DNA from: Clostridiales bacterium
Lineage (GTDB): Bacteria; Bacillota; Clostridia; Lachnospirales; WQUN01
Reading direction: 5' to 3'
Assembly (NCBI GenBank): GCA_031287685.1
Contig: JAITSQ010000023.1
Location: forward strand, 1 to 64,000
Length of the DNA: 64,000 nt
Shown: positions 1 to 64,000 of the stretch, piece by piece
Layout: every line of letters begins with the position of its first letter
Numbering within the stretch: position 1 is the first letter of the stretch
Position numbers and translations under genes: made by a program
The notes under the pieces: generated by a model
The model's database searches: none
Told to the model about the DNA's origin: nothing
Seen by the model: only the letters and a program-made list of their open reading frames with translations

Positions 1-27
1 AAGGATAAAAAGCGCGAAAAAATTCAT
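1..27 (-). CDS. Possible 5' end of a leftward gene, cut by the window edge
   Basis: An ATG on the minus strand at 27-25 is preceded at seven bases by a perfect AGGAGG (35-40 on the plus strand). The nine codons before the edge read MNFFALFIL, which is hydrophobic like a signal or membrane segment. Nothing more can be said about function. It would be divergent from the phage gene at 125. The call rests only on the ribosome binding site and start. Confidence 0.35.
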
Positions 28-124
28 AGCGCCGCCTCCTTTTGATTAGGAGTCAGACCGCCGTTGGCGGAATGGGGTCGTCTGTCGTTGTAAAAACGCG
101 CGTACTCGAAGAGCGAAAGTCGCT

Positions 125-577
125 ATGGCGAAAGAACTCTGTATGCTTCAGCGTTCCGAGACGGGCAAAAAGTTCCGCGAGTATTTTATTTCCGTCGAGG
201 AGGCGTGGAACTCTCCTGAAAAGATTATGGAGCGGGCGTTGGAGATAGCGCACAGACGCGCCGCGGAAGCGGAACAGCGAATTTTTGCGCTTGCAATCCG
301 AAACGACCAACTTCTCGCCGAAAACACCGATTTAACCGTCGCTCTTAACCAGTCGATTGAATACTGGACGGTTATGAAATACAACACCGATGTTATGGAC
401 GGAATATGGACAATGAGCCAGTGCCAGCGAATCGGGCGGCGTTTGTCGGCATATTGCCGCGCGAACGGCTATGTCATTAAAACGTGTAAGACAGGCGACA
501 ACAGATTTTCGGCCGTTAACGCATACCCGATTACGGCTTGGGAGGCTTTTATGGAAGAACGCGGAGGTGAATATTAA
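125..577 (+). CDS. Phage antirepressor remnant (C-terminal part of an AntA/AntB-type protein)
   Basis: The protein (150 aa) begins with MAKELCMLQRSETGKKF, which resembles the end of the AntA antirepressor domain (usually found after some 60 further residues), continues with a helical linker rich in Ala and Glu (about residues 35-75), and ends with a domain containing TVMKYN and YPITAWEAF that resembles antirepressor C-terminal regions. Antirepressors bind phage repressors and trigger induction. The normal N-terminal half is missing: the same frame is stopped by TAG at 47-49 and the codons between do not look like AntA. No good ribosome binding site precedes the ATG. Its stop overlaps the next start by one base. 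It is therefore probably a truncated remnant, or a short paralogue. Confidence 0.6.
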   Translation: MAKELCMLQRSETGKKFREYFISVEEAWNSPEKIMERALEIAHRRAAEAEQRIFALAIRNDQLLAENTDLTVALNQSIEYWTVMKYNTDVMDGIWTMSQCQRIGRRLSAYCRANGYVIKTCKTGDNRFSAVNAYPITAWEAFMEERGGEY

Positions 578-1869
578 TGCCGACGACTATTGACATCGCG
601 GTCACCGACCGCCGAGAACGGTTCAAATATAAGAACCAAACGCAGACGTGGGAGTGGCTTGAAGGACGGTTCAAACACCCCATCGTCACCGCCGACAACG
701 CCTCGCGTGTCGCGAAACCCACGGCGCAAGCGGTCAGCAACAGCAACTACACCTCCTCCTCGCTGAACGTGGACGCGGGGTGGTACTGGTGGCTCCGCAC
801 TCCGTACACCTCGTACTCCTACAACGTCCGCAACGTCACAACGTCGGGTGCGCTCAGCCACCACATCGCGTACGACGGGAACCGGGGCGTTCGTCCGCTT
901 TGTAATTTGTCATCTGGAATCTTGGTATCAGATAGCCCAGACACGGACGGCGCATACCAGATAATCTGGAATCAGCCGCCCTCAACCCCGTCCTCTATAA
1001 CCGTACCCTCCACAATCCTCGCGGGAACGACAATCGCGGTTTCGTGGGGAGCGTCGAGCGACCCCGAAACCGCGTTGTCGGGTTATAAGCTCGAACGGCA
1101 GGACAACGGCAGCGGGACGTGGACGCAGATTTACAGCGGAACGGGGACGAGCTACAACAACACGATAGCGTCAAGCGGCGTGACAAGCGTGGCGTACCGG
1201 GTTAAAGCCTTTGACGCGGCGGGCTTGGAGAGCGCGTACCAGACGAGCGCGACGCGCACGGTAACGTCGAATAACCCGCCGAGTATCAGCGGGAGCGACA
1301 GTAACCTCGGCACGAAAACGGGCGCGTTCACGCAGTCCTACACCGTGACGGACACCGACAGCGGCGCGACGATTACCGTAGTGGAGAAAATCGACAGTAC
1401 GCAGAAGCGGAGCTACACGGCGACATCGGGCGCAAGCCAGACGTTCACCGTGACCGCCGACGACTTTATAAGGCTCGGCAACGGCAGCCACACGCTGACG
1501 ATTACGGCAAGCGACCAGTACGGCGCGAGCGCGACACGCACCTACACATTCAGCCGGAGCGAGGGGCAAATTGACGTGAGCCTCGCCTCGTCGCTACCCG
1601 CCGACGCAATGCCGGAGCGTATCGCGATGACGATACAGCGGCAAATTCCGAGCGGCGCGACGTTCCAAGCCTTGGCTTGCAACAACGGCAACGACGCAAG
1701 CCCCGCGTGGGAGGATATAACGGGCGCGGTCACGAGCGGCATAGTTTACCACTTCGCGAACGCGGTCAAGACGGCGGCGAACTGGGGCGTTAATTTTAAG
1801 GCACTTGTCACCCGAAACGGCGCAACTGGCGACTGCCATATTTCGAGTATAGGAGGGAATTTTGACTGA
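577..1869 (+). CDS. Phage tail/adhesin protein: DUF6273-like variable domain plus FN3 and Ig-like repeats
   Basis: This 430-residue protein probably forms the host-contacting tip or fibre of the phage tail. Residues about 68-110 carry the C-type-lectin-like DUF6273 signature, YWWLRTP followed by GVRPLC. Residues about 130-225 form a fibronectin type III domain (WGASSDPE, YRVKAFD, with SATRTV at its end). Residues about 230-325 form an Ig-like beta domain (TLTITASDQYGA). A C-terminal beta-rich domain follows. The N-terminal half of DUF6273 seems missing: only about 65 unrelated residues precede the signature. The signature patch is rich in codons ending in C, see findings. It overlaps the genes on both sides by one base, so the cassette is translationally coupled. 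GGAGG precedes the ATG. Confidence 0.7.
   Translation: MPTTIDIAVTDRRERFKYKNQTQTWEWLEGRFKHPIVTADNASRVAKPTAQAVSNSNYTSSSLNVDAGWYWWLRTPYTSYSYNVRNVTTSGALSHHIAYDGNRGVRPLCNLSSGILVSDSPDTDGAYQIIWNQPPSTPSSITVPSTILAGTTIAVSWGASSDPETALSGYKLERQDNGSGTWTQIYSGTGTSYNNTIASSGVTSVAYRVKAFDAAGLESAYQTSATRTVTSNNPPSISGSDSNLGTKTGAFTQSYTVTDTDSGATITVVEKIDSTQKRSYTATSGASQTFTVTADDFIRLGNGSHTLTITASDQYGASATRTYTFSRSEGQIDVSLASSLPADAMPERIAMTIQRQIPSGATFQALACNNGNDASPAWEDITGAVTSGIVYHFANAVKTAANWGVNFKALVTRNGATGDCHISSIGGNFD
739..903 (+). other. Candidate hypervariable patch (DGR variable-region-like) in the tail adhesin
   Basis: Between the conserved WWLR and GVRPLC motifs most codons end in C (TAC, ACC, TCC, AAC, GTC, CGC, CAC, ATC, GAC). 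That is what adenine mutagenesis of AAC codons in a diversity-generating retroelement template would produce. DUF6273/C-type-lectin folds are known retroelement targets. No template repeat or reverse transcriptase is in the window, so the mechanism is inferred only. Confidence 0.4.
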
Positions 1870-2321
1870 TGGCTATTAAACACAAAGTAGACAGCCTCGC
1901 TGAAATGCGGGCTGACAGACCAACGCCTAAACAGGCGAAACTCGCGGAGATTGCGGCGGCGTGTGAAGCCGCTATTTACGCGGGCGTGGACGTTGAAACG
2001 AGCGCGGGGCTTGAACATTTCAGCCTCACCATCAACGACCAGACGAACATCGGCAACCTCGCGCTGCAAGCGCAAGCGGGCGCGGACGTACTCTACCACG
2101 CGGACGGCGAGCTTTGCCGGATATTCGCGCCGGGGGAAATACTCGCCGTGGCACAGGCGGCAATCGCGCACAAGACCTACCACACCACGCTATGCAACCA
2201 CATCAACGTGTGGGCGCGGCGCACGGAGGACGAAGAGGAACTGGCGGCAATCCACTACGACAGCCCGCTCCCGAAAGACCTCGCGGCGAGTATGGCGGCG
2301 TTGCTCGAAGGCACGGAGTGA
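1869..2321 (+). CDS. Phage tail-associated protein, DUF4376-like
   Basis: A 150-residue protein in the tail-to-lysis interval. Its middle and C-terminal part (GNLALQAQAG, YHADGELCRIF, HKTYHTTLCNHINVW) resembles small DUF4376-type proteins that follow tail fibre genes in phages of Firmicutes; those are thought to help fibre assembly but no activity is established. It has no signal peptide or membrane segment. GGAGGG precedes the ATG, which overlaps the stop of the adhesin gene by one base, and the next gene starts inside its stop codon. The family match is from memory of the motif and should be treated as likely rather than proven. Confidence 0.6.
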   Translation: MAIKHKVDSLAEMRADRPTPKQAKLAEIAAACEAAIYAGVDVETSAGLEHFSLTINDQTNIGNLALQAQAGADVLYHADGELCRIFAPGEILAVAQAAIAHKTYHTTLCNHINVWARRTEDEEELAAIHYDSPLPKDLAASMAALLEGTE

Positions 2322-2740
2322 CGGGGGATAAGGCGTTAAAATCCGCGACGCTGTGGCTTTGGGGAGGCTTTTTGTACTACGTCATAGAGCTTTTATGGCG
2401 CGGACACAGCCACCCTGCGATGTTCGCCGTTGGCGGGCTTTGCTTTTTGCTCATAGGCGGGATAAACAACCGCGTACCGTGGGGGCTTGGCTTTCTCTGG
2501 CAAGCCCTCGGCGGCGGGGCAATCATAACCGCGACCGAACTGATAAGCGGGCTTATATTAAACGTATGGGTGGGTTTGGGCGTTTGGGATTATTCCCAAA
2601 TGCCTTTTAATGTTATGGGGCAGATATGCCTACCGTATAGCCTGTTGTGGATTTTAATATCGGCGTTCGCGATATGGCTTGACGACAACCTGCGTTGGAA
2701 GCTGTTCAACGAGCAGAAACCGCAGTACAAACTGATATAG
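2318..2740 (+). CDS. Small phage membrane protein, CmpB / putative ABC-transporter type IV family
   Basis: The 140-residue protein has about four hydrophobic segments (around residues 12-28, 35-52, 62-85 and 105-128) and the motifs GGINNRVPW, ITATELISG and WDYSQMPFN, typical of the small membrane family labelled putative ABC-transporter type IV (CmpB). Despite that name, no transport activity is shown and there is no ATPase. Such genes are common next to holins in Clostridia prophages. I chose the GTG at 2318: it overlaps the previous TGA as GTGA, and the upstream residues in the same frame look like a shadow of the neighbouring gene. Confidence 0.65.
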   Translation: MTGDKALKSATLWLWGGFLYYVIELLWRGHSHPAMFAVGGLCFLLIGGINNRVPWGLGFLWQALGGGAIITATELISGLILNVWVGLGVWDYSQMPFNVMGQICLPYSLLWILISAFAIWLDDNLRWKLFNEQKPQYKLI

Positions 2741-2757
2741 CGGGGAGGGGTTACGCT

Positions 2758-3168
2758 ATGGACTGGACTCAAATAATCGTCGTCGCCTTGACTGTTCTGT
2801 TCGGCAGCGGCGGCGTTGTCGTCACCGTCATTCAGAACGGCAAGGCGCACGACAAAAAACACGACAAGACGGACGGCGAACTTGAAAAGCTGCTTGACGA
2901 AATCAAGCAGTTAAAAGAGGGGCAAGCCGCGATCACGGAGGAACTGCGGGTAAACAGCTACGCGACCAAAAAGCAGATAAAGTACACGCTGACGCGGTTA
3001 CATCAAGAGTCAATGGGGCGCAAATATACAACGCAGTACGAGCTTGAGTGCGCGGAGGACTTGTATACGGAATACAAGCGGCTCGGCGGCAACAGCTTTA
3101 TCGATAAGGTGATGGGCAACTTGCGCGGCTTGCCGATCCGCTTTGCCGAACAGGAGGAACAGCAATGA
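2758..3168 (+). CDS. Membrane-anchored coiled-coil phage protein in the lysis region
   Basis: The 136-residue protein has one N-terminal transmembrane helix (about residues 4-24), then a charged stretch HDKKHDKTDGELEK and a coiled coil rich in Lys, Glu and Leu up to about residue 70. The rest is a polar helical tail. This layout fits a lysis accessory protein or holin-like component, but no family is recognised with certainty. The ATG at 2758 follows GGGGAGGGG, which is why a longer upstream extension was rejected. The stop overlaps the next ATG by four bases. Confidence 0.6.
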   Translation: MDWTQIIVVALTVLFGSGGVVVTVIQNGKAHDKKHDKTDGELEKLLDEIKQLKEGQAAITEELRVNSYATKKQIKYTLTRLHQESMGRKYTTQYELECAEDLYTEYKRLGGNSFIDKVMGNLRGLPIRFAEQEEQQ

Positions 3169-3476
3169 GCAGACCCGCAAGAAAGACCGCACGGAAACCC
3201 GCGAAACGCAAGCGGGGCGGGCCGTTCGAGTTTTCCAAACTGATCTTGATACTTGTTATGGCGACGTACTTCATCGCCGTGGGGGTGGGTGTGCGGTTGT
3301 CCTTGATTGACTTCACGCAGTATTCCACCCTCGCGATGCTTGTCGGCGCACCGACCGCGACGGCGATCGGGTTCTATGCGTGGAAAGCCCGCGCCGAAAA
3401 CATTATGAAGCTCAAAAAGGAAAACCCGAAAGAAACCGAGGGCGTCGCCATCGACCCTACAAATATTCAGCCGTAA
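3165..3476 (+). CDS. Small two-TM phage membrane protein, possible holin component
   Basis: A 103-residue protein with a very basic N-terminus (RPARKTARKPAKRKRG), then two hydrophobic segments (about residues 25-45 and 55-72) and a charged tail. Two membrane segments and position just before the endolysin suit a holin or holin partner; the LLH-type holin lies further on, so this one may be an accessory or antiholin. AGGAGG precedes the ATG, and the start overlaps the previous stop as ATGA. No catalytic motif is seen. Confidence 0.55.
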   Translation: MSRPARKTARKPAKRKRGGPFEFSKLILILVMATYFIAVGVGVRLSLIDFTQYSTLAMLVGAPTATAIGFYAWKARAENIMKLKKENPKETEGVAIDPTNIQP

Positions 3477-3496
3477 ACGAAAGGAGCGAAAATGCT

Positions 3497-3637
3497 ATGG
3501 TAACATTAAAATGCGACATCTGCCACAAGGAATTTCTGACGCACGACGACAAGGAGCAGTTCATCGTGTGCGACGACTGCCAACAGACCGCGCTCGACGA
3601 ATTGAGCGACGGGAAAGGAGAGGGCGAAAATGAGTAA
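3497..3637 (+). CDS. 46-residue zinc-ribbon phage protein
   Basis: This very short gene encodes a protein with two CxxC pairs, CDIC near residue 6 and CDDC near residue 28, and an acidic tail. It reads as a minimal zinc knuckle or ribbon. AAGGAG lies ten bases before the ATG at 3497; the ATG five bases earlier meets a stop after three codons. It overlaps the start of the endolysin gene by eight bases. Function unknown; its place suggests a regulator or structural aid in the lysis cassette. Confidence 0.6.
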   Translation: MVTLKCDICHKEFLTHDDKEQFIVCDDCQQTALDELSDGKGEGENE

Positions 3638-4904
3638 TTCACCGCTTGTCAAGTATACAAAACTTTCCCCGAACTGCACGAAACCGCGCAACCACGCCAT
3701 CGACACGATAACCATCCATTGTATGGCGGGGAATTGCACGATCGAAACGTGCGGCGAGATATTCGCCCCTACCTCGCGACAGGCGAGCAGTAACTACGGC
3801 GTGGGTACGGACGGGCGCGTCGGGCTGTACGTTGACGAAGCGAACCGCTCGTGGTGTACGTCGTCCGGCGCAAACGACCACCGCGCCGTTACAATCGAGG
3901 TTGCGAACGACGAGAACAAAGAGCCGTGGCACGTCAGCGATAAAGCCCTCGCCGCCACGATTGAACTTGTCGCGGATATTTGCAAGCGCAACGGCATTAA
4001 AAAGCTGTTGTGGCAGGGCGACAAAAACCTCGTCGGGCAGGTGGACAAGCAGAATATGACCGTACATCGGTGGTTCGCGGCGAAGTCCTGCCCCGGCGAT
4101 TATTTGTACAGCAAGCACGGGTACATCGCCGACGAGGTGAACAAGCGTCTCGGCATAACGCCGCCCGCACCCACAGGCACACCGATAACCGGCAAGGCAA
4201 TCGTGACCGCTGAAACTTTGGCGGCTTTTCTTTTGTCAAAAAACGCGGCCCCGCAGCTAAACGGCGTGGACGCGCTCGGACTGGCGAAGCTGTATATTTC
4301 GGAGGGCGACATTGAGGGCATACGGGGCGATGTCGCGTTCTGTCAGTCCTGCGTTGAAACCGGGTACTGGAAGTTCGGCAACGATGTAAAAGCCGCGCAG
4401 AACAATTTCGCGGGTATCGGCGCGACGGGCGGCGGCGTTGCGGGTGCGGTATTCCCCACCGCGCAAATAGGCGTAAGGGCGCAAATTCAGCACCTCAAAG
4501 CCTACGCGAACAAGGATGCGCTAAAACAGCCGACGGTTGATCCGCGCTTTGCCCTTGTGACGCGTGGCGTCGCCCCGAACTGGGAAAACCTCGGCGGCAG
4601 GTGGGCGGCTGATACAACCTACGGCGCGAAAATCCTCGCGGTATATGACGCGGTGAAAGCGTTCAAAACCCCCGCGCCTGTTACTCCACCCCCGGCAGCG
4701 TTCAAGTCCTACACGGTCAAAATAACCGCCTCCGTGCTGAACTACCGCTCCGGCGCGGGAACAAACTTCAAAATAAACGGCACGGTGAAAAAGGGTGAAG
4801 TGTACACCATCGTCGAGGAAGCGAACGGCGAGGGTGCTAAAAAGTGGGGACAGTTGAAGTCAAAAGCGGGGTGGATAAGCCTCGACTATACCGCGAAAGC
4901 GTAA
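3630..4904 (+). CDS. Phage endolysin: amidase_2 + glucosaminidase-like domain + SH3 domain
   Basis: This 424-residue enzyme should cut host peptidoglycan at lysis. Residues 20-165 are a zinc amidase of the N-acetylmuramoyl-L-alanine amidase type 2 (PGRP) fold: His30, His146 and Cys154 in HCM, VHRW and SCPG are the expected zinc ligands. Residues about 195-345 resemble the glucosaminidase fold (FCQSCVETGYWKFG, NNFAGIGATGGG, LKAYAN). Residues about 360-424 form a bacterial SH3 wall-binding domain (LNYRSGAGTNFKING, GWISLDY). There is no signal peptide, so release depends on a holin. AAAGGAG sits nine bases before the ATG. The start overlaps the zinc-ribbon gene; the holin gene follows after 11 bases. 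Confidence 0.88.
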   Translation: MSNSPLVKYTKLSPNCTKPRNHAIDTITIHCMAGNCTIETCGEIFAPTSRQASSNYGVGTDGRVGLYVDEANRSWCTSSGANDHRAVTIEVANDENKEPWHVSDKALAATIELVADICKRNGIKKLLWQGDKNLVGQVDKQNMTVHRWFAAKSCPGDYLYSKHGYIADEVNKRLGITPPAPTGTPITGKAIVTAETLAAFLLSKNAAPQLNGVDALGLAKLYISEGDIEGIRGDVAFCQSCVETGYWKFGNDVKAAQNNFAGIGATGGGVAGAVFPTAQIGVRAQIQHLKAYANKDALKQPTVDPRFALVTRGVAPNWENLGGRWAADTTYGAKILAVYDAVKAFKTPAPVTPPPAAFKSYTVKITASVLNYRSGAGTNFKINGTVKKGEVYTIVEEANGEGAKKWGQLKSKAGWISLDYTAKA

Positions 4905-4915
4905 GGAGGGGCATT

Positions 4916-5260
4916 ATGAATATCCTAAATTTTCTGCTGACGAACTGGGACAGCGTACTCGTAATCGTCGCGGCGGGCGCGGGCGTCGTCGCGCTTATCG
5001 CCCGCAAGCAGTACGCGATCCTCGACAAGATCGTGTTTTCGCTCGTCACCGAGGCTGAAAAGAAGTACGGCGGCACGGGCGCGGCGAAACTCGCTGCAGT
5101 CGTCGAGTGGCTGTACCCCAAAATCCCCGCGCTGATCCGGCTGTTCATTACCGCCGCACAGCTTGAAAAGCTGATCGAGCGCGTTCTGACCGACGCGCAG
5201 AAGCGGTGGAACAGCAACCCGAACCTCGCGGCGTATGTCGGCAACGCCGAAACAAAATAA
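4916..5260 (+). CDS. Phage holin, LLH family
   Basis: The 114-residue protein has one N-terminal membrane helix (about residues 10-28) followed by an amphipathic charged region, the layout of LLH-type holins, and it follows the endolysin gene. Holins open the membrane to release endolysin. AAGGAGGGG precedes the ATG at 4916, which decides the start over longer versions reading back into the endolysin gene. A strong terminator comes 10 bases after the stop, so this is the last gene of the late operon. Confidence 0.75.
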   Translation: MNILNFLLTNWDSVLVIVAAGAGVVALIARKQYAILDKIVFSLVTEAEKKYGGTGAAKLAAVVEWLYPKIPALIRLFITAAQLEKLIERVLTDAQKRWNSNPNLAAYVGNAETK

Positions 5261-5270
5261 CGCATAGCAC

Positions 5271-5312
5271 AAAAACACCCGCTCCGGCTTTATCGCCGGG
5301 GCGGGTGTTTTG
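5271..5312 (+). terminator. Rho-independent terminator of the phage late operon
   Basis: An 11-bp perfect stem (AAAACACCCGC with GCGGGTGTTTT) with an inner TCCGGC/GCCGG extension. A and T tracts flank both sides, so it can work in both directions between the holin gene and the convergent recombinase gene. Confidence 0.85.
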
Positions 5313-5317
5313 CTCAC

Positions 5318-6907
5318 CTATGAATAACAACCCCGAACATCCCGTTTATAAATATAAACAGGGGGTTCGGGGTTGAAATAACACTCCGGACTGCTCCGCA
5401 CCAAATGCGAACCCCGAAAATCGTTGATATTCAGCACGTTTGCGACTGTTACCTCACCCTCTCCGGCGGTATCGGCGTGTTCAAGCTCTGCGAGCGAAAC
5501 CGTTTTTGCGCCGTCTTTCCAGTTAAAAGTCAGCACAATTTTGTCCTCGTACAGGAAAATTGAGTTGACGAAAATATCTACCAAACTGCGGCGGTAGTCA
5601 GCGTTTTCAATATCGCCGCCTTTGAATTTGCTAATCCAAAACACGACTTGCTCTTTCGTCAACGGCGTTTTCTCGATTTTCTCCTTGGCAATCGAGATTT
5701 CAAGGTCGGCTTTCGCGGCTTCAAGCTCGTCAAGCCTTGATTTCAGCGCGGTGTTTGCGAAACCGTCCTCAACAGATTTTACGATATTCGCAATCTTTTT
5801 GTCAATCTCCTCAAGCTGCTTCTGCAAAAATGGGAGCGTCGTATTTTCACGCTTTTGAAGCTCCACAACCGCGTCCGCAAGGCGGTCTATTACTTCGTCG
5901 CGGAGAACAGAATCGCGTGTCAGAGCCACGACAACGCGCTCGAGCCAGTCCTTTTGAACGGTCTTTTTATCGCACGACTTCTTGTAAATCAGATTGCCGC
6001 ATTTATAATAATGGTGGACTTTTCCGGTCTTGCTCGTGCCGCCCACGCCCACCATCATCGCGCCGCATTTGCCGCAAAACAGCTTGGTCGTGAGGATATA
6101 TTCCTCGTCAGCTTTCGCGGCGGCGGGCTTGTGTTTGTTTTTCTCCATTCGGGCTTGCACTTTATCAAAAATCTCCTGCGGCACAATCGCGGGCATACCG
6201 TCGGGGATAACGGTTTCGCCGTAGCGGTACTCACCGATATAACGGCGATTTTTCAGCAGATTATTCATCGTGCTTTTCGTCGTGTACTTGAATTTCGTTC
6301 CCGCAAACACAGCGCGAGCGTTCATTTCCTCGCTGATTTCCTTGACCGTCTGCCCGTCCGCGTAGCGCGTGAACATCTCCAAAACTATAGGAGCGGTCAG
6401 CGGGTCAATCTCATAAAATCTCTCTGAATTGACCTTGTACCCAAACGGGAGCATACCGCCGTTCGCCTTGCATTTCAAGGCGTTTTCCTTTTGTCCGCGC
6501 TTCACCTTGACACTCAACTCGGCAGAATAATACTCAGCCATTCCATCAAGCATAGCTTCAAGAATTATCCCCTCCGGTCCCTCGGAAATGTTCTCTTTCG
6601 CCGACACGACGCGGACGCCGTTGCGCTTGAGAATCGCGCGATAGGTCGCCGCGTCAAAACGGTTGCGGGAGAATCGGTCGAGCTTCCACACAAGCGCGAT
6701 TTCAAACTGCTTTTTCGCGCTGTCCCGAATCATATTTTGAAACTCCGGGCGGTCGTCGGTCTTAGCAGACAACGCTCGGTCGATATAGGTTGAGATGACC
6801 GTGATGTTATGCCGCTCGGCGTATTCTTTGCACTCGCGGAGTTGCCCTTCGATTGATTCCTCGCGCTGACCGTCAGAGGAATAGCGAGCGTATATGACTG
6901 CGTTCAT
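5318..6907 (-). CDS. Large serine recombinase (phage/ICE integrase)
   Basis: This 529-residue protein has the serine resolvase catalytic domain at residues 1-145 (ARYSS with nucleophile Ser10; LVWKLDRFSRNR), a recombinase domain (about 160-260, NGGMLPFGYKV, LKNRRYIGEY), a zinc-ribbon domain (about 275-330, CGKCGAMM and YKCGN..KKSC) and a long coiled coil (about 345-420). Such enzymes integrate and excise phages and conjugative elements at short att sites. It is convergent with the phage lysis genes and overlaps the repressor gene by four bases (ATGA), so both are one operon. Odd point: the last 16 or so codons run through a long inverted repeat (5329-5374), so the C-terminus may be an extension into an att or terminator sequence. 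Confidence 0.92.
   Translation of the reverse strand: MNAVIYARYSSDGQREESIEGQLRECKEYAERHNITVISTYIDRALSAKTDDRPEFQNMIRDSAKKQFEIALVWKLDRFSRNRFDAATYRAILKRNGVRVVSAKENISEGPEGIILEAMLDGMAEYYSAELSVKVKRGQKENALKCKANGGMLPFGYKVNSERFYEIDPLTAPIVLEMFTRYADGQTVKEISEEMNARAVFAGTKFKYTTKSTMNNLLKNRRYIGEYRYGETVIPDGMPAIVPQEIFDKVQARMEKNKHKPAAAKADEEYILTTKLFCGKCGAMMVGVGGTSKTGKVHHYYKCGNLIYKKSCDKKTVQKDWLERVVVALTRDSVLRDEVIDRLADAVVELQKRENTTLPFLQKQLEEIDKKIANIVKSVEDGFANTALKSRLDELEAAKADLEISIAKEKIEKTPLTKEQVVFWISKFKGGDIENADYRRSLVDIFVNSIFLYEDKIVLTFNWKDGAKTVSLAELEHADTAGEGEVTVANVLNINDFRGSHLVRSSPECYFNPEPPVYIYKRDVRGCYS
5329..5374. repeat. Long imperfect palindrome at the 3' end of the recombinase gene
   Basis: AACCCCGAAC at 5329-5338 is the exact complement of GTTCGGGGTT at 5365-5374, and GTTTATA at 5344-5350 is the exact complement of TATAAAC at 5353-5359, with CCC/GGG between. 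It may be an attachment-site arm, a second terminator, or a site for the recombinase; the sequence does not decide. Confidence 0.7.
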
Positions 6908-7272
6908 TCGTTTTTTCCTCCCGACATTTGCAGTATCATTTCTTTTAATTTAGCGTTCATCGGAGAATTTGGATTGAAACACATCTCCACGAACTCAACC
7001 CAATCCTTTTCATCCGCGAATCTGTCCGTCAAAATCGGCGGCTTGTTCTCAAACATTTTTCCCTGCGGGTTATCCGTGCGTCCGAAAATATAGTCAAGCG
7101 ACACATCGAAAAACTCCGCGTACTTGAACAGCACCGAATCCGAAACCGCCGAGCCGTTATGCTCATATTTATTGAGCGCGGACTGGGCTATGCCGAGAGC
7201 TTTTGCCATCTTCATCTGCGAAAGATTTAAGCTCTGGCGTAACTCAAAAAGTCTATTCGCGACCGCTTCCAT
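6904..7272 (-). CDS. Xre-family helix-turn-helix repressor
   Basis: The 122-residue protein has an N-terminal HTH_3 domain (residues 5-65; LRQSLNLSQMKMAKALGIA and FDVSLDYIFGRTD), and a short C-terminal tail. It lacks the LexA-type peptidase, so induction would need an antirepressor or another signal. It is cotranscribed with the recombinase. Its promoter at 7308-7336 contains a perfect 15-bp inverted repeat covering the -10 box, which fits autorepression. GGAGG lies 10 bases before the ATG. Confidence 0.85.
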   Translation of the reverse strand: MEAVANRLFELRQSLNLSQMKMAKALGIAQSALNKYEHNGSAVSDSVLFKYAEFFDVSLDYIFGRTDNPQGKMFENKPPILTDRFADEKDWVEFVEMCFNPNSPMNAKLKEMILQMSGGKNE

Positions 7273-7285
7273 TTTGTTTGCCTCC

Positions 7286-7318
7286 TGTGATATACTTGCC
7301 TACGGCAAGTATATCACA
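7286..7318. promoter_or_regulatory. Operator-like inverted repeat over the repressor promoter
   Basis: Two perfect 15-bp arms, TGTGATATACTTGCC and its complement, are separated by TAC. The repeat contains the -10 box of the leftward promoter and abuts the repressor ribosome binding site. It could also fold as a hairpin in the leader RNA. Binding by the adjacent Xre protein is inferred. Confidence 0.75.
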
Positions 7319-7336
7319 CTTTCGAGCGGCTGTCAA
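7308..7336 (-). promoter_or_regulatory. Promoter of the repressor-recombinase operon
   Basis: Read on the minus strand: TTGACA (7336-7331), a 17-bp spacer, then TATACT (7313-7308). Both hexamers are at or one base from consensus. Confidence 0.8.
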
Positions 7337-7355
7337 GTGCTAATATTATAATAAT

Positions 7356-7369
7356 ACTATCCCGATAGT
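7356..7369. promoter_or_regulatory. Second small inverted repeat, possible operator
   Basis: ACTATC and GATAGT with a two-base centre lie just upstream of the rightward promoter (7377-7405), between the two divergent promoters. Different sequence from the 7286 repeat, so it may bind another regulator. Confidence 0.45.
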
Positions 7370-7376
7370 GATTGAC

Positions 7377-7405
7377 TTGACAAATCTAACTTTTTGTGCT
7401 ATACT
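7377..7405 (+). promoter_or_regulatory. Strong divergent promoter
   Basis: TTGACA (7377-7382), 17-bp spacer, TATACT (7400-7405). It reads into a leader hairpin and the 64-residue gene at 7482. Confidence 0.8.
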
Positions 7406-7412
7406 GTCTACA

Positions 7413-7458
7413 AATGCGGACAGCTGTCGCTCTTGACAGCCGTCCGCATTGGATTTTT
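7413..7458 (+). terminator. Leader hairpin with U-tract directly at the transcription start (attenuator or tiny RNA)
   Basis: Starting about seven bases after the -10 box, AATGCGGAC and GTCCGCATT close a stem that continues as GCTGTC/GACAGC, followed by GGATTTTT. This has the shape of an intrinsic terminator, so the promoter would yield an RNA of about 46 bases unless read through into the gene at 7482. Confidence 0.65.
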
Positions 7459-7481
7459 CAAATTCATAAGGAGGGGTCAAC

Positions 7482-7676
7482 GTGAAAATTGCCGACGAAA
7501 AATGCCCAGTACACGCCGACGCAATCGAAGCGTTGGCTCGACAGCTGCTCCCCGCGATTCGCTCTTACTTCGAGAGCGATGAGGGGCAACGGGAGTTTGC
7601 CGAGTGGCAGGCTCGGCAGGGAAATTTACCAGCGGAGGAGGTGAACGCAGACGCGCAGGTCAGGCGAACAGCCTGA
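7482..7676 (+). CDS. Small protein of unknown function, 64 aa
   Basis: The protein starts MKIADEKCPVHADAIE and is otherwise helical and acidic (SYFESDEGQREFAEWQ). No family is recognised and there is no membrane segment. AAGGAGGGG precedes the GTG start. It is divergent from the repressor, under a consensus promoter and a leader hairpin, which points to a tightly regulated product such as an excision or induction factor, but this is inference from position only. Its stop lies inside a small hairpin, and a terminator-like stem follows at once. Confidence 0.6.
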   Translation: MKIADEKCPVHADAIEALARQLLPAIRSYFESDEGQREFAEWQARQGNLPAEEVNADAQVRRTA

Positions 7677-8330
7677 CGGAAAACGGAGAGGGGCGGCAAT
7701 CGCCAACCCTCTCCGTTTTCGCGTGAGCGAAGCGGAACGAACCGCAACGCGGTGAGCAACAGCGACGCTCACGGGCGCGACCGCAGTCGCGCAATTCCCC
7801 TCGGAGAGCCCACGACACTTTCGGCGTAGCCAAAGTGTCAGAGTGGGTCACGTACTTTGAAAAAGTGCGTGATTCGTTCTTTCTCCGCTGGTTATCCCGT
7901 GTAAAATAGCGACCGCAGGTCGCGTAGCAGACGAGCGGAGCGAAGGCTTATCGGAGCGCGCATTTTTGCGCTGTCCGAGAGGGTTTGGGATACTTCCCAA
8001 CGAGCGACTGTGCGGCAGCGCAGTCCTTGCTTGCGAAGTCTGAAACCGTCGTTATTGTCGCAAAGCACACCAGCCTAAATTTCTTTTTCGCAAGCAGGGG
8101 AAACGGACTGCCAACCAGTCCGTTTCCATACCGACAAGCAATGACTTCTGCTCGCCTCACTCACCGTTGCCGCTTGTTGGGGAGACCCCAAACCCCTCTC
8201 GGACTACCCAAGTTTGGGTAGTCCGTTAAGCCCGCAAGCGGTCTGCTGTTACTTATAGCCAGTCTAACTTTCGTAAGAATAGTCGTTGGTCTTTTCCCGA
8301 TAACTGGGATATCCCCAATGTACTAACTGA
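7677..8330. other. Hairpin-rich non-coding region, 654 bp
   Basis: No plausible gene is found here on either strand. At least a dozen separate hairpins are packed end to end. The clearest are 7679-7720 (14 bp), 7775-7792 (GCGCGAC/GTCGCGC), 7814-7839 (GACACTTT/AAAGTGTC), 7909-7923, 7952-7977, 7985-8000 (TTGGGA/TCCCAA), 8006-8025, 8099-8127 (12 bp, GGAAACGGACTG arms), 8177-8191 (TTGGGG/CCCCAA) and 8200-8225 (12 bp, CGGACTACCCAA arms). It sits between convergent genes of an island with a recombinase. Possibilities are a large structured RNA, an origin of transfer or single-strand origin of a mobile element, or a set of transcription stops. Confidence 0.6.
7679..7720 (+). terminator. Terminator-like stem after the small gene
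   Basis: A 14-bp perfect stem, GAAAACGGAGAGGG with CCCTCTCCGTTTTC, holding a small GGCG/CGCC inner stem. The T-run after it is short (TTTTC), so it is a fair rather than ideal terminator. Confidence 0.6.
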
Positions 8331-10367
8331 TTATATTATATTTGCACGAATAATTTCTTCAATTGGATTCGCAGTCTTAGTCTGAAATATAAGTTTATCA
8401 TCTTTGTCTTTGATTGAAAAACTACCATTCTTAAAACGATAATATAATCCGTTATTAAGCAGGTAATGGTCAGCCCAAGTTCCAATACTATCATTAAATT
8501 CAGCTTTAGGCATTTTCTTTTTTGAGCACACGTATAATGCTGCTCCAAAAATCTCATAACTATACCCATTTGATGATTTATTAGGAACTATCAACATCTC
8601 TCCATTTTCATTGCGGAGTCGCAGATGTGAAGCACTCATCCAATCAAAGAGCGCAGGAAAAGCAATTAAGCAATAACGCCAATCGTTTTTGTTTACATCA
8701 GAATTTTCCACAATGCTTTCCAACTGCTTGCCAACATCTGAACTAACCGGCAGAGCACCTAACAGTTGCTCAACCATATCTCTGTTATCTGAAAACAATC
8801 GTTTCATACTCGGTGTTCTTTGAGCTTCATCAGGGTCATTTACGCATAGCGTTTTGTAGTTCCCATTACCCGCAGGTAATGTGTAGTCGCGGAAAGTCAA
8901 TAGTGCACGTCTCAATAAGTTTTCGCTGTGGCGTGGTCCATTGTTCTCAAATAATGCAGATATTTTACTCCAATATTCAACAAAAACTTCTTTATCGTAT
9001 TTATCATCAGCAATATCAGCAAAATAAAGGGCAGAACGTATTTGACCGCTAAAATATGGGTGTTGCTCGGCTTGATATATTTCGGCAGCAAACTCATCAT
9101 CAAGCAATATTATGCTTGCCTTTACTCGTTCTTCCTCGATTTGTTCGCCATTAAAACCAGCAACATCGCCTCCGCCAGAAAGATATTGATATATATTTTG
9201 ATGCTTGTTGGCGATTTTGCTAACGCCATCTATTGCGCGGCGATAAGTAAGTTCACTATCTATCTGGGTATTAAGTGCGAGATTTTTACAGACTCTTAAC
9301 CATTGTGTCAACGAACCTGTGTCAACACCTTTTGTCAAATGCATATATTTGGTGAAAGCAAAAAATATCACACGGTCTCTAAATGTCCGTCCTTCGGAGA
9401 GTGCTTTGAAAATTAAGTAACGGGAATCCGCGTCTTTAAGATTCGCGCAGAGATAATTAAGCGAATAGTATACCGTTTCATATACTTCTGTATCAAGTTT
9501 ATCATAGGCAAGACTGTTTGACCAATTATAATCGTCTCTGCAAATCCCTTTCCCCATAAGGATTCCGCCAAAGAACATCAAATATGCCCTGTCGAAATCT
9601 TGTTTATTGTGACTCCAAAACAAGTCTGTCCACGCTTGGTCAAAATTCAATTCAAACTTCTCTTCAAACGGAATATTCAATTTTTGCATCCTACCTACAA
9701 GCCGTGCTTTGAAATTTTCAAACGATGTCAGCGATTTTCCACGAGCGTTTAGTTTGATATAGAGACTATCCTCCATCCCAAGGTCATTCATTTCAAGAAA
9801 TTTGAACACAATAGGCTTGTACTCCTGATTTGATAGCCTATCACCAAGGTCGCAAATATCGCTGAAAGTAATTTTAATATCATCAAGCATTACAAGAGCA
9901 GACTGAATTGTAGGGTCAAATCTCCAACCAGAAACAAACCATTCTGAATCTTCAATCTCCATAGAAGGCTCAACGTCTGACGAAAAGACAACTGAACGAT
10001 TATCGATCAACTTCTCTAAAAACACACGTGAGCTTGTCCTTGTTTCATATGAAAAATTGTGAAGTATTGCAGTTTTAGATTCATCGTCACAAAAAGCATA
10101 CAGGTGTAGTAAGAAAAGAGTTGTCAAGCGTTGTTGCCCATCTATTGGAATGAACTTCTTGTTTTCTACTTTTCCATACACAAAATTTAAGTCAAGCGGC
10201 AACATCTGCTTTAAGACAGCATCTTTCATATCTGACAAAAAATTAGCACGAACTAAATTTGTGTGTTCATCGTGTCTACCTTGTGCGTAATCGCGTTGAA
10301 CTCTCGGCACTTCGACCGTATATTCAGCGAGCAGGTCAAGTAATGTACTAATAGAAGCGTTATTCAC
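8331..10367 (-). CDS. DUF262 protein without nuclease domain, second subunit of a putative restriction pair
   Basis: The 678-residue protein opens with a DUF262 (ParB-like, GmrS-type) domain: PRVQRDYAQGR near residue 21 and DGQQRLTTLF at 76-85, the nucleotide-binding or hydrolysing motif of the family. A second conserved-looking stretch, YIKLNARGKSLTSFENF, lies near residue 205. The C-terminal 400 residues hold no HNH or DUF1524 motif that I can see. In GmrSD systems DUF262 senses modified phage DNA using NTPs. The GTG start overlaps the stop of the upstream gene (GTGA, 10364-10367) with GGAGG ahead, so the two are translationally coupled. The gene is clearly AT-rich compared with its surroundings, a sign of transfer. 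Confidence 0.75.
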   Translation of the reverse strand: MNNASISTLLDLLAEYTVEVPRVQRDYAQGRHDEHTNLVRANFLSDMKDAVLKQMLPLDLNFVYGKVENKKFIPIDGQQRLTTLFLLHLYAFCDDESKTAILHNFSYETRTSSRVFLEKLIDNRSVVFSSDVEPSMEIEDSEWFVSGWRFDPTIQSALVMLDDIKITFSDICDLGDRLSNQEYKPIVFKFLEMNDLGMEDSLYIKLNARGKSLTSFENFKARLVGRMQKLNIPFEEKFELNFDQAWTDLFWSHNKQDFDRAYLMFFGGILMGKGICRDDYNWSNSLAYDKLDTEVYETVYYSLNYLCANLKDADSRYLIFKALSEGRTFRDRVIFFAFTKYMHLTKGVDTGSLTQWLRVCKNLALNTQIDSELTYRRAIDGVSKIANKHQNIYQYLSGGGDVAGFNGEQIEEERVKASIILLDDEFAAEIYQAEQHPYFSGQIRSALYFADIADDKYDKEVFVEYWSKISALFENNGPRHSENLLRRALLTFRDYTLPAGNGNYKTLCVNDPDEAQRTPSMKRLFSDNRDMVEQLLGALPVSSDVGKQLESIVENSDVNKNDWRYCLIAFPALFDWMSASHLRLRNENGEMLIVPNKSSNGYSYEIFGAALYVCSKKKMPKAEFNDSIGTWADHYLLNNGLYYRFKNGSFSIKDKDDKLIFQTKTANPIEEIIRANII

Positions 10368-11932
10368 TGTGCATAACCTCCATCGAAGAAAAGTTTGAAT
10401 GTTGATGCCATAGCTTCAATATAATCCTTTTTATCATTAGCACTCCAAATTTGCATATCTGTATCAGATAGGTCATTTGTATAAGCCTTGAGGAAAACAT
10501 TTTTTGTGCAGAGGGGCACGAATAGCCCCTTAGATTCGCGCTCCGTAATAATCTTGCGCTTTTCGTCAAACGTGCTGCAAGAATAATCTCGGCTACGGTT
10601 AATTCTGCTATCCAGCAATGTTAAATTCCATAACGTATCATCAGGTTCATCGGTGTCATCAGCCGTTGCGTGAATATGTTCAATATCCCACTTGACTTTA
10701 TCTCCAGTTTCACCCTTATATATGTCAAAAGGAAACCGATATTGCTTTTCACTTTTACAAACGAGCGTAGCAATATTAAGCAGCAACAATAATTTTCGAA
10801 TTTTCTTGTTTTGATTACTACCGCCATATGATAATTTTGCCAATGTTTGCTTATCCGCGTTGCCTACAAGCCCTTTTACTCTTTCAAGCAAGTTGCTGAT
10901 AATTTCACTTTTGCGTTTACCGCGAGTAAGCAAAAATATTTCGGACATTTCAACGCCCGATGTAATCAAAAAACCGATAATATGATATTTATTCAAATCA
11001 GAATACCAGTCACGAAATTCCGCAAACAGTTTCTCAACTCTCTCCCAAGTTTCTTTTACAAACGCTTCTTTATTAGATGCGGTCTCAAGTTCCGCTGAAA
11101 AAATGAGAAACGGGAAATAGTTCTGCCTACTACTGATTTGTAATTGCAGTTTCCTTTCGTCATCGTGTGCTAACAATTCAAATAGCATATCTATACGGGT
11201 ACCACTATGCTCGGTTTCATTCAAAAAATACCAAAATGAATCATCTCTTAGTCCTTGCTCCATTCTGTCCCACGCAAGGGCAATCTCCATTTGACGCTTG
11301 TCTATGTCTTGCGAAAAATTGTCTTTATTTAACAAAAGAGCTTTTATCAATTCGGCATTGGTCAACGGTATTTTTCCAATATTCACTTTTGTAAACATAA
11401 TAATTGGGTCAATTTTAGGCGGAATTTCATACCAAATGAAAAAAACACTCTTCCTAAACTTTGTGTTTAGTTCCTGAATGGCTACAGATTTATCAGGTTG
11501 ACGATCAAGCCAGTTGTTTATTTCTTCATATGCAGCCGTGATGTGAAAAAAATCAATATTCTTATCACTATCTAAGTCTTGGTTGTCTGATAGGGATTTC
11601 AAAAATTCCGCACTATCATTGCGTGTCTCGTATTCCAATTCATACGGTGGCGTAGCAGAACGAATCTCCTGTTCCGCTATCTTCATAAAAATATATACTG
11701 TTGTTAATCGCTGTTGCCCGTCAACGACCTCAAAGGAACCATCATCGCGTCGCTTGACGATTAATGGTTGAATACAATAACGCTTATCGCCTTCGGTACG
11801 GAATTCATTAACATCATCAAGAAGTGCCGTGACTTCATATTTCGTCCAACGATACCCACGTTGATACGATGGGACATAAAAACGACAATCTTTTAATTCG
11901 CTGATGTTTTTTGTTTGTATAGCTTTGCTCAC
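10364..11932 (-). CDS. DUF262 + DUF1524 (HNH) protein, GmrSD-like type IV restriction enzyme
   Basis: The 522-residue protein has an N-terminal DUF262 domain (PSYQRGYRW near residue 21; VDGQQRLTTVY at 70-80) and a C-terminal DUF1524 HNH nuclease: WDIEHIHA at 415-422, WNLTLLDSRINRS at 435-447 and FDEKR near 455 supply the His, Asn and Lys expected of the beta-beta-alpha metal fold. Family members cut phage DNA carrying modified bases, and SspE uses the same pair of domains against unmodified phage. The GTG start follows ATAGGAG. It is the first gene of a two-gene operon with the DUF262-only protein. The pair lies between a recombinase module and a tRNA gene and is AT-rich. Confidence 0.82.
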   Translation of the reverse strand: MSKAIQTKNISELKDCRFYVPSYQRGYRWTKYEVTALLDDVNEFRTEGDKRYCIQPLIVKRRDDGSFEVVDGQQRLTTVYIFMKIAEQEIRSATPPYELEYETRNDSAEFLKSLSDNQDLDSDKNIDFFHITAAYEEINNWLDRQPDKSVAIQELNTKFRKSVFFIWYEIPPKIDPIIMFTKVNIGKIPLTNAELIKALLLNKDNFSQDIDKRQMEIALAWDRMEQGLRDDSFWYFLNETEHSGTRIDMLFELLAHDDERKLQLQISSRQNYFPFLIFSAELETASNKEAFVKETWERVEKLFAEFRDWYSDLNKYHIIGFLITSGVEMSEIFLLTRGKRKSEIISNLLERVKGLVGNADKQTLAKLSYGGSNQNKKIRKLLLLLNIATLVCKSEKQYRFPFDIYKGETGDKVKWDIEHIHATADDTDEPDDTLWNLTLLDSRINRSRDYSCSTFDEKRKIITERESKGLFVPLCTKNVFLKAYTNDLSDTDMQIWSANDKKDYIEAMASTFKLFFDGGYAQ

Positions 11933-11991
11933 CGTTGTTAGCTCCTATCTTACATTATGTATCGTGGCAGGCTAAACCTCACTCCGGTAAT

Positions 11992-12044
11992 TCAAAAACA
12001 AACGCGAACGCCTCCCCGACGATGAACACCCGGGTCGGGTTCGC
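11992..12044 (-). terminator. Terminator after tRNA-Ser
   Basis: On the minus strand a hairpin with arms GCGAAC/GTTCGC and CCGAC/GTCGG is followed by GTTTGTTTTTG, just 3' of the tRNA. Confidence 0.7.
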
Positions 12045-12056
12045 ATTTGTTCGGAA

Positions 12057-12145
12057 TGGCGGAGAGGGCGGGATTCGAACCCGCGTGGGATTGCTCCCAA
12101 ACTGATTTCGAGTCAGCCCCGTTATGACCTCTTCGATACCTCTCC
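12057..12145 (-). tRNA. tRNA-Ser(CGA), CCA encoded
   Basis: The minus strand folds as a long-variable-arm tRNA: acceptor GGAGAGG/CCTCTCC, anticodon loop CTCGAAA giving CGA (reads UCG), a long variable arm (TTGGGAGCAATCCCA), T-loop GGTTCGAATCC, then G and an encoded CCA. Its 3' end faces the AT-rich DUF262 island, the usual side for island insertion, but no duplicated tRNA end was noticed. Confidence 0.93.
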
Positions 12146-12178
12146 TTGAGGCGCGGGTTGGCGTAAAAACTCTTAACG

Positions 12179-12285
12179 ATTCCGGTTGAAATCGGCTCAG
12201 CGCTTCCTTGCATCGCCCTCGCCCGAAGCACGCAAAGCCCCTGGCCTCGCGCTTCGCTCGGTTTCACCGGTTCAAACCGGAAGCG
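12179..12285. repeat. Palindromic element overlapping the 3' end of the flippase gene
   Basis: The ends TTCCGGTTGAAATCGG and CCGGTTCAAACCGGAA are imperfect inverted copies about 100 bp apart; the middle holds GC-rich short palindromes. The right end supplies the last codons of the flippase (…SASGLNR) and its stop. Confidence 0.5.
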
Positions 12286-13826
12286 CTATACGCCGCGCTT
12301 TTTTTATTATACCTCACCTTGAACACCATGTCAATATCCTTTTTCGTAATACAGCCCAGAACTATCAGCAGCCAGCCATAGCAGACGGCGAGAAGCGTCA
12401 GGCAGACCAAGAGCGCCAGAGGCGGCGGCAAAAGGCCGAAAATCCTCCCTTTCACGAGCTTCAGGAAAAGCGCGGGGGCCGCCGCCGCCAGGGCCGGTTT
12501 CGCCGCCCAGTTCACCAAATCCGCCGAAATATCGACCGTGCGGCAGAGCCTATCCATAGACAGGGCCGTCGCGGCGAACAGCGCCAGAAGCCACCCGGCC
12601 ACGAAGCCCGCCGTCCCTTTGACGGGCAGGAGGAACCATATGCAGCCGATAGTGATGGCGCTTGAGAGCAGGTTGTTGCGGAGGATAAACGCCTGCTCCC
12701 CCATACCGTTCAGGACGCCCTGCAGGGTCATCTGAAGGTATATAAGCGGGCACATAGCGCCCAGAAGCGCCAGAATACCCCCGACGTCCTGCTTGTAGAC
12801 GACTTCGCCAAGCTCCTTAGCGAAAACTATGAAGCCCGCCGCCGCGCCTACGCCGAGCAGGACGGAGAGCAGCAGGGTTTTTTCCACAGTGCGCTTTATG
12901 CGCGGCTTCTGGCCAAGGCTCGCCGCCTCTGAAATCGCCGGGACGAGCGACACGGACAGCGATACGAGAAAGGCCGACGGAAAGAAAATAAGCGGCGTGG
13001 CCATACCCGTGATTATTCCGAACTGCTCCATCGCCGCGTCCGCGCTCCCCGCGAAAAGGGCCAGCCGCGCCGGGATAAGCACGTTTTCCGCCGCCGCCAG
13101 GAGGGAACCCGCCACGCGGTTAAGCCCAAGCGGGACGCTTGATTTAAGCACGCGCCGCGCCGCGCTCCGCCGCCCGCGCTTTTTTTGCGCGCCGCCGTAT
13201 TTAGTTTTATAGCAAACCGCTATGTAAATAAAGGAAAATATTTCCTCCGCGACCACGCCGAGCACGCACGCCGCGCACATTTCCTCCAAATCGGCGGGCG
13301 GCTTTATGTAAAAAATCAGAAACACCGCCGCCATACGCACTATCTGTTCCAAAACCTGGTTGACCGCCGGTATGAGTGATTCCCGCATACCGAAAAAGTA
13401 GCCGCGCAGGCAGGAGCCCGCCGCCATCGCCGGGAAGGCGAACGACAGCGTCCGCACGCCCATAGCCGCCCGCCCGTCCCCGAAAATACGCGCGGCGGCG
13501 AAGTCCGCCCCAAAATACAGGAGTACGCTCAGTATAAACCCGAGCGATACCGAGAACATAAGGCACGCCTTAAGGAGCTTGCGCCCCTCCGCCCCGTCCC
13601 CGCGCGCCTCCTCCTCCGCGGCCAGTTTTGAGATAGTCGTGGTGAAGCCGGCGCAGGAAACGCTCCACGCCAGCGCGTAAAGCGGCATAATCAGCTGATA
13701 CAGCCCCATTCCCCGCGCGCCTATCCTGCCCACAAGATATATCCGGTAGGCGAAGCCCATAACGCGGGTCAGCACCCCCGCGAAGGTGAGGATCGCCGCG
13801 CTCTGGGCGATGCTTGTTTTTGACAT
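12264..13826 (-). CDS. Lipid flippase of the MATE/MVF superfamily, SpoVB type
   Basis: The 520-residue membrane protein has about 14 hydrophobic segments and the N-terminal pattern QSAAILTFAGVLTRVMGFAYRIYLVG, shortened here to its core GVLTRVMGFAYRIYL, seen in SpoVB and related polysaccharide flippases. These proteins move lipid-linked sugar precursors across the membrane; SpoVB acts in spore cortex formation. GAGGG precedes the ATG. It follows the PBP gene by 83 bases on the same strand. The C-terminal tail YSASGLNR is encoded by a palindromic repeat (12179-12285), so the native end was probably a few residues earlier. Assignment to the family is firm; SpoVB versus another paralogue is less sure. 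Confidence 0.85.
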   Translation of the reverse strand: MSKTSIAQSAAILTFAGVLTRVMGFAYRIYLVGRIGARGMGLYQLIMPLYALAWSVSCAGFTTTISKLAAEEEARGDGAEGRKLLKACLMFSVSLGFILSVLLYFGADFAAARIFGDGRAAMGVRTLSFAFPAMAAGSCLRGYFFGMRESLIPAVNQVLEQIVRMAAVFLIFYIKPPADLEEMCAACVLGVVAEEIFSFIYIAVCYKTKYGGAQKKRGRRSAARRVLKSSVPLGLNRVAGSLLAAAENVLIPARLALFAGSADAAMEQFGIITGMATPLIFFPSAFLVSLSVSLVPAISEAASLGQKPRIKRTVEKTLLLSVLLGVGAAAGFIVFAKELGEVVYKQDVGGILALLGAMCPLIYLQMTLQGVLNGMGEQAFILRNNLLSSAITIGCIWFLLPVKGTAGFVAGWLLALFAATALSMDRLCRTVDISADLVNWAAKPALAAAAPALFLKLVKGRIFGLLPPPLALLVCLTLLAVCYGWLLIVLGCITKKDIDMVFKVRYNKKSAAYSASGLNR

Positions 13827-13909
13827 TTTTATCCCTCGTACAAATAGTCGCTTGTATAAATTTATGGTCAGGCGGGAGGGAATATTAAAAAATTTTTCGT
13901 CTTTATTCT

Positions 13910-15295
13910 TTATTCTTCTTTATCGCGCTCACGCCCGAGCGCGTACTCAAGCCATTTCCCCGCTATGGGCAGGCAGGGCTTACTTCCGCCGGCGTTCTCA
14001 AGGAAGACAACCGCGGCGATTTTCGGCTCGTCCGCGGGAGCGTAGCAGACGAACCAGCCGTGGTCGGCGCCCTTGTTCTCGGCGGTGCCGGTTTTGCCGG
14101 CGATTTTTGTGCCCTTGAGGCTCTTGCCCGTGCCGTTTTCGGTCACTTCCTCGCACAGCCCGCGCAGGAACAGGCTTTCCTCGCTCGTCAGAATCCGCCC
14201 CTCCTGCTTCGGGAGGATTTTTTTCAGCCGCTTGCCCTCCGCCGAAGCTACGCTGTCGAGCAGGTACGGACGCATAAGCAGGCCGTCGTTGGCCGCGGCG
14301 GAAACGACGCAAAGCATCTGTGCGGGGGAGGCCGTCGTGCGCCCCTGGCCGATGGCGGTTTGGGCGGCTTCTATGGCGCTCGTCCCGCCGTCTAACGCGA
14401 AACCGCTTTTGAGCGTCGGTAGGTCAAACGGCAGCGGCTTGTTGAACAGAAAACGCTCCGCCGCCGCGTCCATAGCCTCGTAGCCCGCTTCCCGCGCCAG
14501 GACGGCGAAATAACAATTGCACGAGACGGCAAAGGCCTTTTTCATATCCACTTCGCCGTGCGCGGTCTTATTTATACAGTGGATTTTATTGCCGCCGAAA
14601 TCCTCCTCGCCCTTGCAGACATAGGTAAGCCCGGCGTTTCCGGAATCGTATCCGGCAAGCGCCGTCACGAGCTTAAAGGTCGAGCCGGGCGGGTAAAGCC
14701 CCTGCGCCGCGCGGTTAAGCAGGGGGTTGCCCTCCGTGTCGCCCGACAGCTGGTCCCAGTTTTCCGGGACCTCCGACGGGTCAAACGACGGGTTGGAGAC
14801 CATCGCCAGGACGCGCCCGGTCGCGGTTTCCATAGCCATAAACGCGCCGCGCCGCCCGTCCATAAGCTCGTAAGCCTTTTTCTGCAAACCCGCGTCTATG
14901 GTCAGCTCCACGGAGTTCCCGCGTATGGGGGAGCCGTCGATTAGGTTGCGCGCGCGCGCCAGAAGCTCGTTATGCACGCGCGTCAGCTCAAAAGCGTACC
15001 GCCCCTCCGCGCCCTGAGCCGCCGCCCCCGCGAAGCCCGTCACGGCGGCCCCGGCCTTTTTCAGCGGATATTCCCGCGCGCCCGACGCTTCGTCCGTTTG
15101 CGCCAAGGGGGCGCCGTTCCGGTCGAGAATCGCGCCGCGGACCACGCGCTCGTCTCGCGTCGCCAGCCGCTTGTTATACGGGCTGCTGACTAATTCCCGC
15201 GAATCAATTAAGGTGAATTTAACAATTCTTACAACACATAACGAAAATATTACGCAAAAGAAAATAAATATTACGCGCAGTTTACTCAGGCTCAT
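13910..15295 (-). CDS. Class B penicillin-binding protein (PbpA/FtsI-type transpeptidase)
   Basis: The 461-residue protein has one N-terminal membrane helix (residues 5-28), a short pedestal (RGAILDRNG) and a transpeptidase domain with all three motifs: STFK (near residue 200), SCN (near 250) and KTGT (near 400). It cross-links peptidoglycan outside the membrane. It overlaps the 3' end of the SEDS gene by 14 bases, so polymerase and cross-linker are translationally coupled, the usual SEDS-bPBP pair. It is short for FtsI and lacks PASTA domains, closer to PbpA of the rodA-pbpA pairs. Confidence 0.9.
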   Translation of the reverse strand: MSLSKLRVIFIFFCVIFSLCVVRIVKFTLIDSRELVSSPYNKRLATRDERVVRGAILDRNGAPLAQTDEASGAREYPLKKAGAAVTGFAGAAAQGAEGRYAFELTRVHNELLARARNLIDGSPIRGNSVELTIDAGLQKKAYELMDGRRGAFMAMETATGRVLAMVSNPSFDPSEVPENWDQLSGDTEGNPLLNRAAQGLYPPGSTFKLVTALAGYDSGNAGLTYVCKGEEDFGGNKIHCINKTAHGEVDMKKAFAVSCNCYFAVLAREAGYEAMDAAAERFLFNKPLPFDLPTLKSGFALDGGTSAIEAAQTAIGQGRTTASPAQMLCVVSAAANDGLLMRPYLLDSVASAEGKRLKKILPKQEGRILTSEESLFLRGLCEEVTENGTGKSLKGTKIAGKTGTAENKGADHGWFVCYAPADEPKIAAVVFLENAGGSKPCLPIAGKWLEYALGRERDKEE

Positions 15296-16724
15296 AGCCG
15301 TCCTCCTCCCCGTTCTCCTCCGCCTCGGCCTTTTCCGCCTCCAGGGCGCGGAGCTTGATATTTTTTGTGTTCCGCATTATAAGCCCGGCCATAACGAAAC
15401 TGGCCGCGACCGACGAGCCGCCCGCGCTCACGAACGGCAGGGTCACGCCCGTCAGCGGCACCAAGCCGATATTCCCGCCGATAATCAGAAACGCTTGAAA
15501 CGCGATTATGCCGGCCGCGCCCAGGCTGAGCGCGATTTCGGGGGTTTTGCGGCCGCGGACCGCCGACAGCGCGGCGTAAAGAATCGTAATATATAGAAAT
15601 ATTACGCAAACCCCGAAAAAAAACCCGAATTCCTCGCAAATAGCCGCGAAAATAAAGTCGCTCTCGCGAACGGGGATAAACGCGGGGTTTCCGCGCGTCA
15701 GGCCGCTGCCGAACGCTCCCCAGGTCGAGACGGCGAAAAGCGCCTGAGTCACCTGATAGCCGCCGTCGGCCATGTCCGCCCAAGGGTCCCGCCAGGAATC
15801 GAAGCGCGCCGCCACGTGTCCGAAAAGGCTGTAGGCCGCGCGCCCCGCAGCCGCGAACATAATAAGCGCCGCGCCGATTATCCGCGTCCGCCCCGCGGCG
15901 GCGTAAAGCATTATTATAAACGTCGTGAAAAACATCAGCGCGCCGCCTAAATCCCGCTGAAGAACCAGTATTATTATAAACGAGGCGGTTATGGCGGCGG
16001 GAATTATTAAGTGTTTGTTGCGGTTTATTAAGCCGCGCTCCCGGAGAGACCACTCATCCCTTTCGATAAAATCAGAGCTTGAAAACAGCGACGACAAATA
16101 CAGTATATAGCAAATCTTGGCGAACTCCGACGGCTGAAACGACACGGAAAACGACAGTTTCGCGAATTTCAGCGAGACGGGGATTTGGACCCAGTTGGTC
16201 GCGCCGAAAATCGTCACTCCCGCGATAAACGGGAGAACCAGCAACCCCGCGCCCGCCGCCGCGAACAGAACCCGAATCCGCCGCGCCGCCGCTATTAAGA
16301 GCGGGGCAAAAAACGCGAGGCCCAGCCCCGCCGCCGCGAAAACCATCTGCTTAAGGCAAAGCGCCGGATTGAGCCGCGCGAGCATTATAAGCCCTATGTC
16401 GAGCAGGAAAAACACATTGTTCGCCAAAAGGCGGGAGGAGCCCGCCGCGCCGAAAAACGCGCCGCCCGCCACGACGAACGCCAGCCCTCCGCCGGCGACC
16501 GCGCAAAGCCGCGCGTCCCACCCGGATTTGGCACAAAGGATTAGAAAGCCCGAAATATGCGTATACGCTATAATCAAGCGCTGATTAAGCACGGCCCGCC
16601 GCTTGAAAAACGCCGGCAGCGCGCCCCGCTCCGCCAGCGCGTAGGCCGCGCTGTTCGCCGCGAAAAAGACCGCCAGAAACAAAAATATGTAGCGGCTGAT
16701 TATTATAAAAAAATCAAGCGCCAT
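15282..16724 (-). CDS. SEDS-family peptidoglycan polymerase (FtsW/RodA/SpoVE)
   Basis: The 480-residue protein has about 10-12 membrane segments and SEDS landmarks: QPSEFAKICYILYLS, LQRDLGGALMFF and the late motif LPFVSAGGSSVAASF. SEDS proteins polymerise lipid II into glycan strands together with a class B PBP, here the next gene. It carries a long N-terminal membrane extension and an acidic tail (AEAEENGEEDGYEPE). It starts 9 bases after the U32 peptidase stop, so the order is zapA, U32, SEDS, PBP in one operon. FtsW, RodA or SpoVE cannot be told apart safely. Confidence 0.88.
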   Translation of the reverse strand: MALDFFIIISRYIFLFLAVFFAANSAAYALAERGALPAFFKRRAVLNQRLIIAYTHISGFLILCAKSGWDARLCAVAGGGLAFVVAGGAFFGAAGSSRLLANNVFFLLDIGLIMLARLNPALCLKQMVFAAAGLGLAFFAPLLIAAARRIRVLFAAAGAGLLVLPFIAGVTIFGATNWVQIPVSLKFAKLSFSVSFQPSEFAKICYILYLSSLFSSSDFIERDEWSLRERGLINRNKHLIIPAAITASFIIILVLQRDLGGALMFFTTFIIMLYAAAGRTRIIGAALIMFAAAGRAAYSLFGHVAARFDSWRDPWADMADGGYQVTQALFAVSTWGAFGSGLTRGNPAFIPVRESDFIFAAICEEFGFFFGVCVIFLYITILYAALSAVRGRKTPEIALSLGAAGIIAFQAFLIIGGNIGLVPLTGVTLPFVSAGGSSVAASFVMAGLIMRNTKNIKLRALEAEKAEAEENGEEDGYEPE

Positions 16725-16733
16725 GGCAGAGCC

Positions 16734-19127
16734 TCACTTCCAGTATTTTTCGGCGGCGCGAGCCGTTTCCCCCGCCGTCTCAAACGAAAACTCAAGACGG
16801 ACAAAGCCGGCCCGCGCCGGGATTTTCGGCAGGCTGACCGGGCCGCCGCTGTAAATCGCGGCCGCGCAATTCTCGCAATCCCTTTTTACGCGCAGCTCCG
16901 AGCCTTTTCTGTCTATCAATCGAAAATCCCCCGGTTTGCCGCAGGCGGCCCGCGCTTCTTCCCCGGCGAAATTACCGACGGGACACTGCCGCGTGAGCAT
17001 AAGCGGGATATGGCCGTAGACGACGACCTCGCACAGGCCGCTCAATGAGCCGATTTCCCGCGGAAGCCCCGAAAGCTCGACCGACAGCGCGGCGGATTTC
17101 AGATTCGGCAGGCTCTCCCGGTAAAAGGCCACGGCGCGGGAATTGAACACGTTAAAGCTGTAATCTAAGCACAGCGTTTTTTTGGCGCTACTGCCCTCTC
17201 GCAAGCTCTGCTTGCTGGCCGGGTGGCCAAGTTGACCCGCCAAAAAAGCCGCTTCCTTGCACAGCGTTTTTTCGGCGCTATGAGCGCCAAGCGTCAGCGC
17301 GCGGAGCTGCCCGTTTGTCCGCGCCAGAAAGCCGTCCGCGCCCAAGCTCGCCAGGCGGCTTATAAGCGGCGCGGGGTCGGCGAAATCAAGCCGGGGCAGG
17401 GCCGCGAACAGGAGAAAATCGCGGGAATCCGCCATTTTTCGCGCTTCCCGCCCGTGTTTGAGGAAAACGTCAGCCTCTAAATATATAAGGTGCGGAGAGA
17501 AGTCCGCGAGAGTCTGAAATTGGGCAAAATTCGCCGCCAGAGCCGTTTTGCGCGGCTCGGCGGGCTTCTCGGGCGGGCCGTCGTTTTCGGGCGGAGCCGC
17601 CGTTATGCCCGGAGCTTCTCTCTTGAAGCTCGCCGCCCATTCCCGGCAAAAACCGCCCGCCGCCGCCCTGCGCAGGGCGTTCAGCTCTCCCGCGGGGATA
17701 AAAAGGCCTTCCTCGACGTCCGCGTCCGTAAACTCAAGTTTCAAGGGAGTTCCGCCCGTCCTGCCCAGCCGCTTGATTATTTCCTCCGGGGAGACGGCGG
17801 ATTTTTCGGCTTTTTGCGGGAAAGGGCCCTCCGCTTGAAATTTTACGTTTTCCTTGTAAATTTCCATTGAGACGGGCCGGCCGATTTTCGCGCGGACGCG
17901 CGCCCGCGCCGGCATCCGCCTGTTTTCCGCCATTACGCGCCGCGCCCGCTCTATGGCCGCCTTGTCGAAAGATTTATAAACCGCCGCCCCGACGCGGATA
18001 TCACGCTCCAGCCCCTTGCCGATGTTCGCGCGGAAAAGGCCGCCCGGCTCCGTCTCCCGGTTTACGCCGCAGCCCGCCGGCTCTCCGCGGTTTAGGGGGA
18101 TTCCCAAGCCGTCGCCGGGGATAAGCCGCTCCGAGGCGCGAATCCCGCACGCGCCGGTCTTGCCGTCGTAAAACTCCAGCGTCCCCGCGGCCGGCCCCCC
18201 GCCGGATTCCGTCATCATTTCGCGTCCGCGCCGCCGCTCAAAATATCCCGGCGTAAAACCGGCTTTCCTGTTAAACGCGCCCAGAAGCCGGGCTTCCCTT
18301 TCTTTATCAGGCTCCGCTCCGTTTTCTATATCCGACAGAGCCTCGGAGTATTCCCGCGCCGCCGCCGCGCAATATTCCGGGCTTTTCATACGCCCCTCGA
18401 TTTTAAGCGACAATAGGCCGCTCGCGGCCAGCTCGGGCAGAAGCGGCAGGGCGCAGAGGTCTTTGGGGCTTAAAAGCCGCCCCTCGCGGACGAGGTTTTT
18501 CCCGTCGTATAATTTATACGGCAGGCGGCAGGGCTGGGCGCACCGGCCCCGGTTGCCGCTGCGCTCCCCGAAGCCGCGCCGGCCGGCGCCGAAAAACGCG
18601 CTCATAAGACACCGCCCGCTGTACGAGGCGCAGAGCGCTCCGTGCGCGAAACCCTCCGCCGGGACGCGGCTTGAGATTTCGGCGATTTCCTGCAGGCTCA
18701 GCTCCCGCGAGAGGTTTACGCGGGCAAAGCCCAGCTCCCGGAGGTACAGCGCGCCGCCTATGGAGTGCGTGCAGAGCTGCGTGCTCCCGTGAAGGGGGAG
18801 GGCGAAACCCGCCGCTCGGAGCGCCCGGAAAAGCCCCATATCGCATATGATAAACGCGTCCGCCCCGGCCTTATAAACCTCCGCCGCGAAGCGCAGAAGC
18901 TCCGGAAACTCCTCGTCAAGGTAAACCGTGTTGAGCGTTATATAAACGGAAACTCCGCGCAAATGACAGTAATCGATAACCTCGGAAAGCTCCGCCTCCC
19001 TCGCGTTTTCGGCGTAATGCCGCGCGGAGAAGTCCGCGCCGCCGATGTAAACAGCGGAGGCCCCGCCCGAAACAGCCGCCCGCGCCGCCTCCGCGCTCCC
19101 CGCCGGGCAGAGCAGCTCAATTTCCAT
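16734..19127 (-). CDS. U32 family protein, RlhA-like (23S rRNA C2501 hydroxylation) with repeat-derived insertion
   Basis: The 797-residue protein starts with the U32 domain: ELLCPAGSAEAARAAVSGGA, then VYIGGADFSAR, HGSTQLCTHS, the signature SGRCLMSAFF near residue 170 and CAQPCRLPYKLYD, whose cysteines fit the iron-sulphur site of RlhA/YegQ relatives. A DUF3656-type C-terminal half follows. RlhA makes 5-hydroxycytidine in 23S rRNA; other U32 proteins act as collagenases or in ubiquinone synthesis. It overlaps zapA by 11 bases. Odd: near residues 613-655 (17168-17290) a palindromic repeat is inserted in frame, giving SAEKTLCKEAAFLAG, which is shared with unrelated FolC. Confidence 0.82.
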   Translation of the reverse strand: MEIELLCPAGSAEAARAAVSGGASAVYIGGADFSARHYAENAREAELSEVIDYCHLRGVSVYITLNTVYLDEEFPELLRFAAEVYKAGADAFIICDMGLFRALRAAGFALPLHGSTQLCTHSIGGALYLRELGFARVNLSRELSLQEIAEISSRVPAEGFAHGALCASYSGRCLMSAFFGAGRRGFGERSGNRGRCAQPCRLPYKLYDGKNLVREGRLLSPKDLCALPLLPELAASGLLSLKIEGRMKSPEYCAAAAREYSEALSDIENGAEPDKEREARLLGAFNRKAGFTPGYFERRRGREMMTESGGGPAAGTLEFYDGKTGACGIRASERLIPGDGLGIPLNRGEPAGCGVNRETEPGGLFRANIGKGLERDIRVGAAVYKSFDKAAIERARRVMAENRRMPARARVRAKIGRPVSMEIYKENVKFQAEGPFPQKAEKSAVSPEEIIKRLGRTGGTPLKLEFTDADVEEGLFIPAGELNALRRAAAGGFCREWAASFKREAPGITAAPPENDGPPEKPAEPRKTALAANFAQFQTLADFSPHLIYLEADVFLKHGREARKMADSRDFLLFAALPRLDFADPAPLISRLASLGADGFLARTNGQLRALTLGAHSAEKTLCKEAAFLAGQLGHPASKQSLREGSSAKKTLCLDYSFNVFNSRAVAFYRESLPNLKSAALSVELSGLPREIGSLSGLCEVVVYGHIPLMLTRQCPVGNFAGEEARAACGKPGDFRLIDRKGSELRVKRDCENCAAAIYSGGPVSLPKIPARAGFVRLEFSFETAGETARAAEKYWK
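17168..17290. repeat. Nested palindromic repeat inside the U32 gene
   Basis: Outer arms AGCGTTTTTTTGGCG (17173-17187) and CGCCAAAAAAGCCGC (17239-17253) form the frame of the family B repeat; their loop holds a family D palindrome (GCCCTCTCGCAAGC … GCTTGCTGGCC, 17192-17220). A partial second copy (AGCGTTTTTTCGGCG) follows at 17263-17277. The reading frame of the host gene stays open. Confidence 0.75.
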
Positions 19128-19851
19128 TATTTGGCTCCGCCTCGCCGAAAGTCTCTATATAATCCAAAAGCTCGCTGACGGCGGAGTCACGCTCGGCAAT
19201 GAGGGCGGCCCTTTCCGCCTCAAGCCCGCTGATTTTTTCGGCAAGAGCGGCCTTCTCCCGCTCAAGCTCGGCGATTCTTTCGGCCAAATCGGCGTTCGCG
19301 GCGGTTAACTCGGCGTTCGCGGCGGCAAGCTCGTCCCGCGCGCGGGAGGTCTCTTCAAGCTCCAGCGAAAGCGCTTCCTCCCTCTCGTAAGCTTCGCTTA
19401 CCGGCCGGGCGGCCATGTTGGCCCTCTCGTAAGCTTCGCTTACCGGCCCTCCGGCGCCTGGGTTGCGGCTTAAAGCCGCCGACAACCCCTTGACGCGCCT
19501 CCGGGTTGAGAACCGGGCGGCCATGTTGGTCGGGTTGGCCCTCTCGGCCTTCTCCTGCGCGTTCGCGTCAAATTTCGGCTCGTTGCGCCGTTTTTGCTTG
19601 GTTTCCTTAAAAAAATCATTGGCGATGTTCAGCGCCAGGTACAGCGCGCCCGTGTCAAAATTCGCGCGTGAGGCGGGCAGGCACCGTTTCGCTTCGGCTA
19701 TTTTTTTGTTTACATAATCCGCCAGCCTGTGAAAATGCTCCTCCGGCTCGTCGCCGTCAAGAGTGTATTTCCTGTTGTCTATAAGTACGTTCACAGTGGT
19801 CGTGGGCTTGGGCTTGGTCGTGGTCGTGGTTTTAGGTTTCGGCTCGTCCAT
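19117..19851 (-). CDS. zapA: ZapA-family cell division protein with repeat-derived insertion and long coiled coil
   Basis: Residues about 20-95 form the ZapA fold: VNVLIDNRKYTL, HFHRLADYVNKKI, LALNIANDF. ZapA bundles FtsZ filaments at midcell. The usual family length is about 85-110 residues, while this one has 244. The extra part is an insertion of palindromic repeats (about residues 102-157, 19380-19547) giving RVKGLSAALSRNPGAGG and two copies of PVSEAYER, then a coiled coil of Glu/Ala/Leu heptads (about 155-232). The N-terminus carries a low-complexity Lys/Pro/Thr run. It is the first gene of the zapA-U32-SEDS-PBP operon, under a clear promoter at 19878-19906. Confidence 0.85.
   Translation of the reverse strand: MDEPKPKTTTTTKPKPTTTVNVLIDNRKYTLDGDEPEEHFHRLADYVNKKIAEAKRCLPASRANFDTGALYLALNIANDFFKETKQKRRNEPKFDANAQEKAERANPTNMAARFSTRRRVKGLSAALSRNPGAGGPVSEAYERANMAARPVSEAYEREEALSLELEETSRARDELAAANAELTAANADLAERIAELEREKAALAEKISGLEAERAALIAERDSAVSELLDYIETFGEAEPNNGN
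19380..19547. repeat. Cluster of palindromic repeats inside zapA
   Basis: Two copies of the family D palindrome (CCTCTCGTAAGC..GCTTACCGG at 19381-19404 and 19423-19446), each next to GGGCGGCCATGTTGG or a part of it, and one family C unit (19449-19512; TTGACGCGCCTCCGGGTTGAG end) related to the tandem array at 21511-21780. A third partial copy of the GGGCGGCCATGTTGG segment lies at 19514-19530. All are in frame with zapA. Confidence 0.75.
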
Positions 19852-19877
19852 TGCGCGGCTCCTTTTATCCCCATTTT

Positions 19878-19906
19878 ATCATATTCTACCATATTTGCCC
19901 CGTCAA
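19878..19906 (-). promoter_or_regulatory. Promoter of the zapA operon
   Basis: On the minus strand TTGACG (19906-19901), 17-bp spacer, TATGAT (19883-19878), about 25 bases before the zapA start. Confidence 0.65.
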
Positions 19907-20014
19907 GTCCAGTATAGGAATGAGTAAAAAGGGCAAAGTTATTACAGAAAACGCTTGTGACCGCGCTCGGCCTAGCTTGGCTTGGCTTGGGCTTGGCGCT
20001 CGTTTTCAAGTTTT

Positions 20015-20145
20015 TATAGCAATTCCGTTTGATATTGGCGTTATTCCGCGCCGAAAACGCGTTGGAGCCGGTGTTTTTTCGGGCCTGCTTCCGCCCGAAA
20101 AAGCCCCCTCCTTGAACAACGCCAATCAAACATGAAATTGCTCTA
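20015..20145. mobile_element. MITE-like palindromic element upstream of spoIVB (family E)
   Basis: The ends TATAGCAATT and AATTGCTCTA are inverted copies, extended by GTTTGATATTGGCGTT on the left and AACGCCAATCAAAC on the right. Inside is a family B hairpin (CGGTGTTTTTTCGGGC with GCCCGAAAAAGCCCCC). It is 131 bp long, carries no gene, and its right end overlaps an ATG (20132) in frame with spoIVB. Confidence 0.7.
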
Positions 20146-20179
20146 TTTAAGCGGAAACGGCTGTATAAGGGGATTATTT

Positions 20180-21436
20180 ATGTTTAAAAACATATTCAAA
20201 GCGTTAAAGGCAGGGGCTTTTTTAGCGCTTCTGGCTTACGCGGCGGCGCTTTTCGCGCTGCCGGACGAGCTTCATATGAAAACGGGCGGGGTCAGCCGCT
20301 TTTCTTCGCCGCTGCCGATTTTCGCCACAATCACGCCGGAATCGGCGGAGGTTATCAGGGTTGACGGTTCCCCCGTCACTCAAAACATCACCATAAACCT
20401 GCGCGACGGCGCGGATATAGAAGCCGCGGGGGAAGGGCAGGCGCGGCTTGACATAAACCTTTTCGGGCGTCCGCTCAAGTCCGTCCCGATACAGGTCAGC
20501 GAACGGGCTATGCTCATCCCGTGCGGGATGTGCTTCGGCGTGCGGCTGAACACCTCCGGGGTTATGGTTCTCGGCACGGGGGAGGTTCAAACCGCCGCCG
20601 GCTCCGTCCGCCCCGCCGGGGATTGCCTCCGGTCGGGAGATTTGATTTTAAGCGTCAACGGCCGCCCGTTAACGCGGAAGGACGAGCTTATAAGCGCGGT
20701 GGAGGGCAGCTCCGGAGATATCACGCTGTCCGTCCGGCGGGACGGGCTGGAGCTTACGGAGCGGCTCTCCCCCGCTGTGGACTGGGCGGACAACCGGCGG
20801 AAAATCGGCGTCTGGGTGCGCGACGCGGCCCAGGGCATAGGCACCATAACATACCTTAACCCGGCGGGCGGCGGCTTCGGCGCGCTCGGCCACGGCATAG
20901 CGGACGTTGACACGCGCCGGCTCCTGCCCGTCAAAGACGGGGAGGTGTACCGCGCGGAAATCACCTCCGTGAAAATGGGCCGGAAAGGCGCCCCCGGCGA
21001 GCTTATCGGCAATATAAAGAAGCAGAGCATAATCGGCACGGTCGAAAAAAACAGCGAATACGGCGTTTTTGGCCGGGTATACGGCGTGAGCGCGGGCCGC
21101 GCGCCGCTTCCCGTGGCCGCTCCGGACGAGGTTCACGACGGCCCGGCCAGGATACTCAGCAGCGTGTACGGCGACTCTCCGCGGGAATACGACGTGTACA
21201 TCGAGTCCGTCAACCGCTTTTCCGGCGACAGAATGAAAAGTATGGTCGTCCGGGTGACTGACCCGGACCTGCTGAAACGGACGGGCGGCATAGTGCAGGG
21301 GATGAGCGGCAGCCCGATTATACAAGACGGGCGGCTGGCCGGCGCGCTGACGCACGTTTTCGTGCGCGAGCCGGAAAAAGGCTACGGCATTTTCGCGGCG
21401 GATATGCTCAAAGCCGAAGGAAACGGCTTTCTGTAG
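20180..21436 (+). CDS. spoIVB: SpoIVB signalling protease (S55 family)
   Basis: SpoIVB is made in the forespore and, after secretion into the intermembrane space, cuts SpoIVFA to trigger sigma-K activation. The 418-residue protein has an N-terminal membrane anchor (AGAFLALLAYAAALFAL), a PDZ domain (about residues 100-185, GDLILSVNGRPLT) and the S55 protease domain with GALGHGI (His) and MSGSPI (Ser). I chose the ATG at 20180 since AAGGGG lies eight bases ahead; the longer form starting at 20132 would begin inside the MITE-like element. Spacing to the element is 35 bases. Confidence 0.92.
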   Translation: MFKNIFKALKAGAFLALLAYAAALFALPDELHMKTGGVSRFSSPLPIFATITPESAEVIRVDGSPVTQNITINLRDGADIEAAGEGQARLDINLFGRPLKSVPIQVSERAMLIPCGMCFGVRLNTSGVMVLGTGEVQTAAGSVRPAGDCLRSGDLILSVNGRPLTRKDELISAVEGSSGDITLSVRRDGLELTERLSPAVDWADNRRKIGVWVRDAAQGIGTITYLNPAGGGFGALGHGIADVDTRRLLPVKDGEVYRAEITSVKMGRKGAPGELIGNIKKQSIIGTVEKNSEYGVFGRVYGVSAGRAPLPVAAPDEVHDGPARILSSVYGDSPREYDVYIESVNRFSGDRMKSMVVRVTDPDLLKRTGGIVQGMSGSPIIQDGRLAGALTHVFVREPEKGYGIFAADMLKAEGNGFL

Positions 21437-21441
21437 AGGGC

Positions 21442-21888
21442 CGACAAGAAGGGGGCTTTCATTTGTCTAAACTTGTTTTAGACAAATGAAAACACCGAAC
21501 AAGGCCGCCCGGTTTTAACCCGGAGACGCGTTTGGGGTTTCGCGCGGGCGCGAGCAAATGCGGGGAGGCGCAAAACCCGCGTCGAAGGGTTCTTAACCCG
21601 GAGACGCGTTTGGGGTTTCGGGCGGCTTTAGGCGCGAACACCGCGTCGAAGGGTTCTTAACCCGGAGACGCGTTTAGGTTTTGTGCGGCTTTAGGCACAA
21701 AACCTGCGTCGAAGGGTTCTTAACCCGGAGACGCGTTTAGGTTTTGTGCGGCTTTAGGCACAAAACCTGCGTCGAAGGGCCAGCGACCGGAGGTTGCGAG
21801 AGGGCATTAGGCCCGAAAAAACGCCGATCAAGAAGGCGGCTTTTTCGGGCGGCATTAGGCCCGAAAAAACGCCGATCAGGCTTCGTCA
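21442..21888. repeat. Array of palindromic repeats between spoIVB and recO
   Basis: This gene-free stretch holds, in order: one family A hairpin (21446-21503; arms CATTTGTCTAAA and TTTAGACAAATG between AAGGGGGCTTT and AAAACACCGA); four tandem family C units of about 62-80 bp (21511-21591, 21592-21655, 21656-21718, 21719-21780), each framed by AACCCGGAGACGCGTTT and GCGTCGAAGGG with a variable inner palindrome, the last two nearly identical; a family D-like piece (about 21778-21809); and family B hairpins (GGCGGCTTTTTCGGGC with GCCCGAAAAAACGCC, to 21888). Confidence 0.85.
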
Positions 21889-22620
21889 CAAAAACCTCGC
21901 GCTTTTCGCGGCGGCGCCGACGCAGAGAACGCTCAGGCCCGCCGCCTTTACAAGCTCCAGCTCCGCTTTTTCGTCGAGTGTGAAGGAAAACGTCTTTTCC
22001 GCGCCGCTATTCAGGATATACGCGGCGGCGTACCGCGCGGCGGAGCCAAGGCGGACGCTCTCCTCGTCCCGGCAGGAGCGGCATTTCAAGCCGTGCGCGC
22101 CGAAAAAATCCGCCCTCTCCGCCCCGCAGGACAGGCACGAGCCGATATTCGGCTCATAGCCCGCGATTTGCGTAAACTTAAGCTCGAACGCCGCGCGGAT
22201 AAGGCGGAGGCTCGTTTTCTCGAGTCCGGCCGCGCGCCAGCCGCGTATGACCAAATCCAGCGTTTCGTCGCAGTTTTCGCCGGGCGGCGCGGTTTTATCG
22301 GCAAGCTCGGCCATATACAGCCCGAGGCATATTTTCTCATAACTCCCCTGGATTTCCTTAAACGCGCGGATTTCCGACGCGGAGGAGAGCGAGTGAAAGG
22401 AGCCGCCGTCGAAAATGACAAACTCCGCGTAAACAAAGGGCCGCGCCGCCAGAAATTTCCCCGACGCCCGCGCCCCGCCCCGCGCGTGGAGCAGGAGCTT
22501 TCCCCGCTCACGGAGAAGGACGGCCAGCCGCCGGTCCCCCTCGCCGGTTTCAAACTGCCGCAGGACTATGCCGCTTGCCTTGAAAGAAGCCGTAAAAATA
22601 CCCCCTTGTACAAATCTCAT
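21886..22620 (-). CDS. recO: DNA repair protein RecO
   Basis: RecO loads RecA on SSB-coated gaps with RecR in the RecFOR pathway. The 244-residue protein has the N-terminal OB fold (ASGIVLRQFETGEGDRRL) and a C-terminal part with a four-cysteine zinc site (CLSCGAE and CRSCRDE around residues 163-186). The start is unclear. The ATG at 22620 sits about seven bases from the -10 box, so the mRNA would be nearly leaderless there; a strong AAGGGGG inside precedes an ATT codon. The stop codon touches a family B repeat. Confidence 0.9.
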   Translation of the reverse strand: MRFVQGGIFTASFKASGIVLRQFETGEGDRRLAVLLRERGKLLLHARGGARASGKFLAARPFVYAEFVIFDGGSFHSLSSASEIRAFKEIQGSYEKICLGLYMAELADKTAPPGENCDETLDLVIRGWRAAGLEKTSLRLIRAAFELKFTQIAGYEPNIGSCLSCGAERADFFGAHGLKCRSCRDEESVRLGSAARYAAAYILNSGAEKTFSFTLDEKAELELVKAAGLSVLCVGAAAKSARFL

Positions 22621-22634
22621 TTATACACTATAAT
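22606..22634 (+). promoter_or_regulatory. Promoter of metF
   Basis: TTGTAC (22606-22611), 17-bp spacer, TATAAT (22629-22634). It overlaps the divergent recO promoter. Confidence 0.6.
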
Positions 22635-22655
22635 ATAGTAAACTATCAATTTCAA
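22627..22655 (-). promoter_or_regulatory. Promoter of recO, overlapping that of metF
   Basis: On the minus strand TTGAAA (22655-22650), 17-bp spacer, TATAGT (22632-22627). Its -10 box shares bases with the metF -10 box on the other strand, so only one polymerase can occupy the site. Confidence 0.6.
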
Positions 22656-22666
22656 GGGGTTTGACA

Positions 22667-23557
22667 ATGAAAATTTCCGAAATATTCAAACAGAAAAAAG
22701 CGGTTCTTTCTTTTGAAATTTTCCCGCCAAAAGCCCAGGAGGGCAGCCTTGAGTCCATATATTCCACGATTGAGCGGCTCGGCGCGCTCAACCCGGATTT
22801 TATAAGCGTTACATACGGCGCGGGCGGGAGCGGTTCCGCCGCCTCCGCCCAGATAGCCTCCGCCGCTAAAAACAGGTTCGGCCTTGAGACCCTGGCGCAC
22901 CTGACCTGCGTAAATTCCTCGGAGGAGGATACGGACCGGGCCGTGGAGCGGCTTGCGGCGGACGGAGTGGGAAATATCCTGGCCCTGCGGGGGGATTCTC
23001 CCGACGGGAGCGTTCCGCAAAACCACGCGAGCGACCTTATCAGGCATATAAAGGCGAAATACGGCGGCGTGGGCCTTTCCGCCGCTTGTTACCCGGAGGG
23101 GCACCCGCAGTCCCCGGATTTGGCCTCCGACGCCGCGTATATCCGGCTGAAGGAGGAGGCGGGCGCGGAACACTTCATATCCCAGCTGTTCTTTGACAAC
23201 GACATTTTTTATGAATATATGTACCGCCTGCGGGAGTCCGGCGTGACCGCGCCCGTCCAGGCCGGGATTATGCCGGTCGTCAATAAGAAAAGCGTAACCC
23301 GCTTGGTGCAGCTGTGCGGCGCGTCCTTCCCGAAAAAATTCGTAAAAATAGTGGATAAATACGGGGAGGACCCGAGGGCGCTTTTTGACGCGGGCTGCGC
23401 CTACGCCACGGAGCAGATTATCGACCTCCTGACCTCTGGCGCCCCGGGGATTCACCTGTACACGATGAACCGGCCCGACGTGGCCGAGCGCGTGGCGGGA
23501 AGCGTCCGGGGGATAATTGATTCCCTCAACGGAAAATGTCAGACGAATACCCAGTGA
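22667..23557 (+). CDS. metF: Methylenetetrahydrofolate reductase
   Basis: MetF reduces 5,10-methylene- to 5-methyl-tetrahydrofolate, the methyl donor for methionine synthase. The protein of about 296 residues shows FEIFPPK, the TYGAGGS motif, LALRGDSP and SAACYPEGHP of the flavin TIM barrel. AAGGGG lies seven bases before the ATG at 22667; the TTG six bases earlier is less well placed. It overlaps by 22 bases the gene for the methionine synthase reactivation protein, and the same pathway includes metH at 31022 and folC at 29716. Confidence 0.93.
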   Translation: MKISEIFKQKKAVLSFEIFPPKAQEGSLESIYSTIERLGALNPDFISVTYGAGGSGSAASAQIASAAKNRFGLETLAHLTCVNSSEEDTDRAVERLAADGVGNILALRGDSPDGSVPQNHASDLIRHIKAKYGGVGLSAACYPEGHPQSPDLASDAAYIRLKEEAGAEHFISQLFFDNDIFYEYMYRLRESGVTAPVQAGIMPVVNKKSVTRLVQLCGASFPKKFVKIVDKYGEDPRALFDAGCAYATEQIIDLLTSGAPGIHLYTMNRPDVAERVAGSVRGIIDSLNGKCQTNTQ

Positions 23558-24039
23558 AGATTCTGCGGCGCGTTATGGAAAAGAGCGCCCTGCCCGGCGA
23601 GCTGGCGCGGACCCTGCCGGATTGCGCGAAAGCCCTCGTTTTCGCCGCGACGCTTGGGCACGCCGCCGACGCGGCCCTGCGCTCCGCTTTCGCCAAAAGC
23701 GCGTCGGAGGCTGTCGAGCTTGACTCGCGGCTGAACCTGCGGATAAGCCGCGCCTGCTCTCAAATCCAGGAAGAAGCGGCGGCCGGCCTCGGCGGGGCCT
23801 CCCCGGTCTTTTTCCCCGGGGGGGAGCTGCCGCTGGCCGCGCAAAGCGCTATCCTGAGTTTGCTTAACGCCCGGAGGCGCGGGGTTTACGAAAACGAGGC
23901 GCATATGCTCCTGCCGTCGAAAACTCTCACCGGCGTAATAGCGCTTGGCGTTTCCGGAGGGGCCCGCGCGCCGGCCTGCGGATTCCGCTGCGCGGAGTGC
24001 GCAAAGCCCTGCTCCGCGAAAATTACGGAGGAATTATAG
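23536..24039 (+). CDS. Stand-alone methionine synthase reactivation-domain protein
   Basis: The 167-residue protein resembles the vitamin B12-dependent methionine synthase activation domain, which in MetH of many bacteria is the C-terminal AdoMet-binding module. It has LPSKTLTGVIALGVS near residue 125 and a cysteine-rich end (CGFRCAECAKPC). The MetH of this window (31022-33391) stops after its cobalamin domain, so this protein probably does the reactivation in trans. It overlaps metF by 22 bases, a coupled pair. The family call is by length, context and motif; weaker than that of metF. Confidence 0.7.
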   Translation: MSDEYPVKILRRVMEKSALPGELARTLPDCAKALVFAATLGHAADAALRSAFAKSASEAVELDSRLNLRISRACSQIQEEAAAGLGGASPVFFPGGELPLAAQSAILSLLNARRRGVYENEAHMLLPSKTLTGVIALGVSGGARAPACGFRCAECAKPCSAKITEEL

Positions 24040-24114
24040 CGGCCAAACAACGGCCTGGCGCGAGCTTGTCCGCGGGAAGCCCTCGTGAGGCCGCCCGCGC
24101 TTTTCGGCTCGAAA

Positions 24115-24226
24115 CAATAAGGGGGCTTTGGTTTGTCTAAATCTTTTTAGACAAACCAAAACACCGAGTAAGAAGGGGGCTTTCATTTGTCTAAGCTTGC
24201 TTTAGGCAAATGAAAACACCGAGCAA
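24115..24226. repeat. Two tandem family A palindromic repeats upstream of prfB
   Basis: Copy one (24117-24170) has arms GGTTTGTCTAAA/TTTAGACAAACC; copy two (24171-24226) has arms CATTTGTCTAA/TTAGGCAAATG. Both sit between AAGGGGGCTTT and AAAACACCGAG. The 24040-24115 stretch before them holds a CGCGGG/CCCGCG stem and no gene. Confidence 0.85.
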
Positions 24227-24268
24227 AATTAACAACGGCGAAAGCCTACCCCAAAAGGACTGATTACA

Positions 24269-25376
24269 ATGCTTGAGCTTGAACAGCTGAAACAAAGCCT
24301 GAAGCAGTACGAAAGCAAGCTGGACGAATTAAGGGATTCACTTTGACTTACCCGCCGTCAAAAAGAAATTAGACGAACTGACGGAGGCCACCGCCGCGCC
24401 GGAGTTCTGGAACGGGGCGGCCGGGAATCAGTCCGTGCTGCAGGAAATCAAGGCTCTGCAGAACAAGCTGGATTCCTTCGGCGCGCTTAGGAACGAGTAC
24501 GACGACCTTATGGTGCTTGCGGAGCTTGGCCTGGAGGAAAACGACGAGTCCGTCTATCCCGAGGCGAAGGCGCTGGCGGCGGACTTCGAGCGGGACTTTG
24601 AAAAGTTTAAGCTCGCCAAGCTGCTGGACGGGGAGTTTGACCGAAGCAACGCCATACTTACGCTCCATTCCGGCGCCGGCGGCACGGAATCGTGCGACTG
24701 GGCGCTTATGCTTTTCCGAATGTACAGCCGCTGGGCGGAGAAAAACGGCTATTCCGCGCAAATAATAGATATGCTCGACGGGGACGAAGCGGGCGTTAAA
24801 TCCGTCACTATGCAGATAAACGGCGAAAACGCCTTCGGCTACCTCAAGAGCGAAAAAGGAGTGCACCGGCTCGTGCGCATTTCCCCGTTTGACTCCTCCG
24901 GCAGGAGGCACACTTCCTTCGCTTCTTGCGAGGTTATGCCCGAAATAGACGACAGCGTAGAGTTTGAAATCGACGAGGACGACCTGCGCGTAGACACCTA
25001 CCGCTCCAGCGGCAAGGGCGGGCAGCACGTCAACAAGACCGACTCCGCCATACGCATCACTCATATCCCTACCGGGGCCGTGGCCGCCTGTCAGAGCGAA
25101 CGATCTCAGCTGCAGAACAAAAACACCGCGATGCGTATGCTCAAATCCAAACTTTACGACATGAAAATGCAGGAACAGCGCGAAAAACTGCGGGACATCC
25201 GGGGCGAAGTCAAGGACATAGCCTGGGGCAGCCAGATCCGCTCGTATGTCTTTCACCCCTACACCCTCGTAAAAGACCACCGCACCTCCTGCGAAATGGG
25301 CAACATCACCGCCGTTATGGACGGCGAGCTGGAGCCGTTTATGAACGCCTATCTGGGGTGGGTTCACAATGCGTGA
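24269..25376 (+). CDS. prfB: Peptide chain release factor 2, with programmed +1 frameshift
   Basis: RF2 ends translation at UGA and UAA. The first 25 codons (24269-24343, MLELEQLKQSLK…) end at CTT TGA C (24341-24347), the classic prfB frameshift site, with AAGGGA (24331-24336) as the internal Shine-Dalgarno-like element. Reading continues in the +1 frame from GAC at 24345. The joined protein of about 368 residues has the RF2-type stop-reading motif SPF (RISPFDSSG), and the GGQ tripeptide (GKGGQHVNK) that triggers release. It overlaps the following synthase gene by eight bases. When RF2 is scarce the shift is favoured, so the gene controls itself. Confidence 0.93.
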
Positions 25377-26253
25377 GGCGCGGATAACCCAGGGGGATTC
25401 CGGCGGGCGGCTTGATAAATACCTCCTGCGGCTTATGCCGGAGTCCGGGCGCGGCTTTATATATAAAATGCTGCGCAAGAAAAACATCACGCTGAACGGC
25501 GCGCGGGCCGAGGGCAGGGAAACCCTCCGCGAGGGCGACGTAATAAAGCTCTTCCTCTCGGACGAAACTATCGGGAAATTTGAGGGACGCCGGCGCGAAA
25601 ACCGCTTCCCCGCCGATATTTCCGTCGTTTATGAGGACGAGGGTCTCCTTGTGTGCGATAAACCCGCCGGCCTGCTCTCTCAAGCGGCGCGCGCGGGGGA
25701 CGACTGCCTGCTGGAGCGCGTCCGGGCGTACCTGCCGGAGGCGCGGCCCGCGCTGTGCAACCGGCTTGACCGCAACACCAGCGGCCTTGTCCTCTGCGCC
25801 AAGACCCTCGCCTCCGCTCGGGAAACCTGCCTCTTGCTCGCCTCCGGGCAAATCCGGAAGTTTTATGCGGCGCAGGTTATCGGCGCGTTCACGAAGGAGC
25901 GGGAGGTCAGCGAGGGCTATTTCAAAGACCGCGCCGCCAACAAGGCGTATGTTTCGCAAAACGGGGAAACGGCCGCCCGCGCCAGATTCAGCCCGCTCGC
26001 CCTCTCGGAGGACGGGCGCTTCTCCCTTGTGGAAATCGAGCTTCTCACGGGAAAAAGCCACCAAATCCGCGTCCAGCTGGCGAATATGGGCTTCCCGATA
26101 ATCGGAGACCCGAAATACGGCAATCCCTCCGCGAACCGCGCGGCCCGCGCGAAATATCAGCGTCTGCGCGCTTATAAGCTGATTTTCCCGAACGGCAGGA
26201 ATATACAAACACATATGGATTCAGGTGAAATTTTATGGCTAAAAAGACCGTAA
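25369..26253 (+). CDS. RNA pseudouridine synthase, RluA family (RluC/D-like)
   Basis: The 294-residue protein has an N-terminal S4 RNA-binding domain (residues 10-70, [21 protein letters not shown]) and the catalytic domain with [15 protein letters not shown], in which the Asp of RLDRNT is the catalytic residue. Later motifs [17 protein letters not shown], given here by its core [10 protein letters not shown], and GDPKYG also match. It modifies uridines in 23S rRNA; the exact target is not clear. It overlaps prfB by eight bases and recA by 19. Confidence 0.9.
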
Positions 26254-27644
26254 AACCAAAGGAAAAAAGGGACGTCCAGGCCCTGCGGGAGCTTTCAAAA
26301 GATGAGCGCGTGGCGGCGCTTTCAACGACTCTGGCCGAAATAGAGAAAAACCATGGCAAGGGCGCCATAATGCGTCTTGGGGACCGGCCGAAAATGGACG
26401 TGCCCGTTGTGTCTACGGGCGTTTTGAGCATCGACGTCTGCTTAGGCATAGGAGGAGTGCCGAAAGGGCGCATTGTGGAGATTTACGGGCCGGAGGCCTC
26501 CGGCAAGACCACCATCGCCCTGCAAATCGTGGCGCAGGCCCAGGCCGCCGGGGGCATAGCGGCGTACATAGACGCGGAGCACGCGCTTGACCCGGTTTAC
26601 GCCGAAAAGCTCGGCGTGAATATAGACGAATTGTATATCTCCCAGCCGGACGACGGGGAGCAGGCCCTTGAAATATGCGAAACAATGGTGCGGTCGGCGG
26701 TTATAGACGTGGTGGTGGTGGATTCCGTGGCGGCGCTCGTGCCCCGGGCGGAAATCGCCGGGGAAATGGGCCAGGTGACGGTCGGCGCGCACGCGCGGCT
26801 GATGTCCCAGGCGCTGCGCAAGCTGACGGCTTTTGTGGCCAACAACCGCTGCGTGCTCATATTTATAAACCAAATCCGCTCGATGATTCAAAGCCAGGGC
26901 CGCGGCCCCTCCGAAACGACGACAGGCGGCCGCGCGCTGAAGTTTTATTCCTCCATACGAATCGACGTGCGGAGAATCGGCGCGGTCGAGGGCACGGGCG
27001 ACGAAATCGTCGGCGCGATAACCAAGATAAAAATCGCGAAAAACAAGCTGGCTCCCCCGTTTAAGCAGTGCACGCTCAAAATAATTTACGGCGAGGGCAT
27101 CTCCGCGCTGGCGAATATTCTTGATATAGCCATCGAAGCGGGAATCGTGACCAAAAGCGGCTCCTGGATTTCTTACGAAGGGACGCGCGTTCAGGGATAT
27201 GAGAAATTCCTCCGGGAGATGCGGGGCGCGCCGCGCGCCGTGCGCGAAATTGAGAACAAAGTCCGCGAACTGTACACTATGCCGCCGCTTCCCGAACTTA
27301 CGGAGGAGGAGGTGGCCGCGGCCCTTGAAAAACACTCCAAAAACGCCGCTCAGGAGAAAATTAAGGCGAAAGCCCCGAAACTGTCCTCCGCTGCCGTGGC
27401 GGCGGAAGATGACGACGACGATAACGCCTACCCCGACGACGAGATTACGCCAGGCGGCAGCCCCCAAGCCAAGCCTCGGGACGCCGAGCCGGAGGAGCCT
27501 GACGACGGGGAGCTTGACCCGGACGAGGAAATGGAGATAGAAGCGGCGATTTTCGCCAGTATGTCGAAAACGGAGACGGAGTCCGAGGAGCCCGCGAAAA
27601 AACCGGCGCGGAAAACAAGCGCGAGAAAGACGGCGGCTAAGTAA
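26235..27644 (+). CDS. recA: RecA recombinase with unusual L2 loop and long acidic tail
   Basis: RecA forms the ATP-driven strand-exchange filament and prompts LexA self-cleavage. The core (about residues 25-350) has Walker [22 protein letters not shown], and [12 protein letters not shown]. The 469-residue length exceeds the usual 330-360 owing to a C-terminal extension rich in Asp/Glu, then Lys/Ala ([15 protein letters not shown]). The L2 loop reads [17 protein letters not shown] where most RecA proteins have a GVMFGNPE-type sequence: it is one residue longer and lacks the conserved Phe. Its start overlaps the pseudouridine synthase gene, so it ends the operon prfB-rluX-recA. A terminator follows. 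Confidence 0.93.
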
Positions 27645-27670
27645 TAAAGCCAAACCGGCCATACACAAGC

Positions 27671-27714
27671 AAAAACCGCGCCAAGCCAGCCCAGCTCATA
27701 GCGCGGTTTTTCGC
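27671..27714 (+). terminator. Terminator after recA
   Basis: Arms AAAAACCGCGC and GCGCGGTTTTT close a 19-base loop. The T-run allows stop of rightward transcripts and the A-run opposite may serve the leftward gene. Confidence 0.8.
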
Positions 27715-27767
27715 GTACCTTATACGAATCCCATTTCACACATTCCGTCGTTCATTTGGAATTCGTA

Positions 27768-28163
27768 TTACATATAACTGCTTTTCACTTTGGCCGACCT
27801 AACCGCCGTCAGTTTTGAAAACTCGCCTTTGTTTTCGTTGTATATCGTCGCCATATCGCATATGGAGGAGAGAAACTCGGAGTTGCCGATGAGCCGCTCG
27901 GCGGCGAGCCAGTTTATGAAATCGTCCGGGTTGTTGGTGTAGATGTATATATAAAAAGCGACGCATCGCATAAACTCAATGTACTCGGGGCTTTGCTTTC
28001 CGGAGGCCAGAACGGCGCGCGCGGTTTGAGGCGAGAGGTACCCTCCGCGCTCTAAAAACGCCGCCATATCCTCCGCGCAGTACCATAAGTCAAGGGCGTT
28101 CTGATGCTCGGTGTATTCCCACAGATAATAAGCGGCGACATTAGTGCTTTGAAACAAGTCCAT
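27768..28163 (-). CDS. Hypothetical protein, 131 aa
   Basis: An unrecognised protein rich in aromatic residues (AAYYLWEYTEHQNALDLWY) and predicted mainly helical; there is no signal peptide or clear membrane segment. The ATG at 28163 is preferred: GGAG lies at good distance, whereas the ATG at 28172 overlaps that site. It follows the TPR gene by 52 bases on the same strand and may be cotranscribed. Nothing in the sequence points to a function. Confidence 0.65.
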   Translation of the reverse strand: MDLFQSTNVAAYYLWEYTEHQNALDLWYCAEDMAAFLERGGYLSPQTARAVLASGKQSPEYIEFMRCVAFYIYIYTNNPDDFINWLAAERLIGNSEFLSSICDMATIYNENKGEFSKLTAVRSAKVKSSYM

Positions 28164-28215
28164 TGCTGACATCTCCTTTTGTGATTCCGTTAGGCTCCGG
28201 CAAATTCCGGGCGGC

Positions 28216-29544
28216 TTACCGCCCGGCCGCGGCGAGCCTGCTCCTGCGCGACTCGGCGCTTCGCGAAAAATTCGATTGCGGGAAATCCGCCGTCAGCCGG
28301 TCGTAGTATGAAAGGGCCGTTTTGGCGTCGTCCTGGGCTTCGGCAATCAGCCCGAAATAATACAGCGCGCCGCTCCTGTAAGAGGAATCCGCGTCCGCGA
28401 ACTGAAGCGTTTTTTCAAGGTCTACCTTCGCGTCGTCGTATTCCTTTCCATTATAATGCGACACTCCGGAGTTGTACAGGTTCCGCGCCACAGCCGGGTA
28501 AATTTGGGCGGTAAGCGCGTCGTAAAGCTGTTTGGACTCCTCCGGGAGGTCTTTGCCGTCCACGCTGTAGAGCAGGTCGGCCGCGTTCTCAAGGTCGCTG
28601 GCTTTGCCGGTCCGCTGAAGGCTTTGGGCGGTATTGATTTTCTGGGCGCGCTCCGAAAGCAGGAGGCGCTCCCGTAAAGAAGCGGCTTCACCCGAAAGTT
28701 TGTCGGACTCCGCGGAGAGCTTGCCCACGGTTTCGTCCCGCTCTTTGGCGATTTGATCCCGCTCGGCGGCCATGGAGGCCGCTTTGGCGGAAAGTTCGCT
28801 TATCCGCGTGTTTTTTTCGGACAGCACGCGCGGCATTACAAGAATCAGAAAATACAGAAAAGTCACCGCCACGCCTGATATGAACACGACGGCCTGGGCG
28901 AGCTTCGAGCCGCCGCCGCGCCTGGCGTAAATCGGCGCGGAAAAAGCCTTCGCCGGCTCCTCCTGCGGGCGGGGCTGCGGCTTTTTGCGGACGGAGCCGC
29001 CCGTCAGCTCCCGCGCGTAATTCAGCGCGACCGGGTTATCCGCGTCCAGGGCCAGGGCTTTTTCCGCCGAAATCAACGCGCGGTCCCGGTCTTTTAGCGT
29101 CAGCAGGCAGAAGCAGAGCAGGTTGTGCGCGTTTACGAAGGACGGGTTCAGCTCAAGCGCCTTTTTCAGCCGGACGACCGCCACGTCCTCATTTTTCTGG
29201 TTTACGCAGACGAGCGCGTCGTTAAAGTTCATAATGGCTTCGCCGTAGTTTTCAAACTCCTCCGTGTTTCGCTGGACCCGCTCCAGGTATTCGGCCGCGA
29301 TGTTGCCCTCCCGCCGGATATTCGTGGAAATAACCCAATGCTTAATGGCGTCGGGAACGCGCCCGCACTCAAAATAAACGAGGCCCAGGAGGTTCCGCGC
29401 GTCGGAGTTGCTTTTATCGTACATCAGGGCGCGGCGCAGGGCCGTCTCCGCGCCCGAAAGCGCCCGGCGCCCGGCAAGCTGAAGCCCGGCGTTGTAAAAA
29501 TGCGCCGAAAGAGCCTTTGTTCTGTCGCGCAAGTATTCTTTCAT
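28216..29544 (-). CDS. Membrane-anchored TPR protein with internal coiled coil
   Basis: The 442-residue protein has N-terminal tetratricopeptide repeats (about residues 15-180, e.g. ALRRALMYDKSNSDARNLLG, cut here to AETALRRALMYDKSN), a Pro/Lys linker, one membrane helix (about 213-237, VVFISGVAVTFLYFLILV), a coiled coil (about 245-300, EKNTRISELSAKAASMAAE) and C-terminal TPRs (about 345-430). This suits a scaffold that spans the membrane. It is fourth in the leftward run metH-folC-46 aa gene-TPR. No specific partner can be named. Confidence 0.75.
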   Translation of the reverse strand: MKEYLRDRTKALSAHFYNAGLQLAGRRALSGAETALRRALMYDKSNSDARNLLGLVYFECGRVPDAIKHWVISTNIRREGNIAAEYLERVQRNTEEFENYGEAIMNFNDALVCVNQKNEDVAVVRLKKALELNPSFVNAHNLLCFCLLTLKDRDRALISAEKALALDADNPVALNYARELTGGSVRKKPQPRPQEEPAKAFSAPIYARRGGGSKLAQAVVFISGVAVTFLYFLILVMPRVLSEKNTRISELSAKAASMAAERDQIAKERDETVGKLSAESDKLSGEAASLRERLLLSERAQKINTAQSLQRTGKASDLENAADLLYSVDGKDLPEESKQLYDALTAQIYPAVARNLYNSGVSHYNGKEYDDAKVDLEKTLQFADADSSYRSGALYYFGLIAEAQDDAKTALSYYDRLTADFPQSNFSRSAESRRSRLAAAGR

Positions 29545-29570
29545 TCAATAAACGCGCTCCTTTTGAAGCC

Positions 29571-29711
29571 TTACCGTTGTTCGGTCTGGCCGGCTATTTG
29601 TACAAGCAGGTCTAAAATATCCCGCGTGTCGTCGTCCAAGACGGATTTCTCTATTTCCGGGATGGTCAGCAGCGGTTTGTATTTGGCTATTTCTTCCTTA
29701 AAGTCCAACAT
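29571..29711 (-). CDS. Small 46-residue acidic protein in the folC operon
   Basis: A short gene starting MLDFKEEIAKYKPLLT and ending in IAGQTEQR. It fills the gap between folC (ends 29716) and the TPR gene (starts 29544) with only a few bases on one side and 26 on the other, with AAGGGATG ahead of the ATG. The codon use is like its neighbours. No family is recognised; it is predicted to be helical. Confidence 0.6.
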   Translation of the reverse strand: MLDFKEEIAKYKPLLTIPEIEKSVLDDDTRDILDLLVQIAGQTEQR

Positions 29712-29715
29712 TTCA

Positions 29716-31032
29716 TCATCCCTTACTTAATATATACGCGCGCAAGGTTCCGACAAGCCGCAGGGAGCCGGCGACGACGATAACCCCGTCTTCGGGCCGA
29801 AGCGCCTCCGCGCGCTCATACGCGGCCCGCGGAGAGGCTTCGCAAAAAGCCGCCTTCTTGCTCGGCGTTTTTTCGGCGCTACTGCCCGCCAAAAAAGCCG
29901 CCTTCTTGCTCACTGCGGCCCGAAGCTCCTCCGGAGGCAGGCCGCGCTCCTCGTCCGCCTTGGTGAAAATAACGGCGTCACTCGCGCCGGCCAAGGTTTG
30001 GGCGATTTCTTTATACGCCTTGCCCCGCAGGATTCCCGCGACGGCGACGACCGGCCGGCCAAGCGCGGCGAGGGTTTCCGCCAGGGCGCGCGCGCCGTCC
30101 GGGTTATGCGCCCCGTCCAGCAGGACGTTTTTCGTTATAAACTCGCAGCGCCCCGGGTGGGCCGCCTTTGCTATCGCCTCGCGCGCGCCCTCCGCAGTGA
30201 GCCTCAGGCCGAGCCGCCGCAGAACCTCCGCCGCGAGCAGCGCCCCGCGCAGGTTCCACTCCTGATAAAGCCCGAAAAGATTCGTCCGCAGGCCCCGGTA
30301 AGCGTATCCCTCCCCCGAAACGTCAAGGCTCATCAGAAACCCCGGCTCCCGGTTTGGGTAAAAGGAAGCGCGGGAATCCGCTTGGTCGTAATAAAAAGGG
30401 GCGCTTTTCTCTCTCGCTGTTTCCTTAATTAAATTATATACCTTTTCGGGGTTCCTGTGCAATACTATCGGGCAATTTTCTTTTATTATCCCGGCTTTTT
30501 CGGCGGCGATTTTTTCGATTGCGCCGCCCAAAAGGTCCGTATGGTCCAGGGAAACGGAGGTTATGACCGAAAGGAGCGGGCGCGGGACGACGTTCGTGGC
30601 GTCGAGCCGGCCGCCTATGCCCGTTTCGAGCGCGACAAAATCCGCGCGGGACTCATAAAAATAAGCGAACGCCGCCACCGTCAGAAGCTCAAAAAACGAC
30701 AGCGGGCTGTCAAGAAAGGACGACGCTTCGGCGGCCCGCGTCAGCAAGCCCGCGAAAGCCTCGTCTGATATTTCCTCGCCGTTTAAGCTCAGCCGCTCGT
30801 TCACGCGGCGCAGGTGCGGCGAGGTGAACGCCCCGACGGAATATCCCGCCGTTTTCAGTATTTCCGAAAGAACGCGGCAGACCGTGCCCTTGCCGTTCGT
30901 CCCCGCGACGTGAATCACGCGGAGCTTCTCCTCCGGGGAGCCGAATTTTTTAAGGACGGCGCGAAGCTCGTCAAAGCTATGCTTGTTTGGCGGGAGGCTG
31001 AGCAGGTAGGAGACGGCTTCGTCATAGCCCAT
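29716..31032 (-). CDS. folC: Folylpolyglutamate synthase / dihydrofolate synthase with repeat-derived insertion
   Basis: FolC adds glutamate to folates (and to dihydropteroate in the bifunctional form), keeping them in the cell. The 438-residue protein has the P-loop GTNGKGTVCRVL (residues 44-55), GAFTSPHLRRVNERL, ALETGIGGRLDATN and DGAHNPDGARALAETL, as in the Mur ligase-like fold. Odd: near the C-terminus, about residues 372-396 (29844-29912), a palindromic repeat is inserted in frame and gives KKAAFLAGSSAEKTPSKKAAF, shown here as AAFLAGSSAEKTPSKK. It overlaps metH by 11 bases, so both are one operon. Confidence 0.92.
   Translation of the reverse strand: MGYDEAVSYLLSLPPNKHSFDELRAVLKKFGSPEEKLRVIHVAGTNGKGTVCRVLSEILKTAGYSVGAFTSPHLRRVNERLSLNGEEISDEAFAGLLTRAAEASSFLDSPLSFFELLTVAAFAYFYESRADFVALETGIGGRLDATNVVPRPLLSVITSVSLDHTDLLGGAIEKIAAEKAGIIKENCPIVLHRNPEKVYNLIKETAREKSAPFYYDQADSRASFYPNREPGFLMSLDVSGEGYAYRGLRTNLFGLYQEWNLRGALLAAEVLRRLGLRLTAEGAREAIAKAAHPGRCEFITKNVLLDGAHNPDGARALAETLAALGRPVVAVAGILRGKAYKEIAQTLAGASDAVIFTKADEERGLPPEELRAAVSKKAAFLAGSSAEKTPSKKAAFCEASPRAAYERAEALRPEDGVIVVAGSLRLVGTLRAYILSKG
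29844..29912. repeat. Family B palindromic repeat inside folC
   Basis: AAAAAGCCGCCTTCTTGCTC (29849-29868) recurs as AAAAAAGCCGCCTTCTTGCT (29891-29910), flanking CGGCGTTTTTTCGGCG. CGGCGTTTTTTCGGCG and CCGCCAAAAAAGCCGCC can pair. The open frame is kept. Confidence 0.75.
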
Positions 31033-33391
31033 CGGAAAACACCTTTTTCGCGTAATCGACCGAGGCCTTCGCGTCTCTGGCGTAAAAATCCGCGCCGATT
31101 TTTTCGGCGTAATCCTTAGTCAGCACCGCGCCGCCCACGAACACAAGGCAGTCCGGCCGCTTCTCCTTGAGCAGGCGGATTGTGCGCTCCATGGACGGCA
31201 GGGTCGTCGTCATAAGCGCGGACAGCCCCACAAGCCGAATGTTTTCGGCTTTCGCGGCCTCCACAACCGTTTCCGGAGGCACGTCGCGCCCCAGGTCGAT
31301 TATTTCATAGCCGTAGTTTTCAAGTATTACCTTGACGATGTTTTTGCCGATGTCGTGGATGTCGCCGCGCACGGTGGCCAGAATAATCCGCCCGCGGACT
31401 TCGGCTGGCCGCCCGGACAGGCTTTCCTTAATGACCTCAAAGGCCGCCTTGGCCGCCTCCGCCGACTGCAGGAGCTGCGGCAGGAAAAGCCGCCCGGACT
31501 CGAACCCCTCGCCCACCGCGTCAAGCGCGGGGATAAGGCGGGTGTTGACTATTTCCACAGGCTCAAGCGTTTTTATAAGCTCCGCGCACAGCCTCCGCGC
31601 GTCGGCGGCAAGCCCCTTCATAACGGCGGACTTTATGTCGGTCTCCGCGGCGAGGGCCGGGCCGGGCGGTTTGTCCGCGCCGGACTCAAAGGCCGCTATA
31701 TACTCGGAGGCGCCGGGGTCCGCGCAAGTAAGCACGCGGAACGCCCGCACCGCGCCCATAAGCCCGGGCGCGGCGGGGTTTACAATAGGCAGCGTCAGCC
31801 CGCTTGACATAGCGCAGGTCAGAAAGGAGAGGTTGAGCGTCTCCCTCGCGGGGAGGCCGAAGGATATGTTCGACACGCCGAGCACCGTCTGAAGCCCCAG
31901 CCGCCGCGTCACAAGCTCAAGCGCGCGGAGGGTGGCGTCCGCCTGTTTCTGCTCCGCCGAGACGGTCAGGGTCAGGCAGTCGATAAAAACGTCCTCCTTG
32001 GGTATGCCGTGCGCCTCGGCGGCGGAGAGAATCCGCGCGGCTATCTCAAACCGGCCCTCCGCCGTGTCCGGGATGCCGTTTTCGTCCAAAGTCAGCCCCA
32101 CGACCGCCGCGCCGTATTTTTTGACAAGCGGCAGGATTCGGCGGAGCGCCTCCGCGTCTCCGTTGACGGAGTTAAGAATCGGCTTGCCGTTGCATATCCG
32201 CAGGGCGCGCTCTATACAGGCCGGGTTTGTCGAGTCTATCTGGAGCGGCGCGGAAACGACGGACTGAATGGCTTCTATGGCCGCCTCCATATTCTTGCTT
32301 TCGTTCGTGCCGGGCAGGCTGACGTTCACGTCCAGAATCTCCGCGCCGGCCTCAACCTGGGAAACGGCCTGGTTCTGGATATAGCCCATATCGCCGCGGC
32401 GTATGGCCTCTTTCAGCGCGGCCTTGCCCGTGGGGTTTATGCGTTCGCCGATTACCCGCACGGTGTCTATAAACACGGCGGCGGAGCCGGAGCACACGGC
32501 GGATTTCGGCGCGCCGCTCCTGGGGACGGCCCCGCGACCGGAAAACCCGGCCTTCAGCGCGGCGATATACTCCGGCGAGGAGCCGCAGCAGCCGCCGAGC
32601 ACAGAAGCGCCCGCCAGGTAAAGCTCCTCCGTTTCCGCCGCGAAAGCCTCCGCCGACAGCGTATACTCGTGCTCCCCCTCCGGGGAGGGCAAGCCCGCGT
32701 TGGGTTTGGCGATTATGGGCAGGCGCGTGGCCGCCGCCATTTCCCGCACCGCGCCGGCCAGGGAAGCCGGGCCGAGGGAACAGTTTACGCCGAGCGCGGA
32801 CACGCCCAGACTCGTCAGCAGAACCGCGCAGGCGGCGGGCGGCGCGCCAAGAAACGTGCGCCCGCTCTCCTCAAAGGTCATAGAGGCGAAAATGGGCAAA
32901 TCACAGGCTTCTTTGGCGGCGATTACGGCGGCTTTCATCTCATACAAATCAGATATGGTTTCTATAAAAATAAGGTCCGCGCCGGCTTCCGCGCCGGCTT
33001 TTATAAGCTCGGAATAAATATCCGCGGCTTCGTCGAAAGAAAGCCGCCCCGCCGGGCGCAGAAGCTCCCCTATCGGGCCGACGTCAAGCGCGGTCAGCGC
33101 CAGGCTCTGGGCGGCGTTTTTAGCTATCGCCACGGACTGCCGCGCGGCCTTGGCCACCTCCGCGCCCGTGCCCGCCAGCTTCAGCCGGTTGGCGCCGAAG
33201 GTATTCGTCAGGATTATCTGGGAGCCGGCGTCAACATACGCGCGGTGGATGGACTCTATCGCGTCCGGACGCGTCAGCGAAAGCAGGGCCGGCTCCGTCC
33301 CGGCGGGGATCCCCCGCCGGATAAGCGTCGAACCCATTCCGCCGTCAAGCAGTATGATTTCTTTTCCGAGATTAAGAGGCAGCGTTCGCAT
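31022..33391 (-). CDS. metH: Cobalamin-dependent methionine synthase lacking the reactivation domain
   Basis: The 789-residue protein has the homocysteine methyltransferase domain (residues 1-290; GVNCSLGP and GGCCGSSP supply the three zinc cysteines), the pterin-binding domain (about 310-560, VRVIGERINPTGK, LDVNVSLPG) and the cobalamin cap and Rossmann domains (about 575-789), with GDIHDIGKN, whose His is the lower cobalt ligand. It ends there, so the AdoMet-dependent reactivation module of E. coli MetH is absent; the protein at 23536-24039 likely replaces it. No riboswitch was seen ahead of it. FolC follows with overlap. Confidence 0.93.
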   Translation of the reverse strand: MRTLPLNLGKEIILLDGGMGSTLIRRGIPAGTEPALLSLTRPDAIESIHRAYVDAGSQIILTNTFGANRLKLAGTGAEVAKAARQSVAIAKNAAQSLALTALDVGPIGELLRPAGRLSFDEAADIYSELIKAGAEAGADLIFIETISDLYEMKAAVIAAKEACDLPIFASMTFEESGRTFLGAPPAACAVLLTSLGVSALGVNCSLGPASLAGAVREMAAATRLPIIAKPNAGLPSPEGEHEYTLSAEAFAAETEELYLAGASVLGGCCGSSPEYIAALKAGFSGRGAVPRSGAPKSAVCSGSAAVFIDTVRVIGERINPTGKAALKEAIRRGDMGYIQNQAVSQVEAGAEILDVNVSLPGTNESKNMEAAIEAIQSVVSAPLQIDSTNPACIERALRICNGKPILNSVNGDAEALRRILPLVKKYGAAVVGLTLDENGIPDTAEGRFEIAARILSAAEAHGIPKEDVFIDCLTLTVSAEQKQADATLRALELVTRRLGLQTVLGVSNISFGLPARETLNLSFLTCAMSSGLTLPIVNPAAPGLMGAVRAFRVLTCADPGASEYIAAFESGADKPPGPALAAETDIKSAVMKGLAADARRLCAELIKTLEPVEIVNTRLIPALDAVGEGFESGRLFLPQLLQSAEAAKAAFEVIKESLSGRPAEVRGRIILATVRGDIHDIGKNIVKVILENYGYEIIDLGRDVPPETVVEAAKAENIRLVGLSALMTTTLPSMERTIRLLKEKRPDCLVFVGGAVLTKDYAEKIGADFYARDAKASVDYAKKVFSDGL

Positions 33392-33435
33392 AAAATTTTC
33401 CCATTCTATGAGTATAGTGCGATTCCATGTTTGAC

Positions 33436-33610
33436 CGGCTTGCTCGGTGTTTTCATTTGCCTAAAGCAAGCTTAGACAAATGAAAGCCCCCTTCTTGCCC
33501 GGTGTTTTGGTTTGTCTAAAAGGGTTTAGACAAACCGAAGCCCACTTCTTGCTCGGTGTTTGTGATTGTCTAAAAAACATTTAGACAATCCGAAGCCCCC
33601 TTCTTACTCG
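33436..33610. repeat. Three tandem family A repeats between metH and secA
   Basis: In leftward orientation the copies have arms CATTTGTCTAA/TTAGGCAAATG (33439-33496, same as the copy at 24171), GGTTTGTCTAAA/TTTAGACAAACC (33497-33550) and GATTGTCTAAA/TTTAGACAATC (33551-33607). The last one begins within the secA stop codon. Confidence 0.85.
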
Positions 33611-36183
33611 TTCGCTCCGCAGCAGCTTTTATACTTTTTGCCGCTGCCGCAGGGGCAGGGGTCATTGCGGCCGACTTTAGCGGTCTTGCGGCGGATAGGC
33701 TCCTTAGAGGCGGATTCGTCCCGGTTGGTGAACATTTCCTTGGCCACGGGCTTGGCCTCCTCCTGCTCCGCCACGGCCAGGCGCAGGTTGAACAGGATTT
33801 TGAGCGTGTCCACCTGAATATTGTTGGACAGCTCCTCAAACATATCGTGGCTGACGAATTTATACTCAAGGAGCGGGTCCCGCTGGGCGTAGGCGCGCAG
33901 GGATATGCCCTGGCGCATCTGGTCCATATCGTCGATATGGTTCATCCAGCGCTCGTCCACCACGCGCAGGGTTATAATCCGCTCGACGTGGCGCAGCTGC
34001 TCCGGCGTGATTTCCGCTTCTTTTTGCTCGTAGACCTCCACGGCGGTTTCGACAAGCGTTTCTTTGAGCTTGTCGCGGCTCATGGTCTCGCGCGCCTCGT
34101 CGGTCAGAACAAGCGCCGCCTTGTGGAAAAACGGGTGAAAAAACTCGTTCAGGCCGGCAATATCCCAATCGTCGGGAAATTCCTCCCCGCCCGTATAGAC
34201 CTCGACGGCGCGTTCAGCCACGCCGCGTATCATATTTATTATATTTTCGCGCAAATCCGCCCCGTCCAGCACTTTCAGTCGCTCGCCGTAGATAATCTCC
34301 CGCTGTTCGTTCATCACCTGGTCGTACTCCAGGAGGTGCTTGCGGATTTCAAAGTTATTGTTCTCGACTTTTTTCTGAGCGTTTTCTATGGCCTTGGTGA
34401 GCATACCGTGCTCAATCGGCGTGTCCTCGTCGACGCCCAGCATATCAATCATTTTTGTCACGCGGTCGCCGCCGAAAAGGCGCATAAGCTCGTCCTCAAG
34501 GGAGATATAGAAGCGCGACTCGCCCACGTCCCCCTGCCGGCCGGAGCGCCCGCGCAGCTGATTATCAATACGGCGGGATTCGTGCCGCTCCGTGCCGACG
34601 ATTTTCAGCCCGCCCGCCGCCGGCACGCCCTCGCCCAGCTTGATGTCCGTGCCGCGGCCGGCCATATTCGTGGCTATGGTGATAGCGCCCTTCTGCCCGG
34701 CCAGAGCCACGATTTCCGCTTCCTTCTCGTGATACTTGGCGTTGAGCACCTGATGGGGGATTCCCTCTTTTTTAAGCAGCTCGCTTATGCGCTCGGACTT
34801 GTCGATGGTGATTGTGCCCACAAGGACGGGCTGCCCCTTGGCGCAGCTCTCCTTGATATCCTCCACGACCGCGCGGAATTTACCAGCTTCGGTCTTATAA
34901 ATAACGTCGGGGTGGTCGGTGCGCACCACGGGCTGGTTCGTCGGCACGGACACTACGTCCATTCCGTAAATCTCCCGGAATTCGCCCTCCTCCGTGACGG
35001 CGGTGCCGGTCATGCCGGATTTTTTCACGTATTTGTTGAAGAAATTCTGAAAGGTTATGGTGGCCAGGGTCTTGCTCTCGCGGTTTACGGTCACGTTTTC
35101 CTTGGCCTCTATGGCCTGGTGAAGCCCGTCGGAATACCTCCGGCCGGGCATAAGGCGGCCTGTGAACTCGTCCACTATGACTATCTCGCCGTCGTTTGAC
35201 ACTACGTAGTCCTGGTCGCGGAACATAATATAGTTGGCGCGGAGGGCGTTGTTTATATGGTGCTGAATCTCAAGGCTGTCCGGGTCGGCTAAATTTTCCA
35301 CGCCGAAGTATTTCTCCGCGCGGTCCACGCCCTGCTCGGTCAGAGAGGAGGCTTTGGCCTTTTCGTCCACCACAAAATCGCCCTCCTCCTGCACGGCCTC
35401 GCGGGTCATAGCGGAAAGGGCGGTTTCCTCGTTTATAATGCGTCCTTTTTCGAGCTTTTTAACAAACGCGTCGGCGATTTTATAAAGCTGGGTGGATTTG
35501 CCGGAGGAGCCGGAGATTATGAGAGGGGTGCGCGCCTCGTCGATGAGGATGGAGTCTATTTCGTCGATTATGGCGAAGGAAAGGCCCCTCTGCACCATCT
35601 GCTCCTTGGCGACGACCATATTGTCGCGCAGGTAGTCGAAACCAAGCTCGTTGTTCGTGGCGTAGGTGATGTCGCAGGCGTAGGCCGCGCGGCGCTCGGG
35701 AGACTCCATATCGTGGAGGATAACGCCGACGGAAAGCCCCAGAAAATTGTGAATACGGCCCATCCACTCCGAGTCGCGCCGGGCCAGGTAGTCGTTGACC
35801 GTAACGACGTGCACGCCCTCGCCGGTTATGGCGTTGAGGTACGCGGGCAGGGTGGAGGTCAGGGTCTTGCCTTCGCCGGTGCGCATCTCGGCTATGCGCC
35901 CCTGGTGCAGAATAATGCCGCCGATGAGCTGAACGCGGAAAGGTTTCTCGCCATTGGCGCGGAAGGCCGCCTCCCGCACGGCGGCGTATGCTTCGGGCAG
36001 AAGGGAGTCAAGCGTCTCCCCGTTTGCGTAGCGTTCCTTGAAAAGGTCGGTCAGCGCGCGCAGCTCCGCGTCGGTCTTCGCGCGGTATTCCTCGTCGAGC
36101 GCCTCGATTCTGTCCGCTATGGTTACTATCCGCTTGATTTCCTTGTCGCTGTAGCTTCCGAACAGCTTGCTTAAAAAACTCAT
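33604..36183 (-). CDS. secA: Preprotein translocase ATPase SecA
   Basis: SecA pushes unfolded preproteins through SecYEG. The 859-residue protein shows Walker A MRTGEGKT near residue 100, DYLARRD, the [12 protein letters not shown] motif (DEAD-like box) near 207, GSITIDKSE-like region [30 protein letters not shown] and the C-terminal zinc tail [17 protein letters not shown]. The length is typical. It stands alone between two arrays of family A palindromic repeats, and its TAA stop is shared with the first repeat. Confidence 0.96.
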
Positions 36184-36225
36184 TTACGCACCTCTTTTGA
36201 AATTTATCCTTTCGCGAATCCCGGC

Positions 36226-36340
36226 GTTGCTCGGTGTTTGAGGTCGTCTAAAAGGATTTAGACAACCTCAAGCCCCCTCCTTGCCCGGTGTTTTGGATTG
36301 TCTAAAAGGATTTAGAAAATCCAAAGCCTCCTCCTTGCTC
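36226..36340. repeat. Two tandem family A repeats upstream of secA
   Basis: Arms AGGTCGTCTAAA/TTTAGACAACCT (36227-36283) and GGATTGTCTAAA/TTTAGAAAATCC (36283-36338), each framed by CTCGGTGTTT or CCCGGTGTTTT and AAGCCCCCTCCTTG or a close variant. Confidence 0.82.
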
Positions 36341-36390
36341 TGCCTGCTTGAATACAGATTTTTATATTATAACATATAACCGGCGGAGTG

Positions 36391-37005
36391 TCAAATTTTC
36401 CGGAAGTAGGGCTGGACGAATTTCCGGTAAATATCCTGATAAAGGGTCAGAAGATAGCACATAAGCGCGACGGAGACGGACGTCTCAATAATCCGGGGGA
36501 GGAAGTAGACCAGAAAGCTCTTGCTCCCGCCCACGCCGTAAGCGAATTTAAGAATGACGGTGTTAAGCGTCGTGACGGCAAGGGAGGCCGGCCCGACGGC
36601 AATCAGGGTTTTGAGGTAAAGCGCCCCGAAAGCCCCGGCCGAGCGAAACGCGGGGAAATCCGCCTCGCGGAGGCGGCGGGCGGCCCAGCCCACCGCGAGG
36701 CCCTTAAGCGCCTCCGTCAAAGTGAGCGCGGGAAGCCACGGGCCGACGGGCTTGAGCGCCCAGCCCGCGAAGTCCGTGACGGCGAGGGCCGCCGCGCCGT
36801 AAACCGGCCCGAAAAACAGCGCCGGGACGTAAGAGAAGCCCGTCGGCAAGCCTACGCGCAGAAGGGGGACGCCCGCTATCAGGAACGTGTTTGAAAAAGC
36901 CAGCTTCATAGAAAGCGCCAGGGCGGTGAACATAGCGGAGACGGTGATTTTCGTCAGATTTTCCCGGCAGGGGCCGGAGGACGGGGCTTTGCGCGTTTTG
37001 AACAT
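36391..37005 (-). CDS. ECF transporter S component, FolT-like (folate)
   Basis: The 204-residue protein has about six membrane segments and the FolT-like pattern GVPLLRVGLPTGFSYVPALFFG, here cited as VPLLRVGLPTGFSYVP, followed by VYGAAALAVTDF. S components capture vitamins and dock on a shared ECF energising module, whose genes are not in the window. Folate is the likeliest substrate, which fits folC, metF and metH nearby, but other pterin or vitamin substrates are not excluded. AGGAGG precedes the ATG. No tetrahydrofolate riboswitch is visible in the 80-base leader. Confidence 0.78.
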   Translation of the reverse strand: MFKTRKAPSSGPCRENLTKITVSAMFTALALSMKLAFSNTFLIAGVPLLRVGLPTGFSYVPALFFGPVYGAAALAVTDFAGWALKPVGPWLPALTLTEALKGLAVGWAARRLREADFPAFRSAGAFGALYLKTLIAVGPASLAVTTLNTVILKFAYGVGGSKSFLVYFLPRIIETSVSVALMCYLLTLYQDIYRKFVQPYFRKI

Positions 37006-37086
37006 GCGGGCCTCCTAAATGAGTTAATGTATGTATGGATGTATAAAATAAATTCTTTTTGTTAATCCTTCTTCTGGTGAACGCGA

Positions 37087-37656
37087 ATGAAAAAAAATAT
37101 AAAGACAATACTTGCCGCGCTGGCGCTGGCGGGCGTTTTAAGCGCGGCGGCGGCCTCCGCGTGCGATTATTTCATCGGGAGGTTTGAGGCGGACGCGCCG
37201 CCGGCGTATTATCCGGAGCGCGCCCGGAAAGCCCCGCCGCCCGCCGCCCCGGCGTTTGAAGCCCCGGCCCTGCTTTCGCCGGGCGCGCGCATAAGCTATG
37301 AATACGCTTGGCCGGACGGCAGGCTCTCTCGGGAGGAGACCGAGGCGCCGTATTTTTTAATAGGAAAAAACCGGAGCCAGCTCGCCGCCGTTTACCCGCG
37401 CTGGGAAGTCAGGGAGTTCACGCCGAAAAGCGTCGTCCTCCGGCGGAGGGTCGTCCCGGAGGCGCAGGGTTATATAATAGGCGAGCGGGACGGCTTCATA
37501 GCGGTGTTTTACGACGACGAGGCCCGGAACCTGGCGGAGCTTACGGATATTTCCACGGCGGCCCTTTCCCCGGAGGAAAAGGAGAGGCTGAGGGAGGGCG
37601 TGAAGGCCGTCGGGGAAGCGGAGCTTGGGCGGTTCCTGGAGGCTTACGGGAGCTGA
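37087..37656 (+). CDS. BofC-like protein (sporulation checkpoint)
   Basis: The 189-residue protein has a membrane anchor or signal peptide (residues 1-25, TILAALALAGVLSAAAASA), a proline-rich linker and a C-terminal domain of the BofC C-terminal type: YIIGERDGFIAVFYDDEA then ELTDISTAALSPEEKERL. In Bacillus, BofC inhibits SpoIVB until the right moment; spoIVB is present at 20180. It overlaps the convergent ogt gene by 13 bases at the 3' end. Confidence 0.72.
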   Translation: MKKNIKTILAALALAGVLSAAAASACDYFIGRFEADAPPAYYPERARKAPPPAAPAFEAPALLSPGARISYEYAWPDGRLSREETEAPYFLIGKNRSQLAAVYPRWEVREFTPKSVVLRRRVVPEAQGYIIGERDGFIAVFYDDEARNLAELTDISTAALSPEEKERLREGVKAVGEAELGRFLEAYGS

Positions 37657-38141
37657 AGGTTTCTTCGCTCAAGCTCAAGCAGATGCTTTTTCGCGTCAAG
37701 CCCGCCGGCGAAGCCGGTCAGGGAGCCGTTTTTACCGACGACCCTGTGACAGGGGACTATGATCGCTATTGGGTTGCGCCGGCAGATTCCGCCGGCGGCG
37801 CGGGCGGCGCGCGGGCTTCCGGCCGCTTCGGCCAGCGCGGCGTAGCTCGTCGTTTCCCCGTAGGGGATTGCGCGCATCGCCCGCAGGACGGAGGCGGAAA
37901 AAGGGCTTCCGTCCGACGAGCCGTCTGATATTATAAGCGGCAGGGCAAACTCCCGCCGGGTTCCTTTGAAATATTCGTCAAGCTGACGCGCCGCCTCTTT
38001 TATGAGCGGCGTTTGCGCGTTTTCGGAAAATTCCGCGTTTCCCGCGAAAAACAGGCGGCTGATTTGCCCGTCCAGCTCGCCTATGCCGATTTTGCCGAAA
38101 GGGAAACCGCCGAAGCTGAAATACGCCGTATGAACCGTCAT
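37644..38141 (-). CDS. ogt: Methylated-DNA--protein-cysteine methyltransferase
   Basis: This protein takes the alkyl group from O6-methylguanine onto its own cysteine. The 165-residue length, IPYGETTSYAALAEAAGSPR, AAGGICRRNP and the active-site IVPCHRVV are typical of Ogt. Its start overlaps the stop of the SGNH hydrolase gene by four bases (38138-38141). Confidence 0.92.
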   Translation of the reverse strand: MTVHTAYFSFGGFPFGKIGIGELDGQISRLFFAGNAEFSENAQTPLIKEAARQLDEYFKGTRREFALPLIISDGSSDGSPFSASVLRAMRAIPYGETTSYAALAEAAGSPRAARAAGGICRRNPIAIIVPCHRVVGKNGSLTGFAGGLDAKKHLLELERRNLQLP

Positions 38142-38788
38142 TTGTTAAAAACCGCCTTTTCCCATTCGCGCGCTATGACCGAGTGCCCGGCGGCGGTTGG
38201 GTGCACGCCGTCAAGCGCGTAGCGCGCGGGGTCGGCGGTTTCGCTTAATTTGTCAAAAACCTCCTGAAGCGGGACGAAAATCGCGCCGTAATCCTTCGCT
38301 ATTTTACGGATGATTTCCCGCCGAGGGGGCAGCTTTTCACTCCAGTAGGCCCGGTTTTCGGCGATTTCGCCGGCGTTGAGCACGAACGGCTCCATTATAA
38401 TCAGGCTGACCTTGGGCAGAGCCTCAAGCGTCGCGTCGAGCAAAAGGCGGTACACGGTGTCGAAGCGTTTGGGGGACACGCCGTCGTCCCGCTGGAAATC
38501 GTGCCACACGTCGTTTATGCCCACAAGCACGCTCAGAACGTCGGGACTGAGGTTGATTAAATCCCGTTTGAGCCGCGCGTAAAGGTCGGTCACGCGGTCT
38601 CCCCAAATACCGCGGTTTATAAAGCGCCAGCCCTTTTGAGGGTTGTCCGCGCCGAGCTTTCCGGCCAGCATACACGGATAGCCGGCGCCGAGCGGGCTGT
38701 GCACGCCCTCCTCCCGATCCCTGCCGCAGTCCGTCACGGAGTCTCCCGTGAAAAGAATGACGCTTCCGTCCTTAAACATAAAAATCAC
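38138..38788 (-). CDS. SGNH/GDSL hydrolase
   Basis: The 216-residue protein has the SGNH blocks: FTGDSVTDCGRD (catalytic Ser), NRGIWGDRV (Gly), VGINDVWHDF (Asn) and DGVHPTAAGH (Asp-His) near the end. No signal peptide is seen, so it acts in the cytoplasm unless exported otherwise. Substrates of this family are esters of sugars, lipids or acetylated polymers; the real one is unknown. It overlaps the genes on both sides by four bases, forming an operon with the CBS-domain protein and ogt. Confidence 0.88.
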   Translation of the reverse strand: MIFMFKDGSVILFTGDSVTDCGRDREEGVHSPLGAGYPCMLAGKLGADNPQKGWRFINRGIWGDRVTDLYARLKRDLINLSPDVLSVLVGINDVWHDFQRDDGVSPKRFDTVYRLLLDATLEALPKVSLIIMEPFVLNAGEIAENRAYWSEKLPPRREIIRKIAKDYGAIFVPLQEVFDKLSETADPARYALDGVHPTAAGHSVIAREWEKAVFNK

Positions 38789-39960
38789 TCCGTTTCGTTT
38801 TTTTCGTCCGATTTCCGGACCTCGATAAATTTTATGCGCTTGCCCTCCATTTCCTGGACGGTGAAGGAGAGGCCGGCGAACTTTATTTCCGGGCGCTCCC
38901 CGTCCTCCGGGATGTGGCCGAGCTGGCCGATGACGAAGCCGCCGAGGGTGTCGTATTCCTCGCTTTTAAGCTCCACGCCGAAAAAATCCTCAACCTCCGG
39001 CAGGGGGGTCGTGCCCTCCACAAGCCGGCGCTCCTCGTCAATAGACTCTATCTGCGGGCGCTCCTCTTCGTCAAACTCGTCGAGAATACTGCCCATAACC
39101 TCCTCCACCAAATCCTCCATGGTGACAAGGCCGGTCGTGCCGCCGTATTCGTCTATAACTACGGCTATATGAAGCCGGTCGGCCTGCATCTGGCGGAAAA
39201 GCTCGTCTGTCTTTTTGGACCCGGGCACAAAATACGGCTTGCGCATTATTTTGTTAAGTTTAATATCACGCGCGTCCCCGCCGGAAAGAAGGAGGTTAAC
39301 AAGGTCGCGCACATATAAAATCCCCTTGATGTTGTCGATGCTTTCCTCATAAACCGGCACCCTGGAAAATTTCCCCTCCACGAGCACGCGGGTGATTTCC
39401 TCCGCGCCCGCGTCCGCGGGCAGGGCCACTATGTCCGTGCGGTGGGTGGCTATATCCTCCGCGGTTTTGTCGTCAAAGTCGAAAATATTGGTAATCATTT
39501 CTATTTCCGATTCGTCAATCGCGCCGGTCTGAGCCTCCGCGTCCACTATTTCGCGGATTTCCTCCGCCGGGTCGTCCTCCTCGAACTCGCCCTTGGCTTT
39601 TTCCTTCTCGCGCCGGACGCCGCTTTCCATAAGCCGCGCCGCCGGGGAGAAAAGCCCCGCGCAGAACGCCGAGAACGGGCCGCCCCAGCCGCGCGCCTTA
39701 CAGAAATGGGCGAAATAAACCGAGCCGTAGGAAAAGAGCAGGAGGGAGAAAAGCCGCAGCGCCCAGAACTCAAAGGACGCTAAAAGAAGCGCCCCGGAGA
39801 GGAAGCAAGCCAAGGAACGGGCCATTTTAAGAGCGCGGTTCGCCTCGGTGGTTTTGTCGCGCTTGACGTTCGCGTCAAGCGCGCCGGCCGCCGCCGAGAG
39901 GGCCGCCCCGGCGAAAAAAGCGAACGCGCGCCCGTGAGTTGAAATGAAAAATTCGCGCAT
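38785..39960 (-). CDS. CNNM/CorC-type CBS-domain membrane protein (hemolysin family)
   Basis: The 391-residue protein has a membrane part (about residues 12-125), a CBS pair (about 180-305; RVPVYEESIDNIKGILYVRD, VIDEYGGTTGLVTMEDLVEE, cited as EYGGTTGLVTMEDLVEE) and a CorC/HlyC domain at the end. Relatives handle magnesium or cobalt efflux. The membrane part is short and less conserved than the DUF21 domain usual in this family, so its transport role is uncertain. First gene of a three-gene operon, under a promoter that shares its -35 box with tyrS. Confidence 0.83.
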   Translation of the reverse strand: MREFFISTHGRAFAFFAGAALSAAAGALDANVKRDKTTEANRALKMARSLACFLSGALLLASFEFWALRLFSLLLFSYGSVYFAHFCKARGWGGPFSAFCAGLFSPAARLMESGVRREKEKAKGEFEEDDPAEEIREIVDAEAQTGAIDESEIEMITNIFDFDDKTAEDIATHRTDIVALPADAGAEEITRVLVEGKFSRVPVYEESIDNIKGILYVRDLVNLLLSGGDARDIKLNKIMRKPYFVPGSKKTDELFRQMQADRLHIAVVIDEYGGTTGLVTMEDLVEEVMGSILDEFDEEERPQIESIDEERRLVEGTTPLPEVEDFFGVELKSEEYDTLGGFVIGQLGHIPEDGERPEIKFAGLSFTVQEMEGKRIKFIEVRKSDEKNETE

Positions 39961-40008
39961 TATTTAAGCAGTCCTCCTAAAGACAGTGCGTGCGAAAACC
40001 TTACTTCA

Positions 40009-40037
40009 ATTATAACATAAAAAACCGGGGTTTGCAA
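40009..40037 (-). promoter_or_regulatory. Promoter of the CBS-domain operon
   Basis: On the minus strand TTGCAA (40037-40032), 17-bp spacer, TATAAT (40014-40009). Confidence 0.75.
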
Positions 40038-40060
40038 ACGGCCGTTTATTAATGTATAAT
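40032..40060 (+). promoter_or_regulatory. Promoter of tyrS
   Basis: TTGCAA (40032-40037), 17-bp spacer, TATAAT (40055-40060). TTGCAA is its own complement, so the same six bases serve as -35 box for both directions. Confidence 0.75.
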
Positions 40061-40145
40061 AATTGAAACAAACCACAATACGGCAATTCCGGCTTCCGTG
40101 AGTAAAGCCCGGAGCCGCCGTAAATCACGAGGACGGATGGATTAT

Positions 40146-41372
40146 ATGGAAAACGTGTTTGACACGCTGGCCGCGCGAGGCTTCTTGGAGCAATGCACGC
40201 ACGAGGAGAGCGCCCGCGAGCTTCTCGGGCGGGAAAAGACGACTTTCTACGTAGGCTTTGACCCGACGGCGGACAGCCTCCACGTGGGGCATTACCTGAC
40301 GGCGGTGGCTATGGCGCATATGCAGAGGGCGGGGCACGTCCCGATTATGCTTATGGGCGGCGGCACCGGCCAGGTGGGCGACCCTACGGACAAAACGGAA
40401 ATGCGCCGGATTATGCCGGTTGAGGAAATTAATCGCAACGCGGAGTGTTTCAAGCGGCAGCTTTCGCGGTTTATAGACGTTTCGGAGGGCCGGGCGATAT
40501 TGGCCAATAACGCGGACTGGCTGCTGGAGCTTAAATACCTGCCGTTTATACGGGAATACGGCGTGCATTTTTCCGTAAACAAAATGCTGACGGCGGATTC
40601 TTACCGCACGCGTTTTGAGCGGGGGCTGTCGTTTTTTGAGTTTAATTATCAGCTGCTGCAGGCCTACGACTTCCTGGAGTTATACCGCAGGCACGGCTGC
40701 GCGCTGCAAATGGGCGGGCGGGACCAATGGTCGAACATAATAGCGGGGGTGGAGCTTATCCGCCGCGTGGAGGGCGCGGACGCGCAAGGGGTCACTTTTA
40801 AGCTGCTGACGCGTTCGGACGGGCAGAAAATGGGCAAGAGCCTGGGCGGCGCGGTCTGGCTTGACGGGGAGAAGACCCCGCCGTATGATTTCTTTCAGTA
40901 CTGGCGCAACACGGACGACGCGGACGTCCTGCGCTTTATGAAGCTGCTTACGTTCCTGCCGCTTGAGCAAATCGCGGAATATGAAACCGCCTCCGGCAGC
41001 GGGCTGAACCCCGCCAAGGAACTTCTGGCGTATGAGGTGACGAAAAATGTTCACGGCGAGGAGGAGGCCGAAAAAGCGCGGGAGGCCGCGCGCTCTCTCT
41101 TTTCGGGCGGCGGCGGGGGGCAGGGCGCGCCCCGCACGGCCCTCCCGAAGGCGGAGCTGGACGCGGGGATAGGCGTAATTGACTTGCTCGTCCGGACGGG
41201 CTTGTGTAAAACCAAAAGCGAGGCCCGCCGCGCGCTGGAGCAGGGCGGGGTAAAAATAGGCGGCGAGCGGGCCGGGGATTTTGAGCGCGTCGTGACGGCG
41301 GCGGATTTTTCAAACGGGGAGCTGCTGCTTCAGAAAGGCAAGAAGGCGTATCACAGAATAACCGCGGAATAG
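40146..41372 (+). CDS. tyrS: Tyrosyl-tRNA synthetase
   Basis: TyrRS charges tRNA-Tyr. The protein of about 408 residues has the class I HIGH-like motif HVGHYL (DPTADSLHVGHYL), GGRDQWSNI, the KMSKS-like KMGKS and a C-terminal S4 domain (ARRALEQGGVKIGG). The ATG at 40146 gives a start of MENVFDTL as in relatives; the ATG at 40137 is also possible as GAGGA lies nearer to it. No T-box leader is seen in the 85 bases after the promoter. uppP follows after 10 bases. Confidence 0.94.
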   Translation: MENVFDTLAARGFLEQCTHEESARELLGREKTTFYVGFDPTADSLHVGHYLTAVAMAHMQRAGHVPIMLMGGGTGQVGDPTDKTEMRRIMPVEEINRNAECFKRQLSRFIDVSEGRAILANNADWLLELKYLPFIREYGVHFSVNKMLTADSYRTRFERGLSFFEFNYQLLQAYDFLELYRRHGCALQMGGRDQWSNIIAGVELIRRVEGADAQGVTFKLLTRSDGQKMGKSLGGAVWLDGEKTPPYDFFQYWRNTDDADVLRFMKLLTFLPLEQIAEYETASGSGLNPAKELLAYEVTKNVHGEEEAEKAREAARSLFSGGGGGQGAPRTALPKAELDAGIGVIDLLVRTGLCKTKSEARRALEQGGVKIGGERAGDFERVVTAADFSNGELLLQKGKKAYHRITAE

Positions 41373-41382
41373 GGGCGTTTTT

Positions 41383-42201
41383 ATGGGCTTAATTAAAGCC
41401 GTCGTTCTTGGCGTAATAGAGGGGATAACCGAGTGGCTTCCTATAAGCAGCACGGGACACATGATTCTGGTGAACGAGTTTTTGCGCCTGTCGCCGGACA
41501 AGGCGTTTACAGACTTGTTTCTTGTGGTGATTCAGCTGGGGGCGATTCTGGCCGTCGTCATAATGTACTGGGAGCGGCTTTTTCCGTTTGAACTAAGTCC
41601 GTTCCGCGTGAAGAAAGAAATCTGGGTTATGTGGGGCAAGATTGTCATAGCGTCCGCGCCGGTGGCCGCGCTGGGCTTCGCCTTCGGGGACGCGGTTCAG
41701 GAGCGGCTCTACAACCCGCGGGCCGTGGCGGCGGCGCTTATTGTGTTCGGGTTCGTGTTTATCATCGCCGAGCGTAAAAAAAAGGCCGGGAAGCTTCCCG
41801 AAAAGATAACGGAGACCGGCGGGATAAGCGTCCGGACGGCGCTGGCCGTCGGCGCGTTTCAGGCGTGCGCCCTGGTTCCCGGAGTGTCCCGGTCGGGCGC
41901 GTCGATTGTCGGCGGCTTATTGTCGGGGCTGAGCCGGGCGCTTTCGGCGGAGTTTTCGTTTTTTCTGGCCATTCCGGCTATGGCCGGCGCGAGCCTGCTT
42001 AAGATGATAAAATTCGGCTCGGCGCTCTCCCCGGGGGAGGCTTCGATGCTGATAACAGGCGGAGCCGCCGCGTTTGGCGTGTCGGTGGCGGCGATACGGT
42101 TTATGATGAGGTTTATAAAGAAAGGGAGCTTCGAGGGGTTCGGGTGGTACAGGATTGCGCTGGGGCTTGCGGTTTTAGCCTATTTCGCGGCGGCGAGGTA
42201 A
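41383..42201 (+). CDS. uppP: Undecaprenyl-diphosphatase
   Basis: UppP (BacA) recycles the lipid carrier of wall synthesis by removing a phosphate from undecaprenyl diphosphate. The 272-residue membrane protein shows the two family motifs: EGITEWLPISSTGH (near residue 13) and PGVSRSGASI (near 166), with about eight membrane segments. It is probably cotranscribed with tyrS and is followed by a bidirectional terminator. Confidence 0.94.
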   Translation: MGLIKAVVLGVIEGITEWLPISSTGHMILVNEFLRLSPDKAFTDLFLVVIQLGAILAVVIMYWERLFPFELSPFRVKKEIWVMWGKIVIASAPVAALGFAFGDAVQERLYNPRAVAAALIVFGFVFIIAERKKKAGKLPEKITETGGISVRTALAVGAFQACALVPGVSRSGASIVGGLLSGLSRALSAEFSFFLAIPAMAGASLLKMIKFGSALSPGEASMLITGGAAAFGVSVAAIRFMMRFIKKGSFEGFGWYRIALGLAVLAYFAAAR

Positions 42202-42216
42202 AAAACGGAATAATAT

Positions 42217-42250
42217 AAAAACCCCGCGCGTAGGCTAAGCGCGGGGTTTT
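42217..42250. terminator. Bidirectional terminator between uppP and lysA
   Basis: Arms AAAACCCCGCGC and GCGCGGGGTTTT around a nine-base loop, serving both convergent genes. Confidence 0.88.
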
Positions 42251-42256
42251 ACGTAA

Positions 42257-43504
42257 CTATTCAAACTTTATACCCGTGACGTCGAGCGTGGCGAAATAAT
42301 CCGCCGGGGTCTCGGCGCGTCTTATAAGCTCCGTCGAGCCGTCTTCTTTCAGGAGGATTTCGGCGGATTTGAGCTTGCCGTTGTAGTTATAGCCCATTGA
42401 GAAGCCGTGCGCGCCGGAATCGTGGATAATGAGCTTGTCCCCTATGTCGATTTTCGGAAGCCGGCGGTCAATCGCGAATTTGTCGTTGTTTTCGCACAGG
42501 GAGCCGGTCACGTCGCAGATAAAATCCTCCGGCGCGTCCTCCTTGCCCGCCACGGTTATGTGGTGGTACGCGCCGTACATAGCCGGGCGCATAAGGTTGA
42601 CGGCGCTCGCGTCCAGGCCGACATAATTTTTGTAAATTTCTTTTTTATGGAGGACGGTGGCCACAAGGCAGCCGTACGGCCCGGTCATAAACCGGCCGAG
42701 TTCGCTGTACACGGCGGGGCGCGTGTCTGAGCCGCTGAAAGTTTCGTTATACACAGCGGCGACCCTCCTGCCGATTTCCGCTATGTCGTTCGGCTCCTCG
42801 TCCGGCTTGTAGGGTATGCCTATTCCGCCGGAAAGGTTTACAAAGGAGACCTCCGCGCCCGTCTCGCCGCGGAGCCACAGGGCCGTCTCAAAAAGAACCC
42901 GCGCCAGCTCCGGGTAATAGTCGTTTGTTAAGGTATTGCTGGCCAGAAAAGCGTGCAGGCCAAATTTTTTCGCGCCCAGCTCCCGGAGCTTTATAAAGCC
43001 GTCCCGGAGCTGCGCTTTCGTAAAGCCGTACTTGGCTTCGGCCGGGGTGTCCATAATCCGGTTTTTTATGGCGAAATCTCCGCCGGGGTTGAAGCGGCAG
43101 CAAATAGTTTCGGGTATTCCGCAGATTTCCCGCAGGAACTCTATGTGAGAGAAATCGTCGAGATTTATGAGCGCGCCGATTTTCGCGGCGTATTCGTATT
43201 CGTCTCGGGGGGTGGCGTTCGACGAGAACATTATTTCCTCGCCCGAGAAGCCGCACGCCCGCGCCATCATAAGTTCCGTCAGGCTTGAGCAGTCCGCGCC
43301 GCAGCCCTCCTCCCGCAGGATTTTAAGGAGGACGGGGTTGGGCGTAGCCTTGACCGCGAAATATTCCTTAAAGCCGGAGTTCCAGGCGAAAGCCGCGTTC
43401 ACCGCCCGGGCGTTCCGCCGGATGCCCGCCTCGTCGTACAGATGGTAGGGCGTGGGGTGCGGGATTTTCTTCAGCCCCTCAAGGGTTATAAACGGTTTTT
43501 TCAT
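42257..43504 (-). CDS. lysA: Diaminopimelate decarboxylase
   Basis: LysA converts meso-diaminopimelate to lysine using PLP. The protein of about 415 residues has the PLP lysine motif YFAVKATPNP near residue 48, HAFLASNT, LSGGIGIPY and, late, CDVTGSLCENND and HDSGAHGFSM. The ATG at 43504 has GGGAGG nine bases ahead; the TTG six bases further upstream is less likely. It is a single-gene unit with its own promoter. Confidence 0.93.
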   Translation of the reverse strand: MKKPFITLEGLKKIPHPTPYHLYDEAGIRRNARAVNAAFAWNSGFKEYFAVKATPNPVLLKILREEGCGADCSSLTELMMARACGFSGEEIMFSSNATPRDEYEYAAKIGALINLDDFSHIEFLREICGIPETICCRFNPGGDFAIKNRIMDTPAEAKYGFTKAQLRDGFIKLRELGAKKFGLHAFLASNTLTNDYYPELARVLFETALWLRGETGAEVSFVNLSGGIGIPYKPDEEPNDIAEIGRRVAAVYNETFSGSDTRPAVYSELGRFMTGPYGCLVATVLHKKEIYKNYVGLDASAVNLMRPAMYGAYHHITVAGKEDAPEDFICDVTGSLCENNDKFAIDRRLPKIDIGDKLIIHDSGAHGFSMGYNYNGKLKSAEILLKEDGSTELIRRAETPADYFATLDVTGIKFE

Positions 43505-43548
43505 TAACAATATACCTCCCGTTGCGCGTTTTCCTAAATTTACAACAT

Positions 43549-43577
43549 ATTATAACATAAACCGGGGAGACGCGCAA
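43549..43577 (-). promoter_or_regulatory. Promoter of lysA
   Basis: On the minus strand TTGCGC (43577-43572), 17-bp spacer, TATAAT (43554-43549). Confidence 0.6.
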
Positions 43578-43605
43578 ACGGCGGATTATTTAGCGAGAAA
43601 GCCCT

Positions 43606-45099
43606 CTACAGCTCCGCCAGCTTCCCGTAAAGCTCTCGCGTGCTGGCGTAAACCTCCCGGAAAACGGGGTAAAACTTGGCGTATTCGGCCGCGTTTTCGG
43701 GTATGGGCGCGTATTCTTTTTCGACGCGCATTGTCTTTTCCTTCGCGCTCTTGAAATCCGGAAACAGGCCCGCGCCCACCCCGGCAATCAGCGCAGCGCC
43801 GAAGGCCGGCCCTTCGCTCACGTTAAGGAGCTTCAGGGGCACGCCGATAACGTCGCAGATAATTTGGCCCCAGAGCGGGCTTTTGCCGCCGCCCCCGGTA
43901 ATGTATACCTCGTTCATCTCCGCGAAGCCGGACACAAGGTTAAACATATCCTTCAGGCCGAACGCCACGCCCTCCATAACCGCGCGGGCCAGCGCCCCCT
44001 TGCCCGAAAGCGGGGACAGGCCGAAGAACACGCCGCGGGCGTTCGGGTCGGTGTGCGGGCACCTTTCGCCGAAAAGATAAGGCGTGAAAATCAGCTTGTT
44101 CGAGCCTATCGGCGCCTCCGCCGCCAGGCGGTTGAGTTCGTCGAAAGACTCTCCCGTTAAAAGCTCCCGCTTCAGCCAGTTGAGGCACTCTCCGGCGCTG
44201 AGCATACAGCCCATCGCGTAGAGGCTCCCCGGATAGGAATAATTGAACAGGTGCACCGCGCCCGTCACCTCGGCGCGTATGCCGTCCAGAAAAGCCACGA
44301 CGGTGCCGCTTGTTCCGACGCTTATGACCGCCTGGCCGCTGGCCACGACTCCGTTGCCGATTGCGGCGCAGCTATTGTCCGCCCCGCCGGCGATTACCTT
44401 AACCCCGTCCGGCAGGCCAAGCTCCGCCGCAACGTCCGGGCGCGCCAAGCCCACGACGGCGGTGGATTCCATCGCGTCGGGCAGCAGGTCCGGCGAAACG
44501 CCCACGCGCCGGACGAAATCCGCGTTGAAGCGGCGGTTTTTAACGTCGAAGCAGAGCGTGCCCGCCGCGTCCGAATAATCCGTGGCGATCCGCCCGGTGA
44601 GCGCGTAATTGATGTAATCCTTGGGCATTATAACCTTGGCGACGCGAGCGTAGTTCTCCGGCTCGTTCTCCTTAAGCCAGAGGATTTTCGGCAGAGTAAA
44701 CCCCTCCAGGGCCAGATTGCAGACTTCCTTCAGCACGCCCTCCCGCCCGCCGCCTTTTTCGTAAATTTCCTTGGTCTGCGGGGTTGTGCGCGTGTCGTTC
44801 CAGAGGATAGCCGGGCGCACCGGCCCGCCGTTTTTATCCAGAAACACGGAGCTGTGCATCTGGCCGGAGACCGCCAGCGAGACTACGTTTTTCGCGGCCT
44901 CCGGGCTGCCGGAGCAAAGCTCTTTTATGCACGAAAAAGCCGCGTCGCGCCAGACCTCCGGCTTCTGCTCGACGCAACCGCGCTCCCCGAAATCGGGCTT
45001 GTAGCTTTTGCCCGCCTGGCCGGCAAGCTTTCCGTCCCCTGAAAGCAGTACGCATTTTACGCCGCTTGTTCCCAAATCCACGCCTATTGAAAAATCCAA
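43606..45099 (-). CDS. xylB: Xylulokinase (FGGY family)
   Basis: XylB phosphorylates D-xylulose before the pentose phosphate pathway. The protein of about 497 residues has the FGGY fold with IGVDLGTSGVK at the start, VSGQMHSSVFLD, LWNDTR, the IAGGADNSCAAIG segment and EVYITGGGGKSPLW. I chose the TTG at 45099, since GAGGGG lies eight bases ahead and the length then fits the family; the frame is open to a TTG at 45135 without such a site. A promoter and an inverted repeat that could bind a sugar-responsive repressor lie upstream. No xylose isomerase is next to it. Confidence 0.88.
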   Translation of the reverse strand: MDFSIGVDLGTSGVKCVLLSGDGKLAGQAGKSYKPDFGERGCVEQKPEVWRDAAFSCIKELCSGSPEAAKNVVSLAVSGQMHSSVFLDKNGGPVRPAILWNDTRTTPQTKEIYEKGGGREGVLKEVCNLALEGFTLPKILWLKENEPENYARVAKVIMPKDYINYALTGRIATDYSDAAGTLCFDVKNRRFNADFVRRVGVSPDLLPDAMESTAVVGLARPDVAAELGLPDGVKVIAGGADNSCAAIGNGVVASGQAVISVGTSGTVVAFLDGIRAEVTGAVHLFNYSYPGSLYAMGCMLSAGECLNWLKRELLTGESFDELNRLAAEAPIGSNKLIFTPYLFGERCPHTDPNARGVFFGLSPLSGKGALARAVMEGVAFGLKDMFNLVSGFAEMNEVYITGGGGKSPLWGQIICDVIGVPLKLLNVSEGPAFGAALIAGVGAGLFPDFKSAKEKTMRVEKEYAPIPENAAEYAKFYPVFREVYASTRELYGKLAEL

Positions 45100-45161
45100 A
45101 GAAACACCCCTCGCCGCGATTCCCCGGTTTTGCAAAAAGGGAATTGCCTTAATGTGTATTT

Positions 45162-45192
45162 TGTGTTATTCTTTATAGAAAAATATAACACA
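45162..45192. promoter_or_regulatory. Possible operator downstream of the xylB -10 box
   Basis: TGTGTTAT (45162-45169) and ATAACACA (45185-45192) are exact inverted copies 15 bases apart; the right arm overlaps the -10 box of the leftward promoter. A binding repressor is not in the window. Confidence 0.45.
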
Positions 45193-45211
45193 GCCGGCGG
45201 CGTAATGTCAA
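45183..45211 (-). promoter_or_regulatory. Promoter of xylB
   Basis: On the minus strand TTGACA (45211-45206), 17-bp spacer, TTATAT (45188-45183). Confidence 0.65.
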
Positions 45212-45321
45212 TAATTATATTTCAATAAAGTTACAGTTTTCTCGCCGGCCTTGACGGGTCCGGCCGAACGGAATATTTATCGCGTTTTTGTCAAATACTA
45301 CATTTAGAAAAATTCCGCGGC

Positions 45322-45518
45322 TATAGCAATTTTACAAAACGCTGACCGCCCGAAAAAACACTGGTTTTAAGCCGTTTTTCGCGAAGGAGGGGGCTTTAAT
45401 TTGTCTAAATTTGTTTTAGACAAATTAAAACACCGAGCAACGCCGGCAGTCAAGGAGGGGGCTTTGAGCTTCTCTTGGAAGCTCAAAACACCGAGCCGCG
45501 ATTTTGAAAATTGCTATA
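45322..45518. mobile_element. MITE-like palindromic element upstream of spoVT (family E)
   Basis: 197 bp bounded by TATAGCAATTTTACAAAACG and CGATTTTGAAAATTGCTATA. Inside lie the right part of a family B hairpin (CCCGAAAAAACACTGG) and two family A hairpins: arms AATTTGTCTAAA/TTTAGACAAATT (about 45384-45440), and GAGCTTCTC/GGAAGCTC (about 45452-45497). It has no gene. The rest of the 45136-45563 gap holds the xylB promoter and AT-rich sequence. Confidence 0.8.
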
Positions 45519-45563
45519 CAGATGCGCAGACTATATATATCTTTACTTTAGGAGGAATTATGT

Positions 45564-46109
45564 TTGAAAGCAACAGGAATAGTACGAAGGATAGATGATT
45601 TGGGACGCGTGGTTATACCTAAGGAAATCCGGCGCACGCTCCGCATACGGGAGGGAGACCCGCTGGAGATTTTCACCGACCGCGAGGGCGAGATAATCCT
45701 GAAAAAATATTCCCCGATAGGGGAGCTTGGGAGCTTCGCCAAGGAATACGCCGAAAGCCTTTCGCAGACGAGCGGCCACGTGACCTGCATTGTGGATAAA
45801 GACCAGATTATAGCGGCGGCGGGCGCGGCCAAGAAGGATTTTCTGGAGAAGCACATTTCAAGCGAGCTTGAGGACGCGATTAACCGCCGGGCCACCATTA
45901 TCGCGGCGCACGGAGAGACCGGCTTCGTGCCGATACTTGAGGACGAAAACGACGCCTCCTACGCGCACGAGCTGATAACGCCCATTATTTCCGAGGGCGA
46001 CGTTCTGGGCGCGGTGGTCCTGCTCTCCCCCGATAAAAAAATGGGGGAGCTTGAGGGCAAACTGGCCCAGACGGCGGCCGGGTTTCTGGGGAAACAAATG
46101 GAGGCGTAA
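45564..46109 (+). CDS. spoVT: Stage V sporulation regulator SpoVT
   Basis: SpoVT is a DNA-binding regulator of forespore genes. The 181-residue protein has the N-terminal AbrB swapped-hairpin domain (TGIVRRIDDLGRVVIPKEIR, cited as DDLGRVVIPKEIRR) and a C-terminal GAF-like sensor domain. The start is a TTG at 45564, eight bases after GGAGG; the nearby ATG is out of frame. A MITE-like element ends 45 bases upstream, so the native promoter may lie within or beyond it. A terminator follows. Confidence 0.92.
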   Translation: MKATGIVRRIDDLGRVVIPKEIRRTLRIREGDPLEIFTDREGEIILKKYSPIGELGSFAKEYAESLSQTSGHVTCIVDKDQIIAAAGAAKKDFLEKHISSELEDAINRRATIIAAHGETGFVPILEDENDASYAHELITPIISEGDVLGAVVLLSPDKKMGELEGKLAQTAAGFLGKQMEA

Positions 46110-46126
46110 GGCAAGTTTGCGTAAAC

Positions 46127-46157
46127 AAAAAGGGACGCCTCCGCCGGCGCCCCTTTT
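46127..46157 (+). terminator. Terminator after spoVT
   Basis: AAAAAGGG-CGCC and GGCG-CCCTTTT form a stem around TCCGCC with one internal mismatch, ending in TTTTG. Confidence 0.7.
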
Positions 46158-46243
46158 GCGTTGCGCCGCGCCAGTACAGGTTCTTAAAGGGCCGTTAAAT
46201 TATCGAGCAGAATTGCTTTATAGGGGAGAGGGGCGTCGGGCGG

Positions 46244-47632
46244 ATGGGCAGGAGAAAATACGCGGATTTGGAGCTTTTTATAGACGAGGAGGAGTTTTTG
46301 GGCAGGGGGTCGGCTCGTTTCGGGGATAAAAGGATTGTGGTAAAACGCGCTCTTTTGGGGCAGAAAGTCCTGGCGCGCGCGCGCCTGTGCGGGCGGGAGG
46401 TTTTGGAGGGGCGGCTTCTGCGGGTTCTGGAGCGCGCGGAGGGGGAGGTCGAGCCGGCCTGTCCGGATTTCGGCGCGTGCGGGGGCTGTATGTACCAGAG
46501 CCTGACTTACGCCGACGAAACCGCGCGGAAGGAGCGGCTTGCCCGCGCGCTCCTGGCGCCGTTCTCGGCGGGGGCCGAATATCTGGGGCTTACGCCCTCC
46601 CCCGTCTTGCGCGGGTACAAAAACAAAATGGAGTATTCTTTCGGGGACGGCGGCCCCGGCTCCGCGCTGGAGCTTGGTATGCGCAGGACGGGCGGCTTCT
46701 ACGAAACCGTCACCGCGCGGGACTGCAGCCTTGTGGATAACGATTTCCGGAAAATAGTGTCCGAGACGCTGTCCTTTTTCCGGGAGAGCGGGGAGGCGTT
46801 TTATCATACCCGGCGGCATACGGGGGTTTTGCGCCATCTGATAATAAGAAAGGCGCGGTTCACCGGGGAAATTCTGGTGAATTTGGAGACGGCGGGCGGG
46901 CTGACGGCGGATTTGGGCGGCTACGCCGGCGTTATCAGCCGCCTTGACACGGACGGCCGCGTAGAGGGCGTTTTGCACACGCTGAACAACTCCCTGTCGG
47001 ACGCGGTGAAGCCGGAGGAGGTCAGGACGCTTTTCGGGCGGGATTTTATCACGGAGGAGCTTTTCGGCTTAAAATTCCGCGTCACGCCGTTTTCGTTCTT
47101 TCAGACAAACTCGGCGGGGGCGGAGGCTCTTTACGGCCTCGTCCGTGGGCTTACGGAGGAAATCCCCGCGCCCGGAAACGGCGGGTTAAAGGTGTTTGAC
47201 CTGTATTCGGGCACGGGGACGATAGCGCAGATAATCGCGGGCGGCGTAAAAGAGGTGACGGCGGTGGAGCTTGTGCCGGAGGCCGCGGCCTCCGCGAGGC
47301 GGGCGGCGGAGGAAAACGGCGTCGGAAACTGCCGTTTTCTTACGGGGGACGTGCTGGAGGTCGTGAAAAAGCTTGCCGAAGCCCCGGCTTCAGCTCCGGA
47401 TTTGATAATACTCGACCCGCCGCGAGAGGGGGTTTCGCCCAAAGCCCTGCCGAAGATCGCGGGCTTCGGCGCGGGGCATATCCTGTACGTTTCGTGCAAC
47501 CCCGCCACCCTCTCGCGGGATATGGAGAAATTGGCGGGGTTCGGCTACAAGTGCGTAAAATACGCCTTCTGCGATATGTTCCCCCGCGCGGCGCATTTAG
47601 AAAGCGTCGCGCTGCTGCGGAAAAACGCCTGA
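46244..47632 (+). CDS. rlmD: 23S rRNA (uracil-C5)-methyltransferase, RlmD/RlmCD type
   Basis: The 462-residue protein has an N-terminal TRAM-like part, a four-cysteine iron-sulphur site (CPDFGACGGC with an upstream or later Cys), the SAM-binding FDLYSGTGTIAQI and the catalytic region ILDPPREGVSPK with VSCNPATLSRD, whose Cys attacks uracil C6. Family members make 5-methyluridine in 23S rRNA (U747 and/or U1939) and cannot be separated from tRNA m5U54 enzymes with full certainty. GGAGAGGGG precedes the ATG. GC-rich codon use matches the core genome. Confidence 0.88.
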   Translation: MGRRKYADLELFIDEEEFLGRGSARFGDKRIVVKRALLGQKVLARARLCGREVLEGRLLRVLERAEGEVEPACPDFGACGGCMYQSLTYADETARKERLARALLAPFSAGAEYLGLTPSPVLRGYKNKMEYSFGDGGPGSALELGMRRTGGFYETVTARDCSLVDNDFRKIVSETLSFFRESGEAFYHTRRHTGVLRHLIIRKARFTGEILVNLETAGGLTADLGGYAGVISRLDTDGRVEGVLHTLNNSLSDAVKPEEVRTLFGRDFITEELFGLKFRVTPFSFFQTNSAGAEALYGLVRGLTEEIPAPGNGGLKVFDLYSGTGTIAQIIAGGVKEVTAVELVPEAAASARRAAEENGVGNCRFLTGDVLEVVKKLAEAPASAPDLIILDPPREGVSPKALPKIAGFGAGHILYVSCNPATLSRDMEKLAGFGYKCVKYAFCDMFPRAAHLESVALLRKNA

Positions 47633-47648
47633 AAAATTTCCGGCTGCT

Positions 47649-47849
47649 TTACGGCCCGGAGCTTGTCTCGGACTGGTCGATAAACTGCTGGAGCCTGCCG
47701 GCGTGGAGGCCCTCCGTCTCGGCGAAGTCGCGGAAACACTCCCGGAGCCGCTCGTCCTCCACCTGCCCCGCGTAGTTCATATAGTCGCGTATGCGCTCCT
47801 GGGTGTCGAGCAGGGCTTTCTTGAGATAATCGTCGTTGCTCATTTGCAT
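47649..47849 (-). CDS. Small helical protein, ferritin-like half
   Basis: The 66-residue protein (DYLKKALLDTQERIRDYMNYA, cited as DYLKKALLDTQERIRDY, then FRDFAETEGLHAGRLQQFI) looks like a two-helix unit with the E..H spacing seen in ferritin-like and rubrerythrin-like proteins, but it holds only half of a four-helix bundle and would need to dimerise. AAGGAG precedes the ATG. It is convergent with rlmD and starts only 17 bases from a MITE-like element. Function unknown. Confidence 0.6.
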   Translation of the reverse strand: MQMSNDDYLKKALLDTQERIRDYMNYAGQVEDERLRECFRDFAETEGLHAGRLQQFIDQSETSSGP

Positions 47850-47866
47850 ACAAAACGCTCCTTAAG

Positions 47867-48016
47867 TATAGCAATTTTCAAAATCGTGGTCTGGCGCGGA
47901 GCGGAAAACCGGCGGCAAGAAGGCGGCTTTTTCGGGCGGCATTAGGCCCGAAAAAACACCGGCTTCAAGCCGTTTTTCGCGAACGTCGGCAGTCAACGTT
48001 TTGTAAAATTGCTGCA
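47867..48016. mobile_element. MITE-like palindromic element upstream of yraN (family E)
   Basis: 150 bp bounded by TATAGCAATTTTCAAAATCG and CGTTTTGTAAAATTGCTGCA, with a complete family B hairpin inside (AAGGCGGCTTTTTCGGGC at 47918-47935 with GCCCGAAAAAACACCGG) and AGCCGTTTTTCGCGAACG near the right end. Same size and plan as the copy at 55750. Confidence 0.8.
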
Positions 48017-48119
48017 TTTGTGAATTACGAAATATTTTCCGCGCAACGGCGGAAAAATATTCACGCGCCCTTGAAATTAAAGAGGGAATATGTTATGCTT
48101 TAGAGAAGGAGGCGGTTTT

Positions 48120-48491
48120 ATGAGAACGGAAAGCGCCGGCGGAAGCCGGGAAAAAGGAATCGCGGGCGAAAACGCCGCCGCTGAATACCTCCGCCTCGGC
48201 GGGTACGAGATTCTGGGGCGCAACTACTCCTGCCGCCAGGGGGAAATTGACATTATCGCCCAAAACGGCGGGTACCTTATATTTGTCGAGGTTAAATCGC
48301 GCAAAAGCTATAGCTGCGGCGCGCCCGCGGAAGCCGTCACCCCGTCAAAACAGCGGAAAATACGGCAAGCGGCCCTGCATTATATTGAAAGCCGAGGCGT
48401 AGGCGAGTGCGACTGCCGCTTCGACGTGCTTGAGGTGCGCTTTTCGGGCGGGACGGGCGTTCCCGTCGGGCATATATTAAACGCGTTTTAA
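48120..48491 (+). CDS. yraN: UPF0102 / YraN family protein (putative endonuclease fold)
   Basis: The 123-residue protein carries the restriction-endonuclease-like core of YraN proteins: GENAAAEYLRLGGYEILGRN, cited as AAAEYLRLGGYEILGRNY, then QGEIDIIAQNGGYLIFVEVK with its Glu/Asp...EVK triad. The activity and role are not established. AAGGAGG lies eight bases ahead of the ATG at 48120. Its stop overlaps the next ATG by one base, so it is coupled to the DUF512 gene. Confidence 0.88.
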   Translation: MRTESAGGSREKGIAGENAAAEYLRLGGYEILGRNYSCRQGEIDIIAQNGGYLIFVEVKSRKSYSCGAPAEAVTPSKQRKIRQAALHYIESRGVGECDCRFDVLEVRFSGGTGVPVGHILNAF

Positions 48492-49876
48492 TGGAAAACG
48501 GATTTAAGGAAAATATAATCACGGGCGTGGCCGCCGGAAGCATCGCCGAGGAGCTTGAGATAAGGGCGGGAAGCGCCCTTTTGTCCGTAAACGGCCGCCC
48601 GGTGCGGGACGTTTTCGACTATCGGTATTTAATAAACGACGAATACGTTGAAATTTTAATAAAAGACGCGGACGGAGAGGCCTCGCTTTACGAAATCGAG
48701 AAAGAATATGACGAGGATTTAGGCCTGATTTTTGAAACGGGGCTTATGGACGCCGCCGCGTCGTGCCGCAACAAGTGCCTTTTCTGTTTTATCGACCAGC
48801 TGCCGCGCGGACTGCGGCAAAGCCTTTATTTTAAGGACGACGACGCGCGGCTGTCGTTCCTTTCGGGGAATTACGTCACCCTGACGAATATGGGAGACGA
48901 GGAGTTTTCGCGGATTATTTACTATCACCTGTCGCCGGTGAATATTTCGGTACATACGGTAAGCCCGGGCTTGCGCGCGTCGATGCTTAAAAACCCGGCG
49001 GCGGGCAATATCCTCGAGCGTATAAAACGCCTCGCGGACGCGGGCATAACGATGAATTTTCAGGCGGTGCTTTGCAAGGGCGTAAACGACGGCGCCGCGC
49101 TGGACGAAACTATAGAAACGCTGGCGGGCTTCTGGCCGCGCGGGCGGTCGCTGTCCGTAGTCCCGGCGGGGCTGACAAAATTCCGGGAGGGGCTGTACCC
49201 GCTCGAGCCGTTCGCGCGGGCGGAATGTCAGGCGGTGATTAAGCGCGTGACGGCGTATCAGGATAGTTACAAGAAAAAATTCGGTTCGCGCTTCGTTTTC
49301 GCGTCGGACGAGTTTTACGTTAAGGGCGGGGTGAAAATCCCCCCGGCGAGCGAATACGAGGACTTTCCGCAGCTTGAGAACGGAGTGGGCATGCTGGCGG
49401 AAACGGACCGCGTTATAAGAGCCGGGTTGAGGCGCGTCGCCTTGAAAAACCCCCGACGGAAAAAGGGCCGGAGGAAGACAAAGCGCATAGCCGTTTTTAC
49501 GGGCGTTTGCGCGTACAACAAGGTCTCGGGGTGGTTTCGGCGCATCGGGGAAAAATTCAGCGGCGGAAATAACCCGGGCGGGCTGCGTTTCAAGACGTAT
49601 CCTGTGGAAAATGAGTTTTTCGGGCGTGAAATCACCGTTTCGGGGCTTCTTACGGGAAGAGACATAATAGCTGAGGCCAAGAGGGACAAGAGCCCGTTCG
49701 GCGTTTACGGGGCCGATTTCGCGCTTCTTCCGCCGAACGCGCTCCGCGCGGGGACGCGAACCCTCCTCGACGACCTGACGACCAGGGACATAAGCCGGGA
49801 AATCGACGCGCCTGTTTACGCCGTTGAGGAAAAGAGGCTTATAAGCTTTCTGCGCGAACAGCAAGATTACAGATAA
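48491..49876 (+). CDS. DUF512 protein: PDZ-like domain plus radical SAM-like region
   Basis: The 461-residue protein has a short PDZ-like N-terminus (residues 8-60, AGSALLSVNGRPVRD), a cysteine motif CRNKCLFCFIDQLP (near residue 92) of radical SAM type, and a C-terminal DUF512 domain. It is found next to der in many Clostridia, and a link to ribosome assembly has been guessed from that. A Lys/Arg-rich patch (NPRRKKGRRKTKR) is notable. It overlaps yraN and sits 17 bases before der. Confidence 0.85.
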   Translation: MENGFKENIITGVAAGSIAEELEIRAGSALLSVNGRPVRDVFDYRYLINDEYVEILIKDADGEASLYEIEKEYDEDLGLIFETGLMDAAASCRNKCLFCFIDQLPRGLRQSLYFKDDDARLSFLSGNYVTLTNMGDEEFSRIIYYHLSPVNISVHTVSPGLRASMLKNPAAGNILERIKRLADAGITMNFQAVLCKGVNDGAALDETIETLAGFWPRGRSLSVVPAGLTKFREGLYPLEPFARAECQAVIKRVTAYQDSYKKKFGSRFVFASDEFYVKGGVKIPPASEYEDFPQLENGVGMLAETDRVIRAGLRRVALKNPRRKKGRRKTKRIAVFTGVCAYNKVSGWFRRIGEKFSGGNNPGGLRFKTYPVENEFFGREITVSGLLTGRDIIAEAKRDKSPFGVYGADFALLPPNALRAGTRTLLDDLTTRDISREIDAPVYAVEEKRLISFLREQQDYR

Positions 49877-49893
49877 TACTAAGGAGACGGCTG

Positions 49894-51210
49894 ATGAGAC
49901 CCATAGCAGCTATAGTAGGCCGGCCCAACGTGGGCAAATCCACGCTTTTCAACAGGATAGCGGGGGAGAGAATTTCAATAGTTGACGACGCGCCCGGCGT
50001 GACCAGGGACCGCGTTTACGCGGACTGCGACTGGCGCGGGCGCGATTTTACGCTTGTCGATACGGGCGGGCTTGACCCGGCGGCGGAGGATATTATCGGG
50101 CGGCAGGTCTACGAGCAGGCGGAGATAGCCATAGAAACCGCGAGCGTAATTATTTTCCTGACGGACATAAAAACGGGCGTGACGGCGGCGGACGCGGCGG
50201 TGGCGGAGGTTCTGCGCCGCTCCGGCAAGCCTGTCGTCCTGGCGGTCAACAAGGCCGACGACATTAAAAACGCGGAAGCGGACGCGTATGAATTTTACAG
50301 CCTCGGCCTGGGCGACCCGATTGCGGTTTCTGCCGGGCAGGCGCTTTGCATAGGAGACCTGCTGGACGCGGTTTTCGCGCATTTTGACGACGCGGCGGAG
50401 GCGCCGGAGGAGGGGGACCTTATCCGCGTGGCGGTCGTGGGCAAGCCCAACGCCGGGAAGTCCTCCTTAATAAATAAAATACTGGGGCAGGAGCGCCTCC
50501 TTGTCAGCGACATCCCCGGCACCACGCGGGACGCGGTGGACACCTTCATAAAACGGGGCGGCCGGACGTACAGCTTTATCGACACGGCCGGTATGCGTAA
50601 AAAAAGCAGAATAAAGGAAAACATAGAGCATTACGCGGTTTTGCGCGCCATAGCGGCGGTGGAGCGCGCGGACGTCTGCGTTATTATGATTTCCGCCGAG
50701 GACGGCGTGGGCGAGCAGGACACGAAAATCGCCGGAATCGCCCATAACCGCGGCAAAGCCAGCATAATCGCCGTAAATAAATGGGATAAAGTGGAAAAAG
50801 ATTCTAAGACGATGGACGCGTTCTCGAAGGAAATCAACGGCGATTTGTCCTATATGCCCTACGCGCCTAAAGTGTTTATTTCCGCGCTGACCGGTCAGAG
50901 GGTGCACAAAATATTCGACTATATAGACGCCGTGTGGGAAAACTCGGCGATGCGCGTGTCCACAGGCGTGCTGAACGACGCCCTGATAGAGGCTACGGCC
51001 ACCACCCCGCCCCCCGCGCGGCGCGGCAAGGCGCTTAAAATCTATTACGCCTCCCAGGTGGGGGTCAAGCCGCCGACTTTCGTGCTTTTTGTCAACGACG
51101 CGGAGCTTCTGCATTATTCGTACAAGCGTTTCCTCGAAAACCAAATAAGGGAAAATTTTGGCTTCGCGGGGGTTCCCATAACCCTGATCGCGCGAAACCG
51201 GAAGGATTAG
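49894..51210 (+). CDS. der: Ribosome assembly GTPase Der (EngA)
   Basis: Der helps mature the 50S subunit. The 438-residue protein has two G domains in tandem: GRPNVGKST with DTGG and NKAD (residues 8-120) and GKPNAGKSS with DTAGM and NKWD (about 180-295), then the KH-like domain (about 350-438). AAGGAG precedes the ATG. It is followed after four bases by plsY, in the usual der-plsY-gpsA cluster. Confidence 0.96.
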   Translation: MRPIAAIVGRPNVGKSTLFNRIAGERISIVDDAPGVTRDRVYADCDWRGRDFTLVDTGGLDPAAEDIIGRQVYEQAEIAIETASVIIFLTDIKTGVTAADAAVAEVLRRSGKPVVLAVNKADDIKNAEADAYEFYSLGLGDPIAVSAGQALCIGDLLDAVFAHFDDAAEAPEEGDLIRVAVVGKPNAGKSSLINKILGQERLLVSDIPGTTRDAVDTFIKRGGRTYSFIDTAGMRKKSRIKENIEHYAVLRAIAAVERADVCVIMISAEDGVGEQDTKIAGIAHNRGKASIIAVNKWDKVEKDSKTMDAFSKEINGDLSYMPYAPKVFISALTGQRVHKIFDYIDAVWENSAMRVSTGVLNDALIEATATTPPPARRGKALKIYYASQVGVKPPTFVLFVNDAELLHYSYKRFLENQIRENFGFAGVPITLIARNRKD

Positions 51211-51214
51211 GCCG

Positions 51215-51862
51215 ATGTTTCGACTGATTTGCCTGTGTCTGGGCTATGCTCTGGGCTGTTTTCAGTTCGCGTATATTCTGGGCAGGGCCTTTTACAAAAT
51301 CGACATTCGGGAGCACGGCAGCGGCAACGCGGGCGCGACGAACGCCGTCCGCACGATGGGCGCCCGGGCTGGGCTGGCCGTGTTTTTTCTGGATCTGCTT
51401 AAAGGCGCCGCGGGCTTTCTTTTGGCGTCGTTTATTTTTAAGTCGGGGAGCGCCGTGACCGCCGATATTTCCGGGCTTGGCCTCCTGCCGGGGCTGTACG
51501 CCGCGGCGGGCGTGGTCCTGGGGCACTGCTTCCCTTTTTATATGGGCTTTCGCGGCGGGAAGGGCATTGCCGCCTGCGCCGGCGTTATAATGTTTACGGA
51601 CTGGCGCGTCGCTTTGACGGCCTACGCCCTGACGCTTCTTGTAATCGCCGTCACACGGTACGTTTCGGCGGGTTCGCTCTGCCTGACGCTTGCCGTGCCG
51701 GCGCTGATGATAATTTGGGGATACCCGGCGGAGTGTACGGCCGTGGCGCTGGTTATAACCGCCGTGGCGTGGTTCCGGCACAGAGGGAATATATCCCGGC
51801 TCCTCAAGGGCGAGGAACGCAAATTTAATTTCAGAAAAGATAAGAGGGATAAAAATGGTTAA
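51215..51862 (+). CDS. plsY: Glycerol-3-phosphate acyltransferase PlsY
   Basis: PlsY moves the acyl group from acyl-phosphate to glycerol-3-phosphate, the first step of phospholipid synthesis. The 215-residue membrane protein has the motifs GSGNAGATNAVRT (near residue 37), GHCFPFYMGFRGGKGIA (near 107), and an end rich in charged residues. It overlaps by eight bases an inserted DUF6273 gene which separates it from gpsA. Confidence 0.94.
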   Translation: MFRLICLCLGYALGCFQFAYILGRAFYKIDIREHGSGNAGATNAVRTMGARAGLAVFFLDLLKGAAGFLLASFIFKSGSAVTADISGLGLLPGLYAAAGVVLGHCFPFYMGFRGGKGIAACAGVIMFTDWRVALTAYALTLLVIAVTRYVSAGSLCLTLAVPALMIIWGYPAECTAVALVITAVAWFRHRGNISRLLKGEERKFNFRKDKRDKNG

Positions 51863-52403
51863 AGTTGGAGACACAATAAAATTCGGGAAATACGATTGGC
51901 GGGCGCTGGACGTTCTAGACGGAAAGACGCTGATAATTACGGAAGACATTGTCGTCAGACAGCTGCCCTACCACTCCGTGGCTGTGAATAAACTTATAAC
52001 GTGGGAAAAGTCTGACCTTCGAGGATACTTGAACAACGAGTTTTACAACAGTTTCGGCGACGAGGACAGACAGCGTATCGCGCTTACCGAAAACGTCAAT
52101 AAAAGAGTTAACGGTGAAAAAAACGTGACAAGCGACTATGTTTTTCCGCTGAGTATCGACGAGGCATATACGCTGCTTGATAAATTCTACAAAATTGCGG
52201 CGCGCGGAGACACGGCTTCTTGGTGGTGGCTCCGGTGCCCTTGCTACTTTGGCCATGGCGCCATCTACGCCTACTTTGACGGCCATGGTAACGTCTTCAG
52301 TTGCCCTGTGAACTTAAAGGACATCGGCGCCAACCTCCGAGACAATTGTCCTGTTAACTTAGAGGACGGCGGCGTCCGCCCCGCTTTATGGCTGAACCCG
52401 TAA
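51855..52403 (+). CDS. Chromosomal DUF6273 protein with variable-looking patch
   Basis: The 182-residue protein holds a whole DUF6273 domain: IKFGKYDWRALDV at the start, YLNNEFYNSF, then WWWLRCP (near residue 123) and GVRPALWLNP at the end. It shares this signature with the phage adhesin at 577. It has no signal peptide. It is inserted between plsY and gpsA, which are normally adjacent. Codons 128-151 (52236-52307) all end in C or T, and a 45-bp stretch (52301-52345) is repeated in diverged form after it. Base composition at the start is more AT-rich than its neighbours. Role unknown; candidate target of a distant diversity-generating retroelement. Confidence 0.75.
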   Translation: MVKVGDTIKFGKYDWRALDVLDGKTLIITEDIVVRQLPYHSVAVNKLITWEKSDLRGYLNNEFYNSFGDEDRQRIALTENVNKRVNGEKNVTSDYVFPLSIDEAYTLLDKFYKIAARGDTASWWWLRCPCYFGHGAIYAYFDGHGNVFSCPVNLKDIGANLRDNCPVNLEDGGVRPALWLNP

Positions 52404-52418
52404 CCCCGCTTAATAAGA

Positions 52419-52473
52419 AAAGGGCGTTTGACCTGTCTGAATCTTTTCGGACGGCTCAAAACGCCGGGCAGAA
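52419..52473. repeat. Variant palindromic repeat before gpsA
   Basis: Frame GGGCGTTTGA … CTCAAAACGCCG with inner GTCTGAA/TTCGGAC arms. This has the same plan as families A and B with other arm sequences. Confidence 0.55.
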
Positions 52474-52495
52474 AATATATAAGGAGGGAAACCCA

Positions 52496-53491
52496 TTGAG
52501 CAGGGTCTCCGTAATATCTTCCGGCAGCTGGGGCACGGCGCTTGCCGTCGTGCTTATAAATAACGGCCACAGCGTGCGAATGTGGTCTCATTCGCCCGCC
52601 GAGGCGGAAAACATGAATAAAAACCGCAAGAGCGAGTTTCTGCCGGGGGCCGAGCTTCCCGGAGCGCTTTACGTGACGACGGACGCGGCGGAGGCCGCCG
52701 AGGGCGCGGAGTTTTTCGTAAACGCCGCCCCGTCGAAATTTACGCGGAGCGCGCTGGAGCGGTTCGCGCCGTTTCTGGCCGGCGCGCGCGCGGTTATAAC
52801 CGTGTCGAAAGGGCTTGAGGAGCGGACTCTTTCCCGGCTTTCGGAGGTAATATCTGAAATCGCGCCGGAGGCCCGCGTGGCGGCGCTCACCGGGCCGAGC
52901 CACGCGGAGGAAGTGGTCCGGCGGATTCCCACGGCGTGCGTGTCCGCCTCCGCTTATCCGGAGGCCGCGCGGGACGCGCAGAACCTTTTTATGAATCAGG
53001 ATTTCCGCATATACACGACGGGGGACATAATCGGCGCGGAGCTTGGCGGCGCGCTTAAAAACGTAATCGCGGTGGCGGCGGGGATTTCCGACGGCTTGGG
53101 ATACGGCGACAACACAAAGGCCGCGCTTATGACGCGGGGGATTGCCGAAATCGCCCGGCTGGGCTGCGCGATGGGCGCGAAGCACGAGACCTTCGGCGGC
53201 TTGGCCGGAATAGGCGACTTAATCGTCACCTGCACGAGTATGCACAGCCGCAACCGCCGCGCGGGCATCCTTCTCGGGCGGGGCAAGACGCTTGACGAGA
53301 CCCTGGGAGAGGTGCGCATGGTGGTCGAGGGCGTGGACACGGCCAGGGCGGCGCTCCTGCTCGCCGAAAAACACGGCGTGTCTATGCCCATCACGAAGGA
53401 AGTGAACGAAGTCTTGTTTAACGCGAAGGAGCCGCGGCGGGCGGTGCTGGATTTGATGCTTCGCGATAAAACGACGGAAACGCGCCAATAA
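52496..53491 (+). CDS. gpsA: Glycerol-3-phosphate dehydrogenase [NAD(P)+]
   Basis: GpsA makes glycerol-3-phosphate for PlsY. The protein of about 331 residues has the Rossmann start VISSGSWGTALA, SKGLEERTLSRLSE, LTGPSHAEEV, the active-site stretch GALKNVIAVAAGISDGLGYG, cited as LKNVIAVAAGISDGLG, and TKAALMTRG. The start is a TTG at 52496, seven bases after AAGGAGGG; the frame open to 52388 reads through a palindromic repeat and is not native. The usual GxGxxG is SSGSWG here, with Ser in place of the first Gly. Confidence 0.93.
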   Translation: MSRVSVISSGSWGTALAVVLINNGHSVRMWSHSPAEAENMNKNRKSEFLPGAELPGALYVTTDAAEAAEGAEFFVNAAPSKFTRSALERFAPFLAGARAVITVSKGLEERTLSRLSEVISEIAPEARVAALTGPSHAEEVVRRIPTACVSASAYPEAARDAQNLFMNQDFRIYTTGDIIGAELGGALKNVIAVAAGISDGLGYGDNTKAALMTRGIAEIARLGCAMGAKHETFGGLAGIGDLIVTCTSMHSRNRRAGILLGRGKTLDETLGEVRMVVEGVDTARAALLLAEKHGVSMPITKEVNEVLFNAKEPRRAVLDLMLRDKTTETRQ

Positions 53492-53518
53492 ATCAGGGCG
53501 GAAAGGAGTTCGTATTTA

Positions 53519-54088
53519 TTGGGTATGAAAGAAGCGTTTGACGGCTATTTTGACAAGCTGAACGAGGCTTGGCTTCAGAAAACCGGATTCCGTCCGCAGG
53601 TTCCGTTTGTCGAGCGGCTGAAAGACACGGGTTTATATTTAGTGGATACCCTTAATGAATATGATGAAGGATACGCGGCTTGGCGCCCGAAACTTCAAAC
53701 TGAAAAAACTGACTTTGAGCCGATTGAGAAGAAGCTCGGTCTCGGTTTTGAGATTAACCCGCAAATCAAAGATTATATTTCGGTTTATTGGTTTATGGGT
53801 TTGGAGGGAAAGCGCAAGGGGAATGTTTATTATTTTCCCGCAATCCTGCCTGTTGTTTCGGCGGAATACTATGTTGAAAATTTTGTGAAACACGGAAAAA
53901 GCCACTTTGACAAAAATCAGATTTATATTTGGCTGGGTCATGTTTGTGCCGGCGCGGACGACAGCTTTCAAATTTATGTGAACAACGGGGATTGCGGCGT
54001 ATTTGCTGTTCAAGTATTGGAAAACAAATCCATTAAGGTCGCGGATTCTATTGAAGAACTTATTGATGAATTGGAGGCGGTATTGTAA
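53519..54088 (+). CDS. Syd/SUKH-2-like protein, possible orphan immunity protein
   Basis: The 189-residue protein resembles the Syd / SUKH-2 family: EGYAAWRPK, KLGLGFEINPQIKDYISVYW, cited as GLGFEINPQIKDYISVYW, and the C-terminal SIEELIDELEAVL. Syd of E. coli binds SecY, and SUKH proteins often give immunity to toxins. No toxin gene is adjacent, so it would be an orphan. Codon use is more AT-rich than in gpsA, a sign of transfer. A TTG start at 53519 lies 10 bases after AAAGGAG; the ATG six bases on is an alternative. Confidence 0.65.
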   Translation: MGMKEAFDGYFDKLNEAWLQKTGFRPQVPFVERLKDTGLYLVDTLNEYDEGYAAWRPKLQTEKTDFEPIEKKLGLGFEINPQIKDYISVYWFMGLEGKRKGNVYYFPAILPVVSAEYYVENFVKHGKSHFDKNQIYIWLGHVCAGADDSFQIYVNNGDCGVFAVQVLENKSIKVADSIEELIDELEAVL

Positions 54089-54129
54089 TTATGGGAAATA
54101 TATACGCTCAAAAGGGTGCTGATATATGT

Positions 54130-55143
54130 ATGGAATATACTGTTTTGGGACGGACGAACCTTAAAGTTTCCCGCTCGGGCTTCGGCGCGCTGCCGATTCA
54201 GCGGGTGAGCTTTGACGAGGCGGAGCGCCTTCTTTTGTCGGCGTTCGACGCGGGCATAAATTTTTTTGACACCGCCCGCGCCTACACGGACAGCGAGGAA
54301 AAAATGGGGCGCGTCGTCCCGAAAATCCGCTCTCAAATCATAATAGCCACCAAGACCATGGGCGCAAGCCCCGAAAAGCTGACGGAGGATTTGGAAACGA
54401 GCCTGCGCTCGCTGAAAACGGATTATGTGGATATTTATCAGCTGCACAACCCGCCGGAGGTTCCGAAGGAGGGCTCCCCGATTTACGAGGCCCTGCGGGC
54501 CGCGAAAAAAGCCGGCAAAATCCGCTTTATAAGCATAACCGCGCATAAGCTGACGAACGCCGTGGAGGCCGCCGAAAGCGGGCTTTACGACACGGTGCAG
54601 TATCCGCTGTCGGCGCTGTCCGACGAGCGGGAGCTTGACCTGGCCCGAAAATTTCCTGATTTGGGGATAATCGCTATGAAAGCTATGTGCGGCGGCCTGC
54701 TGAAAAGCGCCGCGCCGTCAATGGCGTATTTGCGCCGCTTTCCGAACGTCGTGCCGATATGGGGCTTTCAGGCGGCGAGCGAGCTTAACGAGGTAATCGC
54801 GCTTGAAAAGAACCCGCCGCCGCTCGACGAGGCTATGTCGGCGGAAATAGCGGCGATCCGCGCGGAGCTTTCGGGGGATTTCTGCCGTGGGTGCGGCTAT
54901 TGCAAGCCCTGCCCTCGGGAGATTATAATCGATTGGTGCGCAAGGATGCCGCTGCTTTTGCGCCGCGCGCCCTGGCGGAATTTTACAAATGAGCATTGGC
55001 GCGGCGAAATGGCGAAAATAGAGAGCTGCACAGGGTGCGGCGCTTGCAAGGCGCGCTGCCCCTACGAGCTTGACACGCCGAAGCTGCTCGCGGACGCGCT
55101 GGCGGATTTTAAGGAGTTTTTAAGATCAAAAGGGCTTTCGTAA
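54130..55143 (+). CDS. Aldo/keto reductase with C-terminal ferredoxin domain
   Basis: The protein of about 337 residues has an aldo/keto reductase barrel: YTVLGRTNLKVSRSGFGALP, cited as LGRTNLKVSRSGFGALP, DTARAYTDSEEKMG with the catalytic Tyr-type region, DIYQLHNPP and IWGFQ. Two cysteine clusters follow, CRGCGYCKPCP and CTGCGACKARCPYEL, as in 4Fe-4S ferredoxin modules. The substrate is unknown. The ATG at 54130 matches relatives; an upstream ATG at 54091 would add 13 residues. Confidence 0.87.
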   Translation: MEYTVLGRTNLKVSRSGFGALPIQRVSFDEAERLLLSAFDAGINFFDTARAYTDSEEKMGRVVPKIRSQIIIATKTMGASPEKLTEDLETSLRSLKTDYVDIYQLHNPPEVPKEGSPIYEALRAAKKAGKIRFISITAHKLTNAVEAAESGLYDTVQYPLSALSDERELDLARKFPDLGIIAMKAMCGGLLKSAAPSMAYLRRFPNVVPIWGFQAASELNEVIALEKNPPPLDEAMSAEIAAIRAELSGDFCRGCGYCKPCPREIIIDWCARMPLLLRRAPWRNFTNEHWRGEMAKIESCTGCGACKARCPYELDTPKLLADALADFKEFLRSKGLS

Positions 55144-55211
55144 GATTGGGGCTCGGTGTTTGAGGTTGCCTAAGGGGCTGAACACTCTATTTTGCTAAAG
55201 GAGAGGTTTTT

Positions 55212-55679
55212 ATGCTGACAAGAATTTTTCGATTAATGAGCGTGGTTCTCGTGCCGCTCGCGGCGGTTTTTCTTTTGAGCGGCTGCGCGGGGTCGATGTC
55301 CGGAATGTAAGTCACTTCCGACGGCCTCTACATTGAGTTTGGCTCAAAAGGCTATTTCAACCACGGCTACATCTATCCCACCATCTACCGAGGGTCGGCC
55401 GAAACAAATGTATACGGCGATGGAACCTATGAAATAAAGGCGGAGCGCAAGTTTTTATTTTGGACGACGAAAAAATATATTTACCTCAAGTATGATAACC
55501 ACGACTTCGAGGATAAATGCGAACTTAAGGGCGACTCCATTTTTCTCGACAACTGCGAGTTTATACGGCTGGACTACGAAGGCTCCGAGAAACGAAAAAT
55601 CCCCTGGGGCCGGGTTGTAATAGTGTTCGTAGTCTTGGGCTTAATCGGGGGCGCTATGGAAAAGGCAAAAGGCGGATGA
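55212..55679 (+). pseudogene. Small lipoprotein gene interrupted by one in-frame stop
   Basis: AAAGGAGAGG precedes an ATG; the frame gives a lipoprotein signal peptide (MLTRIFRLMSVVLVPLA…LLSGC) and then stops at TAA 55308-55310 after 32 codons. The same frame continues open for 122 more codons to TGA 55677-55679: VTSDGLYIEFGSKGYFNHGY, a beta-rich middle, and a C-terminal membrane helix (VVIVFVVLGLIGGAM). The product of 155 residues would be complete without the TAA, so it seems a recent nonsense mutation or a sequencing error. Family unknown. Confidence 0.75.
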
Positions 55680-55717
55680 TTCAATGCGAAAACCGGGAAA
55701 AACTTTTCAAAAACCCC

Positions 55718-55746
55718 TTGACTTCCCGCCGCCGCCGTGATATAAT
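55718..55746 (+). promoter_or_regulatory. Promoter of tRNA-Leu, separated from it by a MITE-like element
   Basis: TTGACT (55718-55723), 17-bp spacer, TATAAT (55741-55746). Transcription would start about 55753, inside the element that begins at 55750. Confidence 0.75.
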
Positions 55747-55749
55747 GCT

Positions 55750-55899
55750 TATAGCAATTTTACAAAACGTTGATTGGCGCGGAGCGGAAAATCGGCGGCA
55801 AGAAGGCGGCTTTTTCGGGCGGTATTAGGCCCGAAAAAGCACCGATTTTAAGCCGTTTTTCGCGAACGTCGGCAGTCCACGATTTTGAAAATTGCGACA
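55750..55899. mobile_element. MITE-like palindromic element between promoter and tRNA-Leu (family E)
   Basis: 150 bp bounded by TATAGCAATTTTACAAAACG and CGATTTTGAAAATTGCGACA, containing a full family B hairpin (AAGGCGGCTTTTTCGGGC with GCCCGAAAAAGCACCG). It is very close to the copy at 47867, including the GGCGCGGAGCGGAAAA left segment and the AGCCGTTTTTCGCGAACGTC right segment. Confidence 0.82.
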
Positions 55900-55912
55900 T
55901 CGTTGAATTTAC

Positions 55913-55996
55913 GCGCTCGTGGCGGAATTGGCATACGCGTTAGACTAAGGATCTAATGGGAGTTTTCCCGTGCAGGTTCAAGTCCTGTCGAGCGCA
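55913..55996 (+). tRNA. tRNA-Leu(AAG), CCA not encoded
   Basis: Acceptor GCGCTCG/CGAGCGC, D-arm GCGGAATTGGCATACGC, anticodon arm TTAGA-CTAAGGA-TCTAA with anticodon AAG (reads CUU), a long variable arm TGGGAGTTTTCCCG and T-arm GCAGGTTCAAGTCCTGT. The discriminator A is followed by TAAA, so CCA is added after transcription, unlike the tRNA-Ser of this window. Confidence 0.93.
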
Positions 55997-56005
55997 TAAA
56001 GTTTG

Positions 56006-56034
56006 CCCCCCTGAAATAAGGGGGGTTATTTTTA
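56006..56034 (+). terminator. Terminator between tRNA-Leu and metG
   Basis: CCCCCCT and AGGGGGG around a short loop, followed by TTATTTTTAT. Confidence 0.82.
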
Positions 56035-56051
56035 TAAAAGGCGGGCATTTA

Positions 56052-57971
56052 ATGGAAAAAACTTTTTACATCACCACCCCGATATATTACCCGAGCGACA
56101 AGCTCCACATAGGCCATTCCTACACGACCGTCGCGGCGGACTCCCTCGCGCGGTATATGAGGCTGCGCGGGTACGACTGCCGCTTTCTGACCGGAACGGA
56201 CGAGCACGGGCAGAAAATAGAGCGCGTGGCGGCGGAAAACGGCAAGCCGCCCAAGGAATACGTGGACGGCATAGTGGAATGGATTAAGGAGCTTTGGAGC
56301 GCGCTAGACATAGAGTATGACGACTTCATACGCACCACCGACCGGAAGCACATGGAGTGCGTTCAGAAAATTTTCCGGCGGCTTTACGAGCAGGGGGATA
56401 TTTATAAAGGAAAATACGAGGGCCTCTATTGCGCCCCGTGCGAGACCTTCTTCACCGAGCGCCAGCTTAAAGACGGCAAATGCCCGGACTGCGGCCGCGC
56501 CGTCGAGCCGGTGTCCGAGGAGGCGTATTTTTTCCGCCTTTCAAAATACCAGGGCGCGATTATTAAGCATATTGAGGAAAATCCGGAGTTTATCCAGCCC
56601 CAAAGCCGCCAGAACGAAATGCTCAATAATTTCCTCCGCCCCGGCCTTGAGGATTTGTGCGTCTCCCGGACGAGCTTCAAATGGGGCGTGCCGGTGGATT
56701 TTGACCCCGGACACGTGGTCTACGTGTGGATTGACGCGCTGTCGAACTACGTCACGGCGCTGAACTATCTGACGGAGGAGGACGCGCTGTTCAAAAAGTA
56801 CTGGCCGGCGGATATACACTTGGTCGGTAAGGAAATCGTGCGTTTCCACGCGATAATCTGGCCGGCGCTCCTTATGGCCCTTGGCCTGCCCCTGCCGAAA
56901 CAGGTTTTCGGCCACGGCTGGCTCATTATAGACGGCGGCAAAATGTCGAAATCCAAGGGGAACGTAATCGACCCGCGCCCGCTCGCCGAGCGCTACGGTA
57001 TAGACGCGGTCCGATATTTTTTAATGCGGGAGGTGCCCTTCGGGCAGGACGGCAATTTTACCCACGAAGCCCTGCTTAACCGCATTAACGCCGATTTGGC
57101 CAACGACCTGGGCAACCTGCTTTCCCGCGCCGTCGGGATGATTGATAAATATTTCGGCGGCGTATTGCCCTCGGAGCAGGAGAGCGGGGAGTTTGATGGG
57201 GAGCTTATAAAAACCGCCGAGGGCGCCGTGTCGGCGGTTGAGGATTTTATGGGGCGCCTGCTTTTTTCGGACGCGCTGACGGAAATCTGGGCGTTTATCC
57301 GCCGCGCCAATAAGTACGTGGACGAGACGCGCCCGTGGGTTCTGGCGAAATCGCCGGAAAAATCGGCGCGGCTGGCGGGGGTTTTGTATAACCTGGCGGA
57401 GTCCCTGAGGATAATAGCCGTGCTTGTTTCGCCGTTTATGACGCGCTGCCCGTCCGAAATAAGGCGGCAGATAGGCGCGTCCGCCCCCGCGCTCGCGGAG
57501 TGGGGCAGCGTGGAAAAATTCGGCGCGCTTCCCAGGGACGTCCGCGCGGCGAAGGGCGAGCCTATTTTCCCGCGCCTTGACATAGCGGAGGAGCTGAAGC
57601 GTTATCAGGACGCGCCCGCCGAAGCGCCCGAAACGCCGGGCAAGCCTGAAATCAGCCTCGACGATTTCTCCAAAATAGAGCTGAAAATCGGCGAGGTCCT
57701 GGCCTGCGAAAAGGTGGAGGGCACGGATAAGCTCCTGAAATCTCAAATAAAAATAGGGGACGAGGTTCGGACGATAGTTTCCGGCATAGCCAAGAGCTAC
57801 TCGCCGGAGGAAATGCTCGGGAAAAAGGTGACGGTTGTGACCAACTTGAAGCCCGTAAAGCTCAGGGGAATCCTTTCGCAGGGAATGCTTCTGGCGGCGG
57901 AGGGCGCGGACGGCGGGCCGAGCCTCTTAACGCCCGACCGGGGCGCGGGGAGCGGGGCGGTCATAAGCTGA
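56052..57971 (+). CDS. metG: Methionyl-tRNA synthetase
   Basis: The protein of about 639 residues has YPSDKLHIGHSY (HIGH motif), a zinc-binding insertion with CAPC and CPDC, the KMSKSKGNVIDP motif, and a C-terminal tRNA-binding OB domain (LDDFSKIELKIGEVL, about residues 535-639). It makes Met-tRNA and fMet-tRNA precursor. The ATG at 56052 is chosen; the longer frame runs back through the tRNA gene. It overlaps tatD by one base, so both are one operon. Confidence 0.95.
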   Translation: MEKTFYITTPIYYPSDKLHIGHSYTTVAADSLARYMRLRGYDCRFLTGTDEHGQKIERVAAENGKPPKEYVDGIVEWIKELWSALDIEYDDFIRTTDRKHMECVQKIFRRLYEQGDIYKGKYEGLYCAPCETFFTERQLKDGKCPDCGRAVEPVSEEAYFFRLSKYQGAIIKHIEENPEFIQPQSRQNEMLNNFLRPGLEDLCVSRTSFKWGVPVDFDPGHVVYVWIDALSNYVTALNYLTEEDALFKKYWPADIHLVGKEIVRFHAIIWPALLMALGLPLPKQVFGHGWLIIDGGKMSKSKGNVIDPRPLAERYGIDAVRYFLMREVPFGQDGNFTHEALLNRINADLANDLGNLLSRAVGMIDKYFGGVLPSEQESGEFDGELIKTAEGAVSAVEDFMGRLLFSDALTEIWAFIRRANKYVDETRPWVLAKSPEKSARLAGVLYNLAESLRIIAVLVSPFMTRCPSEIRRQIGASAPALAEWGSVEKFGALPRDVRAAKGEPIFPRLDIAEELKRYQDAPAEAPETPGKPEISLDDFSKIELKIGEVLACEKVEGTDKLLKSQIKIGDEVRTIVSGIAKSYSPEEMLGKKVTVVTNLKPVKLRGILSQGMLLAAEGADGGPSLLTPDRGAGSGAVIS

Positions 57972-58753
57972 TGAGCGAATATATCGACACCCACGCGCAT
58001 TATGACGATTTGGCGGATTACCCCGACCGGGAGGAGGTTTTGCGCCGGCTTGAGGCGGAGGGGGTCTCGGCTGTCATAAACGCCGGCTCGACGCCGCGGT
58101 CCGTGCGGGAGGGGCTTGCCCTCGCCCGCGCGCACGGCTTTATTTGGGCGGCGGCCGGCCTGCACCCGAATTGCGCCGAGGAAATCACGGAGGCGGAGTT
58201 TGCTGAAATGGCCGCCCTTGCCAGAAGCGCGATATTAAAAAAAGAAAAACTTGTCGCCATAGGGGAAACCGGGCTGGATTACCATTACTCCAAAAACACG
58301 GAAATCCAGGCGCGCTGGTTCCGCCGGCACCTGGCGCTCGCGCGGGAGCTTGAGCTGCCGGTCATAATCCACTCCCGCGAAGCGGGGGAGGACACTATGA
58401 ATATATTGAAAGAAGAAACCCTCCCGGCCGGCGGCGTCATCCACTGCTTTTCGGGGGACCTGGCGCAGGCGCGGGAATATATCGCGATGGGCTTTCATAT
58501 CGGCGTAGGCGGGGTGGTGACTTTTAAGAAGGCCGAGGCGCTTAAAAAAGTCGCTGCGGAAATCCCGATTGAGAGCCTGCTGCTCGAGACGGACTGCCCG
58601 TATCTTTCGCCGGAGCCGCGCAGGGGGGAGCGCAACGATTCGGCCAACCTGAAATATATCGCGGCGAAAATAGCGGAATTGCGCGGGGTTTCGGCCGACG
58701 AGCTTTTGGAGAAAACAAACGCCTCGGCGCGGAAACTTTTCCGCTTGATTTAA
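57971..58753 (+). CDS. tatD: TatD family metal-dependent hydrolase / 3'-5' DNase
   Basis: The 260-residue protein shows the amidohydrolase-like metal sites: DTHAHYDD at the start, GLHPN, GETGLDYHY, IIHSRE, HCFSGDL and LLETDCPYLSP. TatD proteins act as metal-dependent nucleases in DNA repair. It follows metG directly, a common order in Firmicutes. A promoter for the next gene overlaps its end. Confidence 0.92.
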   Translation: MSEYIDTHAHYDDLADYPDREEVLRRLEAEGVSAVINAGSTPRSVREGLALARAHGFIWAAAGLHPNCAEEITEAEFAEMAALARSAILKKEKLVAIGETGLDYHYSKNTEIQARWFRRHLALARELELPVIIHSREAGEDTMNILKEETLPAGGVIHCFSGDLAQAREYIAMGFHIGVGGVVTFKKAEALKKVAAEIPIESLLLETDCPYLSPEPRRGERNDSANLKYIAAKIAELRGVSADELLEKTNASARKLFRLI

Positions 58754-58773
58754 CGGGCGTTCGGGGGTATAAT
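58745..58773 (+). promoter_or_regulatory. Promoter of the BI-1 family gene
   Basis: TTGATT (58745-58750), 17-bp spacer, TATAAT (58768-58773); the -35 box overlaps the tatD stop. The leader contains a small CCTGC/GCAGG stem. Confidence 0.65.
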
Positions 58774-58837
58774 ATAAACGGACAAGAACCTGCGTCCCTA
58801 GCAGGGAATGACGGATTTATTTAAGGAGGTTGATTTT

Positions 58838-59584
58838 ATGTTGCATTTTGGTAACTGGAGAAACAATTCCTCGGAATACGATTTAAGCGATGAAATGTAT
58901 CAGGCGGGTTTGTCCGCGTTTTTTACGCGGGTCTACGGGTGGCTTTTCGCGGGGCTGGCGCTGACAATGCTGACAAGCGCGTTCGTTTCCGGGAGCGTCG
59001 TGGGGTACGCCATAGCGTCAAGCCTGCCGCTTATGCTTGTTTTATGTCTGGGGGAGGTGGCGCTCGTAATCGCGCTTAAATCCCGGATAGGAAAACTCTC
59101 GAAAAGCGCGGCCATAGGAATTTTCGGGGCGTATTCCGTCCTGAACGGCCTGACGCTTTCCGTTATTTTCAGATTTTACGCCAAGGCGGACATCACGAAG
59201 GCGTTCGGTTTCGCGGCGGTGTTTTTCGGCATTATGTGCGTTTACGGCTTCCTGACAAAAGCGGACCTGTCGAAAACGGTTAAAATCCTGTGGGCGGGCG
59301 CGGCGACGATAATTATATTTATGCTCGTGAACCTGTTCCTTCACAACGGGGCGCTTGATTTCGTGATTTGCCTGGCGGGAGTGGCCATTTTTACCGGCTT
59401 GACGGCGGTGGATACCCAGCGCATTAAGGCGAGCCTGTATCCCCAGGCGCTTTCCGCGCCGGAGGGCGACGCGGAGCGCGTGGCCTCTAATCTTGCGATA
59501 ATCGGCGCGCTGTTCCTGTATCTGGATTTTATTAACGTGTTTCTGTACCTGCTCCGGCTTTTTGGCAGGGGCGGCGGCAGATAA
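58838..59584 (+). CDS. Bax inhibitor-1 / YccA family membrane protein
   Basis: The 248-residue protein has seven membrane segments and the family pattern: FFTRVYGWLFAGLALTMLTS near the start, VLNGLTLSVIF, and the C-terminal LYLDFINVFLYLLRLFGR. Its Bacillus relative YetJ is a pH-sensitive calcium leak channel. AAGGAGG lies eight bases before the ATG at 58838. It is a single gene ended by a strong terminator. Confidence 0.9.
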   Translation: MLHFGNWRNNSSEYDLSDEMYQAGLSAFFTRVYGWLFAGLALTMLTSAFVSGSVVGYAIASSLPLMLVLCLGEVALVIALKSRIGKLSKSAAIGIFGAYSVLNGLTLSVIFRFYAKADITKAFGFAAVFFGIMCVYGFLTKADLSKTVKILWAGAATIIIFMLVNLFLHNGALDFVICLAGVAIFTGLTAVDTQRIKASLYPQALSAPEGDAERVASNLAIIGALFLYLDFINVFLYLLRLFGRGGGR

Positions 59585-59604
59585 GAAAGAGTGAAATCAG
59601 CGAT

Positions 59605-59635
59605 AGGCCGCTCCCCGGGGGCGGCCTGTTTTTTG
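59605..59635 (+). terminator. Terminator after the BI-1 gene
   Basis: AGGCCGC-CCCC and GGGG-GCGGCCT form a stem of about 11 bp followed by GTTTTTTGG. Confidence 0.85.
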
Positions 59636-59666
59636 GACTTTCGCCGCGGCTGAGCAAGTTGAACGG

Positions 59667-60353
59667 CTATACTAATCCCTCCTCAAAATACCTCAGTATC
59701 CCCTTATATATCCCCCAGGCGATTTTTTCCTGATATTCGTCCGTGCCGAGCTTCCGCGCGTCCTCTTGGTTCGAGAGGAACCCGCACTCCACTATAACCG
59801 CCGGGAGGTCCGTCTTTTTCAGTATGTAATAATTGCTGTTAGAGGCAGCCTGACGGTTTTTGGGGGCGTGCGGGGCAAGCTCCGCCTGAATCATTACCGC
59901 CAGCCGCTTGCTCGCTTCGGATTTGCTGAAGTAAAAGACCTGCGCGCCGCTCACGTTCGGGGAGGGAAACGAGTTCTGGTGTACTGACACTATTATGTCC
60001 GCGTGGGAGAGGTTGGCGATTTCCCGCCGTTTGCGCATATCCCCGGCCTTCCGGCCGTCAAGGGCTTCGTCCGCCACCCGCGTCATTATTACCGTGGAGC
60101 CGCCCTGCTCCAGATACCGCTGGAGCTTGAGCGCCACGCTGAGGTTTAAGTCTTTTTCGGGCGCGCCGGAGCCGGCCACTTTGCCTGGGTCGAAGCCGCC
60201 GTGCCCCGCGTCTATGACCACGACTTTTTTCGCGGCGGGAGAGGCGTGGACCGGCAGACTCTCCGCGCGGAGGCGCGAACCGGCCGAAAACGCGATTACC
60301 GCGCAGAACGCGGCGGCGATGATTCTTTCCTTGCTTACGCTGAAAACTTTCAT
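59667..60353 (-). CDS. cwlD: N-acetylmuramoyl-L-alanine amidase, CwlD-like (spore cortex)
   Basis: CwlD prepares muramic-delta-lactam in the spore cortex. The 228-residue protein has a signal peptide (residues 1-30, IIAAAFCAVIAFSAGS), then an amidase_3 domain with VVVIDAGHGGFDPGK (first zinc His), SHADIIVSVHQNSF (second His) and AVIVECGFLSNQED (catalytic Glu). No SPOR or LysM domain is present, as in CwlD. The other amidase_3 proteins cannot be excluded, but the length fits CwlD. GGGG precedes the ATG. Confidence 0.85.
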   Translation of the reverse strand: MKVFSVSKERIIAAAFCAVIAFSAGSRLRAESLPVHASPAAKKVVVIDAGHGGFDPGKVAGSGAPEKDLNLSVALKLQRYLEQGGSTVIMTRVADEALDGRKAGDMRKRREIANLSHADIIVSVHQNSFPSPNVSGAQVFYFSKSEASKRLAVMIQAELAPHAPKNRQAASNSNYYILKKTDLPAVIVECGFLSNQEDARKLGTDEYQEKIAWGIYKGILRYFEEGLV

Positions 60354-60388
60354 AAAAATCCCCCGAATCTTATTTGCAGCCGTTCTTA

Positions 60389-60500
60389 CTTGAAAAAGGC
60401 TGACTCTGAATTTTCGCTTCGCGAAAACGCGCTTCGCGCGCCAAAAACACCGGGCTTAAGCGCGTTTCGGGCGATGCTTAAAGCCTATTTTTAAGTTGAA
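60389..60500. repeat. Degenerate palindromic repeat between cwlD and the peptidase gene
   Basis: Two small hairpins in a row (TTTTCGC/GCGAAAA and CGCGC/GCGCG, both with TTC loops), followed by AAAAACACCGGGCTTAAG as at the right side of family B and E elements. Confidence 0.5.
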
Positions 60501-60530
60501 CGGCCTTACCTTAATTTATGTGGACATATC

Positions 60531-60559
60531 TTTACATATGCCGCGCCGTGTGATATAAT
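60531..60559 (+). promoter_or_regulatory. Promoter of the M1-like peptidase gene
   Basis: TTTACA (60531-60536), 17-bp spacer, TATAAT (60554-60559). A short family E element follows in the leader. Confidence 0.7.
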
Positions 60560-60584
60560 AAGATATTAAGTGTTTTTCGCGTAG

Positions 60585-60641
60585 TACAGCGATTTTTCAA
60601 AACGTTGGCGGTCGCAGTCTGCGGTTTTGAAAATTGCGATA
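60585..60641. mobile_element. Minimal family E palindrome in the leader of the peptidase gene
   Basis: 57 bp: TACAGCGATTTTTCAAAACG and CGGTTTTGAAAATTGCGATA as ends, with CGCAGTCTGCG between. It is the shortest copy and lacks the internal family B or A hairpin. It includes the TTG (60605) that is the only standard start codon before the signal peptide of the next gene. Confidence 0.7.
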
Positions 60642-62242
60642 AGAGAGGTGTTATTATAAGAGCCGGCGGGATTTTTTTCAAAGCGGCAGCGCTTGTGTGT
60701 TTAATGGTTCTTTCGGCGTGCGCCAAGCCGGGAGCGGAGGCCGCGCCGGCGGATACGGATATCGTCATAACGACGGAACCGCCCGCGGAGGCGGCGGAGG
60801 CGAAGCCCGGCCCGGAGGACGCGGGGAAAAGCGGCTCTGGGGACGAAACCAAAACCACGGACGCCGAGGAGCCTGTGAACTCCTACAACGTCTCCTTAGT
60901 TGTAAACCCTAGGAACCGGGAGGTTTCGGGTCTTGAAAAAGTGAAATACTATAACAGGACGGGCGCGGGCCTGTCGTCGGTTTATTTTAAGCTGAACCTG
61001 AACGCTTTCGGGAAAGACGCGCCGCGCAAGCCTTATTTCGACTCGATGGAGGCCAAAGTCTTTCAATACGGCAGAGACTACGGCGAGATTAAGGTTATTT
61101 CCGCCTCGGTTAATAAGGAGCCGGCGTCCTTTCTCGTGAGCGGCTCCTGCCTGCGGCTCGACCTGCCGGAGGAACTGCCGGCGGGGGCGGATACGGACAT
61201 GACCCTTCAGTTTTCCGCGAAAATCCCCAAAATAAGCCATAGAACGGGCGCGAACGAAAACGCCCTCTGGTGCGGCAATTTCCTGCCCACGCTTTCGGTT
61301 TACGACGATAAAGGCTGGCACACGGAGGATTATACCCGCGCGGGGGACCCGTTTTACACCGAAACGGCGAATTTTACGGTTACGCTCGCCGCGCCGCCGG
61401 GTTACGCGGCCGCCGCGACGGGCAGCGCCGGCAAAGAAGAGAACGTGTTAGGCCCGGACGGGCAGGCCCTTAAAAGCGTCACCTACACGGCCAACTTATC
61501 GCGGGATTTCGCTTTCGCCCTGAGCGATAAATATCAAAAAAAAAGCGCCGCGACCCCGCAGGGCGTCACGATAAATATATACACCTATTCGGACGCGGAC
61601 GCGGAGAAATATTTAGACACGGCGCAAAAGGCGCTTGACTATTTCGGCGCGCTCATCGGGACATACCCGTACAAACAGCTGAACATCGCGGAGACGGAGC
61701 TTTTTATGTCCTGCGGTATGGAATACCCGCAAATGATATTTATGGACTCCGGGTATCTTAAAAAAGACGCCGCCGCGCGCACCCTGGTTCACGAAATCGG
61801 GCATCAATGGTTTTACAACATAATCGGCAATAATCAGATAGCGGAGGCGTGGCTTGACGAGGGGCTGCTTTCTTTCGTTCAGGAAGGTTTTTTTAACGAC
61901 ACCGAGGCTTTAGACGCCGAAATGCGGAGGGCTTACGACGCGCTCGCGGAATTTATCGAGGCTTCGGGCGTAGATTCGTCGCTGAGGCAGAGCACGGCCT
62001 ACTATGACAGCTGGAACGATTACTACGAAATCCAGTATGTGAAGGGTAAGCTGATGTTTTACGCCCTGCGGCGGAAAATGGGCGCGCATAAGTTTGACGC
62101 GTTCATAAAGCTGTATTACTCAAAATACGCCTACAAGACCGCGGCGGAGGCAAATCTGCGCGCGGCGGCGGAGGAAGCCTACGGCGCGCCGCTGGACGAT
62201 TTTTTTGAGGGCTGGCTCGCGGACGGGCTGCCGCCTTTATGA
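60605..62242 (+). CDS. M1-like metallopeptidase lipoprotein
   Basis: The protein of 545 residues (from TTG 60605) has a lipoprotein signal with lipobox LSAC, an Ala/Glu/Pro-rich linker, an N-terminal beta domain (about residues 90-290) and a zinc peptidase domain with HEIGHQWFYN and the downstream Glu in AWLDEGLLSF, the HExxH-18-E pattern of M1 aminopeptidases. It should sit outside the membrane. The start is doubtful: TTG 60605 lies in a palindromic element without a ribosome site, whereas AGAGAGG lies just before an ATT at 60653, so the protein may begin with that non-standard codon. Confidence 0.85.
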   Translation: MAVAVCGFENCDKRGVIIRAGGIFFKAAALVCLMVLSACAKPGAEAAPADTDIVITTEPPAEAAEAKPGPEDAGKSGSGDETKTTDAEEPVNSYNVSLVVNPRNREVSGLEKVKYYNRTGAGLSSVYFKLNLNAFGKDAPRKPYFDSMEAKVFQYGRDYGEIKVISASVNKEPASFLVSGSCLRLDLPEELPAGADTDMTLQFSAKIPKISHRTGANENALWCGNFLPTLSVYDDKGWHTEDYTRAGDPFYTETANFTVTLAAPPGYAAAATGSAGKEENVLGPDGQALKSVTYTANLSRDFAFALSDKYQKKSAATPQGVTINIYTYSDADAEKYLDTAQKALDYFGALIGTYPYKQLNIAETELFMSCGMEYPQMIFMDSGYLKKDAAARTLVHEIGHQWFYNIIGNNQIAEAWLDEGLLSFVQEGFFNDTEALDAEMRRAYDALAEFIEASGVDSSLRQSTAYYDSWNDYYEIQYVKGKLMFYALRRKMGAHKFDAFIKLYYSKYAYKTAAEANLRAAAEEAYGAPLDDFFEGWLADGLPPL

Positions 62243-62276
62243 CAAATAGAGCGGCGGGGATTTACGAGGGATTTTT

Positions 62277-63356
62277 ATGAGGATTACGATTATTTACAGC
62301 GCGTATAACGGCAGGGATTACGGACTGCGCAAAGCGGCGGAGGCCATTGGGGAGACGCTTTCGGAGCTTGGCTGCGAGGTTGAGGCCGCGGAGCTTTCGG
62401 AGGGGGCGCGGCGGCCCTCGACCGCCGGCGCGGACGGATTCGTCTTGCTGTACACTGCGGAACTTGGCGCGCCGAACCCGCGTTTTCAGGAGTTTCTGGC
62501 CAGCCTGGGGAAAGAGTCCGCCGCGTTCAAGGGCAAGCACGTTATGACCGCCGCCGCTTGCGAGCGCTCCGGCGCGGAACGTTCGCTGGCTTACGTCGGG
62601 TATGTGCTGGCTTCCTGGGGCGCGGTTGACGACGTAAGGATAGCGCTTAGCCGGAAAATGCTCGACAGCTTCGAGGATATTAAGGAAACCGTTGAAAAAT
62701 ACGCGGAGGATTTTTACAGAATCACCCGACAGAACCGCGCCTGCCTGCTTCCGGAGGAGGAAGCGGAGCCGGCCGGCGGCTTCACTGAGGAGGACGTTAA
62801 AACCGTGCTTAGCTACGGCAAGCCCGGAGAGGGCGTTGATTTCGCCGAAAAATATAACTTCGAGGAGTTTGACCGGAAGCAGGAGGAGGACATCGAGCAA
62901 ATCACCCGCTTTTTCGCCGGGAAATATAAGGAGAGCGTGGCCAAATCAGCCAATATCGAGCTGAACAGCCTCACGGAGGCTCCGGCCGCCAAACGCCCCA
63001 AGAGGGACGCGTCCCCTCCTCCTCCGAGGGAGAAAACAACGAAACAGCTGACGCAAAGCCTTGTGCGGCATTTTCAGCCGCAGCTTTCAAACGGGCTTTC
63101 CGCCGTTATCCAGTTTAACATAACAGGGGAGGAAAATTTCGACGCGCATATAAAAATCCTGAACGCGGAGTGCGAATACGCGGAGGGAGAGGCCGACAGC
63201 CCCGACCTTACCGTAATATGCGGAGCCGGCGTATGGCGCGGCGTCCTCACGGGGAAGATGAGCGCCCAGAAGGCGTTTATGATAGGGCATATAAAAGTGC
63301 GCGGGCAGTTTGTCCTGCTCACGAGGTTTGACCAGATGTTCAGTATAACCAAATGA
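62277..63356 (+). CDS. Flavodoxin-like plus SCP2 sterol-carrier domain protein
   Basis: The 359-residue protein starts with a flavodoxin or NAD(P)H:FMN-reductase-like fold (MRITIIYSAYNGRDYGL, residues 1-120), has a charged middle with a proline run (SPPPPREK) and ends with an SCP2-like lipid-binding domain (about 255-355; SAVIQFNITGEENFDAHI, cited as FNITGEENFDAHIKIL, then GKMSAQKAFMIGHIKVRG). The fused layout is seen in Clostridia; substrate unknown. GAGGG precedes the ATG. It may share the transcript of the peptidase gene 34 bases upstream. Confidence 0.78.
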   Translation: MRITIIYSAYNGRDYGLRKAAEAIGETLSELGCEVEAAELSEGARRPSTAGADGFVLLYTAELGAPNPRFQEFLASLGKESAAFKGKHVMTAAACERSGAERSLAYVGYVLASWGAVDDVRIALSRKMLDSFEDIKETVEKYAEDFYRITRQNRACLLPEEEAEPAGGFTEEDVKTVLSYGKPGEGVDFAEKYNFEEFDRKQEEDIEQITRFFAGKYKESVAKSANIELNSLTEAPAAKRPKRDASPPPPREKTTKQLTQSLVRHFQPQLSNGLSAVIQFNITGEENFDAHIKILNAECEYAEGEADSPDLTVICGAGVWRGVLTGKMSAQKAFMIGHIKVRGQFVLLTRFDQMFSITK

Positions 63357-63362
63357 GTTATT

Positions 63363-63473
63363 CGCGGTTTTCAGAATCCGCAGACTGCCGGCGTTCGCGA
63401 AAAAAGGCTTAAAACCGGCGTTTTTTGACGCCTCCCCGCGTTTGCGGCAGTCAACGTTTTGTAAAATTGCTAT
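63363..63473. mobile_element. Partial family E element upstream of the response regulator
   Basis: The right end GTTTTGTAAAATTGCTA with GGCAGTCAACG is intact. The left end lacks TATAGCAATT and begins with GCGGTTTTCAGAATCCGC. CGCGAAAAAAGGCTTAAAACC is the middle hairpin segment. Confidence 0.6.
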
Positions 63474-63495
63474 TGAATGAAGAAGGGGATTTATC

Positions 63496-64000
63496 TTGGC
63501 GCGGAAAATTTTAGTTGTGGACGACGAGAAGCTCATAGTAAAAGGCATTAAGGCAAGCCTTGAGCAGGACGATTTTACCGTGGACGCGGCTTACGACGGC
63601 GAGGAGGGCCTTTCTTTAGCTGAAAAAAATCAATACGCCGCGATACTGCTGGATCTTATGCTCCCGAAAATCGACGGTATGGAGCTTTGCCGGAGAATCC
63701 GCGAGTTTTCAAAGGTTCCCGTGGTTATGCTGACCGCCAAGGGCGACGATATGGACAAGATTCTGGGCTTTGAGACGGGCGCGGACGACTACATAACGAA
63801 GCCGTTCAACATTGTCGAGCTTAAGGCGCGGATTAAGGCCATTATCCGCCGCGCCGCCCCGAAGGAGGAACCGGGCGAAAAACGCCGGCGAAGCGTGGGC
63901 GGCGTGGAGATTATAGCAAGCTCGCGCCGGGCGTTTATAGAAGGCAAGGAAATTCACCTTACGAGCAAGGAATACGATATGCTGGAGTATCTTATGAAGA
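63496..64000 (+). CDS. OmpR/PhoB-family response regulator, cut by the right window edge
   Basis: The frame from TTG 63496 (preceded by AAGGGG) gives a receiver domain: ILVVDDEKLIVKG with the acidic pocket, LLDLMLPKIDGME with the phospho-acceptor Asp, MLTAKGDD and YITKPFN with the conserved Lys. After a linker (about residue 125 on) the start of a winged-helix output domain (LTSKEYDMLEYLMK) reaches the edge. It probably forms a two-component system with a kinase gene beyond the window. No stop codon is in view. A family E element ends 22 bases before the start. Confidence 0.92.
   Translation, partial: MARKILVVDDEKLIVKGIKASLEQDDFTVDAAYDGEEGLSLAEKNQYAAILLDLMLPKIDGMELCRRIREFSKVPVVMLTAKGDDMDKILGFETGADDYITKPFNIVELKARIKAIIRRAAPKEEPGEKRRRSVGGVEIIASSRRAFIEGKEIHLTSKEYDMLEYLMK

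Follow-up and report, generated by a model that had tools for sequence, protein, structure and literature searches.

A GrwAB-like pair of DUF262 genes in a Clostridiales bacterium: conserved pairing, a compact nuclease domain and a nuclease-less partner

The window – the whole stretch of 64,000 nucleotides that was analysed, from a Clostridiales bacterium (assembly GCA_031287685.1, contig JAITSQ010000023.1) – carries two adjacent DUF262 genes, A and B (Table 1), both of which are open reading frames at the coordinates and on the strand that the initial annotation had given. The DUF262 domain (Pfam GmrSD_N) is recognised in A (E=1.1e-29) and in B (E=1.8e-21), and the DUF1524 domain (GmrSD_C) in A only, at E=3.5e-4 and 20.9 bits against a cut-off of 23; in a search of the whole genome the same DUF1524 match reached 23.0 bits and was counted as over the cut-off. 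No DUF262 gene other than A and B, and no DUF1524 gene other than A, was found in this genome, which is 97% complete. The overlap of the two genes makes translational coupling likely. Reading frames, Pfam matches and junction thus agree with the initial annotation, which had described a fused DUF262-HNH protein coupled through GTGA to a larger DUF262 protein without a nuclease; the AT-richness that it noted is likewise borne out, the GC content of the pair being 38% as compared to approximately 57% in the prophage flank and 60% in the host flank, a difference that suggests acquisition.

Table 1. Position, strand and composition of the gene pair and of the features that adjoin it in the window.
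Feature	Position	Strand	Length	Description
Serine recombinase	5318-6907	minus		adjoining prophage
HTH repressor	6904-7272	minus		adjoining prophage
Gene B (grwB-like)	8331-10367	minus	678 aa	DUF262, helical linker to ~448, ~230-aa C-terminal domain
A/B junction	10364-10367	minus	4 nt	GTGA; stop of A overlaps start of B
Gene A (grwA-like)	10364-11932	minus	522 aa	DUF262, helical linker, compact DUF1524 His-Me nuclease
tRNA-Ser (CGA)	12057-12145	minus		complete, own hairpin terminator; host-side marker, outside the system

The DUF262 domain of A (residues ~15-201) contains Q24 and R25, the DGQQR motif (D71-R75) and F180xxxN184, while that of B (residues ~10-223) contains Q24 and R25, DGQQR (D76-R80) and Y203xxxN207, with Y instead of F. 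The nuclease residues of A are H419, N436 and N445; the C-terminal domain of B has no nuclease motif.

AlphaFold2 models of the two proteins (mean pLDDT 89 each) were compared to solved structures. The model of A matches SspE (7drs; Z 15.8, rmsd 18.0, 465 residues aligned), DndI (9jfl; Z 14.4, rmsd 11.9, 449 aligned) and BrxU (7p9k; Z 7.8, rmsd 16.1, 367 aligned) over its whole length, the large rmsd values arising because several domains are fitted at once. Matches to the model of B are confined to residues 1-448 (7drr: Z 12.3, rmsd 18.3, 352 aligned; 9jfl: Z 12.1, rmsd 9.5, 319 aligned). Judged from its model, B resembles a GmrSD protein that has DUF262 and the helical linker but carries a domain of ~230 residues in place of the nuclease. 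This bears on the 400-residue nuclease-less C-terminal part that had been ascribed to B: there is indeed no nuclease, but the part is not wholly novel, some 225 residues being the usual helical linker, with ~230 remaining. For these last residues (~450-678) the fold search with the whole-B model gave no convincing match; segments of Mediator and of the spliceosome came back at Z 5-6, which is within the noise level stated for the tool, and descent from a degenerate DUF1524 was rejected, the profile comparison with the nuclease of A giving a probability of 0.3%. Sequence searches against solved structures with each protein by itself gave weak matches for A and none for B.

The pair sits between the end of a prophage and tRNA-Ser (CGA). 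The prophage end (window 1-7272) lies at the start of the contig, with the rest of the prophage off the contig, and comprises lysis genes (an amidase/glucosaminidase endolysin and a holin-like gene) and, facing them on the opposite strand, the serine recombinase and HTH repressor. The initial annotation had taken the pair as cargo of a recombinase island beside a tRNA. The surroundings gave no sign of this: the recombinase keeps company with prophage lysis genes at the contig end, the tRNA-Ser gene is intact and has a terminator of its own, and no att duplication was found. The only second copy found for such a duplication is the end of another tRNA-Ser gene (GCT), whose terminator is similar: the 3' end and hairpin terminator of the CGA gene (window 11985-12160) and of the GCT gene (positions 256-419 of locus L145, on contig C1) are alike, at 83% over ~95 nt, and so mimic an att duplication. 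In no relative examined does tRNA-Ser stand beside the spoVB orthologue, hence no empty site could be read.

Two features of the noncoding DNA near the prophage end were also observed. At 7308-7676, back-to-back sigma-70-like promoters (11/12 matches each) separate the HTH repressor from a 64-aa ORF whose ribosome-binding site is strong, an arrangement that resembles a lysogeny switch. The noncoding spacer at 7690-8330, which parts the repressor region of the prophage from gene B, includes a stretch of ~50-210 nt (~7797-8006) with copies of 74-80% identity in several related genomes and at two other places in this one, which gives it the look of a dispersed noncoding repeat; part of this stretch also forms an imperfect inverted repeat of 62 nt (7945-8006 / 8171-8232).

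A two-protein system of this composition, GrwAB of V. cholerae, was described in 2025 in Nat Microbiol as a modification-dependent restriction system in which GrwA consists of DUF262 and DUF1524, and GrwB of DUF262 and, after it, domains whose function is unknown (PMC12137116). Gene order and layout are those of the window pair: A (DUF262 plus DUF1524) first and B (DUF262 plus a long nuclease-less C-terminus) second, adjacent and co-oriented, with QR, DGQQR and F/YxxxN in both proteins. The window host, whose genome has a SpoVB-like gene, belongs to a lineage far from Vibrio, and our link to GrwAB of V. cholerae A1552 runs via a Vibrio homologue (locus L136, genome G321) and residue numbering. 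A-R81 and B-R86 of this homologue carry the same numbers as in published GrwA and GrwB, and its A-H428 and A-N519 are 2-3 residues off the published 431 and 521. The window A protein aligns with the Vibrio A at 37% identity over 452 aa plus 42% over 91 aa (E 7e-84), and window B with the Vibrio B at 33% over 654 aa (E 7e-81), the Vibrio B being 744 aa long as compared to 678 aa. The nuclease residues correspond: H431, N521 and N530 of GrwA against H419, N436 and N445 of window A give a spacing of 9 between the two asparagines in both, whereas the spacing from histidine to first asparagine is 90 in the former and 17 in the latter. The Vibrio pair itself lies in a type I restriction locus, with HsdR (Pfam) downstream and an hsdS-like gene upstream, an arrangement known for TgvAB.

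TgvAB, reported in 2024, is a further two-protein GmrSD-like system in which both partners carry DUF262, one carries DUF1524, and both are needed (PMC11411939). Compared by published names and locus numbers, its order is reversed: nuclease-less TgvA comes first, whereas in the window pair the nuclease gene does. TgvA and GrwB are reported to be distinct outside DUF262. With GmrSD and BrxU window A shares the DUF262-linker-DUF1524 layout, but these act as single proteins whereas A is accompanied by a second DUF262 protein. PADLOC (a 2023 copy, which predates the GrwAB name) and NCBIfam offered partial models or none for the pair. The pair is most probably a new and slightly slimmer member of the GrwAB family, of a two-gene kind already described in 2025.

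A search for the same pairing in other genomes had been suggested in the initial annotation. A tblastn search with B gave 17 plasmid records (and no match among phage records), and in all 11 of the plasmid loci read an A-homologous DUF262 gene lies directly upstream of B on the same strand. Profile searching of GTDB genomes, with B as the only query, yielded 577 relatives; among the best 80 of these, A is directly upstream of B in 78 of 78 evaluable loci (cut by the contig end in a few), the remaining two contigs starting inside B. Because A was absent from the query the count is not biased towards pairs; the loci having been found through B, A without B is outside what such a search can see. 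The loci span Bacillota, Spirochaetota, Bacteroidota, Pseudomonadota, Campylobacterota, Actinomycetota, Verrucomicrobiota, Thermodesulfobacteriota, Myxococcota, Ignavibacteriota and others, and since both genes and their order are conserved across so many phyla, chance is excluded. The GrwAB family thereby extends well beyond Vibrio, with a pairing of A and B that is practically constant across about ten phyla. The most common junction is a 4-nt overlap like that of the window pair (25 of 85 measured pairs). Within the taxonomic order of the window host, matches were found in 6 of 295 genomes (this genome included, and some of them only partial), a frequency comparable to that published for GrwAB, ~1% of genomes (PMC12137116). 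At one locus in this order (L142, genome G044) gene B is split at 3197-4013 between two frames (205 and 87 aa) near a contig end, and is probably broken.

Conservation was assessed position by position. Q24, R25, D71, Q73-R75, F180, N184, E418, H419, N436 and N445 are invariant in 57 A sequences, and Q24, R25, Y27, D76-R80, Y203 and N207 in 59 B sequences; DGQQR deviates in a single A row (at G72) and in no B row. The QR and N207 of B were part of the search patterns, and their invariance is therefore partly a matter of ascertainment, but DGQQR of B was not in the patterns and its invariance is informative. Pairwise distances among A proteins correlate with those among B proteins across 55 loci (Mantel r=0.80; none of 2000 permutations was as high), as expected of partners inherited together, although shared inheritance without contact also yields such a correlation. 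The initial annotation had proposed a hetero-complex with two NTP-binding sensors, and one conserved two-gene unit with both NTPase motifs kept in practically every relative fits such a complex; its contrast with classic GmrSD alone falls short, TgvAB (PMC11411939) and GrwAB (PMC12137116) having already been described.

The neighbourhoods of relatives show a moderate association with defence. HsdS is directly upstream in 8 of 66; 3'-5' exonucleases (3), WYL regulators (1 upstream, 4 downstream, and near four plasmid loci too), a Qat gene, mobile elements and many unrelated genes also occur, the counts being given without a background rate. The view that the pair keeps defence-like company is upheld only in part.

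Taking gene structure, homology, motif conservation, constant pairing, correlated divergence and predicted folds as what was observed here, and drawing NTPase activity, complex formation, target recognition and cleavage from GrwAB, TgvAB, SspE and BrxU, we consider the pair most probably a two-protein Type IV (modification-dependent) restriction system of the GrwAB family, acting as a hetero-complex that would cut modified phage DNA. A and B would be co-translated and assemble; their DUF262 domains would recognise modified DNA besides binding and hydrolysing NTP; and NTP turnover in both would license the DUF1524 His-Me nuclease of A to cut phage DNA. The C-terminal domain of B probably docks A, or else gates or widens recognition, and the question of why there are two DUF262 proteins is narrowed to these ~230 residues. 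In GrwAB, defence depends on the two genes together and on the NTPase site of each DUF262 domain, and mutation of the nuclease, or of DGQQR in GrwA or GrwB, abolishes it; the targets are DNA with 7-deazaguanine or glycosylated hydroxymethylcytosine (PMC12137116). With the insert of GrwA missing from window A (spacing 17 vs 90), the substrate range of the window pair could differ.

A different division of labour would have A alone as an ordinary single-chain GmrSD enzyme, with B an accessory outside the catalytic sensor, either a regulator or an anti-inhibitor (against IPI*, for example). The complete GmrSD architecture of A is in keeping with this, and the authors of TgvAB raise the same option for TgvA (PMC11411939); yet A adjoins B in every evaluable locus (loci found through B), the NTPase motif of B is invariant, and in GrwAB the single substitution B-R86A abolishes defence (PMC12137116). 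We regard this arrangement as unlikely. Much less probable is an abortive-infection or toxin-like system that damages DNA non-specifically and involves no modification-dependent restriction: cells protected by GrwAB can stop dividing and turn filamentous when infected, so that collateral damage is possible (PMC12137116), but phages escape GrwAB through mutations in the 7-deazaguanine pathway (PMC12137116), and escape from TgvAB also arises through mutations in phage DNA-modification pathways (PMC11411939), which points to modification sensing. Least probable, and very remote, is a phosphorothioate-sensing effector in which A, perhaps with B, nicks DNA at the marks of a partner system: SspE and DndI are the closest solved structures to A (whole length) and to residues 1-448 of B, and the profile of A matches DndI at E 4.5e-17, but both are single proteins partnered with Ssp/Dnd modification genes, and this role is disfavoured because by their models DndB has no match and DndC a best score of only 20.3 bits against a cut-off of 290 in the 97% complete genome; moreover no modification genes adjoin the pair, and its relatives have no constant modification partner.

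Within the preferred reading of a GrwAB-family restriction system, the nuclease of A deserves separate comment. A spacing of 17 residues between the HNH histidine and the first asparagine is found in window A and its closest kin – in Syntrophomonadaceae, Spirochaetaceae, Ruminococcaceae and two streptococci, with Entomospira assigned by motif spacing – as compared to ~60-116 in other relatives and 90 in GrwA, so that the compact form is missing an insert of roughly 45-100 residues. In a tree built without the insert columns (midpoint-rooted, with no outgroup), the compact form makes a single, fully supported group nested among the insert-bearing rows; the simplest reading of this topology would be that the insert was lost once and that the compact form then passed between phyla. 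All catalytic residues are kept, and loss of the insert may alter substrate range. A stronger proposal – that the compact clade (Clostridia, Bacilli, Spirochaetes) is a functionally distinct branch of GrwAB, in which the ~230-residue domain of B would be an independent modification reader, the two NTPases an AND-gate, and the target spectrum unlike that of V. cholerae GrwAB – is speculative and, in our estimation, rather doubtful. Whatever its targets, the compact clade gives structural studies a smaller enzyme of natural origin, the large HNH insert being evidently dispensable.

Follow-up and report, generated by a model that had tools for sequence, protein, structure and literature searches.

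Two hairpins lie side by side (24120-24221) in the interval separating prfB, which starts near 24270, from a gene that ends at 24039. Both belong to a dispersed repeat, family A, whose arms change from copy to copy and still pair. The question raised by the locus is whether pairing is maintained by selection for the fold or by a process templating one arm from the other, the two explanations put forward in an earlier note on this DNA. The repeat was monitored in the window, i.e. the whole 64-kb stretch analyzed, and in the 1.88 Mb genome hosting it (one assembled genome, 37 contigs, 97% complete; G000). Part of the counts refer to a 755 kb sample, or 40% of the genome, targeted rather than random. 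The presence of a PolC-type polymerase would point to a Bacillota-like lineage; no 16S was found in the assembly.

Structure and abundance of the repeat

The hairpins are real, and found where the earlier note placed them. The sequence at 24121-24165 reads GGGGGCTTT-GGTTTGTCTAAATCTTTTTAGACAAACC-AAAACACC, the sequence at 24175-24220 GGGGGCTTT-CATTTGTCTAAGCTTGCTTTAGGCAAATG-AAAACACC, with predicted folds of -21.9 and -17.9 kcal/mol, respectively. The first copy (24120..24166) is the best match (76.5 bits) to the covariance model of subfamily S1. Rfam covariance models run against the window gave no gathering-level match except for two tRNAs, and nothing above sub-threshold matches at the hairpin site. 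Copies located in the window are listed in Table 1.

Table 1. Copies of the repeat in the 64-kb window
Feature	Position	Strand	Remarks
Copy 1 of the pair	24120..24166	+	subfamily S1, arm GGTTTGTCTAA
Junction between tandem copies	24167..24173	+	AGTAAGA, 7 nt (RGC/T plus AAGA)
Copy 2 of the pair, in tandem	24174..24221	+	S1, arm CATTTGTCTAA; 7 nt beyond copy 1
Copy	20069..20109	-	subfamily S3, TTTTTCGGGC...GCCCGAAAAA
Copy	21450..21497	+	S1
Copy	21834..21874	+	S3, outer stem GGCG/CGCC
Copy	29863..29903	-	S3, in frame within folC (29716-31032), encodes KAAFLAGSSAEKTP
Copy	33445..33492	-	S1, member of three-copy tandem array
Copy	33500..33546	-	S1, member of three-copy tandem array
Copy	33554..33601	-	S1, outer arm bases unmatched; 2 nt past the TAA of the upstream gene
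Copy	36232..36278	-	S1, AGGTTGTC / GACGACCT, one G.T pair
Copy	36286..36332	-	S1
Copy	45388..45435	+	S1
Copy	45456..45493	+	subfamily S4, GAGCTTC...GAAGCTC
Copy	47921..47961	+	S3
Degenerate copy	52421..52466	+	predicted gpsA N-terminus; may precede the true gpsA start
Copy	55804..55844	+	S3

The repeated unit, AGGNGG-CTT-[arm-loop-arm']-AAA-CRCCGRGC, is about 42-55 bp long, and has constant ends (AGGNGGCTT...AAACRCCGRGC) enclosing a variable stem. Extended to the flanks (YAAGR before, GCAAG after), the consensus is [C/T]AAG[A/G]-AGG-N-GG-C-TT-(arm-loop-arm')-AA-A-C-R-CCG-R-GC-AAG. In the predicted fold an outer stem, GGNG/CRCC, is followed by an asymmetric internal loop (GC on the 5' side, A on the 3' side) and by the variable inner stem. 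The outer frame, described in the note as fixed, is not entirely so; variation is seen at base 3 of GGNG and at base 2 of CRCC. This frame is common to three main subfamilies, S1 (whose arms end in TGTCTAA), S3 (TTTTTCGG...) and S4 (GAGCTTC...). The third outer pair is never standard in S1 (0 of 46 copies paired), being mostly G.A, and is often C-G or T-A in S3. Over all copies, C faces G 23 times, vs. about 8 expected from the margins.

Matches to the frame GGGGGCTTT...AAACACC number seven in the window, where none is expected from shuffles, and 144 genome-wide; the reversed pattern is never found. A looser frame, AAGRAGGNGGCTT...AAACRCCG, is matched 273 times in the genome, and never in reversed form, which sets the size of the family to at least 273 copies. 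All 198 exact frames found in the 755 kb sample enclose a hairpin, though no folding filter was applied. Neighbouring copies form co-oriented tandems. Their spacing is 7 nt at 49 and 6 nt at 7 of 56 close junctions, and no inverted pair was found at the same spacing. Adjoining copies often belong to different subfamilies.

Other repeats were noticed along the way. Tandem units of 65-77 bp (CGCGTCGAAGGGTTCTTAACCCGGAGACGCGTTTAGGTTTTGTGCGGCTTTAGGCACAAAACCT), each itself a hairpin, fill positions 21511-21779 of the window, in an intergenic island also recurring elsewhere in the genome. Half-hairpins (GAGAGGGCATTAG...CRCCG) occur at 21799-21826 of the window, and at L055 6365, L057 522, L061 9822 and L062 9745; they are S3 elements, the loop of which seemingly holds a longer insert, so that some elements are composites a few hundred bases long. 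Repeats resembling MITEs and bounded by inverted ends (GCAATTCC.TGTTTGAC ... GTCAAACGGAATTGCTATA) are found at L068 17071-17159, L057 6775-6863 and L070 6320-6407 (flanks). They often hold family A hairpins mid-repeat, and a second kind ends in GCGATTTTGAAAATTGCTATA. The window also encodes a tRNA-Leu (55913-55996) whose anticodon, AAG, is uncommon among bacteria, and prfB (24270-24360), just downstream of the hairpin pair, has its programmed frameshift in the classical form (CTT TGA C following a AAGGGATT stretch).

Covariation of the arms

Forty-six distinct S1 copies were aligned and compared with 500 shuffles, in which 3' letters were dealt out, and with slid registers. Cells changed on both sides are 77, vs. 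22.1 +/- 4.2 in the shuffled sets, a value reached in none of the 500. Standard pairs make up 90.5% of the cells, vs. 82.2% in the shuffles and at most 53% when the register is slid. The covariation score is 0.278 vs. 0.117 in the shuffles, and far lower at every slid register. Arms therefore pair despite sequence change, as the note had observed.

The claim that nearly all changes in one arm are matched in the other was too strong. Minimum spanning trees built on distinct arm pairs give 132 one-sided changes, about twice the number of changes affecting the two sides of one pair (62, with about 20 expected by coincidence); pairing of the arms is thus preserved, though changes are not matched throughout. 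Unmatched outer bases are carried by the copy at 33554-33601. One of the arms quoted in the note, AGGTCGTCTAA, does exist as the reverse complement of the right arm of the 36232-36278 copy, but the left arm is AGGTTGTCTAA, one pair being G.T.

Departures from Watson-Crick pairing in 168 distinct stems are G.T in 58 instances, A.C in 26, other in 53. The excess of G.T over A.C (p=6e-4) fits arms that drift while being selected to pair on one strand, and G.T intermediates are seen in the transition-variable columns of the 46 S1 copies. Substitutions at frame positions, which are small in number, show a weaker strand bias (13 C>T and 6 A>G vs. 17 G>A). The level of pairing is similar in antisense and sense copies (0.973 vs. 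0.965). Selection for the folded form is supported by covariation exceeding the controls, by the presence of a hairpin in every exact frame, and by a homologue in another genus, in which the outer pair is different and yet formed (see below).

Location and orientation of the copies

Copies reside mostly outside called genes, but all gene contexts are represented, including divergent intergenes and coding sequences. Clusters located between co-directional genes are sense in 53 instances and antisense in 21 (p=2.6e-4). Replication-strand bias was discarded as the cause of the orientation, which showed no association with GC skew (28 vs. 25). Twelve of the 53 sense clusters begin at most 12 nt past the upstream stop codon. 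In copies starting 2 nt past the stop, the TAA is part of the TAAGA of the left flank, as in the 33554..33601 copy, where the stop of the upstream gene sits within the flank.

Genes were called by a simple script requiring open frames, so that in-gene counts are biased towards in-frame copies and are to be taken as indicative: sites with intact frames are sense in 11 cases and antisense in one, and unit length is divisible by three in 15 of 15 in-gene copies, vs. 150 of 200 elsewhere. Stop codons do not explain the orientation of in-gene copies, since open phases are equally frequent in the two directions (218 sense, 230 antisense).

In-frame copies were found in the genes encoding PolC and FolC, and in about ten others. 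polC (L065 11023-15447) offers the clearest example, with a pair of 48-bp units encoding T-EAAFSAGISAEKTPS-T-EAAFLGGSKREKTPS, which correspond to query residues 274-306; in the alignment with Geobacillus PolC (3F2B), the insert falls exactly between the residues matching positions 960 and 962. The tetranucleotide ACGG occurs before, between and after the two units. The folC copy found in the window is hosted in a variable loop. A TPR-like gene product (L071 6929 and upstream) contains two tandem copies, one partial and one full (GQGQLKTPSTEGALGGQGQLKTPS).

With respect to the terminal inverted repeats and target site duplication of MITEs moved by DDE transposases, pairing between the ends of the unit (GGNGGCTT / AAACRCC) is imperfect, and the flanks hint at a direct repeat of 4 bp. 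The tetranucleotide at the left of the copies and the one three bases past CRCCG are correlated above shuffles (z=3.3), only at the register giving a 4-bp direct repeat (position -1 vs. fourth base, z=3.1), but the signal is statistically weak, since copies favour AAGA/AAGG flanks in any case. The threefold ACGG of polC and the threefold AAGC of L071 fit a duplicated target; tandem amplification could give the same result.

Related repeats in other genomes

The S1 covariance model was searched against this genome and 60 relatives. It finds 102 matches in G000, 11 (E down to 1.3e-14) in G016, from genus g17 of the same family, and one strong match in G028, from genus g16, a third genus of the family. 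Most of the 60 relatives have no match, and the few weak matches found elsewhere look like chance. The covariance model was needed to detect homologues, since exact-frame searches of relatives gave chance matches only; the looser frame was missing in 40 relatives, and 16 single matches obtained by scanning other contigs, all from unrelated organisms, were taken as chance.

G016 copies share with G000 copies the CTT/AAAC frame, the flanks and the 7-nt tandem spacing. The outer stem varies: GGGG/CACC or GGCG/CGCC in G000, GGAG/CTCC in G016 (third pair A-T in the copies read), GGTG/CGCC in G028 (third pair T.G). Copy number differs sharply between genera. Given the homologues in g17 and g16, family A predates this genome, and expanded here.

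Search for a mobilising enzyme

The note had proposed to look for an associated single-strand transposase. No Y1 transposase (PF01797, IS200/RAYT type) was detected in G000 or in G016 (70% complete), in a search positive in 16 of 41 genomes (G028 was outside this set), and in 5 of 14 controls. The Y2 transposase of IS91, a candidate in view of the preference of IS91 for CAAG/GAAC targets, was not found either, but control genomes gave no match as well. No DDE_3 (IS630/Tc1) transposase was found. Reverse transcriptase was rejected as a candidate mobiliser, as the lone RVT_1 match corresponds to a DRT4-type defence enzyme, encoded in contig 36 (L072 600-2225) next to a rubrerythrin gene. Tyrosine recombinases were also set aside, none of the seven PF00589 matches being linked to the repeat.

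Origin and maintenance of the repeats

The data are best explained, and in our opinion probably, by a high-copy, non-autonomous family of mobile palindromes of REP/RPE type, the folded form of which is under selection. According to this model the unit would be placed at AAGA/AAGG-like targets, leaving the tetranucleotide on both sides, and tandem copies would consequently be separated by RGC plus AAGA. A putative enzyme acting in trans might recognise the fixed frame and the hairpin, either as single strand or as RNA. Inner arms would be free to drift, via G.T intermediates, provided they pair. Copies would persist where little harm is done, just past stop codons, between genes or beside older copies, and within genes when length and phase leave the frame open. 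A mobile palindrome constrained in its fold would account for fixed ends, drifting but paired arms, dispersal, tandem self-insertion, in-gene insertions and a patchy distribution. The repeat with its frame, the covariation, the in-frame polC insertion, the sense bias and the homologues in other genera were observed directly, while mobility, the strand recognised, target duplication and an enzyme acting in trans are inferred from them. A more specific version, in which the repeats make up a class of mobile hairpins recognised by their fold, inserting with transcription and duplicating 4 bp, by means of an enzyme outside the HUH (Y1/Y2) group, possibly via RNA or a transcription-exposed strand, is rather improbable.

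Hairpins might instead act in mRNA, by protecting 3' ends or through intercistronic processing or attenuation, being selected in the transcript, with spread as a secondary matter. The sense bias between co-directional genes and within genes, and starts lying right after stop codons, speak for such a role, as does the excess of G.T over A.C in sense copies (33:12), to be compared with 6:5 in antisense copies. Direction bias and G.T tolerance do suggest that folding takes place in the sense strand, whether as RNA or in an exposed single-stranded state. Yet antisense copies are as well paired as sense ones, which would make mobility, rather than mRNA function, the main constraint; this, the occurrence in every gene context, the sharp variation in copy number by genus and the lack of matches in most relatives leave an mRNA role possible but unlikely. 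Quasi-palindrome correction, i.e. template switching at replication copying one arm onto the other with no selection, would explain why many pairs differ by two-sided transversions (A-T, T-A, G-C and C-G at columns 13/36) which no single wobble intermediate can connect. Such templating, the other mechanism contemplated in the note, is not needed, and we deem it very unlikely: one-sided changes persist, perfect re-copying would leave no excess of G.T over A.C, and in 46 of 46 S1 copies neither the fixed internal loop nor the third outer position, which is unpaired, has been corrected.

Two further explanations call on known systems. Copies could form a classical REP family moved by a RAYT (Y1, IS200/IS605-like) transposase, lost or absent from the assembly. 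General anatomy and evolution are those of REPs and REPINs, compensatory arm changes included (PMC3116915, PMC2817692), and Y1 genes do occur in many of the genomes searched. This origin is nonetheless quite improbable, given the lack of Y1 genes in a nearly complete genome and in the repeat-carrying G016, ends devoid of GTAG or CGTC, tandem pairs which are direct and not inverted, and probable 4-bp direct repeats at the ends. IS200/605 transposition is not known to make 4-bp direct repeats. In-gene copies could also be skipped by ribosomes as translational bypass elements, similar to mitochondrial byps, an idea prompted by the hairpins that interrupt essential genes within their coding sequence. 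Bypass, however, does not require an element to keep the frame, as all 15 in-gene copies do while remaining open, and copies are mostly intergenic, so that bypass appears extremely unlikely.

Comparison with known palindromic repeats

Structure-recognised hairpins with variable arms, few fixed bases and some extrahelical ones are also found in integron attC sites. Family A resembles them in the hairpin, the variable arms and the few fixed bases, but by inspection its frame lacks the RYYYAAC/GTTRRRY core, and copies are dispersed rather than arranged in a cassette array.

Compensatory arm changes between conserved ends are already on record for REP-type repeats (PMC3116915, PMC2817692, PMC3733652), which are placed after genes and can supply stop codons (PMC3733652). 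Like REPs and REPINs, family A is a short palindrome present in hundreds of copies, mostly intergenic and after genes. It differs because it lacks the GTAG (or GTGG) head, being flanked by YAAGR and GCAAG, and because no Y1/RAYT gene was found in its genome. Moreover, copies form co-oriented arrays at 7-nt spacing, whereas REPINs are inverted pairs; direct repeats of 4 bp seem to mark the ends, and arm variation is much wider.

Palindromes found in frame within genes, many of them involved in replication or repair, and having no known transposase, have been described (PMC3733652; PMC2229807). CGTC-tagged REPs, including Rickettsia RPE-4 and RPE-6, are similarly palindromic, with no dedicated transposase known, and have in-frame in-gene copies, their targets including genes for replication and repair (PMC3733652). 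Family A has neither a CGTC/TGTC/CCTC end nor a CCA tail, has an internal loop within its fixed frame, GGNGGCTT/AAACRCC, belongs to a different lineage, and is commonly clustered, clusters being rare among CGTC-tagged REPs. RPE-1 and Wolbachia WPE are likewise mobile palindromes encoding in-frame peptides in conserved proteins (PMC2229807), but RPEs measure 105-146 bp (PMC2229807), vs. 42-55 bp here, and are set apart by length and lineage. In Rickettsia the identity of repeats is reported to decay over time (PMC6649704); here, in contrast, no exact frame has lost its pairing.

Family A thus differs from described repeats in its frame, in the lack of a GTAG or CGTC tag and of a RAYT, in co-oriented tandems, in the breadth of arm variation and in the direction bias. 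It provides a clear, statistically tested instance of a palindromic family in which sequence drifts while the fold and both ends are retained, outside the GTAG and CGTC REP superfamilies, in a PolC-bearing lineage where no RAYT gene was found. It also shows that essential genes, that of the replicative polymerase included, can carry RPE-like insertions of in-frame peptides outside Rickettsia. Its hundreds of copies, the division into several subfamilies, the occurrence in two relatives and the marked direction bias make the spread of transposase-less palindromes testable.
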